From: Gammaproteobacteria bacterium Milos-ODIII6
GTDB lineage: Bacteria; Pseudomonadota; Gammaproteobacteria; Chromatiales; Chromatiaceae
Direction: 5' to 3'
NCBI GenBank assembly: GCA_029228645.1
Contig: JAPTHR010000001.1
Span: 1-64,000 of the forward strand
DNA: 64,000 nt
The stretch's first letter is position 1. Every line of letters begins with the position of its first letter. The notes beneath the pieces were generated by a model. It was not told the DNA's origin. It was given only the letters and a program-made list of their open reading frames with translations, and did not search any database. Shown one piece after another: positions 1 to 64,000 of this stretch. A program made the translations under genes and the position numbers.

Positions 1-505
1 GGCGGCGGTTGCGGGCGGGCGCACAAAGCCGGACGGCCTCGGCTGAGGATAAGTCGAACTGACTCACCGCCTGGGCCACATAGTGCTGCACAATCCGCCA
101 CAGGCGAGTGTCCGTGATCTGGATGATCCGGGCTGCAGCATTGACCGGCATCTCACGCACCAGCGTCATTGCGGCCTGCTCGAACAGCAGCGTGAACGCG
201 CTGCCCTTGCGCGCCCAAGGGACTTCCACCAACTTCACGCCATGCTCCGGGCACTTCACGCGAGGCACCGAGGCATGCACATAGCAATGGTGCTGGAAGA
301 AGTTCAGATGACGCCACGTCTTCTCCTGGAAATCATGGGCGGCGCAGGCCTTGCCACATTCAGGGCACGCGTACTTCGAGCCTCGTTCCGCCTTCACTTC
401 AAGATGCAGCTCATGCGGATTCTTGTCCGTTTCGAGCCGCTGATCAACCAACTGCCAGGGCGCCTGTATGCCCAAGCCCAGTAGCAGAATCTCTTTGCTG
501 TCCAT
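1..505 (-). CDS. ISL3-family transposase, N-terminal part (runs off the window)
   Basis: This is the N-terminal 168 codons of a DDE transposase, read on the minus strand from the ATG at 503-505 and continuing past base 1. The protein starts MDSKEILLLGLGI and carries a zinc-binding CPECGKAC motif near residue 48, followed by TWRHLNFFQHHCYVHA and VPWARKGS, which are typical of the ISL3 N-terminal DNA-binding region. The DDE catalytic domain should begin where the window ends. At the place where family members usually have a DE(T/K) first catalytic site the visible residues are LCAPARNRR, so the copy may be damaged there, although the alignment across only a few residues is uncertain. The matching IS end lies about 75 bases upstream. 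Confidence 0.8.
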   Translation of the reverse strand, partial: MDSKEILLLGLGIQAPWQLVDQRLETDKNPHELHLEVKAERGSKYACPECGKACAAHDFQEKTWRHLNFFQHHCYVHASVPRVKCPEHGVKLVEVPWARKGSAFTLLFEQAAMTLVREMPVNAAARIIQITDTRLWRIVQHYVAQAVSQFDLSSAEAVRLCAPARNRR

Positions 506-559
506 CCCGGTTCCTCGCACTCAAATTCCCGGATACACTGGCATGGGTTTCAGGGTGAA

Positions 560-583
560 TTCCACTCGAAATAGCGAAGAGCC
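560..583 (-). repeat. Terminal inverted repeat of the ISL3-type element
   Basis: Read on the minus strand, 583 to 560 begins GGCTCTTCGCTATTTCGAG, the usual form of an ISL3-family end. It sits upstream of the transposase start, where the element should finish. ISL3 elements make 8-bp target duplications, so 584-591 is the candidate duplication. The other end lies outside the window and cannot be compared. Confidence 0.6.
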
Positions 584-821
584 GCCTTGGAATGGTTATT
601 CGGCAAAGCAAGTATCAGTTCTTTTCCGAACTCTAGGATTGTTTGGGATATCTTGTTGTTTGGGATCATTTTCGACAAGCTTCGGGACTATTGCAGCTAA
701 CTACTGATTATGTGGCTGGCGCCATAATTGACTTATGTTGCCAGCACCACAATTGAATTATACTGCCGTTTGTTCTACTCTTGTTCTCCAATGATTTGCT
801 GCACACGGAGGTACGGTCATC
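584..821. other. Intergenic region between the IS end and the integrase
   Basis: This AT-richer stretch holds no convincing gene. It carries a pair of imperfect 17-bp direct repeats (722-738 and 747-763) and a GCTGGC/GCCAGC inverted repeat (715-720 and 740-745). An AGG-rich ribosome binding site (GGAGGT) lies about 12 bases before the integrase start. I found no GTTRRRY core site on either strand, so a classical attI is not evident. Confidence 0.5.
715..763. repeat. Paired direct repeats upstream of the integrase
   Basis: Two 17-bp copies with the shared pattern CCAYAATTGAMTTATRY occur at 722-738 and 747-763, 25 bp apart. A GCTGGC (715-720) and GCCAGC (740-745) inverted pair interleaves with them. 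The layout resembles binding sites for a tyrosine recombinase or an operator for the integrase gene, but no function is shown. Confidence 0.5.
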
Positions 822-2204
822 ATGGAGAAAATCTCTTCGGAACCGGACAAGGATCGCATCGGGCGTTTCTGGACCCGCTACATCGAGGTGATCCGGGCGT
901 TCGGTGTCCCGCAGAAGGCGCAGCCCTGGTACCGCAAGCACGTCGAGCGATTCATTGACGCCCACCCCGATGTCCGTTTGGCCGATCATTCCGCGGAGTC
1001 GGTCAGCCGCTGGCTGGATGCGCAGGCCCGCGAGCCTGGCCTTACCGACTGGCAGTTCAGGCAGCGTGCCGACAGCCTGCGGCTGCTTTTCGCCCACTTT
1101 CTGCATGCCGACTGGGCCACGGGCTTCGACTGGGATCACTGGGTTCTGGGCGCGACGGCCCTGGGGGCCGACCACCCGACGCTGGCACGCACCTGGGAGA
1201 TGATCGACAAGGCGGTGGAAGACCCTGACAATCCACTTGGCCTCCGCCACCCTGACTTGTACCGGAAGTTCCTGGCGGTGGTGCGGACAACGGGTTACTC
1301 GGTGAATACCGAGAAGACCTATCTCACCTGGATTAACCGCTACCTGCTTTTCCATCAGCACAAGGATCCTTTCACCCATCCGGAAAGGGAAGTCGCTTCT
1401 TTTTTAGAGCATCTTGCGCTGAAACGCAAAGTGGCAGCCGCCACCCAGGCATTGGCACTGAACGCCCTGGTGTTCTTTCATGCCAAGGTGTTGCAACGGC
1501 CCCTCGAGGATATCGGACCTTACCGTCGCTCCAGGCGCCCCAGGCGCCTGCCAACCGTTCTCAGCCCTTCAGAGGTCCAGGCGCTGTTCGCACACCTGAC
1601 CGGGCGGGCCGCCCTCATGATTCGCCTGATGTATGGCACAGGTATGCGGGTCATGGAATGCGTGCGCCTGCGTGTAATGGATCTGGACTTCGACTATCGA
1701 AACATCATGGTACGCATGGGGAAGGGCGCAAAGGACCGTGCCGTCCCCATGCCCGACACCCTCCAGGGATTACTGAGGGAACAGGTTGAATTGGTTGCCG
1801 AACAACATGCTCAGGACCTGGAGGCAGGTTTCGGCAGCGTCTTCCTGCCCGATGCCCTGGCTCGAAAATATCCCAACGCCGATCGCGAGCTGCGCTGGCA
1901 GTATCTTTTCCCCGCCACGCGAATCGCACAGGATCCGAGAAGTGGCGAGATGCGCCGCCACCATATCCATCAAAGCGTCGTTCAGAAACAGGTAAAGGCT
2001 GCCGCGCGCCGCGCCGGTATCACCAAGCGCGTCACCAGCCATACCCTGCGCCACAGCTTCGCCACCCATCTGCTCGAAAGCGGCAGGGACATCCGTGTGA
2101 TACAGGAGCTGCTCGGCCATGCGGACGTCAGCACCACCATGATCTATACGCATGTCATCCAGCGCGGCGGCCAAGGCGTGCGCAGCCCGTTGGACGCGCT
2201 TTGA
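822..2204 (+). CDS. Integron-type tyrosine recombinase, long N-terminal form
   Basis: This 460-residue tyrosine recombinase has the complete catalytic set: R276 (GTGMR), H407 and R410 (HTLRH), H433 (LLGH) and nucleophile Y442 (MIYTH). Between the Arg box and the HxxR box it has the extra segment specific to IntI integrases ([19 protein letters not shown], near residues 357-375), and it ends [10 protein letters not shown] as IntI proteins do. IntI1 has 337 residues. Here the usual SAM-like core-binding domain starts near residue 140, and the first 130 residues look like a second copy of such a domain. A GGAGGT site precedes the ATG. yheS begins 12 bases after the stop. No cassette or attC is visible in the window. 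It could act as a free-standing recombinase rather than as part of a working integron. Confidence 0.85.
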
Positions 2205-2216
2205 TAGAATCCGCGC

Positions 2217-4116
<1,900 letters not shown>

Positions 4117-4127
<11 letters not shown>

Positions 4128-4707
4128 ACGCTACGCCGCCGACGATTACTTCTACGGCACCGAGCCGAACGCCTTTTTGGCGGAATTCGCGCATCACCTG
4201 CCGGCGGGTCCGGTGCTCTGCCTGGCCGAGGGCGAGGGCCGCAATGCGGTCTTCGTGGCGGAGCGCGGGCACGCGGTGACCGCGATCGACAGTGCCGCCG
4301 AGGGCCGCAACAAGGCGCTGCGCCTGGCCGCGGAGCGCGGCGTCGAAATCGATTACCAAGTCGGCGACCTGGCGCACTTCGACCCGGGTCAGGACCGGTG
4401 GGCGGGAATCGTGTCGATCTTCGCCCACATGCCGCCGCCGTTGCGCAAGGCGCTGCACGCGCGCCTGCCCGCCGCGCTGCGTCCCGGCGGGGTGTTGCTG
4501 CTGGAGGCCTATACGCCGGAGCAGCTGGCGCACGGCACCGGCGGCCCGCCGGTCAAGGAGCTGATGATGGACGCGGACACGCTGCGCGCGGAACTGCCCG
4601 GCCTGGAGATCGTCGCCCTGCAGGAGGTCAAGCGCGAGGTCAACGAGGGGCGCGGCCACACCGGCACCGGCGCGGTGGTGCAGCTGATTGCAAGACGGCC
4701 CGATTGA
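4117..4707 (+). CDS. Class I SAM-dependent methyltransferase
   Basis: This 196-residue protein starts MWDERYAADDYFYG, a beginning common to small TehB-like methyltransferases of proteobacteria. The SAM-binding motif I is LCLAEGEGRNAVFVAERG (near residues 35-52), with an acidic AIDS at the end of strand 2 and DLAHF following. The substrate is not evident. The chosen ATG at 4117 lies inside the end of yheS (11-base overlap), and arfB starts 1 base after the stop, so the three genes are probably co-translated. A longer start at 4084 would add residues unlike the family. Confidence 0.82.
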
Positions 4708-4708
4708 G

Positions 4709-5125
4709 ATGCCGCTGATCATTTCCCAACGGGTCAGCATCCCCGATCAGGAGATCGAGCTGTCCGGCATTCGCGCCCAGGGTGCGGGCGGACAGAACGT
4801 CAACAAGGTCTCAAGCGCGATCCATCTGCGCTTCGATATCCGCAACTCGTCCCTGCCCGACTTCTACAAGGAACGCCTGCTGCGCCTGCGCGACAGCCGT
4901 ATCTCCACCGAGGGCGTGATCACCCTCAAGGCGCAACGCTACCGCACCCAGGAGCGCAATCGCGAGGACGCCCTCGAGCGGCTGGCGGAACTGATACGCA
5001 AGGCCGGGCAGGTGCAGAAGAAGCGCGTCGCGACCAGGCCGACGCGCGGTTCGAAGGAGCGGCGCCTGGACGAGAAGAAGCGCCGCTCGCAGCACAAGAA
5101 GCTGCGCGGCAAGGTGGATTACTGA
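4709..5125 (+). CDS. arfB: Alternative ribosome-rescue factor ArfB (YaeJ)
   Basis: ArfB is a codon-independent peptidyl-tRNA hydrolase that frees ribosomes stalled on mRNAs lacking a stop codon. The 138-residue protein has the catalytic GGQ in RAQGAGGQNVNK (near residues 24-35) and the family's basic C-terminal tail (KRRSQHKKLRGKVDY) that enters the empty mRNA channel. The start at 4709 follows the upstream methyltransferase stop by one base, and a longer in-frame start at 4688 lies inside that gene. It is the last gene of a short run that also contains the ribosome-associated YheS. Confidence 0.93.
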   Translation: MPLIISQRVSIPDQEIELSGIRAQGAGGQNVNKVSSAIHLRFDIRNSSLPDFYKERLLRLRDSRISTEGVITLKAQRYRTQERNREDALERLAELIRKAGQVQKKRVATRPTRGSKERRLDEKKRRSQHKKLRGKVDY

Positions 5126-5180
5126 CCGCAAGGCCGGCCCTGGGCGCTAAAGGGAGCTTCCGTAGCTGCAGATTGCCCTT

Positions 5181-5770
5181 CGCTACCGCACGCGGGCCAA
5201 ATCAAAACCGTATCGTAGGAGTGGCCTTGGCCGCGAACAGAACAGGTCCGACGCAGTTCGCACCACGGATGTTCGCGAGCAAGCTCGTTCCTACGGCACG
5301 CGGGCCAAATCAACCGTATCGATAGGAATGGCCTTGGCCGCGAACAGAACAGGTCCGACGCGGTTCGCACCAGGGATGTTCGCGAGCAAGCTCGCTCCTA
5401 CGGCACGCGGGCCAAATCAACCGTATCGTAGGAGTGGCCTTGGCCGCGAACCGAACAGGCCCGATGCCGTTCGCACCACGGATGTTCGCGAGCAAGCTCG
5501 TTCCTACACCCGAGACGCAAAACCAGCCCCGTTCGTAGGAGCGGCCTTGGCCGCGAAGAAAACGGGCACTGATTCAAGAATCCACCGCTGTTCGCGAGCA
5601 AGCTCGCTCCTACCGCACGCGGGCCAAATCAACCGTATCTAATAGGAATGGCCTTGGCCGCGAACAGAACAGGTCCGATGCGGTTCGCACCACGGATGTT
5701 CGCGAGCAAGCTCGCTCCGGCATGGCGGTCGGAACAAGCGGGTCGCGTGGGATCGGCCTTGGCCGCGAAA
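5181..5770. repeat. REP-like composite repeat array
   Basis: About five composite units of roughly 100 bp lie head to tail: 5215-5294, 5322-5401, 5428-5507, 5535-5613 and 5642-5718. Each has a head like GTAGGAGTGGCCTTGGCCGC and a tail like TTCGCGAGCAAGCTCGCTCC that can pair with the head ends through GTAGGA/TCCTAC. Each arm also contains its own palindrome (GGCCTTGGCC, CGAGCAAGCTCG). Most units are joined by a conserved spacer (CACGCGGGCCAAATCAACCG). Degenerate remnants flank the array at 5181-5214 and 5749-5770. The pattern matches REP/BIME elements of Pseudomonas-like genomes. It fills most of the 757-base gap between arfB and the sugar dehydrogenase. No gene is supported in it. Confidence 0.9.
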
Positions 5771-5882
5771 GACAATCGTTAGGGGATCGGCGCGACTCAC
5801 TGCGTTCGCAATATTCAGCGCTTGCGATGGAGTGCGCGCCCAAGGAAACTCTATCGCCTACGGCCAACACGTTTCGATATCC

Positions 5883-7019
5883 ATGATTATCCCGGCACCA
5901 ACCCATCGCACCGGTCTCCTGCTGGTGCTGATCCTGACCCTGTTCGCGACCGTCGTCAGCGCGGCCATCCAGACCGAGCTGGAACGCATCGAGGTCGAGA
6001 TCCTCACCGAGGGTCTGGAGCACCCCTGGTCGCTCGCCTTCCTGCCGGACGGCCGCATGCTGGTGACCGAGCGTCCCGGCCGGCTGCGCCTGGTCGAGGC
6101 CGACGGCACTATCGACCCGCGTCCGATCGAAGGCCTCCCGCCGATCCGCGGCTATGGCCAGGGCGGCCTGCTGGACGTGGTCCTGCACCCGGACTTCGCG
6201 CACAACCGGCGGGTCTATTTCTCCTACGCCGAGCAAAATCCGCGCGGCTACGGCACCGCGGTCGCTTACGGCACCCTCGAGGGCCATCGCCTGCGCGATG
6301 TGCAGGTGATCTTCCGCCTCCAGCCCAAGACCGGCAAGACAGTGCATTTCGGCTCGCGCCTGGTATTCGACCGCGACGGCTATCTGTTCATCACCCTCGG
6401 CGATCGCGGCGCGCGCTACCGTGCCCAGGACCTGCGCGACCACGCGGGCTCACTGATCCGGCTGCACGACGACGGTCGCATCCCCGCCGACAATCCCTTC
6501 GTCGGGCGCGAGCGCGCCCTGCCGGAGATCTACAGCTACGGCCACCGCAACATGCAGGGCGCCGCAATGCACCCGGGCACGGGCCGCATCTGGACCCACG
6601 AACACGGACCGCAGGGCGGGGACGAGATCAACATACCGCAGCCGGGCAAGAACTACGGCTGGCCGGTGATCACCTACGGGGCGGAATACGTCAGTGGCTT
6701 GCGCATCGGCGAGGGCACCCACAAGCCCGGCATGCAGCAGCCGGTCCATTACTGGGTGCCGTCGATCGCGCCCTCCGGCATGGCCTTCTACGACGGCGGG
6801 CGCTTTCCCAACTGGCGCGGCGACCTGTTCGTCGGTTCGCTCAAGTTCCGCCTGCTGGTGCGCCTGCGCCTGGACGGCGGCAAAGTGGTCCACGAGGAGC
6901 GCCTGCTGGAGGATGAACTGGGGCGCATCCGCGATGTGCGCCAGGGGCCGGACGGCCTGCTCTACCTGTTGACCGACGCGGACAACGGCCGGCTGGTGCG
7001 CCTGACCCCGGCCGAATAG
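5883..7019 (+). CDS. Periplasmic PQQ-dependent aldose sugar dehydrogenase (YliI-like)
   Basis: This 378-residue protein is a soluble glucose/sorbosone dehydrogenase-type beta-propeller. Family members oxidise aldose sugars with PQQ in the periplasm. It has a signal peptide (LLLVLILTLFATVVSA, about residues 10-26) followed by HPWSLAFLPDGRMLVTERPG, GQGGLLDVVLHPDF, GDRGARYRAQDL, YGHRNMQGAAMHP and EHGPQGGDEIN, the blade motifs of this family. I start it at 5883, directly before the signal sequence. A start at 5832 would add 17 residues unlike a signal peptide. It follows the REP array and converges on the LEA-type lipoprotein, with only 9 bases between the stops. Confidence 0.88.
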   Translation: MIIPAPTHRTGLLLVLILTLFATVVSAAIQTELERIEVEILTEGLEHPWSLAFLPDGRMLVTERPGRLRLVEADGTIDPRPIEGLPPIRGYGQGGLLDVVLHPDFAHNRRVYFSYAEQNPRGYGTAVAYGTLEGHRLRDVQVIFRLQPKTGKTVHFGSRLVFDRDGYLFITLGDRGARYRAQDLRDHAGSLIRLHDDGRIPADNPFVGRERALPEIYSYGHRNMQGAAMHPGTGRIWTHEHGPQGGDEINIPQPGKNYGWPVITYGAEYVSGLRIGEGTHKPGMQQPVHYWVPSIAPSGMAFYDGGRFPNWRGDLFVGSLKFRLLVRLRLDGGKVVHEERLLEDELGRIRDVRQGPDGLLYLLTDADNGRLVRLTPAE

Positions 7020-7028
7020 CGGGCACCG

Positions 7029-7508
7029 CTAACCGGCGCCGCCCTTGGGCGCGAGTTCGATCACGCCTTTTTTATCGAACCCGATCCCGCCGAAGCCGAC
7101 GCCTCCGAGTCGCCCGCGCAGCCGGTAGCTGAGACCCTCGAACCGCTCGTTGCCCGCCAGCCCCAGCACCTGGCGAACCATCGCGGTGAACGGCACCGTA
7201 ACCGGCACCGTGATCAGGGTCTCGCCGAAGCGCGGCACACTGCCCTGCTGGTTGCTGACGCCGCTGCCGAAGCCCTTGTCCTCGAGCTCGAGCTCGACGA
7301 ACACGCCATCGAAGCTGATCGCGGTGTCGTTCGGGTTCTGCACCCGCAGCTTGACCGCGAAGCGCGCCTCCAGGCCCTCGTTCGGCAACGGCTCGATGCC
7401 GGCAATGCTGACCCGCACCGACTCGCGCTGCCCCAGGCTGGCACAGCCTGCCAGCAGGGCCATGGTGAGCAGCAACAAAACCCAGAGGGATGGACGCAGT
7501 GGCTTCAT
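7029..7508 (-). CDS. LEA type 2 family lipoprotein
   Basis: This 159-residue predicted lipoprotein has a signal peptide ending in the lipobox LLAGC (Cys near residue 22). The body is a water-stress/LEA14-type domain, with the typical LRVQNPNDTAISFDGVFVELEL segment (near residues 54-75) describing a beta-sandwich. The family is widespread in gammaproteobacteria with no firm biochemical role. It is transcribed divergently from the small gene at 7648, with 139 bases between. Confidence 0.8.
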   Translation of the reverse strand: MKPLRPSLWVLLLLTMALLAGCASLGQRESVRVSIAGIEPLPNEGLEARFAVKLRVQNPNDTAISFDGVFVELELEDKGFGSGVSNQQGSVPRFGETLITVPVTVPFTAMVRQVLGLAGNERFEGLSYRLRGRLGGVGFGGIGFDKKGVIELAPKGGAG

Positions 7509-7647
7509 GTCGGACCTTTATCTCATCGAGCAAAATCGAAACTACCCTACACCCTGACCGCGGGGTGCGCACTCTCCATCAGGTTTGTATACACATTCCC
7601 CGACAATCGACTACACTGGTTACAAGTTTTCGGAAGGGGGTTCCCGC

Positions 7648-7908
7648 ATGCAACAGGTTGTCCAACCCAGCCGCGAACGTCGCCACGGTCAGCCGGCGAT
7701 ACCGGAGCACGTCGACCGGCTGCTCACCTCCAGCCAACGCCAGGTTCTCGGCCAGGTCACCAGTTTCGGCTGGCGCCTGGCCTTTGTGCGACACCCCCTG
7801 CTGGAAGATCCCACCATCATCGTCACCCCGGACGGGGGCGCGAGCTACGCTGTCATCACCTCAGACGGCGAACTCGAATTCAGCGCCGAGCTGCAAGTCC
7901 GTCACTGA
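7648..7908 (+). CDS. Small conserved-type protein of unknown function
   Basis: I do not recognise this 86-residue soluble protein. It has a basic N-terminus, a central segment LTSSQRQVLGQVTSFGWRLA and a C-terminal half that reads like short beta strands (TIIVTPDGGASYAVITSDGEL). No cysteine, signal peptide or membrane segment is present. The ATG at 7648 follows a strong GGAAGGGGG site by about 7 bases, which favours it over the in-frame ATG at 7585. Its last 29 bases overlap the convergent DUF1415 gene. Confidence 0.65.
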   Translation: MQQVVQPSRERRHGQPAIPEHVDRLLTSSQRQVLGQVTSFGWRLAFVRHPLLEDPTIIVTPDGGASYAVITSDGELEFSAELQVRH

Positions 7909-8440
7909 GCCGGCGCAGGGTTTCGACCCCCAGCTCCCGCATCCGTTCACGATTTCGGCGCGGTATCTCCGCCGGGTCCCCCGGCCAGCCTGCAAGCGCG
8001 CGGTTGAGCGAGGCCTGGCGCAGCAGGTGAAACACCGGGTAGGGCGAACGGTTGGTGTAGTGACTGGCGTCGTCGGGAGACTCCCCCTCGAACAGATAAT
8101 CCGGATGAAAGCTCGCAATCTGCAGCTCCGTATCCAGCCCGAGTTCCTGCAACGCGTCCTCGCCCGCCGCAAGCACCTCGAGGTAGTCATCGAAATCCGC
8201 CAGGGCCAGCGGCACCACCAACAGGGTGGTCTCGACCTGCCCCGCCCCGACGGCGAGCAGACGCTCGACCTCCGCCAGGAGATCGCGGTAGGCGTCGTCA
8301 GTATTGCGCGCGCGGCTGCACACGAAGCGCACCGTCCCCGCGGCCAGGGGTTGCGCCGCAAACGGGCACAGACCCTCGCCGATCACCAGTTGCTCGACCC
8401 AGCGGCGCACCGCCCCGGCCGCCGGGCACGCCTCGCTCAT
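7880..8440 (-). CDS. DUF1415 family protein
   Basis: This 186-residue soluble protein begins with VEQLVIGEGLCPFAAQPL (near residues 15-32), the hallmark of DUF1415. Further conserved blocks are LLVVPLALADFDDYL and ASFHPDYLFEG..YTNRSPYPVFHLLR. The function is unknown. Its ATG overlaps the stop of the MOSC gene by 4 bases (ATGA at 8437-8440), so the two are translationally coupled on the minus strand. Confidence 0.88.
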   Translation of the reverse strand: MSEACPAAGAVRRWVEQLVIGEGLCPFAAQPLAAGTVRFVCSRARNTDDAYRDLLAEVERLLAVGAGQVETTLLVVPLALADFDDYLEVLAAGEDALQELGLDTELQIASFHPDYLFEGESPDDASHYTNRSPYPVFHLLRQASLNRALAGWPGDPAEIPRRNRERMRELGVETLRRLSDGLAARR

Positions 8441-9243
8441 GCCAGCACCTCGACCGCCTGGCCGATGTGCAGCTCTCCCTCGCCGCGATGCAGCAGGTTC
8501 TGCCCGAAGTAGACCTTGTTGTCGTCGCCACGGCGGTAGTCGGCGAGCACCTGCAACACCTCCGGGGTGCGCGCCGCGCTATCCGGATCGATACCCGGTA
8601 TGGGGCAGCGCGAACAGGACTTGACCACCTCGAACTCGAGCATGCCAATGCGCAGGCGGCGCCATTCGTCCTCGGCGTGCGGGCTCGCCCCGCTGATCAC
8701 CAGGTTGGGCCGGAAACGGCGCATGTCGACCGGGGTCCTCAGGCGGGCATTGAGGCCATCCAGGGATTCCTGGCTGATCAGCAGCAACGGGAAACCGTCT
8801 GCGAACCCGACCTGGTCACCTTCGCGCGCGTACTGCCTGTCCACCTGGCGCACCGCGGCGTCGGGCAATCGCACCAGGCGGCATTCGACACCGAGGAAGT
8901 CACTCAGCCAGCGATCCGCAGCGCCATCCACCAGTTCGCCTTCACAGACGTCCGACCACACCGTGACCGCGACGGTCCCGCCAGCAGAACCCTGCAGCGG
9001 AAGAGACAGCGCGGCCATCCCGGGGGCACGCAAAAGCAGTTCGTCCACCGCGAGCGCCGCGTCGATCAGCGCCATGCGCGGCTGTTGCCGCTGGGTGAGG
9101 AAACGTCCGCTGCTGTCGACCAGCATCCACTCCCGATCGCTGCGCGGGCCGCGTGGCCCGATCGCGAGGCGCTCGCAGGCGGTGCCGCGCAGCGATTTGA
9201 CGGGATAACGCCACAGCCCGGACACCTTGAGTTGACTGCGCAT
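8437..9243 (-). CDS. MOSC domain protein (YcbX-like)
   Basis: This 268-residue protein has the MOSC N-terminal beta-barrel (SGLWRYPVKSLRG, residues about 8-20) followed by a MOSC domain with RFRPNLVISG and a conserved Cys in VVKSCSRCPIPGID (near residues 207-220). MOSC proteins handle molybdenum-cofactor sulfur transfer or N-hydroxylated compound reduction. YcbX also carries a C-terminal 2Fe-2S ferredoxin domain, which is absent here. The short form would need a separate electron donor. It is the first gene of a two-gene unit with the DUF1415 gene. Confidence 0.87.
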   Translation of the reverse strand: MRSQLKVSGLWRYPVKSLRGTACERLAIGPRGPRSDREWMLVDSSGRFLTQRQQPRMALIDAALAVDELLLRAPGMAALSLPLQGSAGGTVAVTVWSDVCEGELVDGAADRWLSDFLGVECRLVRLPDAAVRQVDRQYAREGDQVGFADGFPLLLISQESLDGLNARLRTPVDMRRFRPNLVISGASPHAEDEWRRLRIGMLEFEVVKSCSRCPIPGIDPDSAARTPEVLQVLADYRRGDDNKVYFGQNLLHRGEGELHIGQAVEVLA

Positions 9244-9357
9244 GTTTGCTGCTCCGATGCTACTGACCCGGCACCCTTCGCCGTTGCTTGACGCATACCT
9301 TACCGTTCACACCCGGCACTGGCTATCATGCCCGGACCCTCACAACGAGATCGTCGC

Positions 9358-10554
9358 ATGCTGTACTTCAACCCCAACTTCAACGTCGCCCGCCTGCCCG
9401 CGATCGAGTTCGCGCCCGGCGCCGTGGAGCGCCTGCCCGACATCATTGCGCGCTACGGCCGGCACGTCCTGCTGGTCACCGGACGGCGTTCCTTCCAGTC
9501 GACCCCGACCTGGTTCGAGCTGAACAAGCAGTTGCATGCGCGCGGGATCACCTGGCGCCCGGTGATCGTGGACGACGAGCCCTCGCCGGAACTGATCGAT
9601 GCGGCGGTCGCCGAGCACCGCGGCGAGGCGCTGGATGTGGTCGTGGGGATCGGCGGCGGCAGCGTGCTGGATGCGGCCAAGGCCATCGCGGGCCTGCTGC
9701 GCACCGGGACTTCGGTCATGGACCATCTCGAGGGCGTCGGGCGCGGACTGCCCTACAGCGGGCCGGCGGCGCCGTTCATCGCGGTTCCGACCACCGCCGG
9801 CACCGGCTCGGAGGCAACCAAGAACGCGGTCCTGTCGCGCCGCGGCGCGGACGGCTTCAAGAAGTCCTTCCGCGACGAACAGCTGGTGGCGCAGGTGGCG
9901 GTGATCGACCCCGAGCTGCTGGCCAGCTGCAGCCCGGAGCTGCTCGCCGCGAACGGCATGGATGCCTTCACCCAGCTGCTCGAGTCCTGGGTGTCGCTGC
10001 GCGCCAGTCCCTTTACCGATGCGCTCGCCGGTTCCGGCATGCAGGCCTTCCGCGACGGTTTCTGGGACGCCTGGGAGAACAACGCCAAGGCACCGGACGG
10101 GCGCGCCCGCATGGCCTGGGCCTCGCTCGCCTCGGGCATCACCCTGGCGCAGGCCGGGCTGGGCTCGGTACATGGGCTGGCCTCGCCGCTGGGCGCCTTC
10201 TTCCCGATCCCGCACGGGGTGGTGTGCGGCACCCTGGTGGCGGAAGCAACCCGGGTGAACATCGAGGTCATGCGCCGCCGCGACCCGGACAACATCGCCC
10301 TGCAGAAGTATGCCGAGGCCGGGGTGATGCTGAGCGGCCAGCTCTATTCGAATGAGGAGCAGGCTCAGGACGGCCTGGTCGAACTGCTGACCCAGTGGAC
10401 CGAGCGCCTGCAACTGCCGCGCCTGTCGCATTACGGCATGCAGGAGCGCGACTTCGATCGCGTGGTGGCCAACTGCCGCGGCGGCAGCATGCAGACCAAC
10501 CCGATCAAGCTGAGCGACGACGAAGTGGCCGAGGTGCTGCAGGCGCGGCTCTGA
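9358..10554 (+). CDS. Iron-containing (group III) alcohol dehydrogenase
   Basis: This NAD(P)-dependent alcohol/aldehyde oxidoreductase has 398 residues. The nucleotide-binding GGGS motif is VVGIGGGSVLDAAKAIAG (near residues 95-112), followed by PTTAGTGSEATKNAV. Metal ligands of the family appear as D202 (NGMDAFTQ), H272 (VHGLASPLG) and H286 (IPHGVVCG). The usual second ligand His, four residues after the Asp, is Gln206 here. I chose the ATG at 9358 (MLYFNPNFNVARLP) over 9328 because the protein then begins as family members do. The substrate cannot be read from sequence. It stands alone between divergent and convergent neighbours. Confidence 0.88.
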   Translation: MLYFNPNFNVARLPAIEFAPGAVERLPDIIARYGRHVLLVTGRRSFQSTPTWFELNKQLHARGITWRPVIVDDEPSPELIDAAVAEHRGEALDVVVGIGGGSVLDAAKAIAGLLRTGTSVMDHLEGVGRGLPYSGPAAPFIAVPTTAGTGSEATKNAVLSRRGADGFKKSFRDEQLVAQVAVIDPELLASCSPELLAANGMDAFTQLLESWVSLRASPFTDALAGSGMQAFRDGFWDAWENNAKAPDGRARMAWASLASGITLAQAGLGSVHGLASPLGAFFPIPHGVVCGTLVAEATRVNIEVMRRRDPDNIALQKYAEAGVMLSGQLYSNEEQAQDGLVELLTQWTERLQLPRLSHYGMQERDFDRVVANCRGGSMQTNPIKLSDDEVAEVLQARL

Positions 10555-10666
10555 GCCGCGTCATTTTTTACGCCCAGTCCACCAGGGATCGGATTGGCCT
10601 CATTCAGTGCCGGTGGTCTGAAACGGAAACGCACGGTTTGACCGCCGCCCGATCTCCAAGTCCAAA

Positions 10667-11197
10667 TCACAAACCGATACTCACCCCGACCCCGCTGCCA
10701 CTAGTCCCGACCCCGATGCTCCAGCGCACATCCGGACGCTGGCGCGCCGATCGGGCAGGCGGTGGCATGGCCCAGACCTGCAGGTCGTCACCCTGCAGGC
10801 GCGGCAACTGCCCCTGCAGGTCGCCTTCGCGGTAACGCAGTATGCCGGCATACTGCCCGCTTGCGGTGACCGGCAGGCCCACGCGCATCTCGGCGGGCTC
10901 GATGAACCCCTCCATCTCGAGCACGAAGCTGCCGCTGGCCGGCGAATCGAGCAGCGGTTTGCGTTTGCGGTCGAGCGGGTAGGACAGGATCTCGATCAGG
11001 GTGCGCTCGCGCAGGTTGGTGACCCTCAGCACCGTGCCGCCCCACACCAGGGACTCACCCTCGCCCGGTATCGCATGCCCGGAGAGCACCTGCTTCGGCG
11101 TCGCCTGGGTGGCCAGCGCCGGGTCGGGGCCATCGAGCGTGCTGCAGGCGGACAGCAGAAGAAGCGTCAGCAGCGGAAACAGCAATCGCAGCGCCAT
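10667..11197 (-). CDS. Slp-family outer membrane lipoprotein (second copy)
   Basis: This 176-residue lipoprotein has a signal peptide ending in the lipobox LLSAC (Cys near residue 18). The Slp core follows: VWGGTVLRVTNLRERTLIEI, then YPLDRKRKPLLDSPASGSFVL and FIEPAEM. Slp is a starvation- or acid-induced outer-membrane lipoprotein of enterobacteria. The end is a Gly/Ser-rich tail (GVGTSGSGVGVSIGL). It lies 6 bases downstream of a second Slp gene on the same strand, so the pair probably forms an operon created by duplication. Confidence 0.86.
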   Translation of the reverse strand: MALRLLFPLLTLLLLSACSTLDGPDPALATQATPKQVLSGHAIPGEGESLVWGGTVLRVTNLRERTLIEILSYPLDRKRKPLLDSPASGSFVLEMEGFIEPAEMRVGLPVTASGQYAGILRYREGDLQGQLPRLQGDDLQVWAMPPPARSARQRPDVRWSIGVGTSGSGVGVSIGL

Positions 11198-11203
11198 ATC
11201 GAC

Positions 11204-11737
11204 CTACCAGCAGTGCGGCCAGGGCCGTGGGTATCCCCAGGGCCAGAAGGGATCGCAGTAGAAGGGATCGCGGTGCCACGGCGGCTCCGGGGGTTCGACG
11301 TACTCTCCCCAGCGGTGATGCTCGGCAACCCGGACGACCGGATGGGCGTAAGGGTATTCGCCGACCCGCAGGGTCAGCAGGCCATCGAGGTGGCCGCTGA
11401 CAGTCAGGCGCTGACCGGGCTTGAACTCGGCAGGATCGACGAAGCCCGGCAGTCGCGCCACGAAGCGGCGCGCCTCACCGCCACGGGGCTTCGGCTCGCC
11501 GTTGTCGAACAGGGGGCGGCGCAACACCACCACGTCGCTGTGGTTTGGACGGTTGACCACCGAGAGGATCTCGCCACCCCAACGCACCACCTTGTCCAGG
11601 GTGCCATCCGGGTCCTTCTGCACCTGGTCGACCGTCAGTGGTTCACCCACATCGATGCGGATGGAAGGCGGCAGATTGCTGGCGCAGCCCGCGAGCAGAA
11701 GTATGCCGAGAAGCAGGGGTGGAAAGGCAATGTGCAT
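11204..11737 (-). CDS. Slp-family outer membrane lipoprotein (first copy)
   Basis: This 177-residue lipoprotein starts at 11737, where the ATG is followed by a signal peptide with lipobox LLAGC (Cys near residue 17). A start at 11836 would put 33 extra residues before the signal. The Slp core VRWGGEILSVVNRPNHSDVVVL and LPGFVDPAEFKPG are clear. The C-terminus is rich in Trp, Pro, His and Tyr (YVEPPEPPWHRDPFYCDPFW), unlike the Gly-rich tail of its neighbour. The two copies thus share a core but differ in the exposed end. Confidence 0.86.
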   Translation of the reverse strand: MHIAFPPLLLGILLLAGCASNLPPSIRIDVGEPLTVDQVQKDPDGTLDKVVRWGGEILSVVNRPNHSDVVVLRRPLFDNGEPKPRGGEARRFVARLPGFVDPAEFKPGQRLTVSGHLDGLLTLRVGEYPYAHPVVRVAEHHRWGEYVEPPEPPWHRDPFYCDPFWPWGYPRPWPHCW

Positions 11738-11891
11738 AAAGCTTAAGTCCTGCAAGCGGGTGCCAAGGTTCCGCGGATGCAGCCCAGTCTGCCGGTTTTG
11801 CCCCGTTCCAACCAGCAGGCGCAACCCGCGCAGCAACCGTTTGAATCAGCATTTGCTTATAATGTGCCTTTCCGACGACATCGCGCCGATC

Positions 11892-12167
11892 ATGCCAGAC
11901 AGCCTGGATTGCTGGATCTACAAAAGCCCCCGCAAGGACGAGATGTACCTCTACCTGGCGGCCGAAGACGACTTCGAGGTCGTGCCAGCCGAGTTGCTGG
12001 CCCTGTTCGGCACGCCGCAGGCGGTCATGCAGCTGGCGCTCAACGACGCGCGCCCACTCGCACGCGAGGACGTCGGGGACGTGATGCGCAACCTGCGCGA
12101 AAGAGGCTTTCACCTCCAGATGCCACCCAAACTCGTGCCCGATCTGTACCATGGTAACGAAGACTGA
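11892..12167 (+). CDS. ycgL: YcgL domain protein
   Basis: This 91-residue protein matches YcgL: it starts MPDSLDCWIYKSPRKDEMYLYL and contains PAELLALFGTPQAVMQLAL and RNLRERGFHLQMPP. YcgL is a small gammaproteobacterial protein of uncertain role, suggested to take part in RNA degradation. Upstream in-frame starts are possible, but only the ATG at 11892 gives a normal family N-terminus. It overlaps the start of serB by 17 bases, so the two are likely translationally coupled. Confidence 0.9.
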   Translation: MPDSLDCWIYKSPRKDEMYLYLAAEDDFEVVPAELLALFGTPQAVMQLALNDARPLAREDVGDVMRNLRERGFHLQMPPKLVPDLYHGNED

Positions 12168-13383
12168 ATCCGACAATGCCATCCTGCTGCTGACGATCAG
12201 CGGCCCCGACCACCCGGGCGTGACCTCGGCGTTCACCGATGCGCTTGCACAGCACGCGGTCAATATTCTCGACATCGGCCAGTCGGTTATCCACGAGCGC
12301 CTGTCGCTCGGCATGCTGCTCGAGATACCGGGTCGCGAGGACAGCGACGCGGTGCGCAAGGAACTGCTGTTCCTCGGGCACGAGCAGGGCCTGCAGCTGC
12401 ACTTCACCCCGGTCACGTCGGACGACTACGAGCATTGGGTGCGCACCGAGGGGCGCCCGCGTTACATCGCGACCCTGTTCGGGCGCAAGCTGAGCGCGGC
12501 CAACATCAGCCACCTCAGCGCAGTGGCCGCGCGTCACGGGATGAACATCGACGGCATCACCCGCCTGTCCGGGCGTTTTTCACTGCGCGGCGACAACCCA
12601 CACAAGCGCGCCTGCGTGGAGTTCTCCCTGCGTGGCGACACCGACGCCGAGCAACTGCGCCACGATCTGCTCGCGGTCACCCAGGACGACGAGGTGGACG
12701 TTGCCTTTCAGGAGGACGACCTGTTCCGGCGTCACCGCCGGCTGGTGGTGTTCGACATGGACTCGACCCTGATCCAGTGCGAGGTGATCGACGAGCTGGC
12801 GCGCGCCGCCGGCACCCATGCCGAGGTCGCGGCCATCACCGAGGCCGCCATGCGCGGCGAGATTCCCTTCAACGAGAGTTTCGAACGGCGCCTGGGCACG
12901 CTGCGCGGGCTGGACGTGGCGGTGCTCGAGGAGATCGCGCGCCGCCTGCCGATCACCGAGGGCGCGGACCGCCTGATCCAGACCCTCAAGCGGCTCGGCT
13001 ACAAGGTGGGCATCCTGTCCGGCGGCTTCAGCTATTTCGCCAATCACCTCAAGGAGCGCTGGGGGCTGGACTGCGTCTCGGCCAACGAGCTGGATATCGA
13101 GGACGGACGCCTCACCGGCCGGGTCAAGGGCGAGATCGTCAACGGCGAGAAGAAGGCCGAGCTGCTGCAGCGCATGGCGGCCGACTACGGTATCGATATG
13201 CGTCAGACCGTGGCGGTGGGCGACGGCGCCAATGACCTGCCGATGCTCTCGCTCGCCGGTCTCGGGATCGCCTTTCACGCCAAGCCGGTGGTGCGCGAGA
13301 GCGCGCGCCACAGCATCTCGACCCTCGGCCTGGATGGCATCCTGTATCTTCTCGGGGTGAGAGACAGAGAGATCGCAACATGA
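12151..13383 (+). CDS. serB: Phosphoserine phosphatase with ACT domains
   Basis: SerB removes the phosphate from L-phosphoserine in the last step of serine synthesis in the cytosol. The 410-residue protein has two N-terminal ACT-like domains (about residues 8-85 and 100-175; TISGPDHPGVTSAFTDALA marks the first) and a C-terminal HAD domain. Catalytic D202 and D204 lie in VVFDMDSTLIQCEVIDE, with GILSGGFSYFA and VAVGDGANDLPML as the later HAD motifs. E. coli SerB is 322 residues. The longer two-ACT form is common in Pseudomonas-like gammaproteobacteria. The gene lies between ycgL and a membrane-anchored protein gene, with overlaps on both sides. Confidence 0.95.
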   Translation: MVTKTESDNAILLLTISGPDHPGVTSAFTDALAQHAVNILDIGQSVIHERLSLGMLLEIPGREDSDAVRKELLFLGHEQGLQLHFTPVTSDDYEHWVRTEGRPRYIATLFGRKLSAANISHLSAVAARHGMNIDGITRLSGRFSLRGDNPHKRACVEFSLRGDTDAEQLRHDLLAVTQDDEVDVAFQEDDLFRRHRRLVVFDMDSTLIQCEVIDELARAAGTHAEVAAITEAAMRGEIPFNESFERRLGTLRGLDVAVLEEIARRLPITEGADRLIQTLKRLGYKVGILSGGFSYFANHLKERWGLDCVSANELDIEDGRLTGRVKGEIVNGEKKAELLQRMAADYGIDMRQTVAVGDGANDLPMLSLAGLGIAFHAKPVVRESARHSISTLGLDGILYLLGVRDREIAT

Positions 13384-14045
13384 AGACACCATTGATCCTT
13401 ATCCTGCTCGTCGGCCTGGTGCTGGGCGCGATCTTTCTGTTCGCGCCGGCACCGGATCCGGAACTCACCCGCCATCGCACCGACCTGCCATGGCAGCTGA
13501 CTCCGCTGCCTGACGGTGGGGTGCGCGTGTTCGATATCGAACTCGGCAGCGCCACCCTGCAGGATGCGATCGCCAAGTTCGGTCCGCCGGAGGGCGCGGC
13601 GGTGTTCCAACGCACGGCGGGTGGGTTCGACCTCGAGGTCTACTTCGGCAAGGTTGCGTTCGGCCCACTGAACGCGCGCGTCGTGACCCGGCTGGAGGCG
13701 GACACGGAGCAGAAGAAGGCACTCGCCGAGCAGGCCGCCAAGCGCGAATCCTCGCCCACCGGTGACTGGAAATTCCCGTTGCGCAGCGCCGGGATTGCAG
13801 ACCTTCATGGCATGCGCCTGGATGCGATCAGCTATGTCCCGGGCACACGCCGCCTGGACCAGACTTTCTTTCTCGAGCGCTTCGGCCCCCCGGCGGCGCA
13901 CTTGCCGGAGAACGAGAACGCACGCAGCTGGTTCTATCCCGACAAGGGACTTTCCATCCTGATCGACGAGAAGGGACCGGAGGTTCTGGAGTATGTGCCA
14001 CCGCGCGACTTCCGCCTGCCGCCAGAGGCAACGCCCTACCCCTGA
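13380..14045 (+). CDS. Membrane-anchored protein of unknown function
   Basis: This 221-residue protein has one N-terminal hydrophobic segment (LILILLVGLVLGAIFLFA, residues 5-22), probably a signal anchor, and a periplasmic-looking domain. The domain has two similar stretches around FGPPEGA (near 63) and FGPPAAHLP (near 170), suggesting an internal repeat of the SmpA/BamE-like or lipoprotein type, though I cannot assign a family. Its start overlaps the serB stop (ATGA at 13380-13383), making it the third member of the ycgL-serB unit. Confidence 0.7.
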   Translation: MKTPLILILLVGLVLGAIFLFAPAPDPELTRHRTDLPWQLTPLPDGGVRVFDIELGSATLQDAIAKFGPPEGAAVFQRTAGGFDLEVYFGKVAFGPLNARVVTRLEADTEQKKALAEQAAKRESSPTGDWKFPLRSAGIADLHGMRLDAISYVPGTRRLDQTFFLERFGPPAAHLPENENARSWFYPDKGLSILIDEKGPEVLEYVPPRDFRLPPEATPYP

Positions 14046-14130
14046 TCGGTGATATCGACCAGCTGTTCACGCCGGGTGCTGGCAACCTGGATGACGCGCC
14101 GCATGGCCCGGGCCGGACAGGGAGAAAAAC

Positions 14131-14397
14131 TTAGCGCGGATAGCCTGTGTAGGGCGGGCGCATCATCGGCGCATAACCGGCCGGATATACCGGCACCAGC
14201 ATCATCGGCTGGCCGTTGATCACCTGGCGCGGCATGTTCTGCGCCGGGACCCAGGCCATGACCGGCGCCACCGGCCGCTGCATCGGGGGCCGCTGCACCT
14301 TCTTACTCGAACCGATCGGACAGAAAGAGGCCAGCGCCACCTGCGCCAGCCCGAGAAAGAAAATAAATGCCGTGATGCGCCAGAACCTGTTGTGCAT
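14131..14397 (-). CDS. Small secreted proline/methionine-rich protein
   Basis: This 88-residue protein has a signal peptide (ITAFIFFLGLAQVALASF, about residues 7-24) and a low-complexity mature part with Pro, Met, Tyr and Val (PPMQRPVAPVMAWVP, YPAGYAPMMRPPYTGYPR). The start at 14397 follows a GGGAG site by about 6 bases. Its style matches the proline-rich protein at 16535 on the other side of the phosphohexomutase gene. No catalytic motif is visible. An envelope-associated or metal-binding role is possible, but nothing in the sequence proves it. Confidence 0.6.
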   Translation of the reverse strand: MHNRFWRITAFIFFLGLAQVALASFCPIGSSKKVQRPPMQRPVAPVMAWVPAQNMPRQVINGQPMMLVPVYPAGYAPMMRPPYTGYPR

Positions 14398-14554
14398 TGC
14401 ATGCTCCCGCTTGTTGCCATTGAGGATGCACCCGGACAACAGGACCGTAACGCGACCCCGAGGTGCCAGGGAAAGCTTAGGCCAAGCCGGCGACGAAAGG
14501 AACATGGACAGAAAAACGGTTCGGTCGGAGGGGGCTGTCAAGCCCGCCGGGCTG

Positions 14555-14824
14555 TCAGCCGCGCCGCACCAGCTCGTCCAGGCTTTCCTTGGCCGCGCGC
14601 CAGTCTTGGTCGGCAACGCGCCCCTGCGCCAGCAGCTCCATCAGACCATAGGCGAGCTGGCGCTCCTCCGCTGACAGGTCCTTGAGCTTGTCCAGTTTGA
14701 ACAGGCAGCCCGCCTTCGGGAAAGCCAGGGTATTGATCAGCGCATACAGGGTGAGCGCGGCGGCGCTGTGCGGGTCGCGCCCGACCAGCTCGCTGATTCG
14801 TTGCAGGGTATCGTCGCTAGGCAT
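14555..14824 (-). CDS. Small soluble protein of unknown function
   Basis: I do not recognise this 89-residue, mostly helical protein. It contains a stretch TLYALINTLAFPKAGCLFKLDKLKDLS with one Cys, and an amphipathic C-terminal half (RQLAYGLMELLAQGRVADQDW). There is no signal peptide or membrane segment. It lies 53 bases downstream of the phosphohexomutase gene on the same strand, so the two could share a transcript. Confidence 0.6.
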   Translation of the reverse strand: MPSDDTLQRISELVGRDPHSAAALTLYALINTLAFPKAGCLFKLDKLKDLSAEERQLAYGLMELLAQGRVADQDWRAAKESLDELVRRG

Positions 14825-14877
14825 TGATCCAGGCTCCCGTCGAGGGCTGCAGACTCGGGCTAATCAGGAAGAGACGA

Positions 14878-16377
14878 TCAGGCGCTCTCGCGCCATCCCT
14901 GCAACAGCTCGATACAGGCGCTGTTGAGCGCGCGCGCGCGCTCCTCGGAATCCGCCTCGTTGTAGCAGCGCAGCTCCGGTGCATTGCCCGAGGGTCGCAG
15001 GTGCACCACTTCGCCCGACGCAAAGGTCATGCGCAGCCCGTCGGTCTGATCGATCGTCGCCAGCGGGCCGAGCGCCAGGGTGGCAAAAACCTGCTCGATC
15101 GCTTCGCTGCCGCCTTCGGCCAGCGCCTGGATACGCTCGCGGCTCAGCACGCTCGGGAACTCCTTGAGGCGGTCGCTGGCGGTGAAGCGCGGCGGCAGGT
15201 CGGCCATCAACTCGGACACACGGCGGCCTTGGCGGCGCGCCAGCATGAGCACCGAAAGGGCGACGATAACTGCATCGCGGGTGGGCAGCGCGGGCAGCAG
15301 CCGTCCTTGTCTTTCGATATCCATAGCCGTGAGAAAACCGCCATTGGCTTCGTAGCCGACCACGTTGCGCGCCCCCTGCGCGGCCAGTTGCTGCATGCCC
15401 TCTATCACGAAGGGAGAACCGATACGCGTGCGCAGGGTTCGCTCGAACCAGCCGCTGCGCTCGAGCACACTGTTGCTGCTGACCGGCGTGATCACCGCAT
15501 CCGCGTGCAGGAAGTGCGCCGTCAGAACCCCCAGGACATCGCCGCGCAGCCACTCGCCCTGCTCGCTGCCGATCAGCGGGCGATCCCCGTCACCATCGGT
15601 GGAAACGATGATGTCGAAATTCTCCTGCTGCGCCCATTGCGCCGCCAGGCGCACATCCTCGGGTCGAACTGCCTCGGTATCCACCGGGACAAAAGCCTCG
15701 GAATGCCCGATCGGGATCACCTCTGCTCCAAGGCCCTGCAGGACCTCGGTCAACACCTCCGAGGCCACCGATGAGTGCTGGTAAAGCAGGACGCGCGCAC
15801 CCTGGAGACACGCGGGCTCGAAGAAATCCAGGTAGCGGCTGACGAAGCCGCGGTGCGCGGAGCTGTCCACGGCTGGCAGCTGGAACTGATCGTTGGCAGC
15901 GCCGTGCTCATCGAACAGCGACTTGGGAAAGATCACGGTCTGTTCCCGGATCCCCTGCTCGTCCGCCTTCAGGATCTCACCCTGCGGGGTGTTGAACTTG
16001 ATGCCGTTGCGATCGTCCGGGATGTGGCTGCCGGTCACCATCAGGCTGGCAACGCCCGAGCGCAAACCGAGATTTGCGACCGCCGGGGTAGGTATGCTGC
16101 CACCGTTGATCGGCAGGTATCCCACATCGCTGACCGCGCGCGCACAGGCCGCCATGATCCGGGGGGTGCTTGGGCGAAGATCGCCGCCGATGACCACCTC
16201 GTCACCGGGGTGGATGAGGTCCGCCTTCTCCAGGTACTGCAGAAACGCGGTGGTGTAGGCATAGCACACCCGGTCGGTCATGGCCTTGGCCAGGCCGCGC
16301 GCGCCGCTGGTGCCGAACCCCACCCCGCTGCGCTGCATCAGGTCGGCAATGCTCAGCTGCTCGTTCTTGTCGCCCAT
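14878..16377 (-). CDS. Phosphohexomutase (phosphomannomutase-like), variant motifs
   Basis: This 499-residue protein has the four-domain layout of alpha-D-phosphohexomutases. The active-site phosphoserine loop reads VTGSHIPDDRNG (S117) instead of the common TASHNP. The metal-binding loop is STDGDGDRP (near 266). The sugar-binding loop is YEANGGF instead of GEXSGH, and the phosphate-binding loop is RPSGNAPELR instead of RPSGTEP. These changes are coherent and mark a distinct subgroup, so the hexose substrate may differ from mannose or glucose. Family members supply sugar 1-phosphates for cell-surface polymers. Genes for proline-rich secreted proteins lie on both sides. Confidence 0.85.
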   Translation of the reverse strand: MGDKNEQLSIADLMQRSGVGFGTSGARGLAKAMTDRVCYAYTTAFLQYLEKADLIHPGDEVVIGGDLRPSTPRIMAACARAVSDVGYLPINGGSIPTPAVANLGLRSGVASLMVTGSHIPDDRNGIKFNTPQGEILKADEQGIREQTVIFPKSLFDEHGAANDQFQLPAVDSSAHRGFVSRYLDFFEPACLQGARVLLYQHSSVASEVLTEVLQGLGAEVIPIGHSEAFVPVDTEAVRPEDVRLAAQWAQQENFDIIVSTDGDGDRPLIGSEQGEWLRGDVLGVLTAHFLHADAVITPVSSNSVLERSGWFERTLRTRIGSPFVIEGMQQLAAQGARNVVGYEANGGFLTAMDIERQGRLLPALPTRDAVIVALSVLMLARRQGRRVSELMADLPPRFTASDRLKEFPSVLSRERIQALAEGGSEAIEQVFATLALGPLATIDQTDGLRMTFASGEVVHLRPSGNAPELRCYNEADSEERARALNSACIELLQGWRESA

Positions 16378-16534
16378 TCATCTTTTCCGGTCGCAACGAT
16401 GCGGGGATTTTACCCCGATTGTCTGGCCGGCGTGGTGGCCAGGCGCGTCTGCCCGCCGTGCCCGCGCGATGCTGCACACAGGCTTCCCAGCTGAGTTAGA
16501 ATGTCGTCAATCCCTCAGCCGGAGTGCCTACCGC

Positions 16535-17374
16535 ATGCGAATCACCGGTTCCCTGACCGCCATCCTGATCACAGCCACCAGCGTAACCCTGGCCTCCGGG
16601 GAACAGCCATTCCGTATCCTCGCGCCGCAGGAAGTCACCCAGCACCGCGACATCCTGCGACAACTGCAGGGCGAAGAGCGGGAACAATACCGGGATGAGG
16701 TCTATCGGGACCTGGTGCAGCGCGCCCAGGCGCACGGCTACCGCATGCCGCCCACCCCACCATGGCAACAATCGCCACAGCGTCCGAACTTCCGGCCCGG
16801 CGCCCCTGCGCCGACAGCATCCGGGGCTGCCGCTGAGCCCTCTGTGCAAGCGGACCTCAGCGCTCCCAAGCCGGACATGCCTAAACTGGTAGCGCAACAG
16901 AAGCGCGTGATCGAAGAGGCAGTACAGCAGGAACTGGCGGAGCGGAGCCAGGCCAGCGCGGCGCAAGCCCCAGAGCCTGCTGCGGAGCCTGCCAAGAAGG
17001 CCAACTCCGCCACCGAAAGCTATCGCGAGAAAATGCGTCAACGTTTCGATGATTTCATGGCGCGCCGCGAGTCCCGCCAACACCAGGGAACGACAGCAGG
17101 GAGCGCGCCATCGCCGCAGCCGGGGTCAGCCGACGCCCCCGTGAGGACGCCCATGCCGCCCGCCCCGCCTTCAGTCGCCCAGCCGCCGGCGTACCCGATG
17201 CAACCGGCGCCCCCACGGATGATGCCGCCACGCTTCCCGGCACCGGCCTACCCGCAGCCGGCCTACCCGGCGCCGGGTTATCGACCGCAGCCCTACTTCC
17301 CGCAGCCGGCCTATCCGCAGGGCATGGCGCCACCCCCAGCGGCCTATCCCCCCCGGGCGCCCGGCTGGTACTGA
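16535..17374 (+). CDS. Secreted proline-rich protein
   Basis: This 279-residue protein starts with a signal peptide (RITGSLTAILITATSVTLAS). An N-terminal stretch (QHRDILRQLQGEEREQYRDE, near residues 38-57) looks helical. A Glu/Ala-rich middle (near 110-180) looks like a coiled coil, and the C-terminal 100 residues are dominated by Pro, Ala and Tyr with repeated PAYPQPAYPAPGYRPQP blocks. The ATG at 16535 is chosen because it opens directly into the signal peptide. It is divergent from the phosphohexomutase gene (157 bases between). The composition suggests an extended envelope or surface-spanning protein, but the family is unknown to me. Confidence 0.65.
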   Translation: MRITGSLTAILITATSVTLASGEQPFRILAPQEVTQHRDILRQLQGEEREQYRDEVYRDLVQRAQAHGYRMPPTPPWQQSPQRPNFRPGAPAPTASGAAAEPSVQADLSAPKPDMPKLVAQQKRVIEEAVQQELAERSQASAAQAPEPAAEPAKKANSATESYREKMRQRFDDFMARRESRQHQGTTAGSAPSPQPGSADAPVRTPMPPAPPSVAQPPAYPMQPAPPRMMPPRFPAPAYPQPAYPAPGYRPQPYFPQPAYPQGMAPPPAAYPPRAPGWY

Positions 17375-17420
17375 TCAGCGCACCTGGATGCCGTGTAATC
17401 CACAGCCCCCTTAAGCCGGA

Positions 17421-17486
17421 TTTTAGAGTCCTCGATAGGGGATCCGTACCCCCCGGCTTTAGCCGGATTGTCTTTTTACCCCTTCC
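17421..17486. repeat. Dispersed 66-bp repeat, copy A
   Basis: This stretch runs from TTTTAGAGTC to TTTTACCCCTTCC and contains the palindrome CCGGCTTTAGCCGG. I count 57 of 66 positions identical to a second copy at 25695-25760. Here it is intergenic, between the proline-rich protein and the lytic transglycosylase. The two genes converge on it, so the palindrome could also help to end transcription. Confidence 0.8.
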
Positions 17487-17576
17487 TCCTCCAGAGCCTT
17501 CTGCATGGCCGGGTGATCATCCCTTTATTGCAAGCGATGAGCCGTCAGGCGGTGCGCGTCCGGCAGGATCTTCGGG

Positions 17577-18158
17577 TCAAGGCGCTTCAGCAACCAGGCG
17601 CTTGATCCTGGCCACGTAGCCGCGTGTCTCTTTGGGTGAAAACGGGGCCACCTGCTTCCACTTCTTGACCTTGCCTTCCTTCTTGGCGGCGCGCTTGTAG
17701 GCCCGCAGCATGCGCCCGTGCCCCGCGTTGTAACTGCCAAACATGAACTTGAGGCGGTCGCCGGTGTTGAGGTCACTCTTGTCGCGCCACTTCCGGTAGA
17801 GCTGGCGGTCGTAGAAGATCGCGGCCGCGATATTCCAACGCGGCTCCTGGATGTTCTTCAGGATGGGGTTCTTCTTGCGCAGATCCTCGTAGGTGGACGG
17901 CATGATCTGCATGAGCCCGAGCGCCCCGACCGGGCTTTTCGCCTTGGGGTTGAGTCCCGATTCGGCGATCCCCTGCGCCTTGAACCAGTGCCAATCGACG
18001 TGCGGGCCGAAATAGTGCTTGGTGTACTTGCGGAAGAGATGGTCGTACTCGTCCGTCCAGTGGTCGTGCTTGACGTGCTTGATACCCTTGGTGCCGGCCC
18101 AGGCAAGGACCGGCACCAGTATCAGCAGCAGAGCCACCCACAGCCAACGCAGGCGCAT
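17577..18158 (-). CDS. Lytic transglycosylase (SLT domain)
   Basis: This 193-residue protein cleaves peptidoglycan glycan strands if it follows its family. It has a signal peptide (LWVALLLILVPVLAWA, residues 5-20) and an SLT/goose-lysozyme-like domain with catalytic Glu in GIAESGLNPKAKSPVGALGL (near 66) followed by MQIMPSTYEDL and FGSYNAGHGRM. It belongs to the short MltC/EmtA-type class of soluble or loosely bound enzymes. The start at 18158 is placed directly before the signal. It lies 4 bases downstream of the DUF350 gene on the same strand. Confidence 0.88.
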   Translation of the reverse strand: MRLRWLWVALLLILVPVLAWAGTKGIKHVKHDHWTDEYDHLFRKYTKHYFGPHVDWHWFKAQGIAESGLNPKAKSPVGALGLMQIMPSTYEDLRKKNPILKNIQEPRWNIAAAIFYDRQLYRKWRDKSDLNTGDRLKFMFGSYNAGHGRMLRAYKRAAKKEGKVKKWKQVAPFSPKETRGYVARIKRLVAEAP

Positions 18159-18162
18159 GGCG

Positions 18163-18393
18163 TCAGTTGAGGCCCAGCCCGATGACCAAGCCCATGGCAA
18201 CGCCGATGCCAATGAACATGCCCATGATCATCTGGCCCACGGCGGTGTTGCCGGCGGACAACTGCTCGGGTATCGAGAAATTCACGATGTGGCTGAAAAC
18301 CTTGCAACCCAGCCACATGAACAGCAGCGTGAGCAGCCCACCCATGCAGGCGTACAGGATATTGAGGAAGAGGGGATCGATAGCGTCGCTCAT
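18163..18393 (-). CDS. DUF350-type small membrane protein
   Basis: This 76-residue protein has two hydrophobic segments (ILYACMGGLLTLLFMWLGC, residues 12-30, and QMIMGMFIGIGVAMGLVIGL, 54-73) joined by a loop with EQLSAGNTAVG. The loop is typical of the DUF350 (YjfL) family, in which a GN(T/V)AV motif precedes the last helix. The function is unknown. It lies 4 bases before the lytic transglycosylase, which suggests a two-gene envelope unit. Confidence 0.7.
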   Translation of the reverse strand: MSDAIDPLFLNILYACMGGLLTLLFMWLGCKVFSHIVNFSIPEQLSAGNTAVGQMIMGMFIGIGVAMGLVIGLGLN

Positions 18394-18521
18394 TGCGCCT
18401 CCGGGGTTGATGGATCATCGCACGGGACCGCCATCCTTCCCGCCCGCGGCCATTCAGCATAAGTGCGATGCCGCCGCGGCTCAAGCCAAAGCCACGTTAA
18501 ACCCTGTACCCGCTATGGACA

Positions 18522-19331
18522 TCAGAAACCGCGTTCCCGCTTGATCCGTTCGTAGGCCTGCTTGATCTCGTGGGTCTTCTGCGCCGCCACGCGCATCATC
18601 TCCTCCGGCAGCCCCTTGGAAACCAGCTTGTCGGGGTGATGCCGACTGAGCAGTCGACGATAGGCCTTCTTGACCTGCGCATCGCTCGCGCCGGCATCGA
18701 CGCCGAGTACCTGGTAGGCCTGCTCCAGGCCGGGCTGCCCCCCCTTGGAGCCCGCCCCGGAGCCGGCCGCCTCGAAGGCCGCGCCCACAAGCCCCTGCAG
18801 GCGCCGATACTCGACCTCGGATATCCCCAGCAGGTGGCAGATGCGCCGCAGCAGGGCATCCTCGCTGGCATGCAGACGGCCGTCGGCATACGCGGCCTGG
18901 AGTTGGATCTCGAGGAACATTGCCAGCAGGGTGGTGCGGCGGGCGCATTCCGCACGGAACTGCCGGACCACGTCCTCGAGCGGAAAGCCGGACTTCTTGC
19001 CCTCGTTGAACAGGCGGATGGCGGTCTTGCGCATGTCCGCGGACAGGTCCATCTGCCCCATGACCGTCTCGGCCAGGCGGATCTCTTCGGGCGAGACACG
19101 CCCGTCGGCCTTGACGACCGCGCCCATGACGCTGAAGGTCGCCGTGAAGAACGCCGTCTGGACCCGTTCCCGATCGCCGGGAGAGAAATCCCCTGGCGCA
19201 AAACCGCCCTCCGGGAGTCCCTTCAACCCCTTGTCGAAGTTGTGCCCGAGCGCCACACCCAGGATCGCGCCCAGGGGGCCGCCAAGCATGAAACCCAGCG
19301 CCCCGCCGACCAGTTTGCCCCACCAGCTCAT
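18522..19331 (-). CDS. djlA: Membrane-anchored co-chaperone DjlA
   Basis: DjlA activates DnaK at the inner membrane. The 269-residue protein has a Gly-rich N-terminal membrane segment (LVGGALGFMLGGPLGAILGVALG, residues 7-29), a central TerB-like helical domain (VKADGRVSPEEIRLAETVM, near 73-91) and a C-terminal J domain with the HPD motif in RRLLSRHHPDKL (near 230). The length matches E. coli DjlA (271). It is followed on the same strand by the DUF350 and transglycosylase genes after a 128-base gap. Confidence 0.95.
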   Translation of the reverse strand: MSWWGKLVGGALGFMLGGPLGAILGVALGHNFDKGLKGLPEGGFAPGDFSPGDRERVQTAFFTATFSVMGAVVKADGRVSPEEIRLAETVMGQMDLSADMRKTAIRLFNEGKKSGFPLEDVVRQFRAECARRTTLLAMFLEIQLQAAYADGRLHASEDALLRRICHLLGISEVEYRRLQGLVGAAFEAAGSGAGSKGGQPGLEQAYQVLGVDAGASDAQVKKAYRRLLSRHHPDKLVSKGLPEEMMRVAAQKTHEIKQAYERIKRERGF

Positions 19332-19347
19332 AGTGCGCCTCCGCCGG

Positions 19348-20007
19348 TCATCGACTCAGGTACTCCTCATCGCGGAAGGACCAGACCCATTGTGGGCGCA
19401 GGGTCACAAGTACCGTGATGATGATGCCATTGAAGAAGGCCTCTGGGAAAAGCATCAGCGGGATCAGGATCATTACGTCGTCGCGCAGGGGTGGCCAGGC
19501 CTGTCCGGCCAACACCAACAAAGCAACCGTGGCCAATACCCCCATGGCTGCAACCAGCGCGCCGCAGAAGAAGGCATCCACAAAGACGTACACGAAGAAG
19601 TGCTTCGGCAGATAGGCCCGCACCAGCCCGAGGACCAGCTGGGTCAGGACCGCCGGCAGGATCACCAGCACCCAGAGGGTCGGAACCACGGAGGCCAACT
19701 CGTTGAGCCCGGCCACCACCAGCGCCAGCTGGGCCACCAGGCCCGCCAGCAACGCCAGCGACCATCCCCAGGCCAGGGTGATGAAGACCATCCCGGAGAG
19801 ATGCCACACGATGCCCGCGTGCACATCGGTGCGCAGCGTCCACATCAGCATCAGGACCACGATACTGCCGAAATAGGCGCCGGATACGCCTTCCCGCGCC
19901 AGGCGCCCGAAGTCGGCCCAGCGAACGGCATACCAGTACAGCGGCGCAAGCGCGACAAGCATGCCCCACCACCAGGAATCGGAAAACAACTGCGAGGAGA
20001 GTTCCAT
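19348..20007 (-). CDS. CbiM-like membrane protein (COG3235 type)
   Basis: This 219-residue protein is almost entirely hydrophobic with about six membrane segments. It resembles the predicted ECF-type permease family related to CbiM/NikM. Candidate metal-binding positions are His residues in RTDVHAGIVWHLSGM (near residues 58-72). The C-terminus is short and charged (RDEEYLSR). No CbiN, CbiQ or CbiO partner is nearby, so it stands alone. CbiM proteins take up cobalt or nickel, but the cargo of this subgroup is not known. It lies 16 bases upstream of djlA on the same strand. Confidence 0.72.
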   Translation of the reverse strand: MELSSQLFSDSWWWGMLVALAPLYWYAVRWADFGRLAREGVSGAYFGSIVVLMLMWTLRTDVHAGIVWHLSGMVFITLAWGWSLALLAGLVAQLALVVAGLNELASVVPTLWVLVILPAVLTQLVLGLVRAYLPKHFFVYVFVDAFFCGALVAAMGVLATVALLVLAGQAWPPLRDDVMILIPLMLFPEAFFNGIIITVLVTLRPQWVWSFRDEEYLSR

Positions 20008-20159
20008 AAGGGCTCCAGGACCTTCTGCCCGTCATGTGCGCCTGGGATTCTACCAGTTTGGCCCGTCATCCCCGCGCAAAATCGCCTCAGCCGGGAGGGT
20101 CAAGCCGCCCGGCCGGATGCCGCTAAGGAGGGGAGAGGAGCAAGCGAAGGAGACCCTCA

Positions 20160-20381
20160 ATGATTCGTCACTACGACATCGTTACCGGAGAACGGATCGA
20201 ACAAGCCGAGTCGGCGCCGACGCAGCGCGACCCGATCACCATCACGCCGGTGGAGGAACGCCTCGCGCGCTGGGAAGAGAGCCCCCGGCAGAGCACGGCA
20301 GTCCGCAGCGGCATGCCGCCGGACCTGCTCGACGCCGACATCGCGGGCTTGCTCAGAAACTGGCAGCACCCGGGGTCATAG
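20160..20381 (+). CDS. Small protein of unknown function
   Basis: I do not recognise this 73-residue hydrophilic protein. It is rich in Arg, Thr and Pro in the middle (QRDPITITPVEERLARWEES) and has a short helical end (DLLDADIAGLLRNWQ). A strong AAGGAG site lies 7 bases before the ATG, which is the main reason to accept it. Its last 6 bases overlap the convergent Rieske gene. Confidence 0.55.
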   Translation: MIRHYDIVTGERIEQAESAPTQRDPITITPVEERLARWEESPRQSTAVRSGMPPDLLDADIAGLLRNWQHPGS

Positions 20382-20720
20382 CGCGGAGATATCCACGCGG
20401 ATGCGCCCCTCGCTCACCTCGAGGGGCAGCGCGTCGAGGGATTGTCCGACACAGGGGCCGCGCAGGCAGTGGCCATCGCGCACCCGGAACAGCGCCCCGT
20501 GCAGGGCGCACTGGATGAAGCCGTTGTCGACATCCAGAAACTGGTGTGGCTGCCATTCCAGAGGCGCACCGGTATGCGGGCAGCGGTTACGGAAGGCCAT
20601 CACCTGACCCTCCTTGCGTACCACGAAGAAGCTGGCGCCGGCGCCTTCACGCAGGGCGAATCCGCGGCTGCCGGGCTCATCGATGGACTCCAGCGGCCCG
20701 GCATCGAACCATTCACTCAT
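20376..20720 (-). CDS. Rieske [2Fe-2S] ferredoxin
   Basis: This 114-residue soluble protein has both cluster-binding boxes: C47 and H49 in RCPHTGAPL, and C71 and H74 in CALHGALF. It lacks a signal peptide or membrane anchor, so it acts in the cytosol as an electron carrier or as a small Rieske-type subunit. The start at 20720 is preferred. It overlaps the stop of the PfkB kinase gene by 4 bases, which places it downstream of the kinase and the rhodanese scaffold in one transcript. Confidence 0.88.
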   Translation of the reverse strand: MSEWFDAGPLESIDEPGSRGFALREGAGASFFVVRKEGQVMAFRNRCPHTGAPLEWQPHQFLDVDNGFIQCALHGALFRVRDGHCLRGPCVGQSLDALPLEVSEGRIRVDISAL

Positions 20721-21562
20721 AAACCCAGGCCCTCCCGGCCACACTGCTCGCCGGCGAGACGATTGGCCTGCGACAGCGCCTGCGCCATGGGCGCGCCCCG
20801 GGTGATCGCGTGCAGCAGTCCCGCGTTGAACACGTCGCCCGCTCCCAGGGTATCGATGACCCTGTCCGGACGATGCGCCTGCACGCGCACAATGTTGCCT
20901 TCGAAATCGCGCGCCAGGGCGCCTTGTTCGCCAAGGGTGCAGGTCGCCATGCCACCGCCAGGCAAGCCCTGCAGCAGCTCCTCAGGGCGCCCACCACGGG
21001 TGCGCAGATAATCGTTCGAGAACATCAACAGGTCGGCCTCGGCAAAAAGCCCTTCTATGCCCTCACGCGGCTTTTCGACCTCGAGTGACACCGGCATGCC
21101 ACACATGCCGCGCGCACGCCCGAGCATGGGTTTCAACTGGTCCACCGCGCGTCCCTCGAAATGAACCCAGTCAAAGGCACGCAGATCGATGGCGTCGAAG
21201 GCCTCCGCCCTGTACTCGGGCAGGTCCCGATAGTGCACGATACTGCGGCTGCCGGTGGCGCGGCTGAGGGTGACATAGGAGGTCGGCATATGCGCACCCG
21301 GCACAACGGCCGCGTGACTTGTATCCACGCCATGCTGGGCGAAGGTCTCGGTTGCCAACCCGGCGTCCGGGCCGTCACCCAGGTTGCCCGCCCAGGCAGC
21401 CGCGTCTCCAAGCTGGGTGAGCATGATCGCGGTGTTGGCCGCATTACCACCGAGCCGGACCTGCTGCTGCAGCGCACGCACTTCGCTGTCCTCGGGTGGA
21501 TAGCTGGCTACGTGATTGATGATGTCGATGGTCGCGATGCCCACGCACAGGATTCGCGGCAT
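20717..21562 (-). CDS. PfkB-family carbohydrate kinase
   Basis: This 281-residue sugar kinase starts MPRILCVGIATIDIINHV. The N-terminal GG motif is QVRLGGNAANTAIML (near residue 38), and the catalytic base and anion hole are in DTLGAGDVFNAGLLHA (near 245). The closest layout known to me is ketohexokinase or fructokinase-like PfkB proteins of gammaproteobacteria. The exact sugar is not evident. The chosen ATG at 21562 lies 10 bases downstream of the scaffold gene stop. The Rieske gene overlaps its end. The trio looks like one operon. Confidence 0.85.
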   Translation of the reverse strand: MPRILCVGIATIDIINHVASYPPEDSEVRALQQQVRLGGNAANTAIMLTQLGDAAAWAGNLGDGPDAGLATETFAQHGVDTSHAAVVPGAHMPTSYVTLSRATGSRSIVHYRDLPEYRAEAFDAIDLRAFDWVHFEGRAVDQLKPMLGRARGMCGMPVSLEVEKPREGIEGLFAEADLLMFSNDYLRTRGGRPEELLQGLPGGGMATCTLGEQGALARDFEGNIVRVQAHRPDRVIDTLGAGDVFNAGLLHAITRGAPMAQALSQANRLAGEQCGREGLGL

Positions 21563-21572
21563 AGGTATCTTT

Positions 21573-24278
21573 TTACCCGAACAGAGAGCTGAAGAACTCA
21601 CCCCGTCCCGCGACAAACGAAAGCACCTCGACCAACAGGATGACCGCCGCGCCACCGGCGACGGCGGGAACCAGCCTGGCAACCCAGGCTGCGCGCCCGA
21701 GGGTTTCGACGTCCAGGGGACGGGAGCCGAAGTCGGCACCTTCGTCCCTGACGTCGCCCAGGTCAAGTTCCAGTGCGTGCTGCTGCAGCTGCTTGAGTTC
21801 CTCCTCCAGCCGCGCCTGCGCATCGCGTGATGCCTTCTCGCCCTGTTGCGCGGTGCTTACCTCCTGCGAGACCTGTTCGAGCTGGATGCGCAGGCGATCG
21901 AGTTCGGCGTGGTTGTCCTCGAGCGAATCCTCGAGCTGATGCCGGGTTTCCTCGGCCTGCGCCAGGGCGGCCTGGCGCTCCTTGAGTGACTGCTGCACAT
22001 CATGCAAGTCCTGACGCATTGCCTCGACATCGGCCGGGTCAGGACTGCTCGACAGACGCTCCCGGGCCTGGCGCAATTCGCTTCGCAGGGTCTCGATCTG
22101 CGCATGCAGGCCGTGCAGCTCACGTTCGTCTTCTTCCTGTGCAAGCTGGATATCCCTGGCCGAGCGAATCTGCTCCACGTACGCCTCCATGACGGCACGC
22201 AGTTCCTCCACCTCGGCCTGGCGTTGTTCGAGCCTGGAGACGAGCTGGGCGTTCTCTTCCTGCAGGATCGCATGCGCCTCACGTGTCTGCGTCAGGTCCG
22301 CCTGCACCTCGGCGAGTTGCTCCTCGAGCCCGCTGACACGCGTTTCGTCGAGCGCGGCCGGAGCCGCCTCCTGCGCTTGCGTGCACTGCAGCGCAGCGAG
22401 TTGCTCCTGCAGCCCGCCCATCTGCGCCTGCATCTCCGTTAGCTGCGCGTCACGCGCAGCCACCGCTTGCTCCCCCGTATCCAGCAGCGTCTGCAGATGC
22501 GCCACTTCGCCGCGCAGTGATTCGAGCTCGATATCCTTCTCGGCCGCTGCCGCTGAATCGTTCGCCGAAGGCTCCGCCGATGGCTCCCGGGTCACCGGGC
22601 CCGCAGCACGCACCTCCTCGAGATCACTCTGCGCCTGCTCCAGTTCGAGCCGCAGGCAGGTCACCTCCTCCTTGAGTTCTCCCCGCTCGCGGGCATGCTG
22701 ATCCCTCTCGATCTCGCGATCCTGCATGACCTCGTTCAGGCGTTGAGCGATCTCCTCGAGGCTCTCGGCTGCAGACTCGGCGCGTTCGCGTTCGCCGATA
22801 AGCTCCCGCTCGGCCTTCTGCAGGCGGGATTGCAGTTTCTTGTCCAGACCCTCTATCTCGCGCATGCGATCCGCGAGTTCGGTTCGCTCCGATGTCAGCT
22901 GCTCGAGACTCGAGGTCAGCTCCTCCATCTCGGAGTAGGCCTTCTGCGCATCCGCAAGCGCGGCCTGCTTCTCCTCTTCCGTGGCGCGCAGCCGCTCGCG
23001 CGCGCTGTCCACGGCGCCGCGCAACTCCACCAGGTGCTCCTGTTTTTCCTGCTCGACGTCCTGAACCGAGGCCTCGGCTGCCTTGAGCTGATTCTCCAGT
23101 TCATGCGCCCGCCGCTCCGCCTCGAGCACACGCTGCTGCAGTTCGGACGACGCCTCGCTCGCCGCCACGTCGGCCGGCTTGGCAGTACCCGTTTGGGCCG
23201 CGCTCGGCTTCGGTTGCTCCTCGCGCAGGCGCTGCAGCCCGCCCTTCAGCATCGAGACATCGAAGCCCTGGTCGATCATCAGGTAGGCGGCCACGGCAGA
23301 GCGGCCGCCGCTGTTGCTGTACAGGACGTAATGCCGCTCCGGCGCCAGGCTTGACAGCTGGTAGCGCAGCGACTCGATCGGCAGGTTCACGCTGCCGGGA
23401 AAGTGGTCCTTCTCATACTCCCCGGGTGAACGCAGGTCGATCCACACCGCGCCCTTTTCGACCTTCTGCACCGCCTCGTCGAAGTCGATGTGTTTCGCCA
23501 GGGGGCTTTTGACCAACTCCAGGAAATCGCTTTTTGCCAGGCGCAGCACCTGACCCGCTGTCAGCATGGTAATAGTCGAGTTACGCGGCTTGTCCGACAG
23601 CAGCGCCTCCTCGCCGAAGGAATTGCCGGGACCGAGTTGTGCGATTTCCTGCGGCTGCTTGTCATCCGCATCGACGCGGGTGACCAGAGCGCGCCCCTGC
23701 ACCAGCATGTAGAAATAGTCCCCGGGGTCGCCCTGGCGGATAATCTCCTCACCCTGCGGGACCTCGACTTCACTGATGCTCATCATGAGCCGCTGGATGT
23801 TGGAAGCGGGCAGTTGCTGCAGCACGGGCGAGCGCAGCAACAGGCTCATCCAGTCGTCGGAATCGACCTCTTCGAAATTATCGACCTCGTAAGCGACCTG
23901 ATCGTTGCGCGCCAACAACTCGCTGATCCGGCGCGTATCGATGCACGCGACCCGCACCCGGGAGTCGGCTCGCACGCTGTTCTTGCGCGGCAGGACATGC
24001 GCGATCGGAAAACGCGCGCTCTCCTCGCCGGCGGCGACGCTGTCCACAACCTGTCCGCCTTCGAGCAGCGACACCTTGCCTTCCAGCAGGTAATAGTTCA
24101 GTTGCTCGGTGTCACCTTCCTGCAGCAGCACCGTATTCCTGGTAACCGTCTCGATCTGCAGCCCCTGAATCAAATCGGCAAAGACCTCTTCCGGCAGGGT
24201 ATGAATCGGCACCATGTTGCGCAGGCGCTGAATATCCTTGACTGCAAAACCGGGCTTGAGAGGATCGACACTGGCCAT
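21573..24278 (-). CDS. Cyclic nucleotide-binding / rhodanese / coiled-coil membrane-anchored protein
   Basis: This 901-residue protein has five parts. The first cyclic-nucleotide-binding-like domain (about 13-130) lacks the FGE..R phosphate-binding motif. The second (about 150-260) keeps it as SFGEEALLSDKPRNST. A rhodanese domain follows (about 262-355; WIDLRSPGEYEKDHFPGS), but the catalytic Cys is Ser321 (VLYSNSGGRS, AGC codon at 23316-23318). A Glu/Gln/Leu-rich coiled coil runs from about 375 to 835. A single hydrophobic segment near 868-890 anchors the C-terminus. There is no signal peptide, so the bulk should be cytosolic. The start at 24278 follows an AAGGA site. It heads an operon with a PfkB kinase and a Rieske protein. 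It probably works as a cyclic-nucleotide-responsive scaffold and not as a sulfurtransferase. That role is an inference. Confidence 0.85.
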   Translation of the reverse strand: MASVDPLKPGFAVKDIQRLRNMVPIHTLPEEVFADLIQGLQIETVTRNTVLLQEGDTEQLNYYLLEGKVSLLEGGQVVDSVAAGEESARFPIAHVLPRKNSVRADSRVRVACIDTRRISELLARNDQVAYEVDNFEEVDSDDWMSLLLRSPVLQQLPASNIQRLMMSISEVEVPQGEEIIRQGDPGDYFYMLVQGRALVTRVDADDKQPQEIAQLGPGNSFGEEALLSDKPRNSTITMLTAGQVLRLAKSDFLELVKSPLAKHIDFDEAVQKVEKGAVWIDLRSPGEYEKDHFPGSVNLPIESLRYQLSSLAPERHYVLYSNSGGRSAVAAYLMIDQGFDVSMLKGGLQRLREEQPKPSAAQTGTAKPADVAASEASSELQQRVLEAERRAHELENQLKAAEASVQDVEQEKQEHLVELRGAVDSARERLRATEEEKQAALADAQKAYSEMEELTSSLEQLTSERTELADRMREIEGLDKKLQSRLQKAERELIGERERAESAAESLEEIAQRLNEVMQDREIERDQHARERGELKEEVTCLRLELEQAQSDLEEVRAAGPVTREPSAEPSANDSAAAAEKDIELESLRGEVAHLQTLLDTGEQAVAARDAQLTEMQAQMGGLQEQLAALQCTQAQEAAPAALDETRVSGLEEQLAEVQADLTQTREAHAILQEENAQLVSRLEQRQAEVEELRAVMEAYVEQIRSARDIQLAQEEDERELHGLHAQIETLRSELRQARERLSSSPDPADVEAMRQDLHDVQQSLKERQAALAQAEETRHQLEDSLEDNHAELDRLRIQLEQVSQEVSTAQQGEKASRDAQARLEEELKQLQQHALELDLGDVRDEGADFGSRPLDVETLGRAAWVARLVPAVAGGAAVILLVEVLSFVAGRGEFFSSLFG

Positions 24279-24624
24279 TGAACAGCTATTTCCTTGCGTT
24301 TGAATCGGGAGGATGACAAACGACCCTCCGCGCGACGGCATAGACCGCGCAGCATTGCGCAGCCGGACTCAAGCGAGGATATCGACTGACCAACCGATTT
24401 CTTGATGGCGGCGGCATGCGCGCATACCGCATCCAGGAACCTGGCGGACCGCGCCGGATGCGAGGCCGCATTGCGCAGCCAAGAGTAGACAGAAATGCAA
24501 CGAGAGCCCGTGAAAAGCGCTGTTTGTGCGAACCCTGCAGCAAAAATTGCGTGCCTTTTTGTTCTTACTTATTTTTTTCTGTGATATGTTTCAAACGGTT
24601 TCCACCAGACACCAGGAGTCAGAC
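24279..24624. other. Divergent intergenic region, scaffold gene / HU gene
   Basis: This 346-base gap separates two divergent genes. It holds a 13-bp direct repeat GCATTGCGCAGCC (24352-24364 and 24468-24480, 116 bp apart) and an AT-rich block near 24541-24590 just before the HU gene. I see no RNA gene or small coding sequence that I can support. Confidence 0.5.
24559..24587 (+). promoter_or_regulatory. Candidate sigma-70 promoter for the HU-like gene
   Basis: TTGTTC (24559-24564) and TGATAT (24582-24587) are 17 bases apart in the AT-rich stretch before the gene. The start codon is at 24625, which leaves a short leader. The match is moderate. Confidence 0.4.
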
Positions 24625-25017
24625 ATGGCACTGAAAAAGAAGGTCGCAAAGAAGAAAGTGACCAAGAAAGCAGCAGCAGCCCCGGCCAAGAAGATCAAGG
24701 CCATCGGCACCAAGCAAACCAAGACCCAGGTGATCGCCAGCGTCGCCGAATCCACCGGCCTCAGCAAAGTCCAGGTGGCGAGCGTGTTCTCCGAGCTGGG
24801 CGACCTGATCACCGCTCACATGAAGCGTCGCGGATCGGGCGAGTTCACCATCCCGGACACCGGCGTCAAGGTCCGGCGCGTGAAGAAGCCCGCGCGCAAG
24901 TCACGCATGGGACGTAATCCCGCCACTGGCGAGCCGATGAAGATCGCGGCCAAGCCGGCTTCCACCGTGGTGCGCGTGTCCGCGCTGAAGGCGCTCAAGG
25001 ACACCATCAACGCCTGA
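24625..25017 (+). CDS. HU-family nucleoid protein with Lys-rich N-terminal extension
   Basis: This 130-residue protein joins a Lys/Ala-rich tail (residues 2-28, ALKKKVAKKKVTKKAAAAPA) to an HU/IHF-like DNA-bending domain (about 32-128). The DNA-binding arm carries GEFTIPDTGVKVRRVKKPAR and RMGRNPATGEPMKI, as in HU. The tail resembles histone H1-type extensions seen in some proteobacterial HU proteins and should add DNA binding. An AGGAG site precedes the ATG at 24625, and a strong terminator follows the stop. The gene stands alone as its own transcription unit. Confidence 0.9.
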   Translation: MALKKKVAKKKVTKKAAAAPAKKIKAIGTKQTKTQVIASVAESTGLSKVQVASVFSELGDLITAHMKRRGSGEFTIPDTGVKVRRVKKPARKSRMGRNPATGEPMKIAAKPASTVVRVSALKALKDTINA

Positions 25018-25041
25018 GCCGATCCAGTCGCCACTACAAAA

Positions 25042-25067
25042 ACGCCGCTCGACGCGGCGTTTTTTTA
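25042..25067 (+). terminator. Rho-independent terminator after the HU gene
   Basis: A 7-bp stem ACGCCGC (25042-25048) and GCGGCGT (25054-25060) with a 5-base loop is followed by a run of Ts. It starts 25 bases after the HU stop, and the next gene begins 6 bases after it. Confidence 0.85.
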
Positions 25068-25072
25068 TTCCC

Positions 25073-25723
25073 ATGAAGTCTGACAGGCACGCCCAACTCA
25101 TCTACGTCCACGACCCGATGTGCAGCTGGTGCTGGGGGTTCCGTCCGACACTGACGGCACTGATCGATTCGCTTCCGCCCGCCATTCAGGTGCTGCGACT
25201 GCTCGGCGGCCTGGCCGCCGACAACGACGAGGTGATGGAGTACGCGCTGCAGGAGCGACTGCAGGCAACCTGGCGTCGCATTCAGGAGCACATCCCCGGC
25301 ACCGAATTCAACTTCGACTTCTGGCGCGCCTGCGTGCCACGACGGTCCACCTACCCCGCCTGTCGGGCAGTCATCGCCGCCCGCGACCTCGACCCCGAAA
25401 AAGAAGATGCCATGATCCTTGCGATCCAGACCGCCTACTACACACGCGCGCTGAACCCTTCCGATACCGCGGTGCTCGAGCGCCTCGCAAGCGGGATCGG
25501 CCTGCATGCAGAACGGTTCTCCGAGAAATTGCGCGCGGCTTCGGTGGAGAAAACGCTGCAACAGGAGATCGCACTGACCCGAGCCATGGGCGTTCACAGC
25601 TTCCCCGCCCTGTTGCTTCGCCAAGGGGAGGGGGACCGGCCGATCCCGATCGACTATCGCCACGCGGACAACATGCTGGACAGCATTCAACGGTTTTTAG
25701 AGTCTCCTATTTGGGATCCGTAA
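25073..25723 (+). CDS. DsbA-family thioredoxin-like protein
   Basis: This 216-residue protein has a thioredoxin-like CSWC active site (C17 and C20 in HDPMCSWCWGF), a helical insertion and the cis-Pro loop GVHSFPALLL (near 178). It lacks a signal peptide, so it is a cytosolic FrnE/DsbA-like thiol oxidoreductase and not a periplasmic one. The ATG at 25073 lies right after the HU terminator. The last ten codons (after RF) and the stop are formed by the 66-bp dispersed repeat at 25695-25760, so the natural C-terminus may have been replaced when the repeat entered. Confidence 0.85.
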   Translation: MKSDRHAQLIYVHDPMCSWCWGFRPTLTALIDSLPPAIQVLRLLGGLAADNDEVMEYALQERLQATWRRIQEHIPGTEFNFDFWRACVPRRSTYPACRAVIAARDLDPEKEDAMILAIQTAYYTRALNPSDTAVLERLASGIGLHAERFSEKLRAASVEKTLQQEIALTRAMGVHSFPALLLRQGEGDRPIPIDYRHADNMLDSIQRFLESPIWDP

Positions 25724-25760
25724 AACCCGGCTTTAGCCGGATTGTCGTTTTACCCCTTCC
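25695..25760. repeat. Dispersed 66-bp repeat, copy B, overlapping a gene end
   Basis: This copy matches the one at 17421-17486 in 57 of 66 positions by my count, including the palindrome CCGGCTTTAGCCGG. Its first 29 bases encode the end and stop codon of the DsbA-like protein. Copy A lies in an intergenic gap. Confidence 0.8.
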
Positions 25761-25916
25761 CCCTCTGGAGGGGGAAGGTTGGGATGGGGGTGGCGTTCGG
25801 ACAATGGCAGAGGTGTATCCCCACCCGTGGGGAGGGGATAGTCGGCCGGATGGCCGACCGATCCGGCTTTCAGCCGTAACCCGAAGCCACCGGCTTTAGC
25901 TGGTGGAGTATTCACA
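25761..25916. repeat. Run of small hairpins (REP-like)
   Basis: Following the 66-bp repeat, several palindromes sit close together: CCCCCTCTGGAGGGGG, a CCACCCGTGG arm, GGCCGGATGGCC and CCACCGGCTTTAGCTGGTGG. They resemble intergenic REP elements. No gene is visible, and together with the repeat they fill the 267-base gap before the MlaC-like gene. Confidence 0.6.
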
Positions 25917-25990
25917 CTAGGGAAACTCCCCTAATGCGCGAAGCGCGCCTTTTGGGCAAGATTGCACCACCCGATGCCAAGGTATTTTCC

Positions 25991-26623
25991 ATGAACAAGA
26001 TCCTTTACCCCCTGCTCGCCCTGATCCTCAGTGCCGGCCTGCAAGCCGCCCCAATACTCCAGGCCGAACAGGCACAGGCGCTGCCGCAGCCCGACAGCAG
26101 TCAGCGTTCACCCCTCGAACGGCTGCGCATCGGGGTTGAGAGCCTGATGGCGTTCATGAACCAGGAACCGATCCCGGCGACCTCCGCGGTGGCGCGCTAC
26201 CTGGATCAGAACGTGGCGCCTCTCTTCGATTTCGATGCCATGGCGCGCTCTGCCGGTGGACGTATTTTCTACACCCTCAGTCCGCGCCAACGATCGGAGA
26301 TGGCAGAGGAGATAAAACAACTGTTTCTTACCCGCCTCACCCTGGGGCTGGCCGGCTACGAGGGTCAACGGGTGCGCTTCCTGCGGCCGCGCTTCTCTCC
26401 GCGCGGGGACGAGGCCATGATCAGCATGGTGATCCTGAACCCGGGGCATTACCCGGCGCGCATCGATTTTCGGCTTGCGCCGCAGGATAACGACTGGCGT
26501 ATCGTCGACCTGGCGGCAAACGGCACCAGCGCGGTGGTCTACTATCGCCAGATGATGGCGCAGGAAATGGCCCGCCTGAGTTACGAGCGCCGGCGCGCCT
26601 ACATGCGAGCGCCGCGCTGGTAG
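25991..26623 (+). CDS. MlaC/Ttg2D-like periplasmic protein
   Basis: This 210-residue protein has a signal peptide (LYPLLALILSAGLQA, residues 5-19) and a MlaC-type lipid-binding domain (VARYLDQNVAPLFDFDAMAR, near 62-81, then LTLGLAGYEGQRVRFLRPRF and a WRIVDLAANGTSAVVYYR end). MlaC carries phospholipids between the outer membrane and the inner-membrane MlaFEDB transporter. None of those genes is in the window, so this is an orphan copy. The ATG at 25991 opens the signal directly; a start at 25934 would add 19 unlike residues. Confidence 0.78.
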   Translation: MNKILYPLLALILSAGLQAAPILQAEQAQALPQPDSSQRSPLERLRIGVESLMAFMNQEPIPATSAVARYLDQNVAPLFDFDAMARSAGGRIFYTLSPRQRSEMAEEIKQLFLTRLTLGLAGYEGQRVRFLRPRFSPRGDEAMISMVILNPGHYPARIDFRLAPQDNDWRIVDLAANGTSAVVYYRQMMAQEMARLSYERRRAYMRAPRW

Positions 26624-26716
26624 CGCGCCGTTCGCCGATCGAGTGCATAGGCCGCCGGGCATTCGATCTTCGCGCATCCAGCACAAACCGGTAATCGCTG
26701 CATAAAATTCTGTGAC

Positions 26717-26746
26717 TTGGCAAGCCGATCCGGCTCGCTCTAATGT
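26717..26746 (+). promoter_or_regulatory. Candidate promoter for the CBS-domain gene
   Basis: TTGGCA (26717-26722) and TAATGT (26741-26746) are 18 bases apart, followed by a short leader with a perfect hairpin and a GGGAG site before the ATG at 26802. The spacing fits a sigma-70 promoter. Confidence 0.45.
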
Positions 26747-26769
26747 TAGAGTCCGCTGAAATTATGTAA

Positions 26770-26789
26770 GTGCAGCGCAATCGCTGCAC
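26770..26789 (+). promoter_or_regulatory. Perfect hairpin in the leader of the CBS gene
   Basis: GTGCAGCG (26770-26777) and CGCTGCAC (26782-26789) form an 8-bp stem with a 4-base loop. The GGGAG ribosome binding site follows at once (26790-26794). The hairpin could protect the mRNA or hold the site open or closed. No T-run follows, so it is not a terminator. Confidence 0.5.
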
Positions 26790-26801
26790 GGGAGCACGAG
26801 A

Positions 26802-27389
26802 ATGGCCCAATACCGATCGTTGGATATGTACGCGCTGGACGGGGAAACCGCCCTGGACCGCCCCCGCCAGGATATGCGCGAGTCCGTCGACCTGAACGAT
26901 CCCGCCCTCGAGGTGGTCACCAACCTGTCCAAGGTCGCGGCCATGACCATCAACCCCTGCGCCAGCATGGACAACGCCAACGAGCGCATGATCGCGGCCA
27001 ATGTCCGGCTGCTGTTCGTGACCGACCAGTACTACAACGTCATGGGATTGGTCACCGCACGCGACATCACCGGGGAGCGCGCCGTCCTGTACATGCAGGA
27101 ACACGGCGGCCGGCGCGAAGACATCATGGTGCGCGACATCATGACCCCGCGGCACAAGATCGAAGCCCTGGATTACGACGAACTGGTCACCGCCAAGGTC
27201 GGCGACGTCGTGGAGACCCTGCGCCGCATCGGCCGCCAGCACGCGCTGGTGATGAAGCGCGGCGAAGGCTCCAACATCAGCCGCATCGCCGGGGTCATAT
27301 CGACCACCCAGGTGATCCAGCAGACCGGACAGCAGATCAACGTGATCGGCCTGCCCACCACCATTGCGGACCTCGCCGCGCTGCGTTGA
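26802..27389 (+). CDS. CBS-domain pair protein
   Basis: This 195-residue cytosolic protein has two CBS motifs (about residues 45-105 and 112-180), one after DPALEVVTNLSKVAAMTINP and one starting MVRDIMTPRHKIEAL. CBS pairs bind adenosine nucleotides and act as energy or redox sensors. Nothing else is attached, so it must act on a partner. The N-terminal 40 residues (LDMYALDGETALDRPRQDMR) look like a flexible adaptor. It converges on the HAD gene. Confidence 0.82.
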   Translation: MAQYRSLDMYALDGETALDRPRQDMRESVDLNDPALEVVTNLSKVAAMTINPCASMDNANERMIAANVRLLFVTDQYYNVMGLVTARDITGERAVLYMQEHGGRREDIMVRDIMTPRHKIEALDYDELVTAKVGDVVETLRRIGRQHALVMKRGEGSNISRIAGVISTTQVIQQTGQQINVIGLPTTIADLAALR

Positions 27390-27396
27390 CAGCCTG

Positions 27397-27414
27397 CCGG
27401 GCCGCTCGGCCCGG
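27397..27414. terminator. Convergent intergenic hairpin
   Basis: CCGGGCCG and CGGCCCGG form an 8-bp stem between the CBS gene stop and the HAD gene stop. There is no T-run on either strand, so termination by it is only a possibility. Confidence 0.35.
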
Positions 27415-27415
27415 T

Positions 27416-28090
27416 TCAAACCAGGGCGTTCCTGAGACGCTGTTGCAACTCCCCGGGCGTGCCACAGATCAGCACCTCGGGCACCTCGAACTTCTCGCTC
27501 AGTCGGGCATGATTCTCGAACCCGTAGGAGACGATCGTGGGGTGCATGCCGGAAGCCAGCGCGGCCGTATAGTCCTTGTGCTCATCGCCGCACACCAGGC
27601 AGCGCGCCGGGTTGACCTTGAATTGCCGCCGCACCGAATCGAACAGCTTCTGCTTGCCCTGCTTCAGTGGCAGGTGCATCAGGAAATCCATGGATTTCGG
27701 CGCCACACCCTCGCGTTCGAATAGACGGGCCAGCGTCTGCTCGGGCTCGTTGGTGATGTTGCGGGTGATGATGCCGACACGCACATCCGGGCGCTCGATC
27801 AAGTCGCGCAGCAAATCCGCCATGCCGGGAAACAACACCGCCTCCTCTCGGTAGACCTCGGTCAGGGTGTTCACCAGGCGACGACGGCGGGCGCGTGAGA
27901 ACTGCTTGCGCAGATTGCCGGGGAACTCCTTGACCCCGCCGAGGTACTTGAAAAGGTTGTGCCGCTTCTGGAATCGCTCCAGGTCGCCTATCTGAAGGTC
28001 GTGCTGCTCGAAGGTGGCAGCAATGGCCTTGAAGGCGTCGATGGTGGTGCCATCGGCATCCAGAATCACCAGCCTGTCTTGACTGAACAT
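27416..28090 (-). CDS. HAD-family phosphatase
   Basis: This 224-residue hydrolase has the HAD nucleophile motif VILDADGTT (near residue 10), a threonine-type motif II in VGIITRNIT and the C-terminal CLVCGDEHKDYTAAL with acidic residues. The basic segment RKQFSRARRRR (near residue 66) is unusual for the family. The substrate is unknown. The start at 28090 is preferred, because an earlier start at 28183 would add 31 residues with no HAD character. Confidence 0.8.
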   Translation of the reverse strand: MFSQDRLVILDADGTTIDAFKAIAATFEQHDLQIGDLERFQKRHNLFKYLGGVKEFPGNLRKQFSRARRRRLVNTLTEVYREEAVLFPGMADLLRDLIERPDVRVGIITRNITNEPEQTLARLFEREGVAPKSMDFLMHLPLKQGKQKLFDSVRRQFKVNPARCLVCGDEHKDYTAALASGMHPTIVSYGFENHARLSEKFEVPEVLICGTPGELQQRLRNALV

Positions 28091-28349
28091 ACCCAGGTCC
28101 GTACTGCCGTTGCGGGGCGGAATGTTAGGCCTCGCATGTGACAAGTTGCGGACAGTGGCGCGAATCAGGGTCATGGAGCGCATGGCGGATCCAACCTGGG
28201 TAAAACGCCATGATTTACCAGGTCCACACCCAGCTCATGCCTCTGGCACAACGCCTTGGCAAGGGTCGGATTCGGGAAACCAACTGGGTTAAGGTTGTCG
28301 TCCTCCGATACCCTGTAGAGCGGCTTTGCCGGTACGCTAACATGTGGCC

Positions 28350-28988
28350 ATGAAAGCCCAAACCACCCCACCCGACGCCACGCTTTATATCGCCACCGGC
28401 TGCGCCCACTGCCCGGCGGTGCTGCAGGCCTTGAGCGATCTTCTCAAGCAGGGCAGCATCGGTCGCCTGGAGGTCGTCAACATCGCGGTCCACCCCGAAA
28501 TTGCACAGGAACACCGCATCCGCTCGGTCCCCTGGACCCGCATCGGACCCTTTACCCTGCACGGAAACCAGACGCCCGCCGAACTGCGCCGCTGGGTGGA
28601 ACGCGCCGGCAGCGGGGAAGGCGCCGCGGACTACCTGGCCGAGCTGCTGGAGAACCAGCGCCTGCCCGAGGCGGTCGATCTTGCGCTCGAAGATGCCTCC
28701 TGGAGCAGGACTGCGGTGCGTATGCTGGGTGACCTGGAGACCCCGATGGGCGTGCGCATCGGTATCGGCGCGCTGCTCGAGGACCTCGCCGGGAAGGGCC
28801 ACTACAAGGCGGTCGAACCGGAGTTGCGGGCCCTGCTGATATCCCCGGATGCGCCGGTACGGGCGGATGCCGCCTATTATCTCGGCCTGAGCGCCAACCC
28901 CGAGGCCCGCGACTGGCTGGAGCCCCTGCTGCAGGATCCGGACGACGAGGTGCGCGAGATCGTGCGCGAGGCGCTCGAAGAGGCTTGA
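28350..28988 (+). CDS. Thioredoxin-like CxxC domain fused to HEAT-like repeats
   Basis: This 212-residue protein starts with a glutaredoxin/thioredoxin-like fold (residues 9-85) with CAHC (C18 and C21) and the cis-Pro SVPWTRIGP. The second half (about 95-212) is helical and ends in a HEAT/PBS-lyase-type repeat (DAPVRADAAYYLGLSANPE, then DDEVREIVREALEEA). I start it at the ATG at 28350; a GTG lies two codons earlier. The fusion suggests redox control of a protein interaction. It is followed by a gene of unknown function and ygdD in a close run. Confidence 0.78.
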   Translation: MKAQTTPPDATLYIATGCAHCPAVLQALSDLLKQGSIGRLEVVNIAVHPEIAQEHRIRSVPWTRIGPFTLHGNQTPAELRRWVERAGSGEGAADYLAELLENQRLPEAVDLALEDASWSRTAVRMLGDLETPMGVRIGIGALLEDLAGKGHYKAVEPELRALLISPDAPVRADAAYYLGLSANPEARDWLEPLLQDPDDEVREIVREALEEA

Positions 28989-29035
28989 GCAGGCCGGCGC
29001 GAGCCGATGCCGCAAGAGCGGTTAAGATAGCGCCC

Positions 29036-29584
29036 ATGCTGAGCACGCGCGACCAACAGATCATCCAGACCCATGCCGCCTTTATCTGCGCGGTGGCCGC
29101 CTGCGCGCGCAACCCGCAGGCGCAGACCCGTTTCCTGGAACTCCTGAAAACGGCCGAGGACAGTGGCTGGCATGCGCTCGTGAGCGCGCTACGCCGCATC
29201 GGCGACGGCCAGTCGGACCTCTCCGGAGTTGCCTTGGACGACGAGGACCGGGTGATCGCGGAGGCGGTCCTGCGCGGCCTGCAGGACCCGGCCACCCTGC
29301 CCGATCCGCAGCAGCGTCCGGATGGCCGCCTGGCCGCACCGGGCCTCGCGGGCATGATCCATGCCGCTGCGCGCGGGGACATGCAGGCGCTGGCCCTGAT
29401 CGGCCAGATGGCCGAGCAGATGTCGCGCGCTGGCGGCGACATGGCGCGTATCGCCGGGGCAATCCGGCCGATGATCAACGGCGAGCGCGACCCGGCCACC
29501 CTGGGGAAAGGCATGGACACCCGCGGACAGCAGTTGTTGATCGCGATCCTCGAGGAACTGGAGCGTCTGGAGAAAGCACAGTGA
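29036..29584 (+). CDS. Helical protein of unknown function
   Basis: I do not recognise this 182-residue soluble protein. It is Ala- and Leu-rich and mostly helical (IQTHAAFICAVAACARNPQA near the start, AARGDMQALALIGQMAEQMS in the middle). It ends with a charged helix. It has three Cys at most and no signal. The ATG at 29036 is 47 bases after the previous stop, and its stop overlaps the GTG start of ygdD (GTGA), so the run is a probable operon. Confidence 0.62.
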   Translation: MLSTRDQQIIQTHAAFICAVAACARNPQAQTRFLELLKTAEDSGWHALVSALRRIGDGQSDLSGVALDDEDRVIAEAVLRGLQDPATLPDPQQRPDGRLAAPGLAGMIHAAARGDMQALALIGQMAEQMSRAGGDMARIAGAIRPMINGERDPATLGKGMDTRGQQLLIAILEELERLEKAQ

Positions 29585-29955
29585 ACGATGCCCGCCTTTT
29601 TCTCGTGATCGGCGCCGCCGCGGGATTTCTGACCGTTCTGCTGGGCGCCTTCGGTGCGCACGGCCTGCGTGGCCTCATCAGCCCCGGGCTTTTCGAGGCC
29701 TACCAGACCGGCGTCATGTACCAGGGGCTGCATGCGCTCGCGCTGCTGGTGACCGGCCTGTTGATGGAACGCGACCCGCACATCGGGCTGCGCTGGGCCG
29801 GATGGGCCTTCGCCACCGGGATCCTGCTTTTCAGCGGCAGCCTGTATCTGATGGCGGCAATCGATATCCGTTGGCTGGGCATGATCACCCCGCTCGGCGG
29901 GCTCGCCTTCCTGCTCGGCTGGGGCCTTTTGTTCCGGAATCTGCTGCGCACCTGA
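29581..29955 (+). CDS. ygdD: DUF423 membrane protein YgdD
   Basis: This 124-residue inner-membrane protein has four hydrophobic segments and the DUF423 signature GAFGAHGLRG (near residues 22-31), then YQTGVMYQGLHALALL and the end GGLAFLLGWGLLF. The function is not known. It starts with GTG overlapping the previous stop and its own stop overlaps the start of the RlmK-like gene (TGATG). Confidence 0.9.
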   Translation: MNDARLFLVIGAAAGFLTVLLGAFGAHGLRGLISPGLFEAYQTGVMYQGLHALALLVTGLLMERDPHIGLRWAGWAFATGILLFSGSLYLMAAIDIRWLGMITPLGGLAFLLGWGLLFRNLLRT

Positions 29956-30884
29956 TGGACCTGCAGCACCTGCTGAACCGACTGGACAAGAGCCGCCAGC
30001 GGCTGGAGCGCTGGGCGCGCAAGGAAGGCCTGGAAGCCTGGCGCCTGTATGACCGCGACATGCCGGAATTCCCGCTCGCGATCGACCGCTATGGCCCCTG
30101 CCTGCATGTGCAGGTGTACGAACGGCGGCGACCCATGGAGGCCGAACAGGTGGAGGCCTTGCGCCTCGCGCTACTGGCGCACTTCAACTTGCAGCCGGTC
30201 CAGGTCGCGATCAAGACCCGACGACGCCAGCGCGGCCTGTCGCAATACGAAAAGCAGGCCGAACGGGCGCCCTCGTTCAAGGTCCGGGAGCGGGACTACC
30301 GTTTCGAGGTCAACCTGCACCGCTATCTGGATACCGGCCTGTTCCTGGATCACCGCGAGACCCGCCGGATGGTGGGCGAGCGCGCCGCCGAGGGCTCGTT
30401 CCTCAATCTGTTCGCCTACACCGGCAGCTTCAGCGTATACGCCGCCGGTGGCGGTGCGCGCCGCACCCTGAGCGTGGATCTGTCGCGCACCTACCAGGCA
30501 TGGACCCGCCGCAACCTGGTGGCCAACGGCTTCGATGACGCCGAGCGACACCGCCTGGTGCAGGCCGACGTGGGGGCCTTCCTCGAGCGCATGCGCGCAT
30601 CGCGGGCACGTTTCGACCTGATCGTGCTGGACCCGCCGAGCTTCTCCAATTCCAAGCGGATGCATTCGACCTTCGACGTGCAGCGCGACCAGCTGCCGCT
30701 GCTGCGTAACACACTGGACCGGCTCGCGCCCGGTGGCGAGCTGATCTTCTCCAACAACCGCCAGGGGTTCCGCCTCGACCCACGTGTCGCCGACTGGGCC
30801 GAGATCGAGGAGATCACCCCCCGGACCGTGCCGCCCGATTTCAGCCGCCACCGGCCGCACCGCTGCTGGCTGATGCGCGCCTGA
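29955..30884 (+). CDS. RlmK-like SAM-dependent methyltransferase
   Basis: This 309-residue protein matches the C-terminal half of RlmL/RlmK, the 23S rRNA G2069 methyltransferase. Motif I is FLNLFAYTGSFSVYAA (near residue 150) and motif IV is IVLDPPSFSNSKRM (near 230). The N-terminal 90 residues are a THUMP-less lead-in. In E. coli the RlmK domain is fused to RlmL (702 residues). Here only the K half is present, so the L activity must come from another gene. It overlaps the ygdD stop by 1 base. Confidence 0.85.
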   Translation: MDLQHLLNRLDKSRQRLERWARKEGLEAWRLYDRDMPEFPLAIDRYGPCLHVQVYERRRPMEAEQVEALRLALLAHFNLQPVQVAIKTRRRQRGLSQYEKQAERAPSFKVRERDYRFEVNLHRYLDTGLFLDHRETRRMVGERAAEGSFLNLFAYTGSFSVYAAGGGARRTLSVDLSRTYQAWTRRNLVANGFDDAERHRLVQADVGAFLERMRASRARFDLIVLDPPSFSNSKRMHSTFDVQRDQLPLLRNTLDRLAPGGELIFSNNRQGFRLDPRVADWAEIEEITPRTVPPDFSRHRPHRCWLMRA

Positions 30885-30936
30885 GTAACGCATAATGCCG
30901 ATCCGGCAAGCGGCTGAAGAAACAGGCACCGAAGGT

Positions 30937-31833
30937 ATGCGCACACTCCTTTCAATACTGCTGTTACTGGCCCTGGGTACCAGGGCGCTGGCCGAGGTCA
31001 GCAGCGAGACCGTGTATTTCCTGCAGCCGGACGGGCAACGCTACCTGCTGATGCGCTCGATCCACTCGGACAGCCCCACGCACCGCTTCCACCTGCCCAA
31101 GGAGGTCCAGCTCGAGGATCTGCTGCACATCAGTCCGGCGCGCTACGACTGGGACGACACCGAAATGGATTTCAATGCCCTGAGCTTCGACAGTGGTGGC
31201 TTCAGCCTGCTGTATCCGGGCGAATTCGACACCCGCCAGCTGAACAAAGAGGGAGAGCTGGCGCGCTTCAGCAGCTGGGACGGCCGCAAGGATGCGCAGG
31301 GGCGCTATGGATTCTGGTACTCGCCAGGAAACTTCGATCACTACACCTTCACCTGGGTGGTGCCGGACAACATCGAGCTGACCCGTTACCGCAGCAACCG
31401 CGACGGCACCTGGATCAAGCGCACGCGCTCGGTGAGCTTCTACGCCGAGGACGCGAACAACCTGACCTTCGAGATCGACTTCCGGATAAAGACGCCGGCA
31501 ACCGCGAGGAGCGGGTCCGCCATCGAGTCACCGCTTGCGGCGTCCCCGGAGTTCACTCCGCCAAAGCCCCCTCCATCCCAGGCGCCGTTTTTCAGCCGTC
31601 CGAAACCGAGGCATACGGCTCCTCAAGGGAGGAACGCCACAGAGGGTGATGGCGATGGGGACGGGGTCGCGAACGGCGCCGATCTTTGCCCGCGTACCCC
31701 ACCCGGGGCCGAGGTTGATCGCGTCGGCTGTGCCCTGGACAACGATCGCGACGGCGTACCCGACGGCATCGACCGCTGCCTCGCCAGTCCCGATGGGGAG
31801 CCGGTCGATGTCAGCGGCTGTCCGGCATCATGA
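30937..31833 (+). CDS. Secreted protein with thrombospondin type 3 repeats
   Basis: This 298-residue protein has a signal peptide (LLSILLLLALGTRALAE, about residues 4-20) and a 190-residue domain that I cannot assign, rich in Tyr, Asp and Phe (LSFDSGGFSLLYPGEF). A Pro-rich linker follows. The end holds two Ca-binding type-3 repeats (DGDGDGVANGADLCP and DNDRDGVPDGIDRC). In most proteins of this design an OmpA-like peptidoglycan-binding domain follows the repeats. Here the chain stops right after them. The start at 30937 opens the signal; an earlier one at 30895 does not. It converges with the GGDEF gene, overlapping by 6 bases. Confidence 0.75.
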   Translation: MRTLLSILLLLALGTRALAEVSSETVYFLQPDGQRYLLMRSIHSDSPTHRFHLPKEVQLEDLLHISPARYDWDDTEMDFNALSFDSGGFSLLYPGEFDTRQLNKEGELARFSSWDGRKDAQGRYGFWYSPGNFDHYTFTWVVPDNIELTRYRSNRDGTWIKRTRSVSFYAEDANNLTFEIDFRIKTPATARSGSAIESPLAASPEFTPPKPPPSQAPFFSRPKPRHTAPQGRNATEGDGDGDGVANGADLCPRTPPGAEVDRVGCALDNDRDGVPDGIDRCLASPDGEPVDVSGCPAS

Positions 31834-33180
31834 GGAACTGCGCGCGCCCGACCTGAGCAGCCCGCTGTTGCCTGGCACGGGGCGTGGTTCTCCGACCATC
31901 ACCACGCGATTGCGCCCCTGTTCCTTGGCGAGGTAGACCCCCTGGTCGGCGATCGACAGCATCTCGTCAATGGATTCGCCGGGATTCAGGGTCGCCCCGA
32001 TACTCACGCTCAGCAGCACCCGCTGACTGTCCGGCCCATAGAGCTCGATCGCCGCGATCTGCTCACGCAGGTAGTCGAGGCACTCGCGGGGGTCCTGGTC
32101 GATCTCCAGCACCTGGAGATAGACGAATTCCTCGCCGCCGAAACGTGCCGGGAATCCCTGCCTGCCGGACTGCGCTTGCAGCGCCTTGGCCATCGCGACC
32201 AGGGCGTCGTCGCCGGTCTGGTGGCCGTAGCTGTCGTTGATCTTCTTGAAGTGGTCGGCATCCAGCATCGCCACCAGCAGGCGCAACTCACCACTGCGCG
32301 CCTTGGCGTGCAACTCGGTCGCGCGCTGGAAGAAATAGCGGCGGTTGTAGAGCTTGGTCAGGTAGTCGCGGTTTGCGGCATCGCGCGCCTCGCGCACGTA
32401 ACGCAGCATGTCCATGTTCTGATCGATGCGGCAGTACAGCTCCTCGGTCTCGAACGGCTTGGTCAGAAAGTCGTTTGCGCCCGATTTCAGGAACCGGGCC
32501 AGAACCCCTTTTTCATTCACCGCAGAGATACCGATGATCGCCAGATCGTCTGCATGGCGCGTGCGGCGCATTTCCTCGACCATCTCGAGGCCGTTCATGT
32601 CGGGCATGTTGTAGTCGGTCACCACCAGGCGGATATCGGAATTGCTCTGCAGCAGGCGCAGGCCCTCGCGGCCGTCTGCCGCCTGCAGGGTCTGGTAGCC
32701 GTGGTTGAACAACAGGCTGCACACATAGGCCCGCTGCGCGGCCGAATCGTCCACCACCAGCACCTGGCTGTCACGGTTCTCGATCATGCGCTCGACCAGG
32801 CGCACCACGATCCCGATACCGGCGAGGTGATTCTTGCTCACGTAGTCAGCGACCTGGCGCTGCAGGAAGTACTCGCGCTTCTCGTCGTCGACCGAGCTGG
32901 TCAGCACGATCACCGGGATGCCGAAAGACTGCACCAGTTCGACAATCTCGCCATCCGGCGCGTCCGGAAGGTTGAGGTCGAGCACCGCAACGAAAACCTC
33001 GCGTGCCGAAGACCGCAGGAACGCGCGCGCATCCTCGAGGGTGGTGACATGGGTGCACTCGAGATCGCGCAGCTGCTGGAACTGGCTGAGCAATACCGTG
33101 GCGATGGCACGGCTGTCCTCGACCAGTAAAACACGATTGCCCACACGGGGCTCCTGCAGGGTCTGGGCTGGCATGTTCAT
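31828..33180 (-). CDS. Diguanylate cyclase with two receiver domains
   Basis: This 450-residue protein has two receiver domains (about 15-130 with D68 in LDLNLP, and 138-255 with D189 in TDYNMPD) and a GGDEF domain (about 290-430). The active motif is GGEEF (358-362), so it should make cyclic-di-GMP when phosphorylated. The usual inhibitory RxxD site five residues before the motif reads RQGF and is missing, so feedback control is not expected. The layout resembles PleD. No histidine kinase is nearby. Confidence 0.9.
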   Translation of the reverse strand: MNMPAQTLQEPRVGNRVLLVEDSRAIATVLLSQFQQLRDLECTHVTTLEDARAFLRSSAREVFVAVLDLNLPDAPDGEIVELVQSFGIPVIVLTSSVDDEKREYFLQRQVADYVSKNHLAGIGIVVRLVERMIENRDSQVLVVDDSAAQRAYVCSLLFNHGYQTLQAADGREGLRLLQSNSDIRLVVTDYNMPDMNGLEMVEEMRRTRHADDLAIIGISAVNEKGVLARFLKSGANDFLTKPFETEELYCRIDQNMDMLRYVREARDAANRDYLTKLYNRRYFFQRATELHAKARSGELRLLVAMLDADHFKKINDSYGHQTGDDALVAMAKALQAQSGRQGFPARFGGEEFVYLQVLEIDQDPRECLDYLREQIAAIELYGPDSQRVLLSVSIGATLNPGESIDEMLSIADQGVYLAKEQGRNRVVMVGEPRPVPGNSGLLRSGARSSS

Positions 33181-33317
33181 GGATTGTTTCCGGCCTGTCG
33201 CAGAGCGCGACCTGCACCGCCTCTATTGCAAAGTGACAACCGGATGACGGCCGGATTCAGTCGGACTTTAACCTCGGGGCCCGGGTTCGGATTCGATTAC
33301 CGACTCCGCATCCTTAT

Positions 33318-35204
<1,887 letters not shown>

Positions 35205-35328
35205 GTGTTGATCCCGTCAGGCTGTGCGCCATGCGCGTGCACGGCGGCGTACTCAAGAAGGCGCTATTGTAGCTGGCACAAGGGCGCGCTATCGTGCCGA
35301 TCTCCTGAAATTTACGGCGATCACTGGC

Positions 35329-36183
35329 ATGCCACTGGACGATAACTGGTTCTCGGAACAACACGCCGGCATCGGCTCGGCCTGGTCGGCGCGAATCAAG
35401 AAAAAGGTCTTCGATCAGCGCTCCCCCTACCAGCATGTCGAGGTGTATGACACCGAAGGCTTCGGCAAGCTCATGGTGATCGACGGCTGCACCATGGTCA
35501 GCACCCTGGAGAACTTTCTTTACCACGAGATGATGGCGCACCCGGTGTTGTTCACCCATCCGGACCCACGCCGGGTGGCGATCATCGGCGGCGGCGACTG
35601 CGGCACCCTGCGCGAGGTCCTGCGTCACCCCGGAGTCGAGCACTGCACCCAGATTGATATCGATGAGCTGGTCACGCGCGCATCCGAACTGCACTTCCCG
35701 GAGCTTTGCGAGGCCAACGACGACCCGCGCGCGGAGCTGCTGTTCATCGACGGGATCCAATGGATGCAGCAAGCCGAGGCGGGCTCACTGGACGTGATCA
35801 TCGTCGACTCGACCGACCCGGTGGGGCCGGGTGAGGTCCTGTTCAGTACGGAATTCCTGACCGCCTGCCAGCGCGCGCTGGCGCCGGACGGCCTGATCGT
35901 GCAGCAGAGCGAATCACCGCTGGCGCACCTGGACCTGATCCAGGCGATGTATGCGCGCTTCGGGAGCGCGGGCTTCGGCGATACGCGCACCCTGTTCTTC
36001 CCGCAGCCGATCTATCCGACGGGCTGGTGGTCCGCCACCCTGGCGGGCCGGCACGGCAGCCTGCAACACTTCCGTGAGGCGGACGCGCGCAGCAAGCCCT
36101 TCGAAACCCGCTATTACAACGCCGACATCCATCACGCCGCCCTGGTGCAGCCGGAGTTCTTCCGCAAGGCGATCGGCGGATAA
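35329..36183 (+). CDS. speE: Spermidine synthase
   Basis: SpeE transfers an aminopropyl group from decarboxylated SAM to putrescine. The 284-residue protein has the SAM-binding GGGDCGTLREVL (near residue 80) and the DSTDP motif (IIVDSTDPVGPG, near 157) that contacts the diamine. The start at 35329 (MPLDDNWFSEQHAG) fits the family. The divergent speA gene supplies agmatine for the same pathway. SAM decarboxylase (SpeD) is not seen here. Confidence 0.94.
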   Translation: MPLDDNWFSEQHAGIGSAWSARIKKKVFDQRSPYQHVEVYDTEGFGKLMVIDGCTMVSTLENFLYHEMMAHPVLFTHPDPRRVAIIGGGDCGTLREVLRHPGVEHCTQIDIDELVTRASELHFPELCEANDDPRAELLFIDGIQWMQQAEAGSLDVIIVDSTDPVGPGEVLFSTEFLTACQRALAPDGLIVQQSESPLAHLDLIQAMYARFGSAGFGDTRTLFFPQPIYPTGWWSATLAGRHGSLQHFREADARSKPFETRYYNADIHHAALVQPEFFRKAIGG

Positions 36184-36209
36184 GGAGCCGCTTCAGCGGT
36201 GCGCCGGCT

Positions 36210-36716
36210 TCAGTTCGACACGCGCTCGAGGGTGACGAAGGTGTGCGGGATGCGATTGCGCTCATCGCTCGGCCCAGGCTCGCGCACGATTTCGCGCCAC
36301 GCACTGCGGTCGAATTCCGGGAACCAGGCATCTCCCTCGGGCGCGATGTGCACCTCGGTCAGGTACAGGCGCGAGGCCAATGGCAGGCCCTGGTGATACA
36401 GCTCGGCGCCACCGACCAGCATGATCTCGGGCGCATCCGCGAAGCGTGCGAGCGCCTCCTCGAGCGAATGCGCCAGGATCGCGCCCTCGGCGCGGTAGTC
36501 GCGGTTGCGCGTGATCACCACGTGAGTGCGCCCGGGCAGCAGGCCGGGCAGCGACTCCCAGGTACGCCGCCCCATGACAATCGGCTTACCCAGGGTCAGC
36601 TTTTTGAAGTGCTGCAGATCGGCGGGCAGGTGCCAGGGCAGGCGGTTTTCGATGCCGATGACCCGATTGTCGGCCATCGCGGCTATCACGGAAAGGTTGG
36701 GCACCGGCGGCTGCAT
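36210..36716 (-). CDS. folA: Dihydrofolate reductase
   Basis: This 168-residue enzyme reduces dihydrofolate with NADPH. It contains the family segments LSVIAAMADNRVIG, LPWHLPADLQHFKKLT, PIVMGRRTWESLP and IMLVGGAELY. It lies 7 bases downstream of thyA on the same strand, so the enzyme that makes dihydrofolate and the one that recycles it share a transcript. The start at 36716 is the one that gives the normal N-terminus. Confidence 0.95.
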   Translation of the reverse strand: MQPPVPNLSVIAAMADNRVIGIENRLPWHLPADLQHFKKLTLGKPIVMGRRTWESLPGLLPGRTHVVITRNRDYRAEGAILAHSLEEALARFADAPEIMLVGGAELYHQGLPLASRLYLTEVHIAPEGDAWFPEFDRSAWREIVREPGPSDERNRIPHTFVTLERVSN

Positions 36717-36723
36717 CGTTCGC

Positions 36724-37557
36724 TCAGACTGCCACCAGGCCCTTGATATGCGGGTGGTGCAAGTAGTCCAACAGTTCGAAATCCGAGTACTCGAAGGCAA
36801 ACAGATCGCTCACCGCGGGATTGAGCCGCAACCGTGGCAGGGGGTAGGGGTCGCGCGTCAGCTGGAGCGCGATCTGCTCCTCGTGGTTGGAGTAGATATG
36901 CGCATCCCCGAGGGTATGGATGAATTCGCCGGGCTGCAGCCCGCACACCTGCGCGATCATCGAGGTGAGCAGCGCGTAACTTGCGATATTGAACGGCACC
37001 CCAAGGAAGATATCGGCGCTGCGCTGGTACAACTGGCAGGAGAGGCGCCCCTCGCTGACATAGAACTGGAAAAAGGCATGGCAGGGCGCCAGCGCCATAC
37101 GGCCTTGCGCGACATTCGCCTGTGGCGACATGCGCTCGTCCGGCAGGTCAGCCGGATTCCAGGCCGAGACGATGATGCGTCGCGAGTCGGGGTTGCTCCG
37201 GATCTGCCTGAGCACCTCGCTGATCTGATCGAGGTGGCGGCCGTCGGGCGTGGGCCAACTGCGCCACTGGTAGCCATAGACCGGACCGAGTTCGCCGTTC
37301 GCATCGGCCCACTCGTCCCAGATGCTGACCCCATGCTCCTTGAGATAGCGGGTGCTGGTCTCGCCGCGCAGAAACCACAACAGCTCGTAGGCCACCGACT
37401 TGAAATGGATGCGCTTGGTGGTGACCAGGGGAAACCCCTGCGCGAGGTCGAAGCGCATCTGGTAACCGAACACCGAACGGGTACCGGTACCGGTACGGTC
37501 GCCCTTGAAAGCGCCGTACTCGCGGACGTGCCGCAACAGATCGAGGTACTGATTCAT
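36724..37557 (-). CDS. thyA: Thymidylate synthase
   Basis: ThyA methylates dUMP to dTMP using methylene-tetrahydrofolate. The 277-residue protein has the catalytic Cys159 in [12 protein letters not shown], the R in [16 protein letters not shown] and the folate loop at the end ([16 protein letters not shown]). E. coli ThyA has 264 residues; the extra ones here come from a short insertion before the active site ([12 protein letters not shown]). Its start overlaps the lgt stop (ATGA). Confidence 0.96.
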
Positions 37558-38390
37558 GTCTCTTCCTTGCGGGAGCCGGCGCGTACCAGCAGGAACAAGC
37601 CCAGCGCAATCATCGGCAGGGACAGCAACTGCCCCATGGTCAACCAGTCGAAGGCGAGATAACCGAGCTGACTATCGGGTATGCGCACAAACTCGATGGT
37701 GAAGCGAAACACGCCGTAGGCGAGCAGGAACAGGCCGGAGACGCGCCCGACTGCACGCGGCCTGGACGAGAACCACCACAGCAGCGCAAACAGCACGGCG
37801 CCCTCGAGCGCGGCCTCGTACAACTGGTTGGGATGCAGTGGCGGCGTGAGCGCGGTGCCGGGTTCCAGACCGAGCTTGTTTAGGCACAGGTCCGGTCGCG
37901 GCGCACAGGCGACCTGCATACCCCAGGGCAGTTGCGTGGGCGCACCCCACAGCTCGCCGTTGATGAAGTTCCCGATGCGGCCGGTCAGCAGCCCCAGTGG
38001 GACCAATGGGGCGACGAAATCGGTCAGCGCGAGAAACCGAATCCGCTCACGGCGCGCCAGCAACAACATGGCGACCAGGACCCCGAGCAGCCCGCCGTGA
38101 AAGGACATGCCGCCCTCCCACACACGCAGCAGCACCAGCGGGTCATGCAACCAGCGCGCGACATCATAGAATAGGATGTAGCCGACGCGCCCTCCCAGGA
38201 TGACGCCCAGCGCACCGTAGAAGATGAGGTCCTCGACCCGCTGCGGGCCGAAGGGGGCCAGACCCTCGCGGGCCCGCGAACGCCCCAGCCACCATGCAGC
38301 GGCAAAGCCGAGCAGGTACATCAGGCCGTACCAGCGTAACGCCAGCGGGCCGATCTCGATGAGGGCCGGGTCGAACTCGGGGTAAAGCAT
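37554..38390 (-). CDS. lgt: Prolipoprotein diacylglyceryl transferase
   Basis: Lgt adds diacylglycerol to the Cys of prolipoproteins at the inner membrane, the first step in lipoprotein maturation. The 278-residue protein has about seven membrane segments and the conserved HGGLLGV (near residue 98) and [13 protein letters not shown] (near 137). It heads the lgt-thyA-folA operon, a common gammaproteobacterial order. Several predicted lipoproteins are in this window. Confidence 0.96.
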
Positions 38391-38478
38391 GGCTGCGGAG
38401 TGTATGTCAGGGCCGGTGTAAAAACCATGGACACCCCTGAGCGCACCCGATAGGCTGAATCAAACCCTGGTGGTGTCC

Positions 38479-39768
38479 ATGCTGCTGCTCATCCGTCTGC
38501 TTCTCTGGCTGCTGTTCCTCAGCCCCTTTGTAGCCGCTCTCCTGATCTGGCTGTCACTCTCCGCCGCCCCCCTGGTGCCGGAGCAACCATCCCTTTCCCA
38601 TCAGGATATCGAACGCGCCAAGACCATCGTGGAGCAGCACCAGCATCAGCGTGGCGATGATCGGCCACTGAAACTGGAGCTGTCCGAGCGCGACCTGGAA
38701 CTCGCCGGCACCTACCTGTTGCGCCGCCACGCCGAAACCAATCTCAGGATCAACATCCAGGACAATCGACTGCATGCCAAAGCTACCCTGCGGATACCCG
38801 GCTTCCCCAGCCGCCCCTATCTCAATCTGCAGCTGACGCTGCGCGATCAGGAAGGCCGACCCAACCTGGTCCACCTGCAGGTAAAGCAGCAGGTCCTGCC
38901 AAGAGAGCTCGCGAAAAACCTGCTCAACGAACTCCTGGTACGTCTCTATCAGACCGAGGAGTATCGCCTGGCCCGCAGCATCGTCGACCAGATACGCCTG
39001 CAGGACGGCAGGCTGTCGCTGCATTACCACTGGAACCCGGAGCTGGCACGCCGCGCGCGCGCCACCTTCCTCAAGGAGCCACCTTCGGCGCGCCAGGCGT
39101 ACCGCGAGGAATTGCGACGCCTGCTGGCGCAACAGGGCCAGACCAGTCCGCCGCTCACGGCCCTGCTCGGGCCATTGTTTCAGCTCGCGCGCGCGCGCTC
39201 CCTGGAGGGTGACCCCGTTGCCGAGAACCGCGCCCTGCTCGCCGTGCTCGGCTACTGGGCCACAACCGGCGAGGGCCTGGCGACCCACCTGATCGGCCAG
39301 GACAGCGGACCGCCGCTGCGCTTCCGCGCGCGCCTCAACCGCCGCCGTGACCAGGCGCGCCACTTCCTCATCTCGGCTGCCCTGGCAGCCAACATCAACG
39401 ACACCGCCGCCAGCCTCGCAGGCACCCTCAAGGAACTCGGGGATGCAGAGAAAGGCTCCGGGTTCAGCTTCATCGACCTCGCGGCGGATCGCGCCGGCAC
39501 GCGTTTCGGACAGCTGGCGGTCGCCTCGACAGGGCTGGCAGAACGCCTGCAGGAGCGCATGGCCGCGGGCGTGAGCGATAAGGACATCGTGCCCGCCATC
39601 ACGCAATTGAACGAAGGCGTGGACCTCGAGGAGTTCCGCAGGCGCTACGGAAATCCCGATTCAGCGCAATACCAGGACGTCCTCGAGAACATCGACCGGA
39701 TGATCGATGCATGCCCGGTTTACAGGACTCTTGAATCCCCACCAGAGGCACAAGCCGTTAATTCCTGA
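38479..39768 (+). CDS. Membrane-anchored protein of unknown function
   Basis: This 429-residue protein has one N-terminal hydrophobic segment (LLIRLLLWLLFLSPFVAALL, residues 3-22) and a large hydrophilic domain of mixed strands and helices (LELSERDLELAGTYLLRRHA near 68-87, then an Arg-rich helical part). Similar proteins occur in sulfur-oxidising and methane-oxidising gammaproteobacteria without assigned function. GTG codons at 38470 and 38473 are possible starts, but I use the ATG at 38479. It is divergent from lgt. Confidence 0.6.
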   Translation: MLLLIRLLLWLLFLSPFVAALLIWLSLSAAPLVPEQPSLSHQDIERAKTIVEQHQHQRGDDRPLKLELSERDLELAGTYLLRRHAETNLRINIQDNRLHAKATLRIPGFPSRPYLNLQLTLRDQEGRPNLVHLQVKQQVLPRELAKNLLNELLVRLYQTEEYRLARSIVDQIRLQDGRLSLHYHWNPELARRARATFLKEPPSARQAYREELRRLLAQQGQTSPPLTALLGPLFQLARARSLEGDPVAENRALLAVLGYWATTGEGLATHLIGQDSGPPLRFRARLNRRRDQARHFLISAALAANINDTAASLAGTLKELGDAEKGSGFSFIDLAADRAGTRFGQLAVASTGLAERLQERMAAGVSDKDIVPAITQLNEGVDLEEFRRRYGNPDSAQYQDVLENIDRMIDACPVYRTLESPPEAQAVNS

Positions 39769-39871
39769 AGTGTAAATACCCCTCAAGTTCATAAGCACAT
39801 CGCCGCTAGAAAGTCCACACCCAAGTGGCATTAAAACCCCAATAGCACAACAACAGACGAGAGAGTTGGTT

Positions 39872-40237
39872 ATGAGGCTGATGAGCATGAACGAACGCAA
39901 CCGCGCCCCGATACACTTGCGCACCCTCGGAGAGAGGCTGCGCTACTGCAGGCGCCAGATGGGCTGGACCCAGGAGCAGCTGGCAGTGCAGGCGGGCACC
40001 AACCAGGCGGTGATTCAGAAGATCGAGAATGGCAAGAGTCTGCGTCCGCGAAAGATCGATGAGATTGCCTCGGTCCTGGACGTGAACCCGGCGTGGCTGA
40101 TGTTTGGCGACGACAAGGCCACGCCACTGACGGATGAGGCGCGTGAACTGGCCGAGCTGTGGCTGCGCCTCTCGGATCGCGAACGCGAGCGTATCCTCGG
40201 CGAGGTGCGTCTGCTCGCGGGCAAACGCAACTTCTGA
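39872..40237 (+). CDS. XRE-family helix-turn-helix regulator
   Basis: This 121-residue protein has an N-terminal XRE domain (LGERLRYCRRQMGWTQEQLA, then NQAVIQKIENGKSLRPRKID, about residues 19-75) and a short charged helical end (LSDRERERILGEVRLLAGKR). It should bind DNA as a dimer. The target is unknown. A CCAC-acccaa-GTGG inverted repeat lies about 60 bases upstream and could be an operator, though that is only a guess. Confidence 0.82.
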   Translation: MRLMSMNERNRAPIHLRTLGERLRYCRRQMGWTQEQLAVQAGTNQAVIQKIENGKSLRPRKIDEIASVLDVNPAWLMFGDDKATPLTDEARELAELWLRLSDRERERILGEVRLLAGKRNF

Positions 40238-40286
40238 GCGGCCTGTTGAACGGCATCTGATCGACTGGTGCGATAGCCGGGACTGA

Positions 40287-41483
40287 CTACATGCCCACCA
40301 AGACCCGCAGGAAGAATGCCTTGAGATACGCTGTTTCAGGAATCGCCGGATGAATGGGATGATCCGGTCCCTGCTGCCCGCTTTGCAGCAGCTGCAGGTA
40401 GCGATCGGCATGGCGCGCGGCCTGCTGTACTGTCCGCAGCAGGCCGTCCCGGTCCATGTGAAAAGAGCACGAGGCGGTCACCAGCAAACCCTCACGCCCC
40501 ATTAGTGGCAACGCCGCCTCGTTGAGGCGCCGATAGGCCAGCATGCCCTGCTTCATGTCCTTGCGCCGCTTGATGAAGGCGGGCGGGTCGAGCACCACCA
40601 CATCGAACTTCTCCCCCTTGGCCTTGAGCTCACGCAGGGCGCCGAAGGCGTCCGCCTGCAGGCTGCTGACGCGCTCCGCCACCTTGTTCAGGCGGGCGTT
40701 CTCCTCCACCCGCGCCAGCGCGTTCGCGGAGGCATCCACGCACACCACCTCACTGGCGCCACTGGCGGCCGCGCGCACACCCCAGGCACCGACATAGCTG
40801 CACACGTCCAGCACCCGTCGCCCCGCGACCTGCGGCATGAGCAGGTCGCGGTTGGCCGCCTGGTCGAAGAACCATCCGGTTTTCTGTCCGTCCATGGGCG
40901 ATACCCGGAATTGACAGCCGCCCTCGATCACTTCCAGTTCCTCGGGCACCTCGCCGTACGCCGGCTCGATATAGCGCGGCAGGCCCTCCAGCTCGCGCAC
41001 GGAGCTGTCGTTGCGCCACAGGATAGAGCGCGGCGACAGCACCTTGTTCAGGGCGGAGACGATCTCCTCGCGCAGGAGTTCCATCCCGGCTGTACCGATC
41101 TGCGCCACCAGGTGCTCGCCGTAGCGGTCGACGACCAGCCCGGGCAGGCCATCCGCATCGCCGAAAACCAGGCGGTAGTAAGGCTGGGCAAAGTAACGTT
41201 CGCGCAGTCCCAGCGCGATCTTCAGTCGATGCACCAGGAGCGACGCATCGATCGGGTGTTGTGGATCCCGACTGACAATGCGCGCACAGATGAGGGATTG
41301 CGGGTTGGCATAGGCGAACCCGAGAAAACGTCCGCGCGCATTTTCCAGCTGCACCTGTTCGCCAGGCGACAGCCCCTGCAGCGGCGTGGCCGCGGTGTCG
41401 ATCTCGTTGGAATAGACCCACAGGTGGCCGGCGCGGACACGGCGATCCTGATTCGGTCGAAGGCGTAACACGTTCAGTTCCAT
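40287..41483 (-). CDS. rlmI: 23S rRNA (cytosine) methyltransferase RlmI-like
   Basis: RlmI makes 5-methylcytosine 1962 in 23S rRNA. The 398-residue protein has an N-terminal PUA domain (RRVRAGHLWVYSNEID, about residues 14-29), motif I VLDVCSYVGAWGVRAA (near 220) and the catalytic-loop motif VVVLDPPAFIKRRKDMKQG (near 290). The length matches E. coli RlmI (396). A longer frame to 41567 exists only because the inverted-repeat element upstream happens to be open; the ATG at 41483 gives the normal start. Confidence 0.9.
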   Translation of the reverse strand: MELNVLRLRPNQDRRVRAGHLWVYSNEIDTAATPLQGLSPGEQVQLENARGRFLGFAYANPQSLICARIVSRDPQHPIDASLLVHRLKIALGLRERYFAQPYYRLVFGDADGLPGLVVDRYGEHLVAQIGTAGMELLREEIVSALNKVLSPRSILWRNDSSVRELEGLPRYIEPAYGEVPEELEVIEGGCQFRVSPMDGQKTGWFFDQAANRDLLMPQVAGRRVLDVCSYVGAWGVRAAASGASEVVCVDASANALARVEENARLNKVAERVSSLQADAFGALRELKAKGEKFDVVVLDPPAFIKRRKDMKQGMLAYRRLNEAALPLMGREGLLVTASCSFHMDRDGLLRTVQQAARHADRYLQLLQSGQQGPDHPIHPAIPETAYLKAFFLRVLVGM

Positions 41484-41514
41484 GGGCGGATCACCGGTGC
41501 GGGGAAAGTCCGCC

Positions 41515-41678
41515 AGCAGTCTGTCGGACTTATCCGTTTGAAGCGAAAATTCGCGGATAGCGATCAAATGAGATTATCGGATGAGGAGAATAGTGGACCT
41601 ATTTGACGAGTTCGATAAGGTCAGTTGATCGCTATCCGCGGATTTGCAGCCAAACAGCGTTAAGTCCGACAGACTGCT
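41515..41678. mobile_element. 164-bp inverted-repeat (MITE-like) element
   Basis: Perfect 18-bp terminal inverted repeats (AGCAGTCTGTCGGACTTA at 41515-41532 and its complement at 41661-41678) enclose a second perfect 16-bp pair (CGCGGATAGCGATCAA at 41552-41567 and its complement at 41625-41640). The centre is about 57 bases. It has no gene. It sits between the ypfJ stop and the rlmI start. The structure fits a non-autonomous MITE or a large cruciform-forming REP element. Confidence 0.8.
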
Positions 41679-41718
41679 AGGGTAGCAGAAGGCGAATCCC
41701 CGCGACCGACTCAAGAGA

Positions 41719-42642
41719 CTACAGACGAACGTCCGCAGCAAAGGTATCGCAGGCCTCGAGGGTGCCTTCCTTGAAACCGCGTGAGAACCAGCGCATGCGC
41801 TGCCCCGAGGAGCCATGCGTGAAGGAGTCCGGCGATACCCGGCCGCGCGCCTCGCGCTGCAGACGGTCGTCGCCGATGGCACTGGCGGCGTTCAGCCCTT
41901 CCTCGACATCACCCGCCTCCAGCAGTTGGCGGCTGCGGTCGGCATGATGCGCCCACACCCCGGCATAGCAATCGGCCTGCAGTTCCAGGCGCACCGACAG
42001 GCGATTGCCTGCTGCCTCGTCCAGCGAGCGGCGTGCCTGCTGGACGCGTCCGGAGGTCCCCAGCACGTTCTGCACGTGATGCCCGACCTCGTGCGCGATC
42101 ACGTAGGCCTGGGCAAAATCGCCCGGCGCATCGTGGCGTTGCGCGAGCTCGTCGAAGAACCCCAGGTCCAGGTACACCCGGTCGTCGCCGGGGCAATAGA
42201 AGGGTCCCATCGCCGCATTTCCGGTGCCACAGGCGGATGGCACCGCATCGCGATACAGCACCAGGCGGGGATAGCGGTATTCCTCGCCGGCGCGTTCGAA
42301 CAGCATCCGCCAGGTGTCTTCGGTATCGGCCAGCACGGTCTTGACGAAGGCGACCTGCTCACTCTCGGCCTCGGTATTCGCCGGCGCCGACGAGGTCGCC
42401 GCCGTGCGGGCCGGCATACCCATGCCCCCAAGCAGGCTGCCGAGGTTGCCGCCGAAAAGCAGGAAGGCCCCGACGGCGAGGGCGGCGATCAGCGTTCCCT
42501 TGGGTCCGAGCAGGCGCACCACCGCGGGCAGCAGGCGCAACATCCCGCCACCACCGAGCCGTCCCATGCCGCCGAGGCCGCTGCTCCTCTGGAAGCGGCG
42601 ATCCTCGACATGACTGCTCTGCCTGCGACCTCGCCAGCGCAT
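41719..42642 (-). CDS. ypfJ: YpfJ-type neutral zinc metallopeptidase
   Basis: This 307-residue protein has one membrane segment (TLIAALAVGAFLLFGGNLGSL, about residues 50-70), so the C-terminal domain is on the periplasmic side. The zinc site is HEVGHH (AQAYVIAHEVGHHVQNVLG, near 185) with the third ligand E in LELQADCYAGVWAHH (near 221). Target proteins are not known. It lies next to a DUF2780 gene on the same strand, 1 base away. Confidence 0.9.
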   Translation of the reverse strand: MRWRGRRQSSHVEDRRFQRSSGLGGMGRLGGGGMLRLLPAVVRLLGPKGTLIAALAVGAFLLFGGNLGSLLGGMGMPARTAATSSAPANTEAESEQVAFVKTVLADTEDTWRMLFERAGEEYRYPRLVLYRDAVPSACGTGNAAMGPFYCPGDDRVYLDLGFFDELAQRHDAPGDFAQAYVIAHEVGHHVQNVLGTSGRVQQARRSLDEAAGNRLSVRLELQADCYAGVWAHHADRSRQLLEAGDVEEGLNAASAIGDDRLQREARGRVSPDSFTHGSSGQRMRWFSRGFKEGTLEACDTFAADVRL

Positions 42643-42643
42643 C

Positions 42644-43033
42644 TCATTCCCCCTTCAGAATTCCGGCCACTTTTTCCGCCAGATCGGCACCGCCCTTGTC
42701 ACCCAGAAAGGTGACCACGACCGGGATGAAGCGCGCCACCAGGCTGCTGTCCATGCCCAGGCCGGAAAACCCGTTGGCCAGCTGCGCCAGTTTGGCCAGG
42801 CCGCCACCACCCATTGCCGACATCACGCCGCCCAGCAGGCCACCCGTGGCTGACCCGGGCTTGGGCGCGGACTCGACCAACGCGTCCGCCTCCGGCAATG
42901 CATCGCCGATGCGGGCGAAATCACCCGCCGGCAGACGCTCGCGCAAAAGGCCCAGGATCAGCCCCAGCCCGCCCTCTGCCTGACGGTCGTTTACACCCAG
43001 TTCCTGCGTCAGTTGTTGCACCAGTGCCATCAT
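42644..43033 (-). CDS. DUF2780 family protein
   Basis: This 129-residue protein starts with a helical stretch (VQQLTQELGVNDRQAEGGLG) that contains the family's conserved AEGG core, and has a Gly-rich middle (TGGLLGGVMSAMGGGGLAKL) with an amphipathic end. It has no signal or membrane segment. The function is unknown. Two ATG codons in a row could serve as start. It lies 1 base upstream of ypfJ. Confidence 0.8.
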   Translation of the reverse strand: MMALVQQLTQELGVNDRQAEGGLGLILGLLRERLPAGDFARIGDALPEADALVESAPKPGSATGGLLGGVMSAMGGGGLAKLAQLANGFSGLGMDSSLVARFIPVVVTFLGDKGGADLAEKVAGILKGE

Positions 43034-43162
43034 TGTATTGTCTCTCCGTTCACCTTCAAGGAGACCTCAGTTTAGAGGCCCCAGCGACGCGGCGGGTCGG
43101 CTCGGCGATGCCGAGCTCGTCGCCAAACAACGACAATTCAGCACACACCGGGAACGCGACAC

Positions 43163-44665
43163 ATGAGCGACAACAACATCCTGTTGGGCGGAAACGGCTC
43201 CCGCCAGATCCTCCTGGATGCCGGCATGGCCAACCGCCATGGCCTGATCACCGGCGCCACCGGCACCGGCAAGACCGTCACCCTGCAGGTGCTCGCGGAA
43301 TCCTTTTCACGCCTCGGGGTGCCGGTGTTCGCGGCCGACATCAAGGGCGATCTCTCCGGCCTTGGGGGTCCGGGTTCAGCGCATCCCAAGGTGGACGAAC
43401 GGACCGCTTACATCGGCATCGAGGGACACCGCTTCGAAGGCAATCCGATGCTGTTCTGGGATGTGTTCGGCAAAAAGGGCATGCCGCTGCGCACCACCGT
43501 GTCCGAGATGGGGCCGCTGCTGTTTGCCAACCTGCTGGAACTGAACGAGACCCAGGAGGGCATCCTGCACATCGCCTTCGCGGTCGCGGACGACGAGGGC
43601 CTGCTGCTGCTCGACCTCAAGGACCTGCGCAGCATGCTCAACTGGATCGCCGACAACGCCAAGGAGCTTGGGCGGCAATACGGCAATATCTCGCGCGCCA
43701 GCGTGAATGCGATTCTGCGCCGCCTGCTGATGCTGGAAGAGTCCGGTGGGGACCGTTTCTTCGGCGAGCCCGCGCTGCGCATCGAACACCTGATGCAGAC
43801 CGATTTCTCCGGCCGCGGCGTGATCAGCCTGCTGGACGCCACCACCCTTTACCACTCGCCGCGCATCTACTCCACCTTCCTGCTGTGGCTGCTGTCCGAG
43901 TTGATGGAAGAGCTGCCCGAGCGCGGCGACGCGGATCGCCCGCGCCTGGTGTTTTTCTTCGATGAGGCACACCTGCTGTTCTCCACCGCGCCCAAGGCGC
44001 TGCTCGAGAAGATCGCGCAGGTCGTGCGCCTGATCCGATCCAAGGGGGTCGGGGTGTTCTTCATCACCCAGTACCCGAACGACGTCCCCGACGAGGTGAT
44101 CGGTCAGCTCGGCAACCGTATCCAGCATGCCCTGCGCGCCTTCACGCCGAAAGACAAGAAGGCGGTCAAGGTCGCGGCCGACACCTTCCGCCCGAATCCC
44201 GCGTTCGACACATTTGAAGTGATCACCCAGCTCGGCGTGGGCGAGGCACTGATCTCCACCCTCGACGAAAAGGGCATCCCCGGCATGGTGGAGCGCACCC
44301 TGATGGCGCCGCCATCCTCGCGCATCGGCCCAATCGACGACGCTGAACGCCAGGCGCTGCTGGAGCGCTCTCCGGTCCGCAGTATCTACGCGCAAACGGT
44401 CGACCGCGAATCGGCTCACGAGTTACTGATCAAGCGCGAACAGGAACTGGAGGAGAAGCGGACCCGCGAGCTGCAGGCGGAAGAGGAACGCCTGCGCCGG
44501 GAGAAGGAAGAGAAAGAGGCCGAGCGCCAGAGCCGCAGCAGCGGCGGTGGGCGCCAGCGTCAGGGTATCGTCGAAGCGATGGCCAAGTCGGTGGCGCGCT
44601 CGGTCGGCTCGGCCCTGGGGCGGCGTATCGTACGTGGTATTCTGGGTTCCATCATCGGTCGGTAG
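43163..44665 (+). CDS. yjgR: HerA-like ATPase YjgR (DUF853)
   Basis: This 500-residue protein is an FtsK/HerA-type ATPase of the DUF853 family. Walker A is ITGATGTGKTVTLQ (near residue 33), Walker B is LVFFFDEAHLLF (near 268), and a conserved Gln/Asn region is FFITQYPNDVPDEV. The tail (about 430-475) is a charged coiled coil ending in GRRIVRGILGSIIGR. It lacks the N-terminal HAS-barrel of true HerA. The cellular role is not established. It lies 9 bases before the HlyD gene. Confidence 0.87.
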   Translation: MSDNNILLGGNGSRQILLDAGMANRHGLITGATGTGKTVTLQVLAESFSRLGVPVFAADIKGDLSGLGGPGSAHPKVDERTAYIGIEGHRFEGNPMLFWDVFGKKGMPLRTTVSEMGPLLFANLLELNETQEGILHIAFAVADDEGLLLLDLKDLRSMLNWIADNAKELGRQYGNISRASVNAILRRLLMLEESGGDRFFGEPALRIEHLMQTDFSGRGVISLLDATTLYHSPRIYSTFLLWLLSELMEELPERGDADRPRLVFFFDEAHLLFSTAPKALLEKIAQVVRLIRSKGVGVFFITQYPNDVPDEVIGQLGNRIQHALRAFTPKDKKAVKVAADTFRPNPAFDTFEVITQLGVGEALISTLDEKGIPGMVERTLMAPPSSRIGPIDDAERQALLERSPVRSIYAQTVDRESAHELLIKREQELEEKRTRELQAEEERLRREKEEKEAERQSRSSGGGRQRQGIVEAMAKSVARSVGSALGRRIVRGILGSIIGR

Positions 44666-44674
44666 CACCCTGAC

Positions 44675-45706
44675 ATGTCGCGCAAACCCCTGTTACTCCT
44701 CCCTCTGCTCGCAATCGCCGGTGGACTTTACTACTGGCAGTCACAGGCAAGCGATAGCGCCGGCGACGGCCAGTCCGTTCTGTATGGCAACGTGGAAATC
44801 CGCGAGGCGCAGCTGGCGTTCAATGGCAGCGAACACCTGGCCGAGGTACGGGTCGAGGAAGGTGACAGGGTGAAGGCCGGACAGGTACTGGCACGCCTGC
44901 ACACAGAGCTGCTCAGGCGCACGCTCGAACAGGCCAGGGCCCAGTTGAACGCGCGCCAGGCACAGCTGGACAAGCTGCTTGCCGGCAGCCGGCCAGAAGA
45001 GATTGCCGCCGCCAAGGCAAGGCTGGATGCAGCGACCGCCCGCGCCCGTGCGGCACGCGATACCTGGCTGCGCCTGCAGTCGCTGCTCAAGCGCAAGCTG
45101 ACCTCCACCGAAGAGGTCGAGGTCGCGCGCGCCAATGCCGAAGCCGCTGCCGCGGAGCGCGAGGCCAGTGCGCAGAACCTGAAGCTGTTGCAGGCTGGTG
45201 CGCGCGCGGAGGATATCGCCGCCGCGCGCGCTGAACTGGCATCTGCCAAGGCCGCTCTGGCGCTTGCCAGCCAACATCTGGCCGATGCCGAGCTGAAGGC
45301 ACCACGCGACGGCATCATCCGCGATCGCCTGGCCGAACCCGGGGAATTTGTGACCCCGCAAAACCCGGTACTGACCCTGGCCTTTACCTCGCCGGTGTGG
45401 GTTCGCAGCTACCTGCCCGAGACCCTGCTGGGGCGCATCCAGCCCGGTACCCCGGTCACCATCCATACCGACAGTTACCCGGACAAGGCCTATCCGGGCT
45501 GGGTCGGCTTTATCTCGCCAAGCGCCGAGTTCACCCCCAAGAATGTCGAGACACCGGAGCTGCGCACCCGCCTGGTGTACGAAATGCGGGCATTCGCCTG
45601 CAACCCCGATGGCGAACTGCGTCTGGGCATGCCAGCGACGGTGCAGCTGGATCTCGATCGGGATCACGCTGCCGCTCAGGCCGGGCCACGCCGCTGCGGC
45701 GACTGA
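44675..45706 (+). CDS. HlyD-family periplasmic adaptor (YbhG-like)
   Basis: This 343-residue protein is the membrane-fusion subunit of an ABC-type export system. It has an N-terminal membrane anchor (LLLLPLLAIAGGLYYW, residues 6-21), a lipoyl-like half (LAEVRVEEGDRVKAGQVLARL), a long helical hairpin (about 80-205, Ala/Leu/Arg-rich) and the beta-barrel segment KAPRDGIIRDRLAEPGEFV. It is the first of four genes with the fused ATPase and two permeases, in the order of the E. coli ybhGFSR operon. The chemical cargo is unknown; the E. coli system acts on drugs and dyes. Confidence 0.88.
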   Translation: MSRKPLLLLPLLAIAGGLYYWQSQASDSAGDGQSVLYGNVEIREAQLAFNGSEHLAEVRVEEGDRVKAGQVLARLHTELLRRTLEQARAQLNARQAQLDKLLAGSRPEEIAAAKARLDAATARARAARDTWLRLQSLLKRKLTSTEEVEVARANAEAAAAEREASAQNLKLLQAGARAEDIAAARAELASAKAALALASQHLADAELKAPRDGIIRDRLAEPGEFVTPQNPVLTLAFTSPVWVRSYLPETLLGRIQPGTPVTIHTDSYPDKAYPGWVGFISPSAEFTPKNVETPELRTRLVYEMRAFACNPDGELRLGMPATVQLDLDRDHAAAQAGPRRCGD

Positions 45707-45707
45707 C

Positions 45708-47447
45708 ATGGACAGCATGGCCCTGCGCCTGCAGCAGGTCTCGCGAAGTTTCGGGGACGGCAATGCCGCGACCCGTGCCCTCGACGGGATATCGCTCGAC
45801 ATCCACTCCGGCGAGGTCACCGGTCTGATCGGTCCGGATGGCGCAGGCAAGACCACCCTGATGCGCCTGTGCGCCACCCTCCTGGCCCCCGACCAGGGCA
45901 GCGTGGAGGTGTTGGGTATCGATGCCCTCGCCGACCCCATCGCCGTGCAGTCGCGTATCGGCTACATGCCGCAGCGCTTTGGCCTGTACGAAGACCTGAC
46001 CGTGCAGGAAAACCTCGACCTGTATGCCGACCTGCAGGGCCTGGCGGTTGCTCGCCGTGTGACACGCTACCGGGAGCTGATGGAGATGACCGGGCTGAGC
46101 CCTTTCACCGGGCGACTTGCCGGCAAGCTTTCCGGCGGCATGAAACAGAAGCTCGGCCTGGCCTGCGCCCTGCTGCGCGAACCGGAACTGCTTTTGCTCG
46201 ACGAGGCGACCGTCGGGGTGGATCCGGTGTCGCGCCGTGAGCTGTGGCAGATCGTCTATCGACAGGTCCGCGAATACGGCATGAGCGTGTTGCTCAGCAC
46301 CGCCTACCTGGACGAGGCGGAGCGCTGCGACCGGGTGGCCCTGCTGCACCAGGGTCGGCTCCTGGGCATGGACCGACCCGCTGCCTTCAGCGCTCCCCTC
46401 GACGGTGACTGCTATCGCCTTGACATCCCAAACGGGGTGTCCGCGCGCCGCCTGCAGCGCCGCCTGCAGGAACACCCCTCGATCGCGGATGCGCTGATCG
46501 AGGGCGAGACCCTGCGCGTAGTCACCTGGCCGGGGCAGGCACCGACGCCAGACCTCCTCGCACCTGAATTCACCGCACTGGCATTCACCCCGCTTGCTCC
46601 GCGTTTCGAGGATGCCTTCATCCGCCTGCTGCGCCGGCCGGAGGAAAAGCCCACACAGCTGCCATCCTTGAAACAGACCGGCACGCCAGCGGCACAGGAT
46701 ATCGTTATCCGGGCCGAGCACCTGGAAAGGCGATTTGGCGACTTTCTTGCGGTCAAGGGCATCAGCTTTGCGGTCAGGCGTGGTGAGATCTTCGGCCTGC
46801 TGGGCGCCAATGGTGCCGGCAAGTCGACCACCTTCCGCATGCTGTGCGGCCTGCTGCCGGTCAGCAGCGGGCATGTCTCGGTGGCCGGGCATGACCTGCG
46901 CCATGCAGCGGCCAGCGCCCGCCAGCGCCTGGGTTACATGGCGCAGCGCTTCTCCCTGTATGGCAACCTCACGGTACAACAGAACCTGCGGTTCTTCTCG
47001 GCCAGCTATGGTCTGCGCGGCGCCCGCCAGCGCGAACGCATCGATTGGGCACTGCAAAACTTCGAGCTCCGGCCCTTTGCCGGGCATAAGGCGATCGACC
47101 TTTCGCTGGGCTACAAACAGCGTCTGGCCTTCGCCGCGGCCTTGATGCACGAACCGGAGATCCTGTTTCTGGATGAGCCCACGTCCGGGGTGGACCCCAT
47201 TGCGCGCCGTGAATTCTGGGCGCGCACCAACGCCCTGGCCGAGGCCGGCATCACCATCCTGGTGACCACCCACTTTATGGAGGAGGCCAACTACTGCGAC
47301 AAGCTGGTGATCATGGCCGAGGGCGATATCCTGGCCGAGGGCACGCCCGCGCAGATCAAGCAGCAGGCACGTAGCCCGCAGCACCCCAATCCCAGCATGG
47401 AGGATGCCTTCATCACCTTGATCGAGGGCCACGAGGTGGCGGCATGA
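45708..47447 (+). CDS. Fused ABC transporter ATPase (YbhF-like)
   Basis: This 579-residue protein has two ABC domains in one chain. Domain 1 has Walker A LIGPDGAGKTT (near residue 40), signature KLSGGMKQKLGLA and Walker B LLLLDEATVGVD. Domain 2 has LLGANGAGKST (near 365), signature DLSLGYKQRLAFA and FLDEPTSGVD. The modified signature of the second half (LSLGY for LSGGQ) also occurs in YbhF. It drives the two permeases encoded next. The start at 45708 follows the HlyD stop by 1 base, and the end overlaps the first permease start (ATGA). Confidence 0.9.
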   Translation: MDSMALRLQQVSRSFGDGNAATRALDGISLDIHSGEVTGLIGPDGAGKTTLMRLCATLLAPDQGSVEVLGIDALADPIAVQSRIGYMPQRFGLYEDLTVQENLDLYADLQGLAVARRVTRYRELMEMTGLSPFTGRLAGKLSGGMKQKLGLACALLREPELLLLDEATVGVDPVSRRELWQIVYRQVREYGMSVLLSTAYLDEAERCDRVALLHQGRLLGMDRPAAFSAPLDGDCYRLDIPNGVSARRLQRRLQEHPSIADALIEGETLRVVTWPGQAPTPDLLAPEFTALAFTPLAPRFEDAFIRLLRRPEEKPTQLPSLKQTGTPAAQDIVIRAEHLERRFGDFLAVKGISFAVRRGEIFGLLGANGAGKSTTFRMLCGLLPVSSGHVSVAGHDLRHAAASARQRLGYMAQRFSLYGNLTVQQNLRFFSASYGLRGARQRERIDWALQNFELRPFAGHKAIDLSLGYKQRLAFAAALMHEPEILFLDEPTSGVDPIARREFWARTNALAEAGITILVTTHFMEEANYCDKLVIMAEGDILAEGTPAQIKQQARSPQHPNPSMEDAFITLIEGHEVAA

Positions 47448-48577
47448 GCCGCCGCCTGGCCGACAGCCGGCGCCGCCTGCGCGGCATGGTACGCAAGGAA
47501 TGGCTGCAGATCTGGCGCGACCCCTCCAGCATTGCGATCGCTTTCGTGTTGCCGGTGATCCTGCTGTTTCTGTTCGGCTACGGTGTGTCCCTGGATGCCA
47601 AGGATATCCGCCTCGGCCTGGTGGTCGAACAGATGGACAGCGACAGCCGCAACTTCGCCGAGTCGTTCGGCCGCTCAGACTATTTCATGCCGAGGTATTT
47701 TTCCGATATCCGGGAGGCGGAGCAGGCGCTCACCGAACGCCGCCTGGATGGCATCGTCTGGCTGCGCCATGATTTCAGCCAACGACTGCTCCAGCCCTCC
47801 CCTGCCGCGATCGCGGTGCGGGTGAATGGGGTCGACGCCAACGAGGCACGTATCACCGCGGGCTATATCCAGGGCGTGTGGTTTGGCTGGCTGGAAAAGT
47901 ATGCGCGCGAGCATGGGCGCGAACTGGATACACCGGTACAACTGCAACAACGGGTCTGGTTCAACAGCGCGGTGATCAGCCGTCACTACCTGGTGCCAGG
48001 GCTGATCGCTATCATCATGACCCTGATCGGGTCGCTGCTGACATCGATGGTGATCGCCCGCGAATGGGAACGCGGCACCATGGAAGCCATGATGGCGACA
48101 CCCCTGCGCATCCCCGAGGTACTGGCCGGCAAACTGATCCCCTATTTCGTCCTCGGCATGGCCGGCATGCTGTTTACCGTGGTCCTGGCCAAGGGACTGT
48201 TTGCCGTGCCATTGCGGGGCTCTTTCGGCGCCCTGCTGCTCTCCGGCGCACTGTTCATGCTGGTGGCGCTGGCGATGGGGTTGTTGATCTCGATTATCGC
48301 CAAGAACCAGTTCGTGGCCGGGCAGATCGCGATCATCGTGACCTTTCTACCGGCCTTCATCCTGTCCGGCTTCATCTTCGATATCGGCTCCATGCCGGCC
48401 CCCATCCAGCTGATCACCCACCTGGTGCCGGCACGTTACTTTGTCGCCATCCTGCAGACACTTTTCCTGGCGGGTGATATCTGGCCGGTCATCCTGCCCA
48501 ACCTTGGCGCCATGGCGCTGATGCTGCTGGTCTTCATGATGATCATCCGGCGCAAGGCGCACAAGCGGATCGCATGA
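47444..48577 (+). CDS. ABC-2 type permease (YbhS-like)
   Basis: This 377-residue membrane protein has an N-terminal segment (SIAIAFVLPVILLFLFGYGV, about residues 26-45), a large periplasmic loop and five C-terminal membrane segments, as ABC-2 permeases do. It carries the conserved REWERGTMEAMMATPLR (near 206). It pairs with the next permease to form the channel of the exporter. Both ends overlap neighbours by 4 bases. Confidence 0.9.
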   Translation: MSRRLADSRRRLRGMVRKEWLQIWRDPSSIAIAFVLPVILLFLFGYGVSLDAKDIRLGLVVEQMDSDSRNFAESFGRSDYFMPRYFSDIREAEQALTERRLDGIVWLRHDFSQRLLQPSPAAIAVRVNGVDANEARITAGYIQGVWFGWLEKYAREHGRELDTPVQLQQRVWFNSAVISRHYLVPGLIAIIMTLIGSLLTSMVIAREWERGTMEAMMATPLRIPEVLAGKLIPYFVLGMAGMLFTVVLAKGLFAVPLRGSFGALLLSGALFMLVALAMGLLISIIAKNQFVAGQIAIIVTFLPAFILSGFIFDIGSMPAPIQLITHLVPARYFVAILQTLFLAGDIWPVILPNLGAMALMLLVFMMIIRRKAHKRIA

Positions 48578-49689
48578 ATACGCTCTGGCAACTGCTGGCC
48601 CTGGTGAACAAGGAATTTCTCGCCCTGTTGCGCGACCCGCGCAGCCGCCTGGTGTTGATCGCGCCCCCTATCGTTCAACTACTGGTATTCGGCTATGCCG
48701 CGACCTTCGACCTGAATGATGTGCCGGTTGCGGTGTACAACCAGGATCGGGGCAGTCTGTCGCGTGAACTGCTGGCGCGTATCGAGGGCTCACCGGCCTT
48801 CCATATTGCCTACCGGGTCACTCACGAGGAGCAACTGCGCCCCCTGATCGACCAACGCAAGGTCACCCTGGTACTGGCGATGGATGCGCAGTTCAGCCGC
48901 GATATCAGCCAGGGGCGTAGCGCCCATCTGCAGGCCCTGCTGGATGGACGCAACTCCAACAGCGCCCTGATCGCGCTGAGCTATCTGCGCAATATCCTGA
49001 TCGATTTCAATCAACAGCAGCTGCAACGACAAGGTGGACCCACCCTCCCTGCAGCACTCAAAGTGCGCGCCTGGTACAACGAAAACATGGCCTCGCGCTG
49101 GTTTATCGTGCCCGGGATCGTTGGGCTGTTGCTGCTGGTGGTCACCCTGGTGGTGACCGCCCTGTCGATTGCGCGAGAACGCGAGGAGGGGACCTTCGAT
49201 CAGCTGCTGGTAACCCCCCTGCATCCGTGGCAGATCCTGCTGGGCAAGTCGATCCCGGGACTGATCATTGGCCTGATCGAGGCCAGCTTTATCATCCTGT
49301 TGGCGGTGCTCTGGTTCGAGGTTCCGTTACGTGGCAGCATCGGCGCTCTGTACCTGGGCATCCTGCTGTTTCTGCTCTCGGCGGTCGGCGTTGGGCTGAT
49401 GATCTCCGCCATCTCGGTCACCCAGCAGCAGGCGCTCCTGGGGGCTTTTTTATTCCTGGTCCCCGCAGTCATCCTGTCGGGCTTTGCCACGCCCATCGCG
49501 AACATGCCCGAGGTGGTGCAATGGCTGAGTTATCTCGACCCATTGCGCTATTTCCTGGTCATCGTGCGCGGGGTGTTTCTGGAGGGGGATGGGTATGCGC
49601 TGCTGTTGCATCAGTACTGGCCGATGGCGCTGATCGGGATCGTCTCCCTGCTGCTCGCCGGCTGGCTGGCGAGGCACCGCATGTACTGA
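48574..49689 (+). CDS. ABC-2 type permease (YbhR-like)
   Basis: This 371-residue membrane protein is the second half of the exporter channel. It has the same layout as its partner (first membrane segment [17 protein letters not shown] near residues 26-42, periplasmic domain, then five segments) and [18 protein letters not shown] near 205. It closes the four-gene run. No clear terminator follows. Confidence 0.9.
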
Positions 49690-49942
49690 CCGGTCGCGAT
49701 CACGCTCGATATGGCGCGATCTTGGCTCGCGGCGCGTGTTCCGCGAGCGCAACATTAAAAAACCGACAGCCGCACTCTCGGGTATTTTTGGCCACCCGGG
49801 ATGCGCCTGCAACGGATGTTGCACACCAACCGGACACCCCATACGGCCCGTCCCGGCATTTCAAACCGGCCCCGCAGCGCACGCCAAATCCCCCACGCGG
49901 GACAGGTACAGACGGGGCAAAGGCAGCGCCTATGATCGCGTC
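49690..49942. other. Intergenic region after the exporter operon
   Basis: This 253-base gap holds only a short AT stretch near 49750-49785 and Pro/Gly-type GC-rich sequence. I see no gene, RNA or strong hairpin in it. Confidence 0.4.
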
Positions 49943-51970
49943 ATGAACACGCAACAGAACCACCTTGCGGCGGCTACCAGTCCCTACCTGCAACAGCACG
50001 CCGACAACCCGGTCCACTGGTGGCCCTGGTGCGAGCAGGCCCTGCAGGCGGCACGCACGCAGGACAAGCCGATCCTGCTGTCGATCGGCTATTCGGCCTG
50101 CCATTGGTGCCACGTGATGGCGCACGAGTCGTTCGAGGACCCGGAAACCGCGGCGCTGATGAATCGCCTGTTCATCAATATCAAGGTCGACCGCGAGGAG
50201 CGTCCCGATCTGGACAAGATCTACCAGACCGCCCACCAGCTGCTGGCACAGCGCCCGGGCGGCTGGCCCTTGACCGTGTTCCTGATGCCACAGGACCTGA
50301 CCCCGTTCTTCGCCGGCACCTACTTTCCACCCGAGCCACGCCATGGCCTGCCCTCTTTCACCCAGGTGCTCGAATCGATCGACACCGCCTGGCGCGAGCA
50401 GCGCGAGGCCATCGAGGAGCAGAACCGTTCGATGCAGCAGGCACTGGCGCACATCAACCGCCCGGGCGACGGCGATATGCCGGATGCGGCGGTGATCGAA
50501 CAGGCCCTGGTCCAGCTCGCGGAGGTTTACGACAAACGCCACGGCGGGATCGGCCAGGCACCCAAGTTCCCGCATCCGAGCACCCTCGAGTTCCTGCTGC
50601 GCCACGCCCTGCTCGAGGACCACGCGGGCGCGCGCGAGATGGCCCTGTTCACCCTCGAGCGCATGGCGGAAGGCGGCATCAACGACCAGCTCGGCGGCGG
50701 CTTCTGCCGCTACTCGGTGGACGAGCAGTGGATGATCCCCCACTTCGAGAAGATGCTCTACGACAACGGCCCGCTGCTCGCCCTGTATGCCGACGCCTGG
50801 CTCGCGGATGGCCAGCGGGCATTGTTCCGTCACGTCTGCCAGCGCACCGCGGAATGGGTCATGCGCGAGATGCAGTCGCCCGCGGGCGGCTACTTCTCCA
50901 GCCTGGATGCCGACAGCGAGGGCGAGGAGGGCCGCTTCTACGTCTGGACCCGGGAGGAAGTCGCCTCCCTGCTGGACGATGCCGAGTACCAAGTGTTCGC
51001 CGCCCGGTTCGGCCTGGACCGGGCGCCCAACTTCGAGGGGCGCTGGCATCTGCACGTGTTTCGGGATACCGCGGATCTCGCCCGCGCGCATGGGATGCAG
51101 CCGCAGGCGCTGCGCCGCCTGCTGCGCTCCGCGCGCGACAAACTGTTCGCGGCGCGGGAGCAGCGCGTACACCCGGAACGCGACGAAAAGATACTGACCA
51201 GCTGGAACGCGCTCATGATTCGCGGCATGGCGCGCGCCGGACGCCTGCTCGACGAGCCCGACTGGATCGAATCGGCCGGGGAGGCACTCGACTACCTGCG
51301 CCGCCACCACTGGCGCGACGGACGCCTGCTGGCCACCAGCCGGGATGGCGAGGCACAGCTGCACGCCTATCTCGACGACCACGCCTTCCTTCTGGACGCC
51401 ATCCTGGAACTGCTGCAGGCGCGCTGGTCGGGCGAGGACCTCAGCCTGGCGGTGCAACTGGCCGACCTGCTACTGAGCCACTTCGAGGACCGCGAGCATG
51501 GCGGCTTCTGGTTCACTGCCGACGACCACGAGCCGCTGCCGGTGCGGAGCCGTCCGTTCAGTGACGATGCCATGCCCTCGGGGAATGCGGTGGCTGCCCA
51601 CGCTTTGCAGCGTCTCGGATCGCTCCTCGCCGAGCCTCGATACCTGCGGGCGGCGGAACGTACCCTGGCCGCAGCTGGCGAAGAGATGCGCCAGTCGCCC
51701 TACAGCTGTACCGGCCTGCTGAGCGCGCTCCAGGAATGGCTGGACCCGCCCGAGACCCTGATCATCCGCGGTCGCGGCGAAGCGCTGGCCGAATGGCAGC
51801 AACAGGCGAACAGCCAGCCGCGCCCGACCCGGCAGGTATTCGCCATAGCGGACGATATCGCGCTGCCGCCGGCGCTATCGGACAAGGCGCCGGATTCCGC
51901 GGGACCGATCGCCTACCGCTGCATCGGCACCCGTTGCCTGCCCCCGGTGAGCAAGCTCGAGCAGCTCTGA
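49943..51970 (+). CDS. DUF255 thioredoxin-like protein (YyaL/SSP411 family)
   Basis: This 675-residue protein has an N-terminal thioredoxin-like domain with [10 protein letters not shown] (C53 and C56), preceded by [14 protein letters not shown], a marker of the family. It continues with a six-hairpin glycosidase-like toroid ([20 protein letters not shown] and [16 protein letters not shown]). Members occur from bacteria to man, but their activity is unclear. The ATG at 49943 begins the standard start ([19 protein letters not shown]). It lies 76 bases before the Sco gene. Confidence 0.9.
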
Positions 51971-52046
51971 ACCCGCGTCCCGGACGCGCGCTCCGGACTC
52001 CGGCGTTACACTATCCCCTCTCGCCCCGGCAGCATTCGAAGGTACC

Positions 52047-52646
52047 ATGAAGAAAATCGCTCTCGCCCTGCTGGCTTTGGCCAGCATCGCCCTCGGCCTC
52101 TGGTTCGGCCTGCAAGCCCCCACCCGGCAGAGTACGCCCAACCCCCTCGCCGTGGTCGGGGGCGATTTCACGCTCGCCTCCGAATCCGGCCCAGTCCGCC
52201 TGCAGGACTTCCGCGGCAAAGTCGTGCCAATCTATTTCGGGTACACCCGCTGCCCGGATGTCTGCATCACCTCATTGGGCAAGATTGCAATGGCGCTCAA
52301 GAGCATGACGGAAGAGGAACGCGAGCGTATCCAGCCGATCTTCATCAGCATCGATCCGGAACGCGACACCCCGGCGATCGCGCAGCAGTACGCGGAATTT
52401 TTCTACCCGGGGGCGATCGGCCTCAGCGGCACCCCGGAACAGATCGAGGAAGTCGCCGCGCGCTACTTCGTGATCTATCAAAAGGTTCAGCAGGAAGGCT
52501 CCGCGATGGCCTACACCATGGACCACTCCTCGGTCATCTACGTCATCGGGCCGGACGGAAAGACGCACGCCCTCGTGCACCACGTGGACGACGCCGAGAC
52601 CCTGGTGAAGCAGTTGCGCAGCGCGCTCAACGACTCCCGGGACTGA
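52047..52646 (+). CDS. Sco1/SenC copper chaperone
   Basis: Sco proteins deliver copper to cytochrome oxidase or act as thiol reductases in the periplasm. The 199-residue protein has an N-terminal anchor (KKIALALLALASIALGLWFG, residues 2-21) and a thioredoxin-like fold with CPDVC (C69 and C73) and the metal-binding His160 (YTMDHSS). All three ligands are present. No cytochrome oxidase gene is nearby. Confidence 0.92.
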   Translation: MKKIALALLALASIALGLWFGLQAPTRQSTPNPLAVVGGDFTLASESGPVRLQDFRGKVVPIYFGYTRCPDVCITSLGKIAMALKSMTEEERERIQPIFISIDPERDTPAIAQQYAEFFYPGAIGLSGTPEQIEEVAARYFVIYQKVQQEGSAMAYTMDHSSVIYVIGPDGKTHALVHHVDDAETLVKQLRSALNDSRD

Positions 52647-52683
52647 CCCGGGCCCGCCGACGGGTGGATAAGAATCCGGCGAA

Positions 52684-52708
52684 ATACTTGACTAAAATAC
52701 TTGGTAAT
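52684..52708 (+). promoter_or_regulatory. Candidate IscR-type binding site and -35 element
   Basis: The sequence starts ATACTTGACTAAAATACT and ends GGTAAT, close to the type 1 IscR site seen before iscR genes (ATA-YYGACT-AT-rich-ACTCGG). The TTGACT at 52688-52693 would be the -35 element. No good -10 is visible at normal spacing, which is also true of many IscR-controlled promoters. The DsrC-like gene starts 110 bases downstream. Confidence 0.5.
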
Positions 52709-52818
52709 TTTTCCGCGAGCGTCTATACCTTTCTCCAGGACGCGACAAAGCGCCCGTCACCCGCGGCCACTTGTCGGCGCGGGTAACGAATTTCCGGAAA
52801 TCCTGGAGGAGCCAAGAG

Positions 52819-53163
52819 ATGCAATTCACCAACCCGTTGATGACCGAAAACCTCAACCTGCCGGATGGTTTCAGCGACTGGAACGAGCAGCTGGCGATGG
52901 AGATCGCCAGGGAAGAGGGCATCGAGCTGAAGGACGAGCACTGGGAGGTCATCTACTTCCTGCGTAATCACTGCAAGAGCGAAGGTGCCTCGTGTAGCGC
53001 GCGACATGTCCTCAAGGCGCTGACCGAACGCTTTTACGAGCAGGGAGGGAAACGCTACCTCTACAAGCTGTTCCCGCACGGTCCGGTCTACCAGGCTGCG
53101 CAGATCGCGGGGCTTCCGATGCCGCCGAATACCGTGGACCTGTCATTCGGTACCGCGCACTGA
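52819..53163 (+). CDS. DsrC/TusE-family protein without C-terminal cysteines (RspA-like)
   Basis: This 114-residue protein has the DsrC/TusE fold: LPDGFSDWNEQLAMEIAREE, HWEVIYFLRNH, ARHVLKALTERF and YLYKLFPHGPV (residues 14-90). In DsrC a sulfur-carrying arm ends QACKIAGLPKPTGCV with two Cys. Here the arm reads YQAAQIAGLPMPPNTV and adds DLSFGTAH, so both Cys are absent (Ala94 and Thr105). Two other Cys (52 and 59) are in the middle. Cys-less relatives have been called RspA and linked to regulation. A sulfur-carrying role by the usual arm is therefore excluded. An IscR-like site lies upstream and a strong terminator downstream, so it is monocistronic. Confidence 0.87.
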   Translation: MQFTNPLMTENLNLPDGFSDWNEQLAMEIAREEGIELKDEHWEVIYFLRNHCKSEGASCSARHVLKALTERFYEQGGKRYLYKLFPHGPVYQAAQIAGLPMPPNTVDLSFGTAH

Positions 53164-53202
53164 TCCGCAATCGGCCAAACTGAACAGCCGCCAAACGAGA
53201 AA

Positions 53203-53228
53203 CCCCGGCCAGAGCCGGGGTTTCTTTT
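53203..53228 (+). terminator. Rho-independent terminator after the DsrC-like gene
   Basis: CCCCGGC (53203-53209) and GCCGGGG (53214-53220) form a 7-bp stem with a 4-base loop, followed by TTTCTTTT. It lies 40 bases after the stop. Confidence 0.85.
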
Positions 53229-53277
53229 GGCGCGCCGGATAAAGAAAAAAGGGGATGGCGGGCCAATGGGGGCTGAT

Positions 53278-53351
53278 TGGAGCGGGTGATGGGAATCGAA
53301 CCCACGTATGCAGCTTGGGAAGCTGCCGTTCTACCATTGAACTACACCCGC
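53278..53351 (-). tRNA. tRNA-Gly (anticodon CCC)
   Basis: On the minus strand the gene folds as a cloverleaf: acceptor GCGGGTG with CACCCGC, anticodon stem GCAGC with GCTGC around loop TTCCCAA (anticodon CCC), and T arm GTGGG-TTCGATT-CCCAT. The discriminator base is T and CCA is encoded at 53280-53278. It reads GGG codons. It lies between the DsrC-like gene terminator and the acyl-CoA synthetase gene. Confidence 0.95.
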
Positions 53352-53502
53352 AGTTGATCGCTTTTAACCGCGCCGTGCGCGCAGCATCCTCGCGCACGCA
53401 CCCGGTCTGATTCAAACGTCGGCAAAGTATATCCGATACCCTCAACCCGCAGGCAGGCCGGGCAGAAATTTCTTTTCAGGTACAACGCTCGCCCACCTCC
53501 GA

Positions 53503-55338
53503 TCACGCCGCCGGCCCGTCGCGGTAGATCGCCTCAATCTCCTGTGCGTGGCGCGTCAGGACGTCGCGTCGCTTGAGCTTGAGCGTTGGTGTCATGAGGC
53601 CATTTTCGATCCCCCAGGGATCCAGGGTGAGATGGACCCGCCGGATCCGGGCATAGCCGGGAAAATGCTGCAGTGCCTGTTTTATCCGGGACAAAACCGC
53701 CTTGTGCAGGCGTGCCTCGCGGAGCGCACCGGGGTCTTCGGGATCCAGCCCCTGCTCACGCGCGAACGCCGGCCAGCGCTCGCCGTTCAGCACGATCAGG
53801 GCACACAGGTAGGGGCGACCCTCGCCGACCACCATGACCTGTTCAAACAGGAGGTCCAGAGCGAGCGCCTGTTCCATGTCCCCCGGCGGGACCTTCTCGC
53901 CGTTGGACAGCACCAGGATGTCCTTGAGCCGGCCGGTGATGTACAGATGGCCGGACGCATCGATGCGTGCCTGGTCGCCGGTGTGCAGCCACCCATCTGG
54001 ATCGATGGTTTGCGCGGTCGAGCGGCGATCGTTCCAGTAACCCTGCATGACCCCGGCCCCGCGCACGAGCAGTTCCTCATCGGCTCCGATCTTCAGCTGC
54101 ACGCCGGGTAGCGGCAGCCCGACGCTGGCGGGGACGTTGTCCTGCAGCGGATTCGCACTGATCACCGGGGCGGTTTCTGTGAGGCCATAGCCCTGCACGA
54201 TCGGCAGACCGAGGCCGATGAACAGGCGCGCCACCTCCTCGTTGAGTGCAGCGCCGCCGCTGACCGCCGCACGCAGGCGTCCACCGAGGGCGGCCAGGAC
54301 CTTACGCGCCACCAGGCGCTGCAACAGCGGCCACAGCAGGAGTCGGGGCGACCAGCTGGCCCGACCCTGCTGATAGAGAAAGCGCTGCCAGCCGGTTGCG
54401 ACCGCCGCATCGAAAAGCGTTTGCGCCAAGCCACCCTTCTGCGTCATCTGGTCGTGGATGCGCGCATACACCTTTTCGAAGATGCGTGGCACCGCGATCA
54501 GGAGGGTTGGGCGAATGCCCTTCAGGTCTTCTGCAAGCTGCGCCACCGAGCGCGCATAGGCAACCTGCGAGCCGGCCATGATCGGCAGGTAGTAGCCACC
54601 GGTGCGCTCGAGGGTGTGCGACAGGGGCAGGAAGGACAGGAAAATGTCTTCGCGGTAAACGTTCAGCATCTTCAGGCCGCCGTGTGCGACCGAGAGCATG
54701 TTGTGATGGCTCAGCATCACCCCCTTCGGCGGGCCGGTAGTGCCGGAGGTGTACACGATCGATGCCAGCGCATGCGGATCCGCCTGTGATCGCGGCGTCG
54801 GCAGCTCGTCCCCGGGCGCGGGCAACCAGTCGCCCACCACGCGCACTCGCCGGTCCCGCCGCTGCAGCTCGCGCGCCTGCGACCCATCCTCCAGTAACAG
54901 CACGGTTTTCAGGTGGCCGTCGGCGGGCAGGACCTCCGCCAGGCGTCGCCAACGGCCAGCATCCTGGACCAGCAGCAATCGGGTGCCCGACTGCTCCAGG
55001 ATGTAGGCGATGTTTTCCGGACGGTCGTCGGTGTACAGGGGCACGGTCACGAGATCGAGGCCAAGCGCGGCCTGATCGAACATCACCCACTCGGGGCGGT
55101 TGCGCAGCTGCAGCGCGACCCGCTCACCCCGCTCCAGGTTTTCGCGACTCAGCGCCGCCCGCCAGCGCGCCACCTGCGCGGCCATTTCCGCCCAGGTCAG
55201 CTGTTGCCAGATGCGGGTCGCTTTTTCGAAATAGCGGTAGGCCGGACGGTCCGGGTCTCGCCGCACACGCACAGCAAACAGCCCGTCCAGGGTGACGGCC
55301 TCCTCCGGGTTGATCAGATCCTCTTGCTGTGAGCTCAC
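53503..55338 (-). CDS. Long-chain acyl-CoA synthetase (AMP-binding)
   Basis: This 611-residue enzyme activates fatty acids to acyl-CoA with ATP at the membrane. The ATP motif is SIVYTSGTTGPPKGVMLSH (near residues 190-208), followed by YGLTETAPVI and the hinge GWLHTGDQARIDASGHLYI with the late GRLKDILVLSNGEKVPP (near residues 468-484). It belongs to the FAA1-type long form. It is divergent from thiS with 99 bases between the starts. Confidence 0.92.
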   Translation of the reverse strand: MSSQQEDLINPEEAVTLDGLFAVRVRRDPDRPAYRYFEKATRIWQQLTWAEMAAQVARWRAALSRENLERGERVALQLRNRPEWVMFDQAALGLDLVTVPLYTDDRPENIAYILEQSGTRLLLVQDAGRWRRLAEVLPADGHLKTVLLLEDGSQARELQRRDRRVRVVGDWLPAPGDELPTPRSQADPHALASIVYTSGTTGPPKGVMLSHHNMLSVAHGGLKMLNVYREDIFLSFLPLSHTLERTGGYYLPIMAGSQVAYARSVAQLAEDLKGIRPTLLIAVPRIFEKVYARIHDQMTQKGGLAQTLFDAAVATGWQRFLYQQGRASWSPRLLLWPLLQRLVARKVLAALGGRLRAAVSGGAALNEEVARLFIGLGLPIVQGYGLTETAPVISANPLQDNVPASVGLPLPGVQLKIGADEELLVRGAGVMQGYWNDRRSTAQTIDPDGWLHTGDQARIDASGHLYITGRLKDILVLSNGEKVPPGDMEQALALDLLFEQVMVVGEGRPYLCALIVLNGERWPAFAREQGLDPEDPGALREARLHKAVLSRIKQALQHFPGYARIRRVHLTLDPWGIENGLMTPTLKLKRRDVLTRHAQEIEAIYRDGPAA

Positions 55339-55437
55339 GCGCCTCCCCGCTATCGCCCCAGGTCCTCGACAGGGCCAGAGTCTGGATACTCGAGTTTAGT
55401 GTAAGATTGGTGGTTGTTTATTCATCCTTATCCCTTC

Positions 55438-55635
55438 ATGCAGATCCAGCTCAACGGCAAGCCCTTCGATGCCGCCAGCCCGTCGCTGGCGCAACTGATC
55501 GAGCAACTCGATCTCGCTGGCAAGCGCTACGCGGTCGAGGTCAATGAAGAGCTGGTTCCTCGCGCCGAACACGCCACCTATCAACTCAGCCCGGGCGACC
55601 GGGTCGAGATCGTGCAGGCCATCGGCGGGGGATGA
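55438..55635 (+). CDS. thiS: Thiamine sulfur-carrier protein ThiS
   Basis: ThiS carries the sulfur for the thiazole ring of thiamine on its C-terminal Gly. The 65-residue ubiquitin-like protein ends in AIGGG, which keeps the needed di-Gly end (one more Gly than usual). The ATG at 55438 ([11 protein letters not shown]) fits the family; one at 55414 adds 8 residues. ThiG overlaps its end (ATGA). No TPP riboswitch is visible in the 99 bases upstream. Confidence 0.93.
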
Positions 55636-56450
55636 GCTCAAGCGCACGGAAAACCATGACTGATTCGAACCAAGACCCCCTGATGATTGCCGGGCGGGAG
55701 TTCAACTCGCGTCTGCTGGTCGGCACCGGAAAATACCGCGACATGCAGGAAACGCGCGCGGCGATCGACGCCAGCGGCGCCGAGATCGTGACCATCGCGG
55801 TTCGCCGCACCAACCTCGGGCAGAACCCGGATGAGCCGAATATCCTGGATGTGCTGCCACCGAGCGAATTCACCTACCTGCCCAATACCGCCGGCTGTTA
55901 CGACGCCAAGACCGCGGTCCGCACCTGCAAGCTGGCGCGCGAACTGCTCGACGGACACGACCTGGTAAAGCTCGAGGTCCTGGGCGACGAGAAGACCCTC
56001 TTCCCGGATGTGATTGCGACCATGCGGGCAGCCGAGGAGCTGATCGCGGACGGCTTCAAGATCATGGTCTATACCAACGATGACCCGATCATCGCACGCG
56101 AACTCGAGGCCATGGGTTGTGTCGCGGTAATGCCACTGGCGGCGCCGATCGGCTCCGGGCTGGGCGTCCGCAACAAGCTCAACATCCTGACCATCGTGGA
56201 AAACGCCAAGGTGCCGGTACTGGTCGACGCCGGCGTCGGCACTGCCTCGGATGCCGCGGTGGCGATGGAACTCGGCTGCGACGGGGTGCTCATGAACACC
56301 GCCATCGCGGCCGCGCAGAAGCCGGTCCTGATGGCCTCGGCGATGAAGAAGGCGATCGAGGCCGGACGCGAGGCCTTCCGCGCGGGACGCATGCCGGCGC
56401 GCCGCTACGCCTCGGCCTCGTCGCCGGTGGATGGGTTGTTCTTCAACTGA
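55632..56450 (+). CDS. thiG: Thiazole synthase ThiG
   Basis: ThiG forms the thiamine thiazole from ThiS-thiocarboxylate, deoxyxylulose phosphate and dehydroglycine. The 272-residue TIM-barrel has the start [10 protein letters not shown], the active-site Lys region [16 protein letters not shown] and the phosphate-binding [22 protein letters not shown] use the ATG at 55632, which overlaps the thiS stop; another in frame at 55656 (MTDSNQDPL) is equally possible. A small inverted-repeat element follows before trmB. Confidence 0.94.
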
Positions 56451-56457
56451 ACAGATA

Positions 56458-56607
56458 ACCGCCAAGGACGCAAAGAGCGCCAAGGGTGTTAACGATGTCT
56501 GCCATCCGCAATCGCCTCGGGCGGTCGAAACATACCCACAGGTACACGCTGACCGTGAGGGGATCGACAGGCCCTGTACCCTTTGCGAACTTCGCGTCCT
56601 TTGCGGT
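56458..56607. mobile_element. 150-bp inverted-repeat element
   Basis: Imperfect 29-bp inverted ends (left 56458-56486 begins ACCGCCAAGGACGC; right 56579-56607 ends GCGTCCTTTGCGGT) match at 24 of 29 positions by my count. The ACCGCAAAGGACGCGAAG-type sequence is a known kind of dispersed bacterial repeat. The element fills the gap between the thiG stop and the trmB start, and its last base is 2 bases before the trmB ATG, so it forms the leader of trmB. Confidence 0.7.
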
Positions 56608-56609
56608 CA

Positions 56610-57308
56610 ATGACTGACGGTAAGCCCTCGAATCCACCACAGCGCCCCATTCGCAGCTACGTGCTGCGCCAAGGCCGCCTGACCAAGGGACAGGAGCGGG
56701 CTTTCGAACGCCACTGGCCGCGCCTGGGCCTGGCTTATCAGGCGGCGGAACTGGACTTCGCGGCCGTATTCGGCAATCGCAACCCGGTCCACCTCGAGAT
56801 CGGCTTCGGCAACGGCGAGTCGCTGGCCACGATGGCGCGTGACAACCCGGCGCAGAACTATATCGGTATCGAGGTACATCACCCCGGCGTCGGCCATCTG
56901 CTGATGAAGCTCGAGGAATACGGCTGCGACAATGTGCGTGTCTGTCGCCACGATGCGGTCGAGGTCCTGCGGGACATGGTCCCCGATCACTCCCTCGCCG
57001 GGGTGTACCTGTTCTTCCCCGATCCCTGGCACAAGAAACGCCATCACAAGCGGCGCATCCTGCAATCCGACTTCGTTGAATTGCTGGCGCGGAAGATCCA
57101 GGCGGGCGGCTTCCTGCATGCCGCGACCGACTGGGAAGACTACGCTCTGCACATGCTCGCGGTGTTGCACGGCTCGTCCGATTTCCACAATACCGCGGTC
57201 GAAGGCGACTTCGTGCCGCGACCCGACTACCGTCCCCTGACCCGCTTCGAGCAGCGCGGCCTGCGCCTCGGGCACGGCGTCTGGGACCTGATCTTCGAGC
57301 GCCGCTAG
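56610..57308 (+). CDS. trmB: tRNA (guanine-N7) methyltransferase TrmB
   Basis: TrmB methylates G46 of many tRNAs. The 232-residue protein has the SAM motif HLEIGFGNGESLATMA (near residue 64), FPDPWHKKRHHKRR (near 138) and the end FEQRGLRLGHGVWDLIF. The ATG at 56610 gives the normal start. An inverted-repeat element lies directly before it, so the ribosome binding site must come from the element's end. The stop overlaps the fetA GTG. Confidence 0.95.
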   Translation: MTDGKPSNPPQRPIRSYVLRQGRLTKGQERAFERHWPRLGLAYQAAELDFAAVFGNRNPVHLEIGFGNGESLATMARDNPAQNYIGIEVHHPGVGHLLMKLEEYGCDNVRVCRHDAVEVLRDMVPDHSLAGVYLFFPDPWHKKRHHKRRILQSDFVELLARKIQAGGFLHAATDWEDYALHMLAVLHGSSDFHNTAVEGDFVPRPDYRPLTRFEQRGLRLGHGVWDLIFERR

Positions 57309-57895
57309 TGGCCAGCCTGCACGTGACCGGGCTGAAGGGCTCCGGCATCGGACCGCTCTCGCTGCAGGTCGGCGCAGGTGAAACCCTATGCATCCACGGC
57401 CCATCGGGGAGCGGCAAGACCCTGCTGCTGCGCGCTATCGCCGACCTGGATCCGAACAGTGGCGAGGTGGCTCTGGGCGATATGCGCCGCTCGGATATCC
57501 CGGCCCACCGGTGGCGCCGCGAGGTCATGTACCTCGCACCCGAGTCCCACTGGTGGGCGGATCGTGCCCGGCCGCATGCGCCGCAGTGGCCGCAAGACAT
57601 GCTGCAGGCCCTCGAACTCGACAGCGGGGTGCTGGACCGCGAGATCCGCCAGCTCTCGAGCGGCGAACGGCAACGCCTGGCGCTCATCCGGGTGTTGGTG
57701 AGATCGCCGCGGGTGCTGCTCCTGGACGAGCCCACCGCCAATCTCGACCCGAACAATGTGGAGGCGGTCGAGCAGATGATCATGGACTACCGCGAACGGC
57801 ATGCCGCGGCGGTGCTGTGGGTCAGTCACGACCCCGCGCAACGTGAACGCATCGCGACCCGATCGCGCCGCATGCAGCAGGGGCAGTTGCAGTGA
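57308..57895 (+). CDS. fetA: ABC ATPase FetA (YbbL)
   Basis: This 195-residue ABC ATPase begins with GTG overlapping the trmB stop. Walker A is IHGPSGSGKTLLLRA (near residue 30), the signature is QLSSGERQRLALIRVL and Walker B is VLLLDEPTANLDPN. It matches FetA, which with FetB forms a transporter linked to iron export and peroxide tolerance in E. coli. FetB is encoded next with a 4-base overlap. Confidence 0.9.
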   Translation: MASLHVTGLKGSGIGPLSLQVGAGETLCIHGPSGSGKTLLLRAIADLDPNSGEVALGDMRRSDIPAHRWRREVMYLAPESHWWADRARPHAPQWPQDMLQALELDSGVLDREIRQLSSGERQRLALIRVLVRSPRVLLLDEPTANLDPNNVEAVEQMIMDYRERHAAAVLWVSHDPAQRERIATRSRRMQQGQLQ

Positions 57896-58692
57896 ACGAC
57901 CCGGCCTTCATCCCGCTCGACAGCGGCGACCTCCTGATCGCCGCCGGCCTGCTGCTGCTCGCCGGGGTGCTGTCCTGGGCCCTGAGACTGGATGTGGAGC
58001 GCCGCCTGCTGATTGCCGCCGCGCGCAGCACGGTGCAGCTGCTGCTCCTGGGCCTGATACTGCACTCGATCTTCAGCACCCAGTCACTCTGGCTGATCAT
58101 GCTGGTGATGAGCGTGATGCTCGCGGTGGCCGGCTACGAGGCCTGGTCGCGCCAGACCCGCCGCCTGAAGGGCTGGTGGGGTTACGGCACCGGCGCGCTG
58201 TCGATGCTGCTGTCCTCGGTCACCATCGCACTCATGAGCGTGAGCGTTATCCTGCAACCCACCCCCTGGTATCACCCCCAGTACCTGATCCCGCTGCTCG
58301 GCATGATGCTGGGCAATACCATGACCGGGATCGCGGTTGCGATGGACACCCTCGGACGGGAGGCCTGGAGCCGGCGCGGCGAGATAGAGGCCCGCCTGAC
58401 CCTGGGCGAAATACCGGGGGCGGCGATCGGCGACATCCGGCGCGCCTCGCTGCGCGCCGGCCTGATTCCGATCATCAACTCCATGACCACCGCGGGCGTG
58501 GTCAGCCTGCCCGGCATGATGACTGGCCAGATTCTCGCGGGAGGCGCGCCCTTCGAGGCAGCCAAGTATCAACTGATGATCCTGTTCCTGATCGCGGCCG
58601 GTACAGCAATCGGATCGGCCAGCGCCGTCCTGATCATGTCGCACCGGCTGTTCGATGCGCGTGAACGGCTGCGCCTGGATCGGCTAAAGTAG
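57892..58692 (+). CDS. fetB: Permease FetB (YbbM)
   Basis: This 266-residue membrane protein of the UPF0014 family has about seven membrane segments and the marker LLGMMLGNTMTGIAVAMDTL (near residues 132-151), then EARLTLGEIPGAAIGDIRRA and VVSLPGMMTGQILAG. It is the membrane partner of FetA. The start overlaps the fetA stop (GTGAACGA region). Confidence 0.92.
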   Translation: MNDPAFIPLDSGDLLIAAGLLLLAGVLSWALRLDVERRLLIAAARSTVQLLLLGLILHSIFSTQSLWLIMLVMSVMLAVAGYEAWSRQTRRLKGWWGYGTGALSMLLSSVTIALMSVSVILQPTPWYHPQYLIPLLGMMLGNTMTGIAVAMDTLGREAWSRRGEIEARLTLGEIPGAAIGDIRRASLRAGLIPIINSMTTAGVVSLPGMMTGQILAGGAPFEAAKYQLMILFLIAAGTAIGSASAVLIMSHRLFDARERLRLDRLK

Positions 58693-58721
58693 CCGCTCAA
58701 TCTCCGCAGCCACAAAACCAC

Positions 58722-59144
58722 ATGGCAACCGCTCTGGTCCTTCTCTCGCTGCTGTTCCTGGTCACCCTATTCTGGCTGGACAGCGCGCGCGCGCGCGAAC
58801 TGGCGACCGGCTTGGCGAAGAAGCTGTGCGAGCGCCGCGGTCTGCAGTTGCTCGACGACACGGTGGTGCTGAGACGCATCGGGCTGCGTTGGGGGAAGGA
58901 GGGCATCCGCTTTCGGCGCATGTTCAGCTTCGACTTCAGCCGGGGCGATGGCGGCCGCCGCAGCGCCTACCTGATCCTGCTCGGCACCCGCGTGGAGCAA
59001 TACGACCTTGGCCTGCCTTCGACAAACCAGGAGAAGCCGGACGCGCCGGAGGCGGAAACCGCCGCGCCGAGCACATCCGATGACAAGGATGCTGAGGGTG
59101 GCGACAACAAGGTCGTCCCGTTTCGACGCCCCCCGCGCAAATGA
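58722..59144 (+). CDS. DUF3301 family membrane protein
   Basis: This 140-residue protein has one N-terminal hydrophobic segment (LVLLSLLFLVTLFWLD, residues 5-20) and the family pattern ERRGLQLLDDTVVLRRIGLRW (near 38-58), then FRRMFSFDFSRGDGGRRSAYLIL. The C-terminal tail is acidic and low complexity. The function is unknown. It converges on sspB, with 3 bases between stops. Confidence 0.82.
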   Translation: MATALVLLSLLFLVTLFWLDSARARELATGLAKKLCERRGLQLLDDTVVLRRIGLRWGKEGIRFRRMFSFDFSRGDGGRRSAYLILLGTRVEQYDLGLPSTNQEKPDAPEAETAAPSTSDDKDAEGGDNKVVPFRRPPRK

Positions 59145-59147
59145 GCG

Positions 59148-59552
59148 CTACTTGACCACCTTGAGCGAGGGACGACCACCGCCCCTGGGACCATCCGGGC
59201 CCGGCGTGGGGTCGGTCGGCTCGTCGTCCTGTTGGTCCTCGTTCTCCACGTCGGGGAACAGCATGCCCTGCCCGTTCTCGCGCGAGTACACCCCCAGGAC
59301 CGCGTCCGGGGGAAATATCACATCCATTGCGGTTCCGGAGAAACGGGCGTTGAAGCGGATCCACTCGTTTCCCAGGTCCAGGTCACGCACCGCGTTCGGG
59401 GAGAGGTTCAGCACGATCCGGCCATCCTCGACGAAATCGCGCGGCACCACGGCATCGGCGTGACCGGCATCCAGAAGAAAATAAGGCGTCTGGCCATTGT
59501 CGACCAGCCACTCGTACAACGCGCGTATCAGGTAGGGCCGGTTGGAGGTCAT
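59148..59552 (-). CDS. sspB: ClpXP adaptor SspB
   Basis: SspB brings ssrA-tagged proteins to the ClpXP protease. The 134-residue protein has the conserved start SNRPYLIRALYEWLVDNGQTP (near residues 3-23), NEWIRFNARFSG and the end LKVVK, the ClpX-binding tail. A disordered acidic linker (DVENEDQQDDEPTDP) joins them. The start at 59552 is chosen for the normal beginning. It follows sspA by 7 bases. Confidence 0.94.
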   Translation of the reverse strand: MTSNRPYLIRALYEWLVDNGQTPYFLLDAGHADAVVPRDFVEDGRIVLNLSPNAVRDLDLGNEWIRFNARFSGTAMDVIFPPDAVLGVYSRENGQGMLFPDVENEDQQDDEPTDPTPGPDGPRGGGRPSLKVVK

Positions 59553-59559
59553 ACCCGGC

Positions 59560-60189
59560 TCAGCCACCGCGCATCTCGCGCTCGGGCTCACTGAGGCTGC
59601 GGACAAAGCCCTGACGGGTAAACATCTGGGCTGCATAGGTGTTGATCTGCTTGCCGGCCGCGCCAGTGAACTCCACCCCTAGCATGGGCAGGCGCCACAG
59701 CAGCGGCGCCAGGGTTGCATCCACCAGGGTGTACTCCTCGCTCATGAAGAACGGGTGGGCTGCGAACACCGGGGCGGCCACGGTCAGCCCCTCCTTGAGT
59801 TGCTTGCGCGCCTTGGTGGCGTTCTTGCCACCGGCAAGAATCAGATCGACCAGCGGATACCAGTCGTTCTCGATCCGGGCCATATACTGGCGGGTGGTGG
59901 CGCGCGACACCGGATCGACCGGCAACAGCGGCGGGTGCGGGAAGCGCTCGTCGATGTACTCGCACAGGATACGCGCGTCGTACAGCGCCAGCTCGCGATC
60001 CACCAGCATCGGCAGGGTGCCGTAAGGGTTGAGGTCGATCACGTCCTCGGGCGGGTCCAGGGGATCGACGTCCTCGACATCGCAGGTCACGTTTTTTTCC
60101 GCCAGGACCAGGCGGACACGGTGACTCTGCAGGCTCGACGGGTCCGAAAAGAGGGTCATCACGGCCCTTCTGGCTGCCACTGCGCTCAT
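59560..60189 (-). CDS. sspA: Stringent starvation protein A
   Basis: SspA is a GST-fold protein that binds RNA polymerase. The 209-residue protein has MTLFSDPSSLQSHRVRLVLAEK near its start and the thioredoxin-like VDPLDPPEDVIDLNPYGTLP, with the GST C-terminal helical domain (YPLVDLILAG). The start could be at MTLF (residue 11) instead. It lies downstream of petABC, with a terminator between, and is followed by sspB, the common gammaproteobacterial order. Confidence 0.94.
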   Translation of the reverse strand: MSAVAARRAVMTLFSDPSSLQSHRVRLVLAEKNVTCDVEDVDPLDPPEDVIDLNPYGTLPMLVDRELALYDARILCEYIDERFPHPPLLPVDPVSRATTRQYMARIENDWYPLVDLILAGGKNATKARKQLKEGLTVAAPVFAAHPFFMSEEYTLVDATLAPLLWRLPMLGVEFTGAAGKQINTYAAQMFTRQGFVRSLSEPEREMRGG

Positions 60190-60243
60190 ACCTCACTTCT
60201 CCTTATCAACCGCTTTCGCTCCACCAGGTTATCTGGCAGACAC

Positions 60244-60277
60244 GAAAAAGGCGCACAGTATAGCAAACTATGCGCCT
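60244..60277 (-). terminator. Rho-independent terminator after petABC
   Basis: On the minus strand AGGCGCA (60277-60271) and TGCGCCT (60255-60249) form a 7-bp stem, with a weaker inner pair (ATAG/CTAT) in the loop, followed by TTTTTC. It ends the petABC transcript and separates it from sspAB. Confidence 0.8.
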
Positions 60278-60303
60278 CTCCCTTGTGGCCTGCTGAGTCG
60301 GGA

Positions 60304-61113
60304 TCAGTGGACGTCTTTCCACCACTCCTTCTTCATCATGTAGGCAAGCACGGTGAAGATCACCAGGAACAACAGAACCCAAACGCCCATACGCTGGCGC
60401 TCGAGCTTGCTGGGCTCAGCCAGGTAGGCGAGGTAGGTGGTCAGATCACGCGCGACCTGATCGAACTCCGCCTCGGTCAGCTGACCGGGAACGGTCTTTT
60501 CAAAGCCGTGCACGACCTTCTCGATTTTGAGTCCGGGACCCTGCTGCTTGACCATCGCCTCGGCTTCGGCCTCGCTCTCGAAGGTGGCAAGCACCTCGGT
60601 ACCCTGCTGTACCGCGTAGTGATACACGGGCTCCTTGATACCCTCGAGTTGCCACAGGATGTTGGGCATACCGACGTTCGGGAACACCGTATTGTTGACC
60701 CCAAGCGAACGCGACGGATCCGAATAGAAGCTCTTGAGGTAGGTGTAGATCCAGTCCTCGCTCCGCAGGCGCCCTTCCAGGGTCAGGTCCGGCGCCGGCG
60801 CACCGAAAGCCTGGGCGGCATAGGTGCTGGGCATCGCGATGGTCATCAGATCACCAACCTTGCTGTCAGCGAAGATCAGGTTTTCCCGGATCTGGGATTC
60901 GCTGAGTCCGACCTTGGTCATCAGCTTGTAGCGCGCATACTTGGCCGAATGACAGCCCATGCAGTAGTTGCTGAAGTACTTGGCGCCACGCTGGATGGCC
61001 GCCTCGTTGGTGAGGTCGATGTTGGCCTTCTCCAGCTTGACGTTGCCGCCCCCGGCGGCGAAGGCGCCCAGCGGGAGGAGCGCGATGGTGATTACCGCAA
61101 TCAATTTTCTCAT
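60304..61113 (-). CDS. petC: Cytochrome c1 of the bc1 complex
   Basis: Cytochrome c1 passes electrons from the Rieske protein to a soluble cytochrome c on the periplasmic side. The 269-residue protein has a signal peptide (about residues 1-20), the heme-binding CMGCH (C51, C54, H55) and a C-terminal anchor (VWVLLFLVIFTVLAYMMKK, near 243-261). It is the last gene of petABC; its start overlaps the petB stop (ATGA). Confidence 0.94.
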   Translation of the reverse strand: MRKLIAVITIALLPLGAFAAGGGNVKLEKANIDLTNEAAIQRGAKYFSNYCMGCHSAKYARYKLMTKVGLSESQIRENLIFADSKVGDLMTIAMPSTYAAQAFGAPAPDLTLEGRLRSEDWIYTYLKSFYSDPSRSLGVNNTVFPNVGMPNILWQLEGIKEPVYHYAVQQGTEVLATFESEAEAEAMVKQQGPGLKIEKVVHGFEKTVPGQLTEAEFDQVARDLTTYLAYLAEPSKLERQRMGVWVLLFLVIFTVLAYMMKKEWWKDVH

Positions 61114-62339
61114 TTTGTCACCCTCTCCGGTACCGGCTTGGTTTTGTCGATCGAGGAGTACCAGGGCATCAACAGGAAGAACGCGAAGTAAATCCCGGTG
61201 AATATCTGGGCGAGCAGCGTCTTGGTCGGCGTGGACGACTGCAGGCCGAGATAGGCCAGCACCACGAAGGTCACCGCGAAGATCCCAAGGGCAAACTTGA
61301 AGATCGGCCCTTTATAACGAACCGACTTCACCGGCGACCGGTCCAGCCAGGGCAGGAAGAACATGATCAGGATGGATGCAAACATCACCACCACGCCCGG
61401 GAACTGCGAGTTGAACATCGGCGGGATCGCACGCAGCATCGCGTAGAAGGGGGTGAAGTACCACACAGGCGCGATGTGCTCCGGCGTCTTGAGCGGGTTT
61501 GCCGGCTCGAAGTTCGGGGCCTCGAGGAACAATCCCCCCATCGCCGGGGCGAAGAACAGCACCGCGCAGAAGAAGATCAGGAACATCCCGACACCGAAGA
61601 CATCCTTGACCGAATAGTACGGGTGGAAGGGGATGCCATCAGCCGGCGCCTTGTCGCTCCAGCGGTTGCCCTTGGGGCCTTTCTTGATCTCGACACCGTC
61701 CGGGTTGTTCGACCCGACCTTGTGCAGCGCCACGATATGGATGAACACCAGGGCCGCGAGCACGAAGGGCAACAGGAAGTGCAGCGCAAAGAAGCGGTTC
61801 AGGGTCGCGTCAGAGATGACGAAGTCGCCACGGATCCAGACCGAGAGGTCCTCTCCCACGAAGGGCACTGCCGCGAACAGGTTGACGATGACCTGCGCGC
61901 CCCAATAGGACATCTGGCCCCAGGGCAGCAGGTAGCCGAAGAAGGCGGTAGCCATCATCACCAGGTAGATGATCAGCCCGATGATCCACAGGAGTTCACG
62001 TGGCTTGCGGTACGAGCCGTACATCAGGCCGCGGAACATGTGCAGATAGACGACAACGAAGAACGCGGAGGCACCGGTCGAATGCATGTACCGGATCAGC
62101 CAGCCGTAATTCATGTCGCGCATGATGTACTCGACCGAGGCGAAGGCCAGTTCCGCGTCCGGCTTGTAGGCCATCGCCAGCCAAACCCCGGTCACGATCT
62201 GGTTGACCAGGGCCAGCAGCGCCAGGGAACCGAAGAAATACCAGGAATTGAAGTTTTTCGGCGCGTAGTACTGGGCCAGGTGTTCGTTCCACACCTTGGT
62301 CAGCGGGTAGCGCTCATCGATCCAGTTCATCAGGCTCAT
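61110..62339 (-). CDS. petB: Cytochrome b of the bc1 complex
   Basis: This 409-residue integral membrane protein holds the two b hemes and the quinol sites of complex III. Conserved parts are [20 protein letters not shown] (heme ligand His), [33 protein letters not shown] and [17 protein letters not shown]. The quinol-oxidation motif reads PVWY, the form seen in many proteobacterial short cytochromes b, in place of PEWY. It overlaps petA and petC by 4 bases at each end. Confidence 0.95.
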
Positions 62340-62935
62340 GCGGCACCTCCTTCGCTGTCGACGCCGATCAGGATGAGGTCGTCGGACAGGTATGTGTGTG
62401 GCGGAATGACCAGGTTGGTCGGCGCGGGAACACCCTTGTAAACCCGCCCGGCCAGGTCAAAGCGCGAGCCGTGACAGGGACAGAAAAAGCCACCCTTCCA
62501 GTCCGGACCCAGATCCGCAGGCGCGACCTCGGGTCGGTAGGTCGGGGAGCAGCCAAGGTGGGTGCAGATACCGACGGCCACGAGGTACTCCGGCTTGATC
62601 GCACGGCTGGCGTTCTTGCAGTACTCCGGCTGCTGCGGAACCGCTGAGTCCGGATCGGCCAACTTGCCGTCGAGGGTTGCGAGATCTGCGAGGTTTTCCT
62701 CGGTGCGATGCACCACCCAGCACACCTTGCCGCGCCATTTCACCCGCAACAGGGCCCCCGGCTCCAGCCCGCTGACATCCGCCTCCTCGGGCGCGCCAGC
62801 GGCCTTGGCCCGCTCGGATGGGCTCCAGTTGGCGATGAACGGGACCACGGCGAACCCGGCGCCAACCGCACCGACCGCTGCCGTTGTTGCGGTGAGGAAG
62901 CGGCGCTTCTTGAGGTCTACGGCTTCTGCACTCAT
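62336..62935 (-). CDS. petA: Rieske iron-sulfur protein of the bc1 complex
   Basis: This 199-residue subunit carries the [2Fe-2S] cluster of complex III. A twin-arginine export signal ([19 protein letters not shown], residues 9-27) also acts as membrane anchor. Cluster ligands are C124 and H126 (CTHLGCS) and C152/C154-H155 (CPCHGSRF), with the usual disulfide partner C129. It is the first gene of petABC, with a candidate promoter upstream. Confidence 0.95.
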
Positions 62936-63026
62936 GAATCACTCCCGGCGGCCCGGGAAAAAGCAACCAGGGGGCTGCCCGGACCGGATCGATTAAGAAT
63001 ATTCTGAAATACCCCGGTGGGGCGCG

Positions 63027-63055
63027 ATTTTGCGCCAAGCAGAAACCACGGTCAA
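63027..63055 (-). promoter_or_regulatory. Candidate promoter for petABC
   Basis: On the minus strand TTGACC (63055-63050) and CAAAAT (63032-63027) are 17 bases apart, 92 bases before the petA start. They lie after the Nif3 gene stop, so petABC can be transcribed on its own. Confidence 0.5.
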
Positions 63056-63081
63056 GGTAGTGACATTTGTTTGTCTTGATC

Positions 63082-63828
63082 TCAAACAGGATTTTTCAGG
63101 TCGACGTAGTCATGCTGCAGGCCGAACTGCGCTGCGAGCCGCTCGCCGAGGGCGCGCACGCCGAAGCGTTCGGTCGCATGATGGCCCGCCGCGAGGTAGC
63201 TGATCCCCAGTTCATGGGCCTGGTGATAGGTCTGCTCCGAGACCTCGCCGCTGATGAAACCATCGAATCCAGCGGCAGCCGCCTCCGTGATATAGCCCTG
63301 CGCCGCGCCGGTGCACCAGGCCAGGCGCTCTATGACGCGGTCCTCGCCGATCAGGTCGACCGGGCGCTGCAGGGTCGCACCCAGGCGATCAGCGAGCACC
63401 GATGCCGGCTGCGGGCTGGCCAGCCCGCTCCCCCAGACCAGCGTTTTATCGGCCAGCGGCGCGCCCTGCAGGCCGAGCGCCCGGCCCAGGCCGGCGTTGT
63501 TGCCGACCTCGGGGTGGGCATCCAGCGGCAGGTGGTAGGCAAGCAGGCTGATGCCATGTGTCATCAACTGCCGGACCCGGCGTCCCTTCATCCCGGTCAA
63601 CAGCGGCGATTCGCCGCGCCAGAAGTAGCCATGGTGCACCAGGAGCACATCCGCGTGCAGTTCGATGGCCGCCTCGATCAGCTGCAGGCTCGCGGTGACC
63701 CCGCTGACTATCCGCCTGACCTCGACCGAGGCCTCCACCTGCAGGCCATTCGGACAGTAGTCCTCAAAACCCGCCGCCCCCAGGAAGTCATCACACCAGG
63801 CCGCCAGTTGTCGAATATCCAATGCCAC
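63082..63828 (-). CDS. Nif3-like dinuclear metal-binding protein
   Basis: This 248-residue protein belongs to the Nif3/YbgI family, which forms a hexameric ring with two metal ions per subunit. Conserved parts are CPNGLQVEA, LLVHHGYFWRGE (HH ligands, near residues 65-66), HLPLDAHPEVGNNAGLGRALG (DxHxxxGN) and the end YLAAGHHATERFG. The activity is not firmly known; a role in GTP-cyclohydrolase-like or folate chemistry was proposed. It is divergent from the DegS/AlgW-type protease gene, with 73 bases between the starts. Confidence 0.92.
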   Translation of the reverse strand: MALDIRQLAAWCDDFLGAAGFEDYCPNGLQVEASVEVRRIVSGVTASLQLIEAAIELHADVLLVHHGYFWRGESPLLTGMKGRRVRQLMTHGISLLAYHLPLDAHPEVGNNAGLGRALGLQGAPLADKTLVWGSGLASPQPASVLADRLGATLQRPVDLIGEDRVIERLAWCTGAAQGYITEAAAAGFDGFISGEVSEQTYHQAHELGISYLAAGHHATERFGVRALGERLAAQFGLQHDYVDLKNPV

Positions 63829-63901
63829 CCCCTCGAAAGCCCTATGACAGATCGTGCGCGATTCCGTAATCTATCGATCCCCACGCACCTTGATTGCTGT
63901 A

Positions 63902-64000
63902 ATGAAACTCTACCGCCTGTTCACCTTCCTGTTCACCTCTGTTACCACCGGCCTGGCAGCTGCCCTGATCGTGCTGCTGCTGCGCCCGGACCTCTTTCAG
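63902..64000 (+). CDS. DegS/AlgW-type serine protease, N-terminal end (runs off the window)
   Basis: Only the first 33 codons are present, starting MKLYRLFTFLFTSVTTGLAA with a signal-anchor-like hydrophobic stretch. In gammaproteobacteria a DegS/AlgW inner-membrane protease gene commonly sits next to a Nif3-family gene, which is the main reason for the call. The catalytic domain lies outside the window. Confidence 0.55.
   Translation, partial: MKLYRLFTFLFTSVTTGLAAALIVLLLRPDLFQ

Follow-up and report, generated by a model that had tools for sequence, protein, structure and literature searches.

A CNB-CNB-rhodanese-coiled-coil protein with serine in place of the catalytic cysteine, and its relatives with altered rhodanese active sites

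A protein encoded in the window, the 64,000-nucleotide stretch of DNA that was analysed, joins two cyclic-nucleotide-binding (CNB) domains to a rhodanese domain, a long coiled coil and a hydrophobic C-terminal segment. The catalytic Cys of active rhodaneses is absent from its loop and is replaced by Ser321, an old residue that became fixed early in a group of four genera, its clade. Within the window's family, the active site decayed by several routes in a clade of proteins with long tails, and the Ser of the window's protein is one of these. Most likely the protein acts as a membrane-tethered, cAMP-responsive scaffold.

Domain layout and the second CNB domain

The reading frame begins with an ATG at 24278 and ends with a stop at 21573-21575, whereas frame 1 of the plus strand of 21573-24278 is interrupted by stops. 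An earlier note on this DNA had placed the gene and numbered residue 321 correctly; it left the strand unstated, and the correct one is minus. The features of the protein are as follows.

21573 to 24278, minus strand: 901-residue protein, CNB1-CNB2-pseudo-rhodanese-coiled coil-C-terminal TM-like segment, stop included (open reading frame list, translation, Pfam)
23889 to 24230, minus strand: CNB1, about residues 17-130 (Pfam and head model; boundaries approximate)
23505 to 23852, minus strand: CNB2, about residues 143-258 (best Pfam stretch 171-257, and head model; boundaries approximate)
23574 to 23618, minus strand: phosphate-binding cassette of CNB2, FGEEALLSDKPRNST, residues 221-235, with E223 and R232
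23229 to 23495, minus strand: rhodanese domain, about residues 262-350 (Pfam 267-350, and head model)
23301 to 23318, minus strand: former catalytic loop SNSGGR, residues 321-326, with the Ser321 codon, AGC on the coding strand, at 23316-23318
21741 to 23141, minus strand: long helical/coiled-coil region, residues 380-846 (model helices; hydrophobic periodicity 3.45-3.5)
21609 to 21665, minus strand: C-terminal hydrophobic segment, probable TM helix, residues 872-890 (hydropathy; low model confidence)

The two CNB domains, the rhodanese, a coil of about 460 residues and the hydrophobic end had been described from the letters of the DNA, and all were recovered by Pfam, modelling or hydropathy. 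In Pfam, cNMP_binding (PF00027) matches two stretches of the protein (1.5e-30; 105.4 bits against a cut-off of 27.5), and Rhodanese (PF00581) matches residues 267-350 (7.2e-14; 52.5 bits against 22.2). The strand and helix orders of an AlphaFold2 model of the head, built from 5 rows (mean pLDDT 77, pTM 0.43), fit two CNB domains and a rhodanese. In a full-length model, helices span residues 380-558, 572-638, 645-744 and 748-846, with three short breaks between them; the helix blocks have pLDDT mostly of 55-86, lower at the breaks, the C-terminus is of low confidence, the pTM is only 0.29, and of the 5 rows in the alignment only the window's sequence contributes to the tail. Windows of 19 residues with a mean hydropathy of at least 1.6 start only at residues 863-878, the best (872-890) having a value of 2.29. 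A TM-like end is present in 10 of the 11 members of the Ser clade (see below) whose C-terminus lies inside the fetched DNA, L103 being the exception, and in the window's genus and genus g77 this segment is followed by similar residues.

The two CNB domains differ at the cassette. CNB2 reads FGEEALLSDKPRN, with the FGE..L..PR spacing of the cassette as in PKA, while the corresponding place in CNB1 reads ARFPIAHVLPR and lacks FGE, as the earlier note had observed. The CNB2 cassette is nearly invariant, with E223 present in 168 and R232 in 166 of the 170 heads examined. Sequence and fold searches of the PDB return mostly tandem- or multi-CNB proteins: the profile search has a multi-CNB Toxoplasma protein (9ya0) as its first match and chains of PKG and PKA next, with the thiosulfate sulfurtransferase 1yt8 and the CoA-persulfide reductase 8a56 for the rhodanese part, and tandem-CNB structures of PKG and PKA lead the Foldseek results. 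The TM-scores of the 50 listed Foldseek matches are 0.26-0.35 over the query, and the likeness is therefore one of single domains rather than of the whole arrangement. With PKG and the PKA regulatory subunits the protein thus shares the tandem CNB arrangement and the cassette spacing of CNB2. It differs from them in the missing FGE of CNB1, in having a rhodanese and a coiled coil next, and in having no kinase domain among the Pfam families that match it at E values up to 0.01.

Genomes of the window's genus encode enzymes that could supply a ligand: 7 of 8 have a class I adenylate cyclase, and 4 of 8 have a class III cyclase domain. G007 has neither class and also lacks the scaffold. G001 matches both classes, yet has no scaffold protein, and because of this the cyclases say nothing conclusive about the scaffold's ligand. 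CNB2, judged by its cassette, is likely to bind a cyclic nucleotide, most likely cAMP.

Serine 321 and the state of the active site in relatives

The rhodanese loop of the window's protein reads YSNSGGR(S) where YCxxGxR is expected. When residue 321 was tabulated, Ser was present in 6 of 6 homologues of the genus (the window's own protein and those of G002-G006) and in 16 of 16 sequences from genera g1, g77, g60 and g65. These four genera form one starred clade of 15 dereplicated rows in trees built without the loop columns, and in the same 16 sequences Arg326 is kept in 15 and Gly324 in 14. The five genus relatives with YSNSGGR are 58-68% identical to the window's protein over the head (first search, 55 relatives); G001 and G007 gave no full-length scaffold match (best E values 5.6e-13 and 2.3e-13). 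The pattern that the earlier note had named as contrary to its reading, Cys in close homologues and Ser in this strain only, was thus not what the tabulation returned.

That a sequencing error, a frameshift or a strain-specific mutation lies behind Ser321 is vanishingly improbable. Nothing was found in favour of this explanation; the Ser is shared by all 16 sequences from four genera, each of their Ser codons is AGC, and the frames are open through the heads. Ser is not unique to the window's protein either, since it is also found in L202, L209 and L211 from other families. All 18 Ser rows tabulated for codons carry AGY (16 AGC, 2 AGT), so codon switching offers no proof of selection. The codons for Ser and for Gly are each one base change away from Cys.

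The wider comparison covered 174 distinct heads, sorted by tail, in which rows are fetched loci among the matches listed. The loci came from a first set of 30 automatic and 20 further stretches, a second of 30 automatic and 60 further stretches, a separate search that gave L081-L084, and a third set of 30 automatic stretches (partly repeats) and 40 picked for long frames, so that tailed forms of other families are over-sampled. Heads of less than 300 residues (L028, L029, L049, L141, L146) and L085 were left out. Three rows with a Gly loop were counted as tailed although their tail is not visible (L042, at a contig end, and L071 and L095, whose frames end early); they were excluded from the 134-row tree and from the tally of conserved positions, as was the tailed row of g26 from the tally. 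Gammaproteobacterial MAGs are among the named relatives of the head.

Short CNB-CNB-rhodanese proteins of the same class (about 350-400 residues) have the same three-domain head, 31-39% identical in a first comparison; they differ in lacking a tail, and all 48 fetched keep both Cys and Arg. Among the 51 tailed proteins of other families, both residues are kept in 40, Cys stands without Arg in 8, and Ser stands with Arg in 3 (L202, L209 and L211). The tailed proteins of the window's family present a different picture, 74 of 75 lacking Cys, Arg or both (71 of 72 without L042, L071 and L095). Gly stands without Arg in 28 of them, and Cys does so in 25; Ser is found in 18, of which 15 have the Arg and 3 do not; Ala is found in 2, one of which has the Arg, and Asp in 1, which leaves a single intact pair. 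The latter, L104 of g26, groups with family f138, so that transfer or contamination is possible. The loops of the Gly forms are frequently acidic (GEEVGQ is an example), and all of these forms lack the Arg. On the 134-row tree, a quick one supported by SH-aLRT only and with many weak inner forks, residue 321 needs at least 12 changes; the minimum is 8 when only Cys/not-Cys is scored, 5 for Ser alone and 6 when the intact pair is scored. The window's protein has the same head as the tailed CNB-CNB-rhodanese-coil forms and falls in one clade with them. The active site thus decayed by more than one route in the tailed clade of the family, the Ser of the window's protein marking one. To say that a tail causes the loss is too strong, given the 40 of 51 intact tailed proteins of other families. 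Tails were gained only once or twice, giving one independent pair on starred branches and two on all branches, too few to tie active-site loss to the tail.

Several features bear on whether the altered domain still matters. Within the window's genus the rhodanese has a mean pairwise identity of 74.7%, CNB2 one of 72.8% and CNB1 one of 61.6%; within g77 the corresponding values are 71.3%, 83.1% and 64.2%. In the pair with the least synonymous divergence, L032/L033, the rhodanese has a dN of 0.015 and a dS of 0.28, other pairs being much more diverged and many of them near dS saturation. When the 13 rows from g1 and g77 are compared, the rhodanese has 22 invariant positions out of 89, which include Ser321 and Arg326, and CNB2 has 48 out of 116. 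D281 and R283, which are conserved in the rhodaneses of the set, are present in 71 of 71 tailed family rows examined. The rhodanese domain is thus still under constraint, which speaks only weakly for selection on the Ser itself. Of the earlier proposal that a Ser fixed within a conserved loop is a selected change, the fixation was borne out; the selection has only this weak indication.

It is possible, if on the unlikely side, that the rhodanese is a leftover of relaxed decay with no role beyond folding, that the losses to Ser, Gly, Ala, Asp and of Arg were neutral, and that the protein's use lies in CNB2 together with the coil and the anchor (or, in relatives, in the coil with a C-terminal FGE-sulfatase domain). 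The at least 8 Cys/not-Cys and 12 residue-321 changes at one site would fit such decay, as would the smaller invariant share of the rhodanese than of CNB2. Against it stand the retention of D281 and R283 in all 71 tailed family rows examined, the low dN/dS of the closest pair, and the invariance of Ser321 and Arg326 within g1 and g77.

A selected role for the Ser itself would be of another kind. The Arg326 loop could bind phosphate, a phosphoprotein, thiosulfate or persulfide without turnover, by the logic of a substrate trap and gated by cAMP, which is quite improbable. Ser occurs together with Arg in 15 of 16 rows of the Ser clade and in 3 of the 51 tailed proteins from other families, whereas the rest of the family often has Cys but no Arg (25 of 75). 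A parallel exists in the pseudophosphatases MK-STYX and STYX, which carry Ser and Gly, respectively, for the phosphatase Cys (PMC8907265). These are the same two replacements that are commonest here, although there the change affects a DUSP domain with an HCx5R motif and not a rhodanese/CH2 domain. However, the Gly forms (28 of 75), often acidic in the loop and never with Arg, cannot be the same type of reader, and the Arg was possibly lost and then regained on the tree. Since residue 321 has several end states in the family, there are simpler readings than an anion reader specific to Ser. The broader idea of a bacterial family of cAMP-gated pseudo-rhodaneses, in which the enzyme domain of a membrane-tethered protein was turned into a signal-relay or an anion-reading module with Ser and a kept Arg in parallel lineages, is unlikely.

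Gene neighbourhood and FGE-sulfatase-ended forms

The genes around the scaffold gene are the following.

20717 to 21553, minus strand: PfkB-family sugar kinase (Pfam 2.6e-32; chosen ATG at 21553, 19 bp after the scaffold stop)
20376 to 20723, minus strand: Rieske [2Fe-2S] protein (Pfam 1.6e-12), overlapping the pfkB end
19348 to 20007, minus strand: integral membrane protein with no Pfam or NCBIfam match over cut-off, "ECF-like" by look only
18522 to 19331, minus strand: DjlA co-chaperone, TerB and J domain (NCBIfam equivalog 2.3e-94)
24625 to 25017, plus strand: putative HU-like DNA-binding protein with a Lys/Ala-rich N-terminus, a divergent neighbour (open reading frame; the name is a reading of the sequence)

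Neighbours were counted among rows with enough flank. Downstream, on the same strand and no more than 1.2 kb away, a PfkB gene is found at 16 of the 45 tailed family loci (genera g1, g11, g57, g62 and g8), at 11 of 47 tailed loci of other families (the seven families f2, f42, f44, f58, f72, f108 and f138), and at 0 of 46 short loci. A Rieske gene within 2 kb is found at 18 of 40, 8 of 34 and 0 of 20 loci of these three groups, respectively, and an HU-like gene, divergent and at most 3.5 kb upstream, at 32 of 41, 1 of 13 and 0 of 8. Within the window's genus, the six genomes with the scaffold, and no others, have PfkB (E up to 1e-30); across the wider family, many genomes that lack a full head have it too. 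PfkB is absent directly downstream at 29 of the 45 family loci with enough flank. Loci of g4, g80 and g81 show none, and in g77 the Rieske gene stands without PfkB at 4 of 5 complete loci. The grouping with PfkB and Rieske genes, which the earlier note had called an operon, is present in the window and beside some tailed homologues of other families, but "constant" would be too strong a word for it. Distant tailed forms thus have this neighbourhood in common, though not universally.

Comparison with relatives revealed a kinship with FGE-sulfatase-ended forms that no single genome could disclose, and to that extent the interpretation drawn from one genome was only partly supported. An FGE-sulfatase domain (PF03781) is found in 32 of 93 C-terminal pieces at E values up to 0.001; a custom-built model finds 33. 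The CNB-CNB-rhodanese-coil-FGE proteins of other families share the head, the long tail and, in some cases, a PfkB gene directly downstream, but they differ from the window's protein in their FGE-sulfatase end and in a loop that is intact in 16 of 21. PF03781 is absent from the window's protein, both as a whole (E up to 0.01) and in its C-terminal 300 residues, and the window's genus and g77 are without the domain. In true formylglycine enzymes, Cys residues sit in the stretch after RGG. None of the 32 ends has a Cys after the last RGG, so that the FGE tail is not taken for an active formylglycine enzyme. In L202 the stretch after the last RGG is short, and there is no Cys after the first RGG either.

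In g12, g26 and g72 (one genome each), a headless frame of 508-836 residues with an FGE-like end stands before PfkB. At this place, both the head and the end pieces come and go. That the head is dispensable in these genomes would also favour a rhodanese without a role beyond folding.

A probable scaffold with a putatively non-catalytic rhodanese

On balance it is just probable that the protein is a membrane-tethered, cAMP-responsive scaffold with a non-catalytic rhodanese. Its head would be built like a regulatory subunit, in which CNB1 has lost the cassette and CNB2, with a full one, would be the site for a cyclic nucleotide, cAMP being the likeliest. The rhodanese, presumably no longer able to transfer sulfur, would be retained without catalysis as a folded module for interaction or relay, placed between CNB2 and the coiled coil, which together with the C-terminal TM segment would keep the head membrane-bound. 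When cAMP binds, CNB2 would pack differently against the rhodanese and so alter the face that binds a partner, and this partner is possibly encoded in the same gene cluster (PfkB or Rieske).

Several points weigh against this scaffold. The Ser, one base from Cys, is possibly a tolerated accident; tails of 75 to more than 1,500 residues across the tailed relatives are unlike a rigid relay; a tail does not by itself bring active-site loss; the neighbourhood is inconstant; and the models are only moderate in quality.

Rhodanese folds that bind proteins without activity do exist. The TBC1D23 rhodanese has no measurable activity with its Cys in place and is part of a golgin-binding platform (PMC7274447), and the USP8 rhodanese, without the Cys, takes part in protein binding (PMC12057046). 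In the window's protein the inactivity is read from the loop. PMC7274447 also describes C-to-S changes that abolished activity in the control enzymes TSTD1 (C79S) and CDC25B (C473S). Both TBC1D23 and USP8 are eukaryotic, have other partners and no CNB domain, and TBC1D23 retains a buried Cys and an Arg. In the available part of PMC12419801, the word rhodanese occurs only within a reference. No description of the domain order of the window's protein was found in the literature as far as it was accessible, and a rhodanese-superfamily review may cover relatives.

The inactive rhodaneses with a worked-out role are, to our knowledge, all eukaryotic. The bacterial family is a natural series on one type of head, in which the loop is intact, has Cys without Arg or Ser with Arg, or carries Gly, Ala or Asp, and the comparison or exchange of heads among its members offers a way to ask what a dead rhodanese does. 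The recurring neighbourhood of scaffold, PfkB and Rieske genes joins domains of cyclic-nucleotide, sulfur and redox type. A domain that is kept despite a lost active site makes the family a good subject for the function of dead enzymes.

Gene neighbours of the scaffold

Divergent from the scaffold gene in the window lies a gene (24625-25017) for an HU-like protein that carries an N-terminal extension rich in Lys/Ala. A homologue of this HU-like protein is the divergent neighbour at 32 of the 41 tailed loci of the family that have enough flank. On the downstream side, two genomes of the genus (G001 and G007) have neither the PfkB sugar-kinase gene nor the scaffold; the remaining six carry both. 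PfkB also follows frames that end in an FGE-like domain and have no CNB1-CNB2-rhodanese head (L214, L215, and L218, from genera g12, g26, and g72).

Tailed homologues and frames that end early

In families f81, f105, f106, and f119, two tailed CNB-CNB-rhodanese genes lie near each other, either divergent or in tandem (L191, L195, L198, L199, L201, and L203). Most of these paired tailed proteins share a C-terminal motif like RIKxxAxxAKxxxxxxxxLLDEIAxxL. An FGE-tailed homologue in family f76 (L202:922-7020) has the rhodanese loop SDTGQR, which is canonical apart from the replacement of Cys by Ser, and its position is far from the clade of the window. At two loci, L095 (G106) and L071 (G162), the frame stops shortly past a head with Gly at site 321, while close relatives have long tails; the early stop may reflect a frameshift, a pseudogene, or an assembly error.

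A second fusion in the same genome

The window's own genome also contains a frame of 916 residues (L141:5713-8460, G000:C2). Pyridine-nucleotide-disulphide oxidoreductase domains are combined in it with one CNB domain and a pair of rhodanese stretches; of these two stretches, the one nearer the C-terminus has an intact YCHAGKRS. Besides the scaffold, this genome encodes a second cyclic-nucleotide/rhodanese fusion, which is of the persulfide-reductase type.
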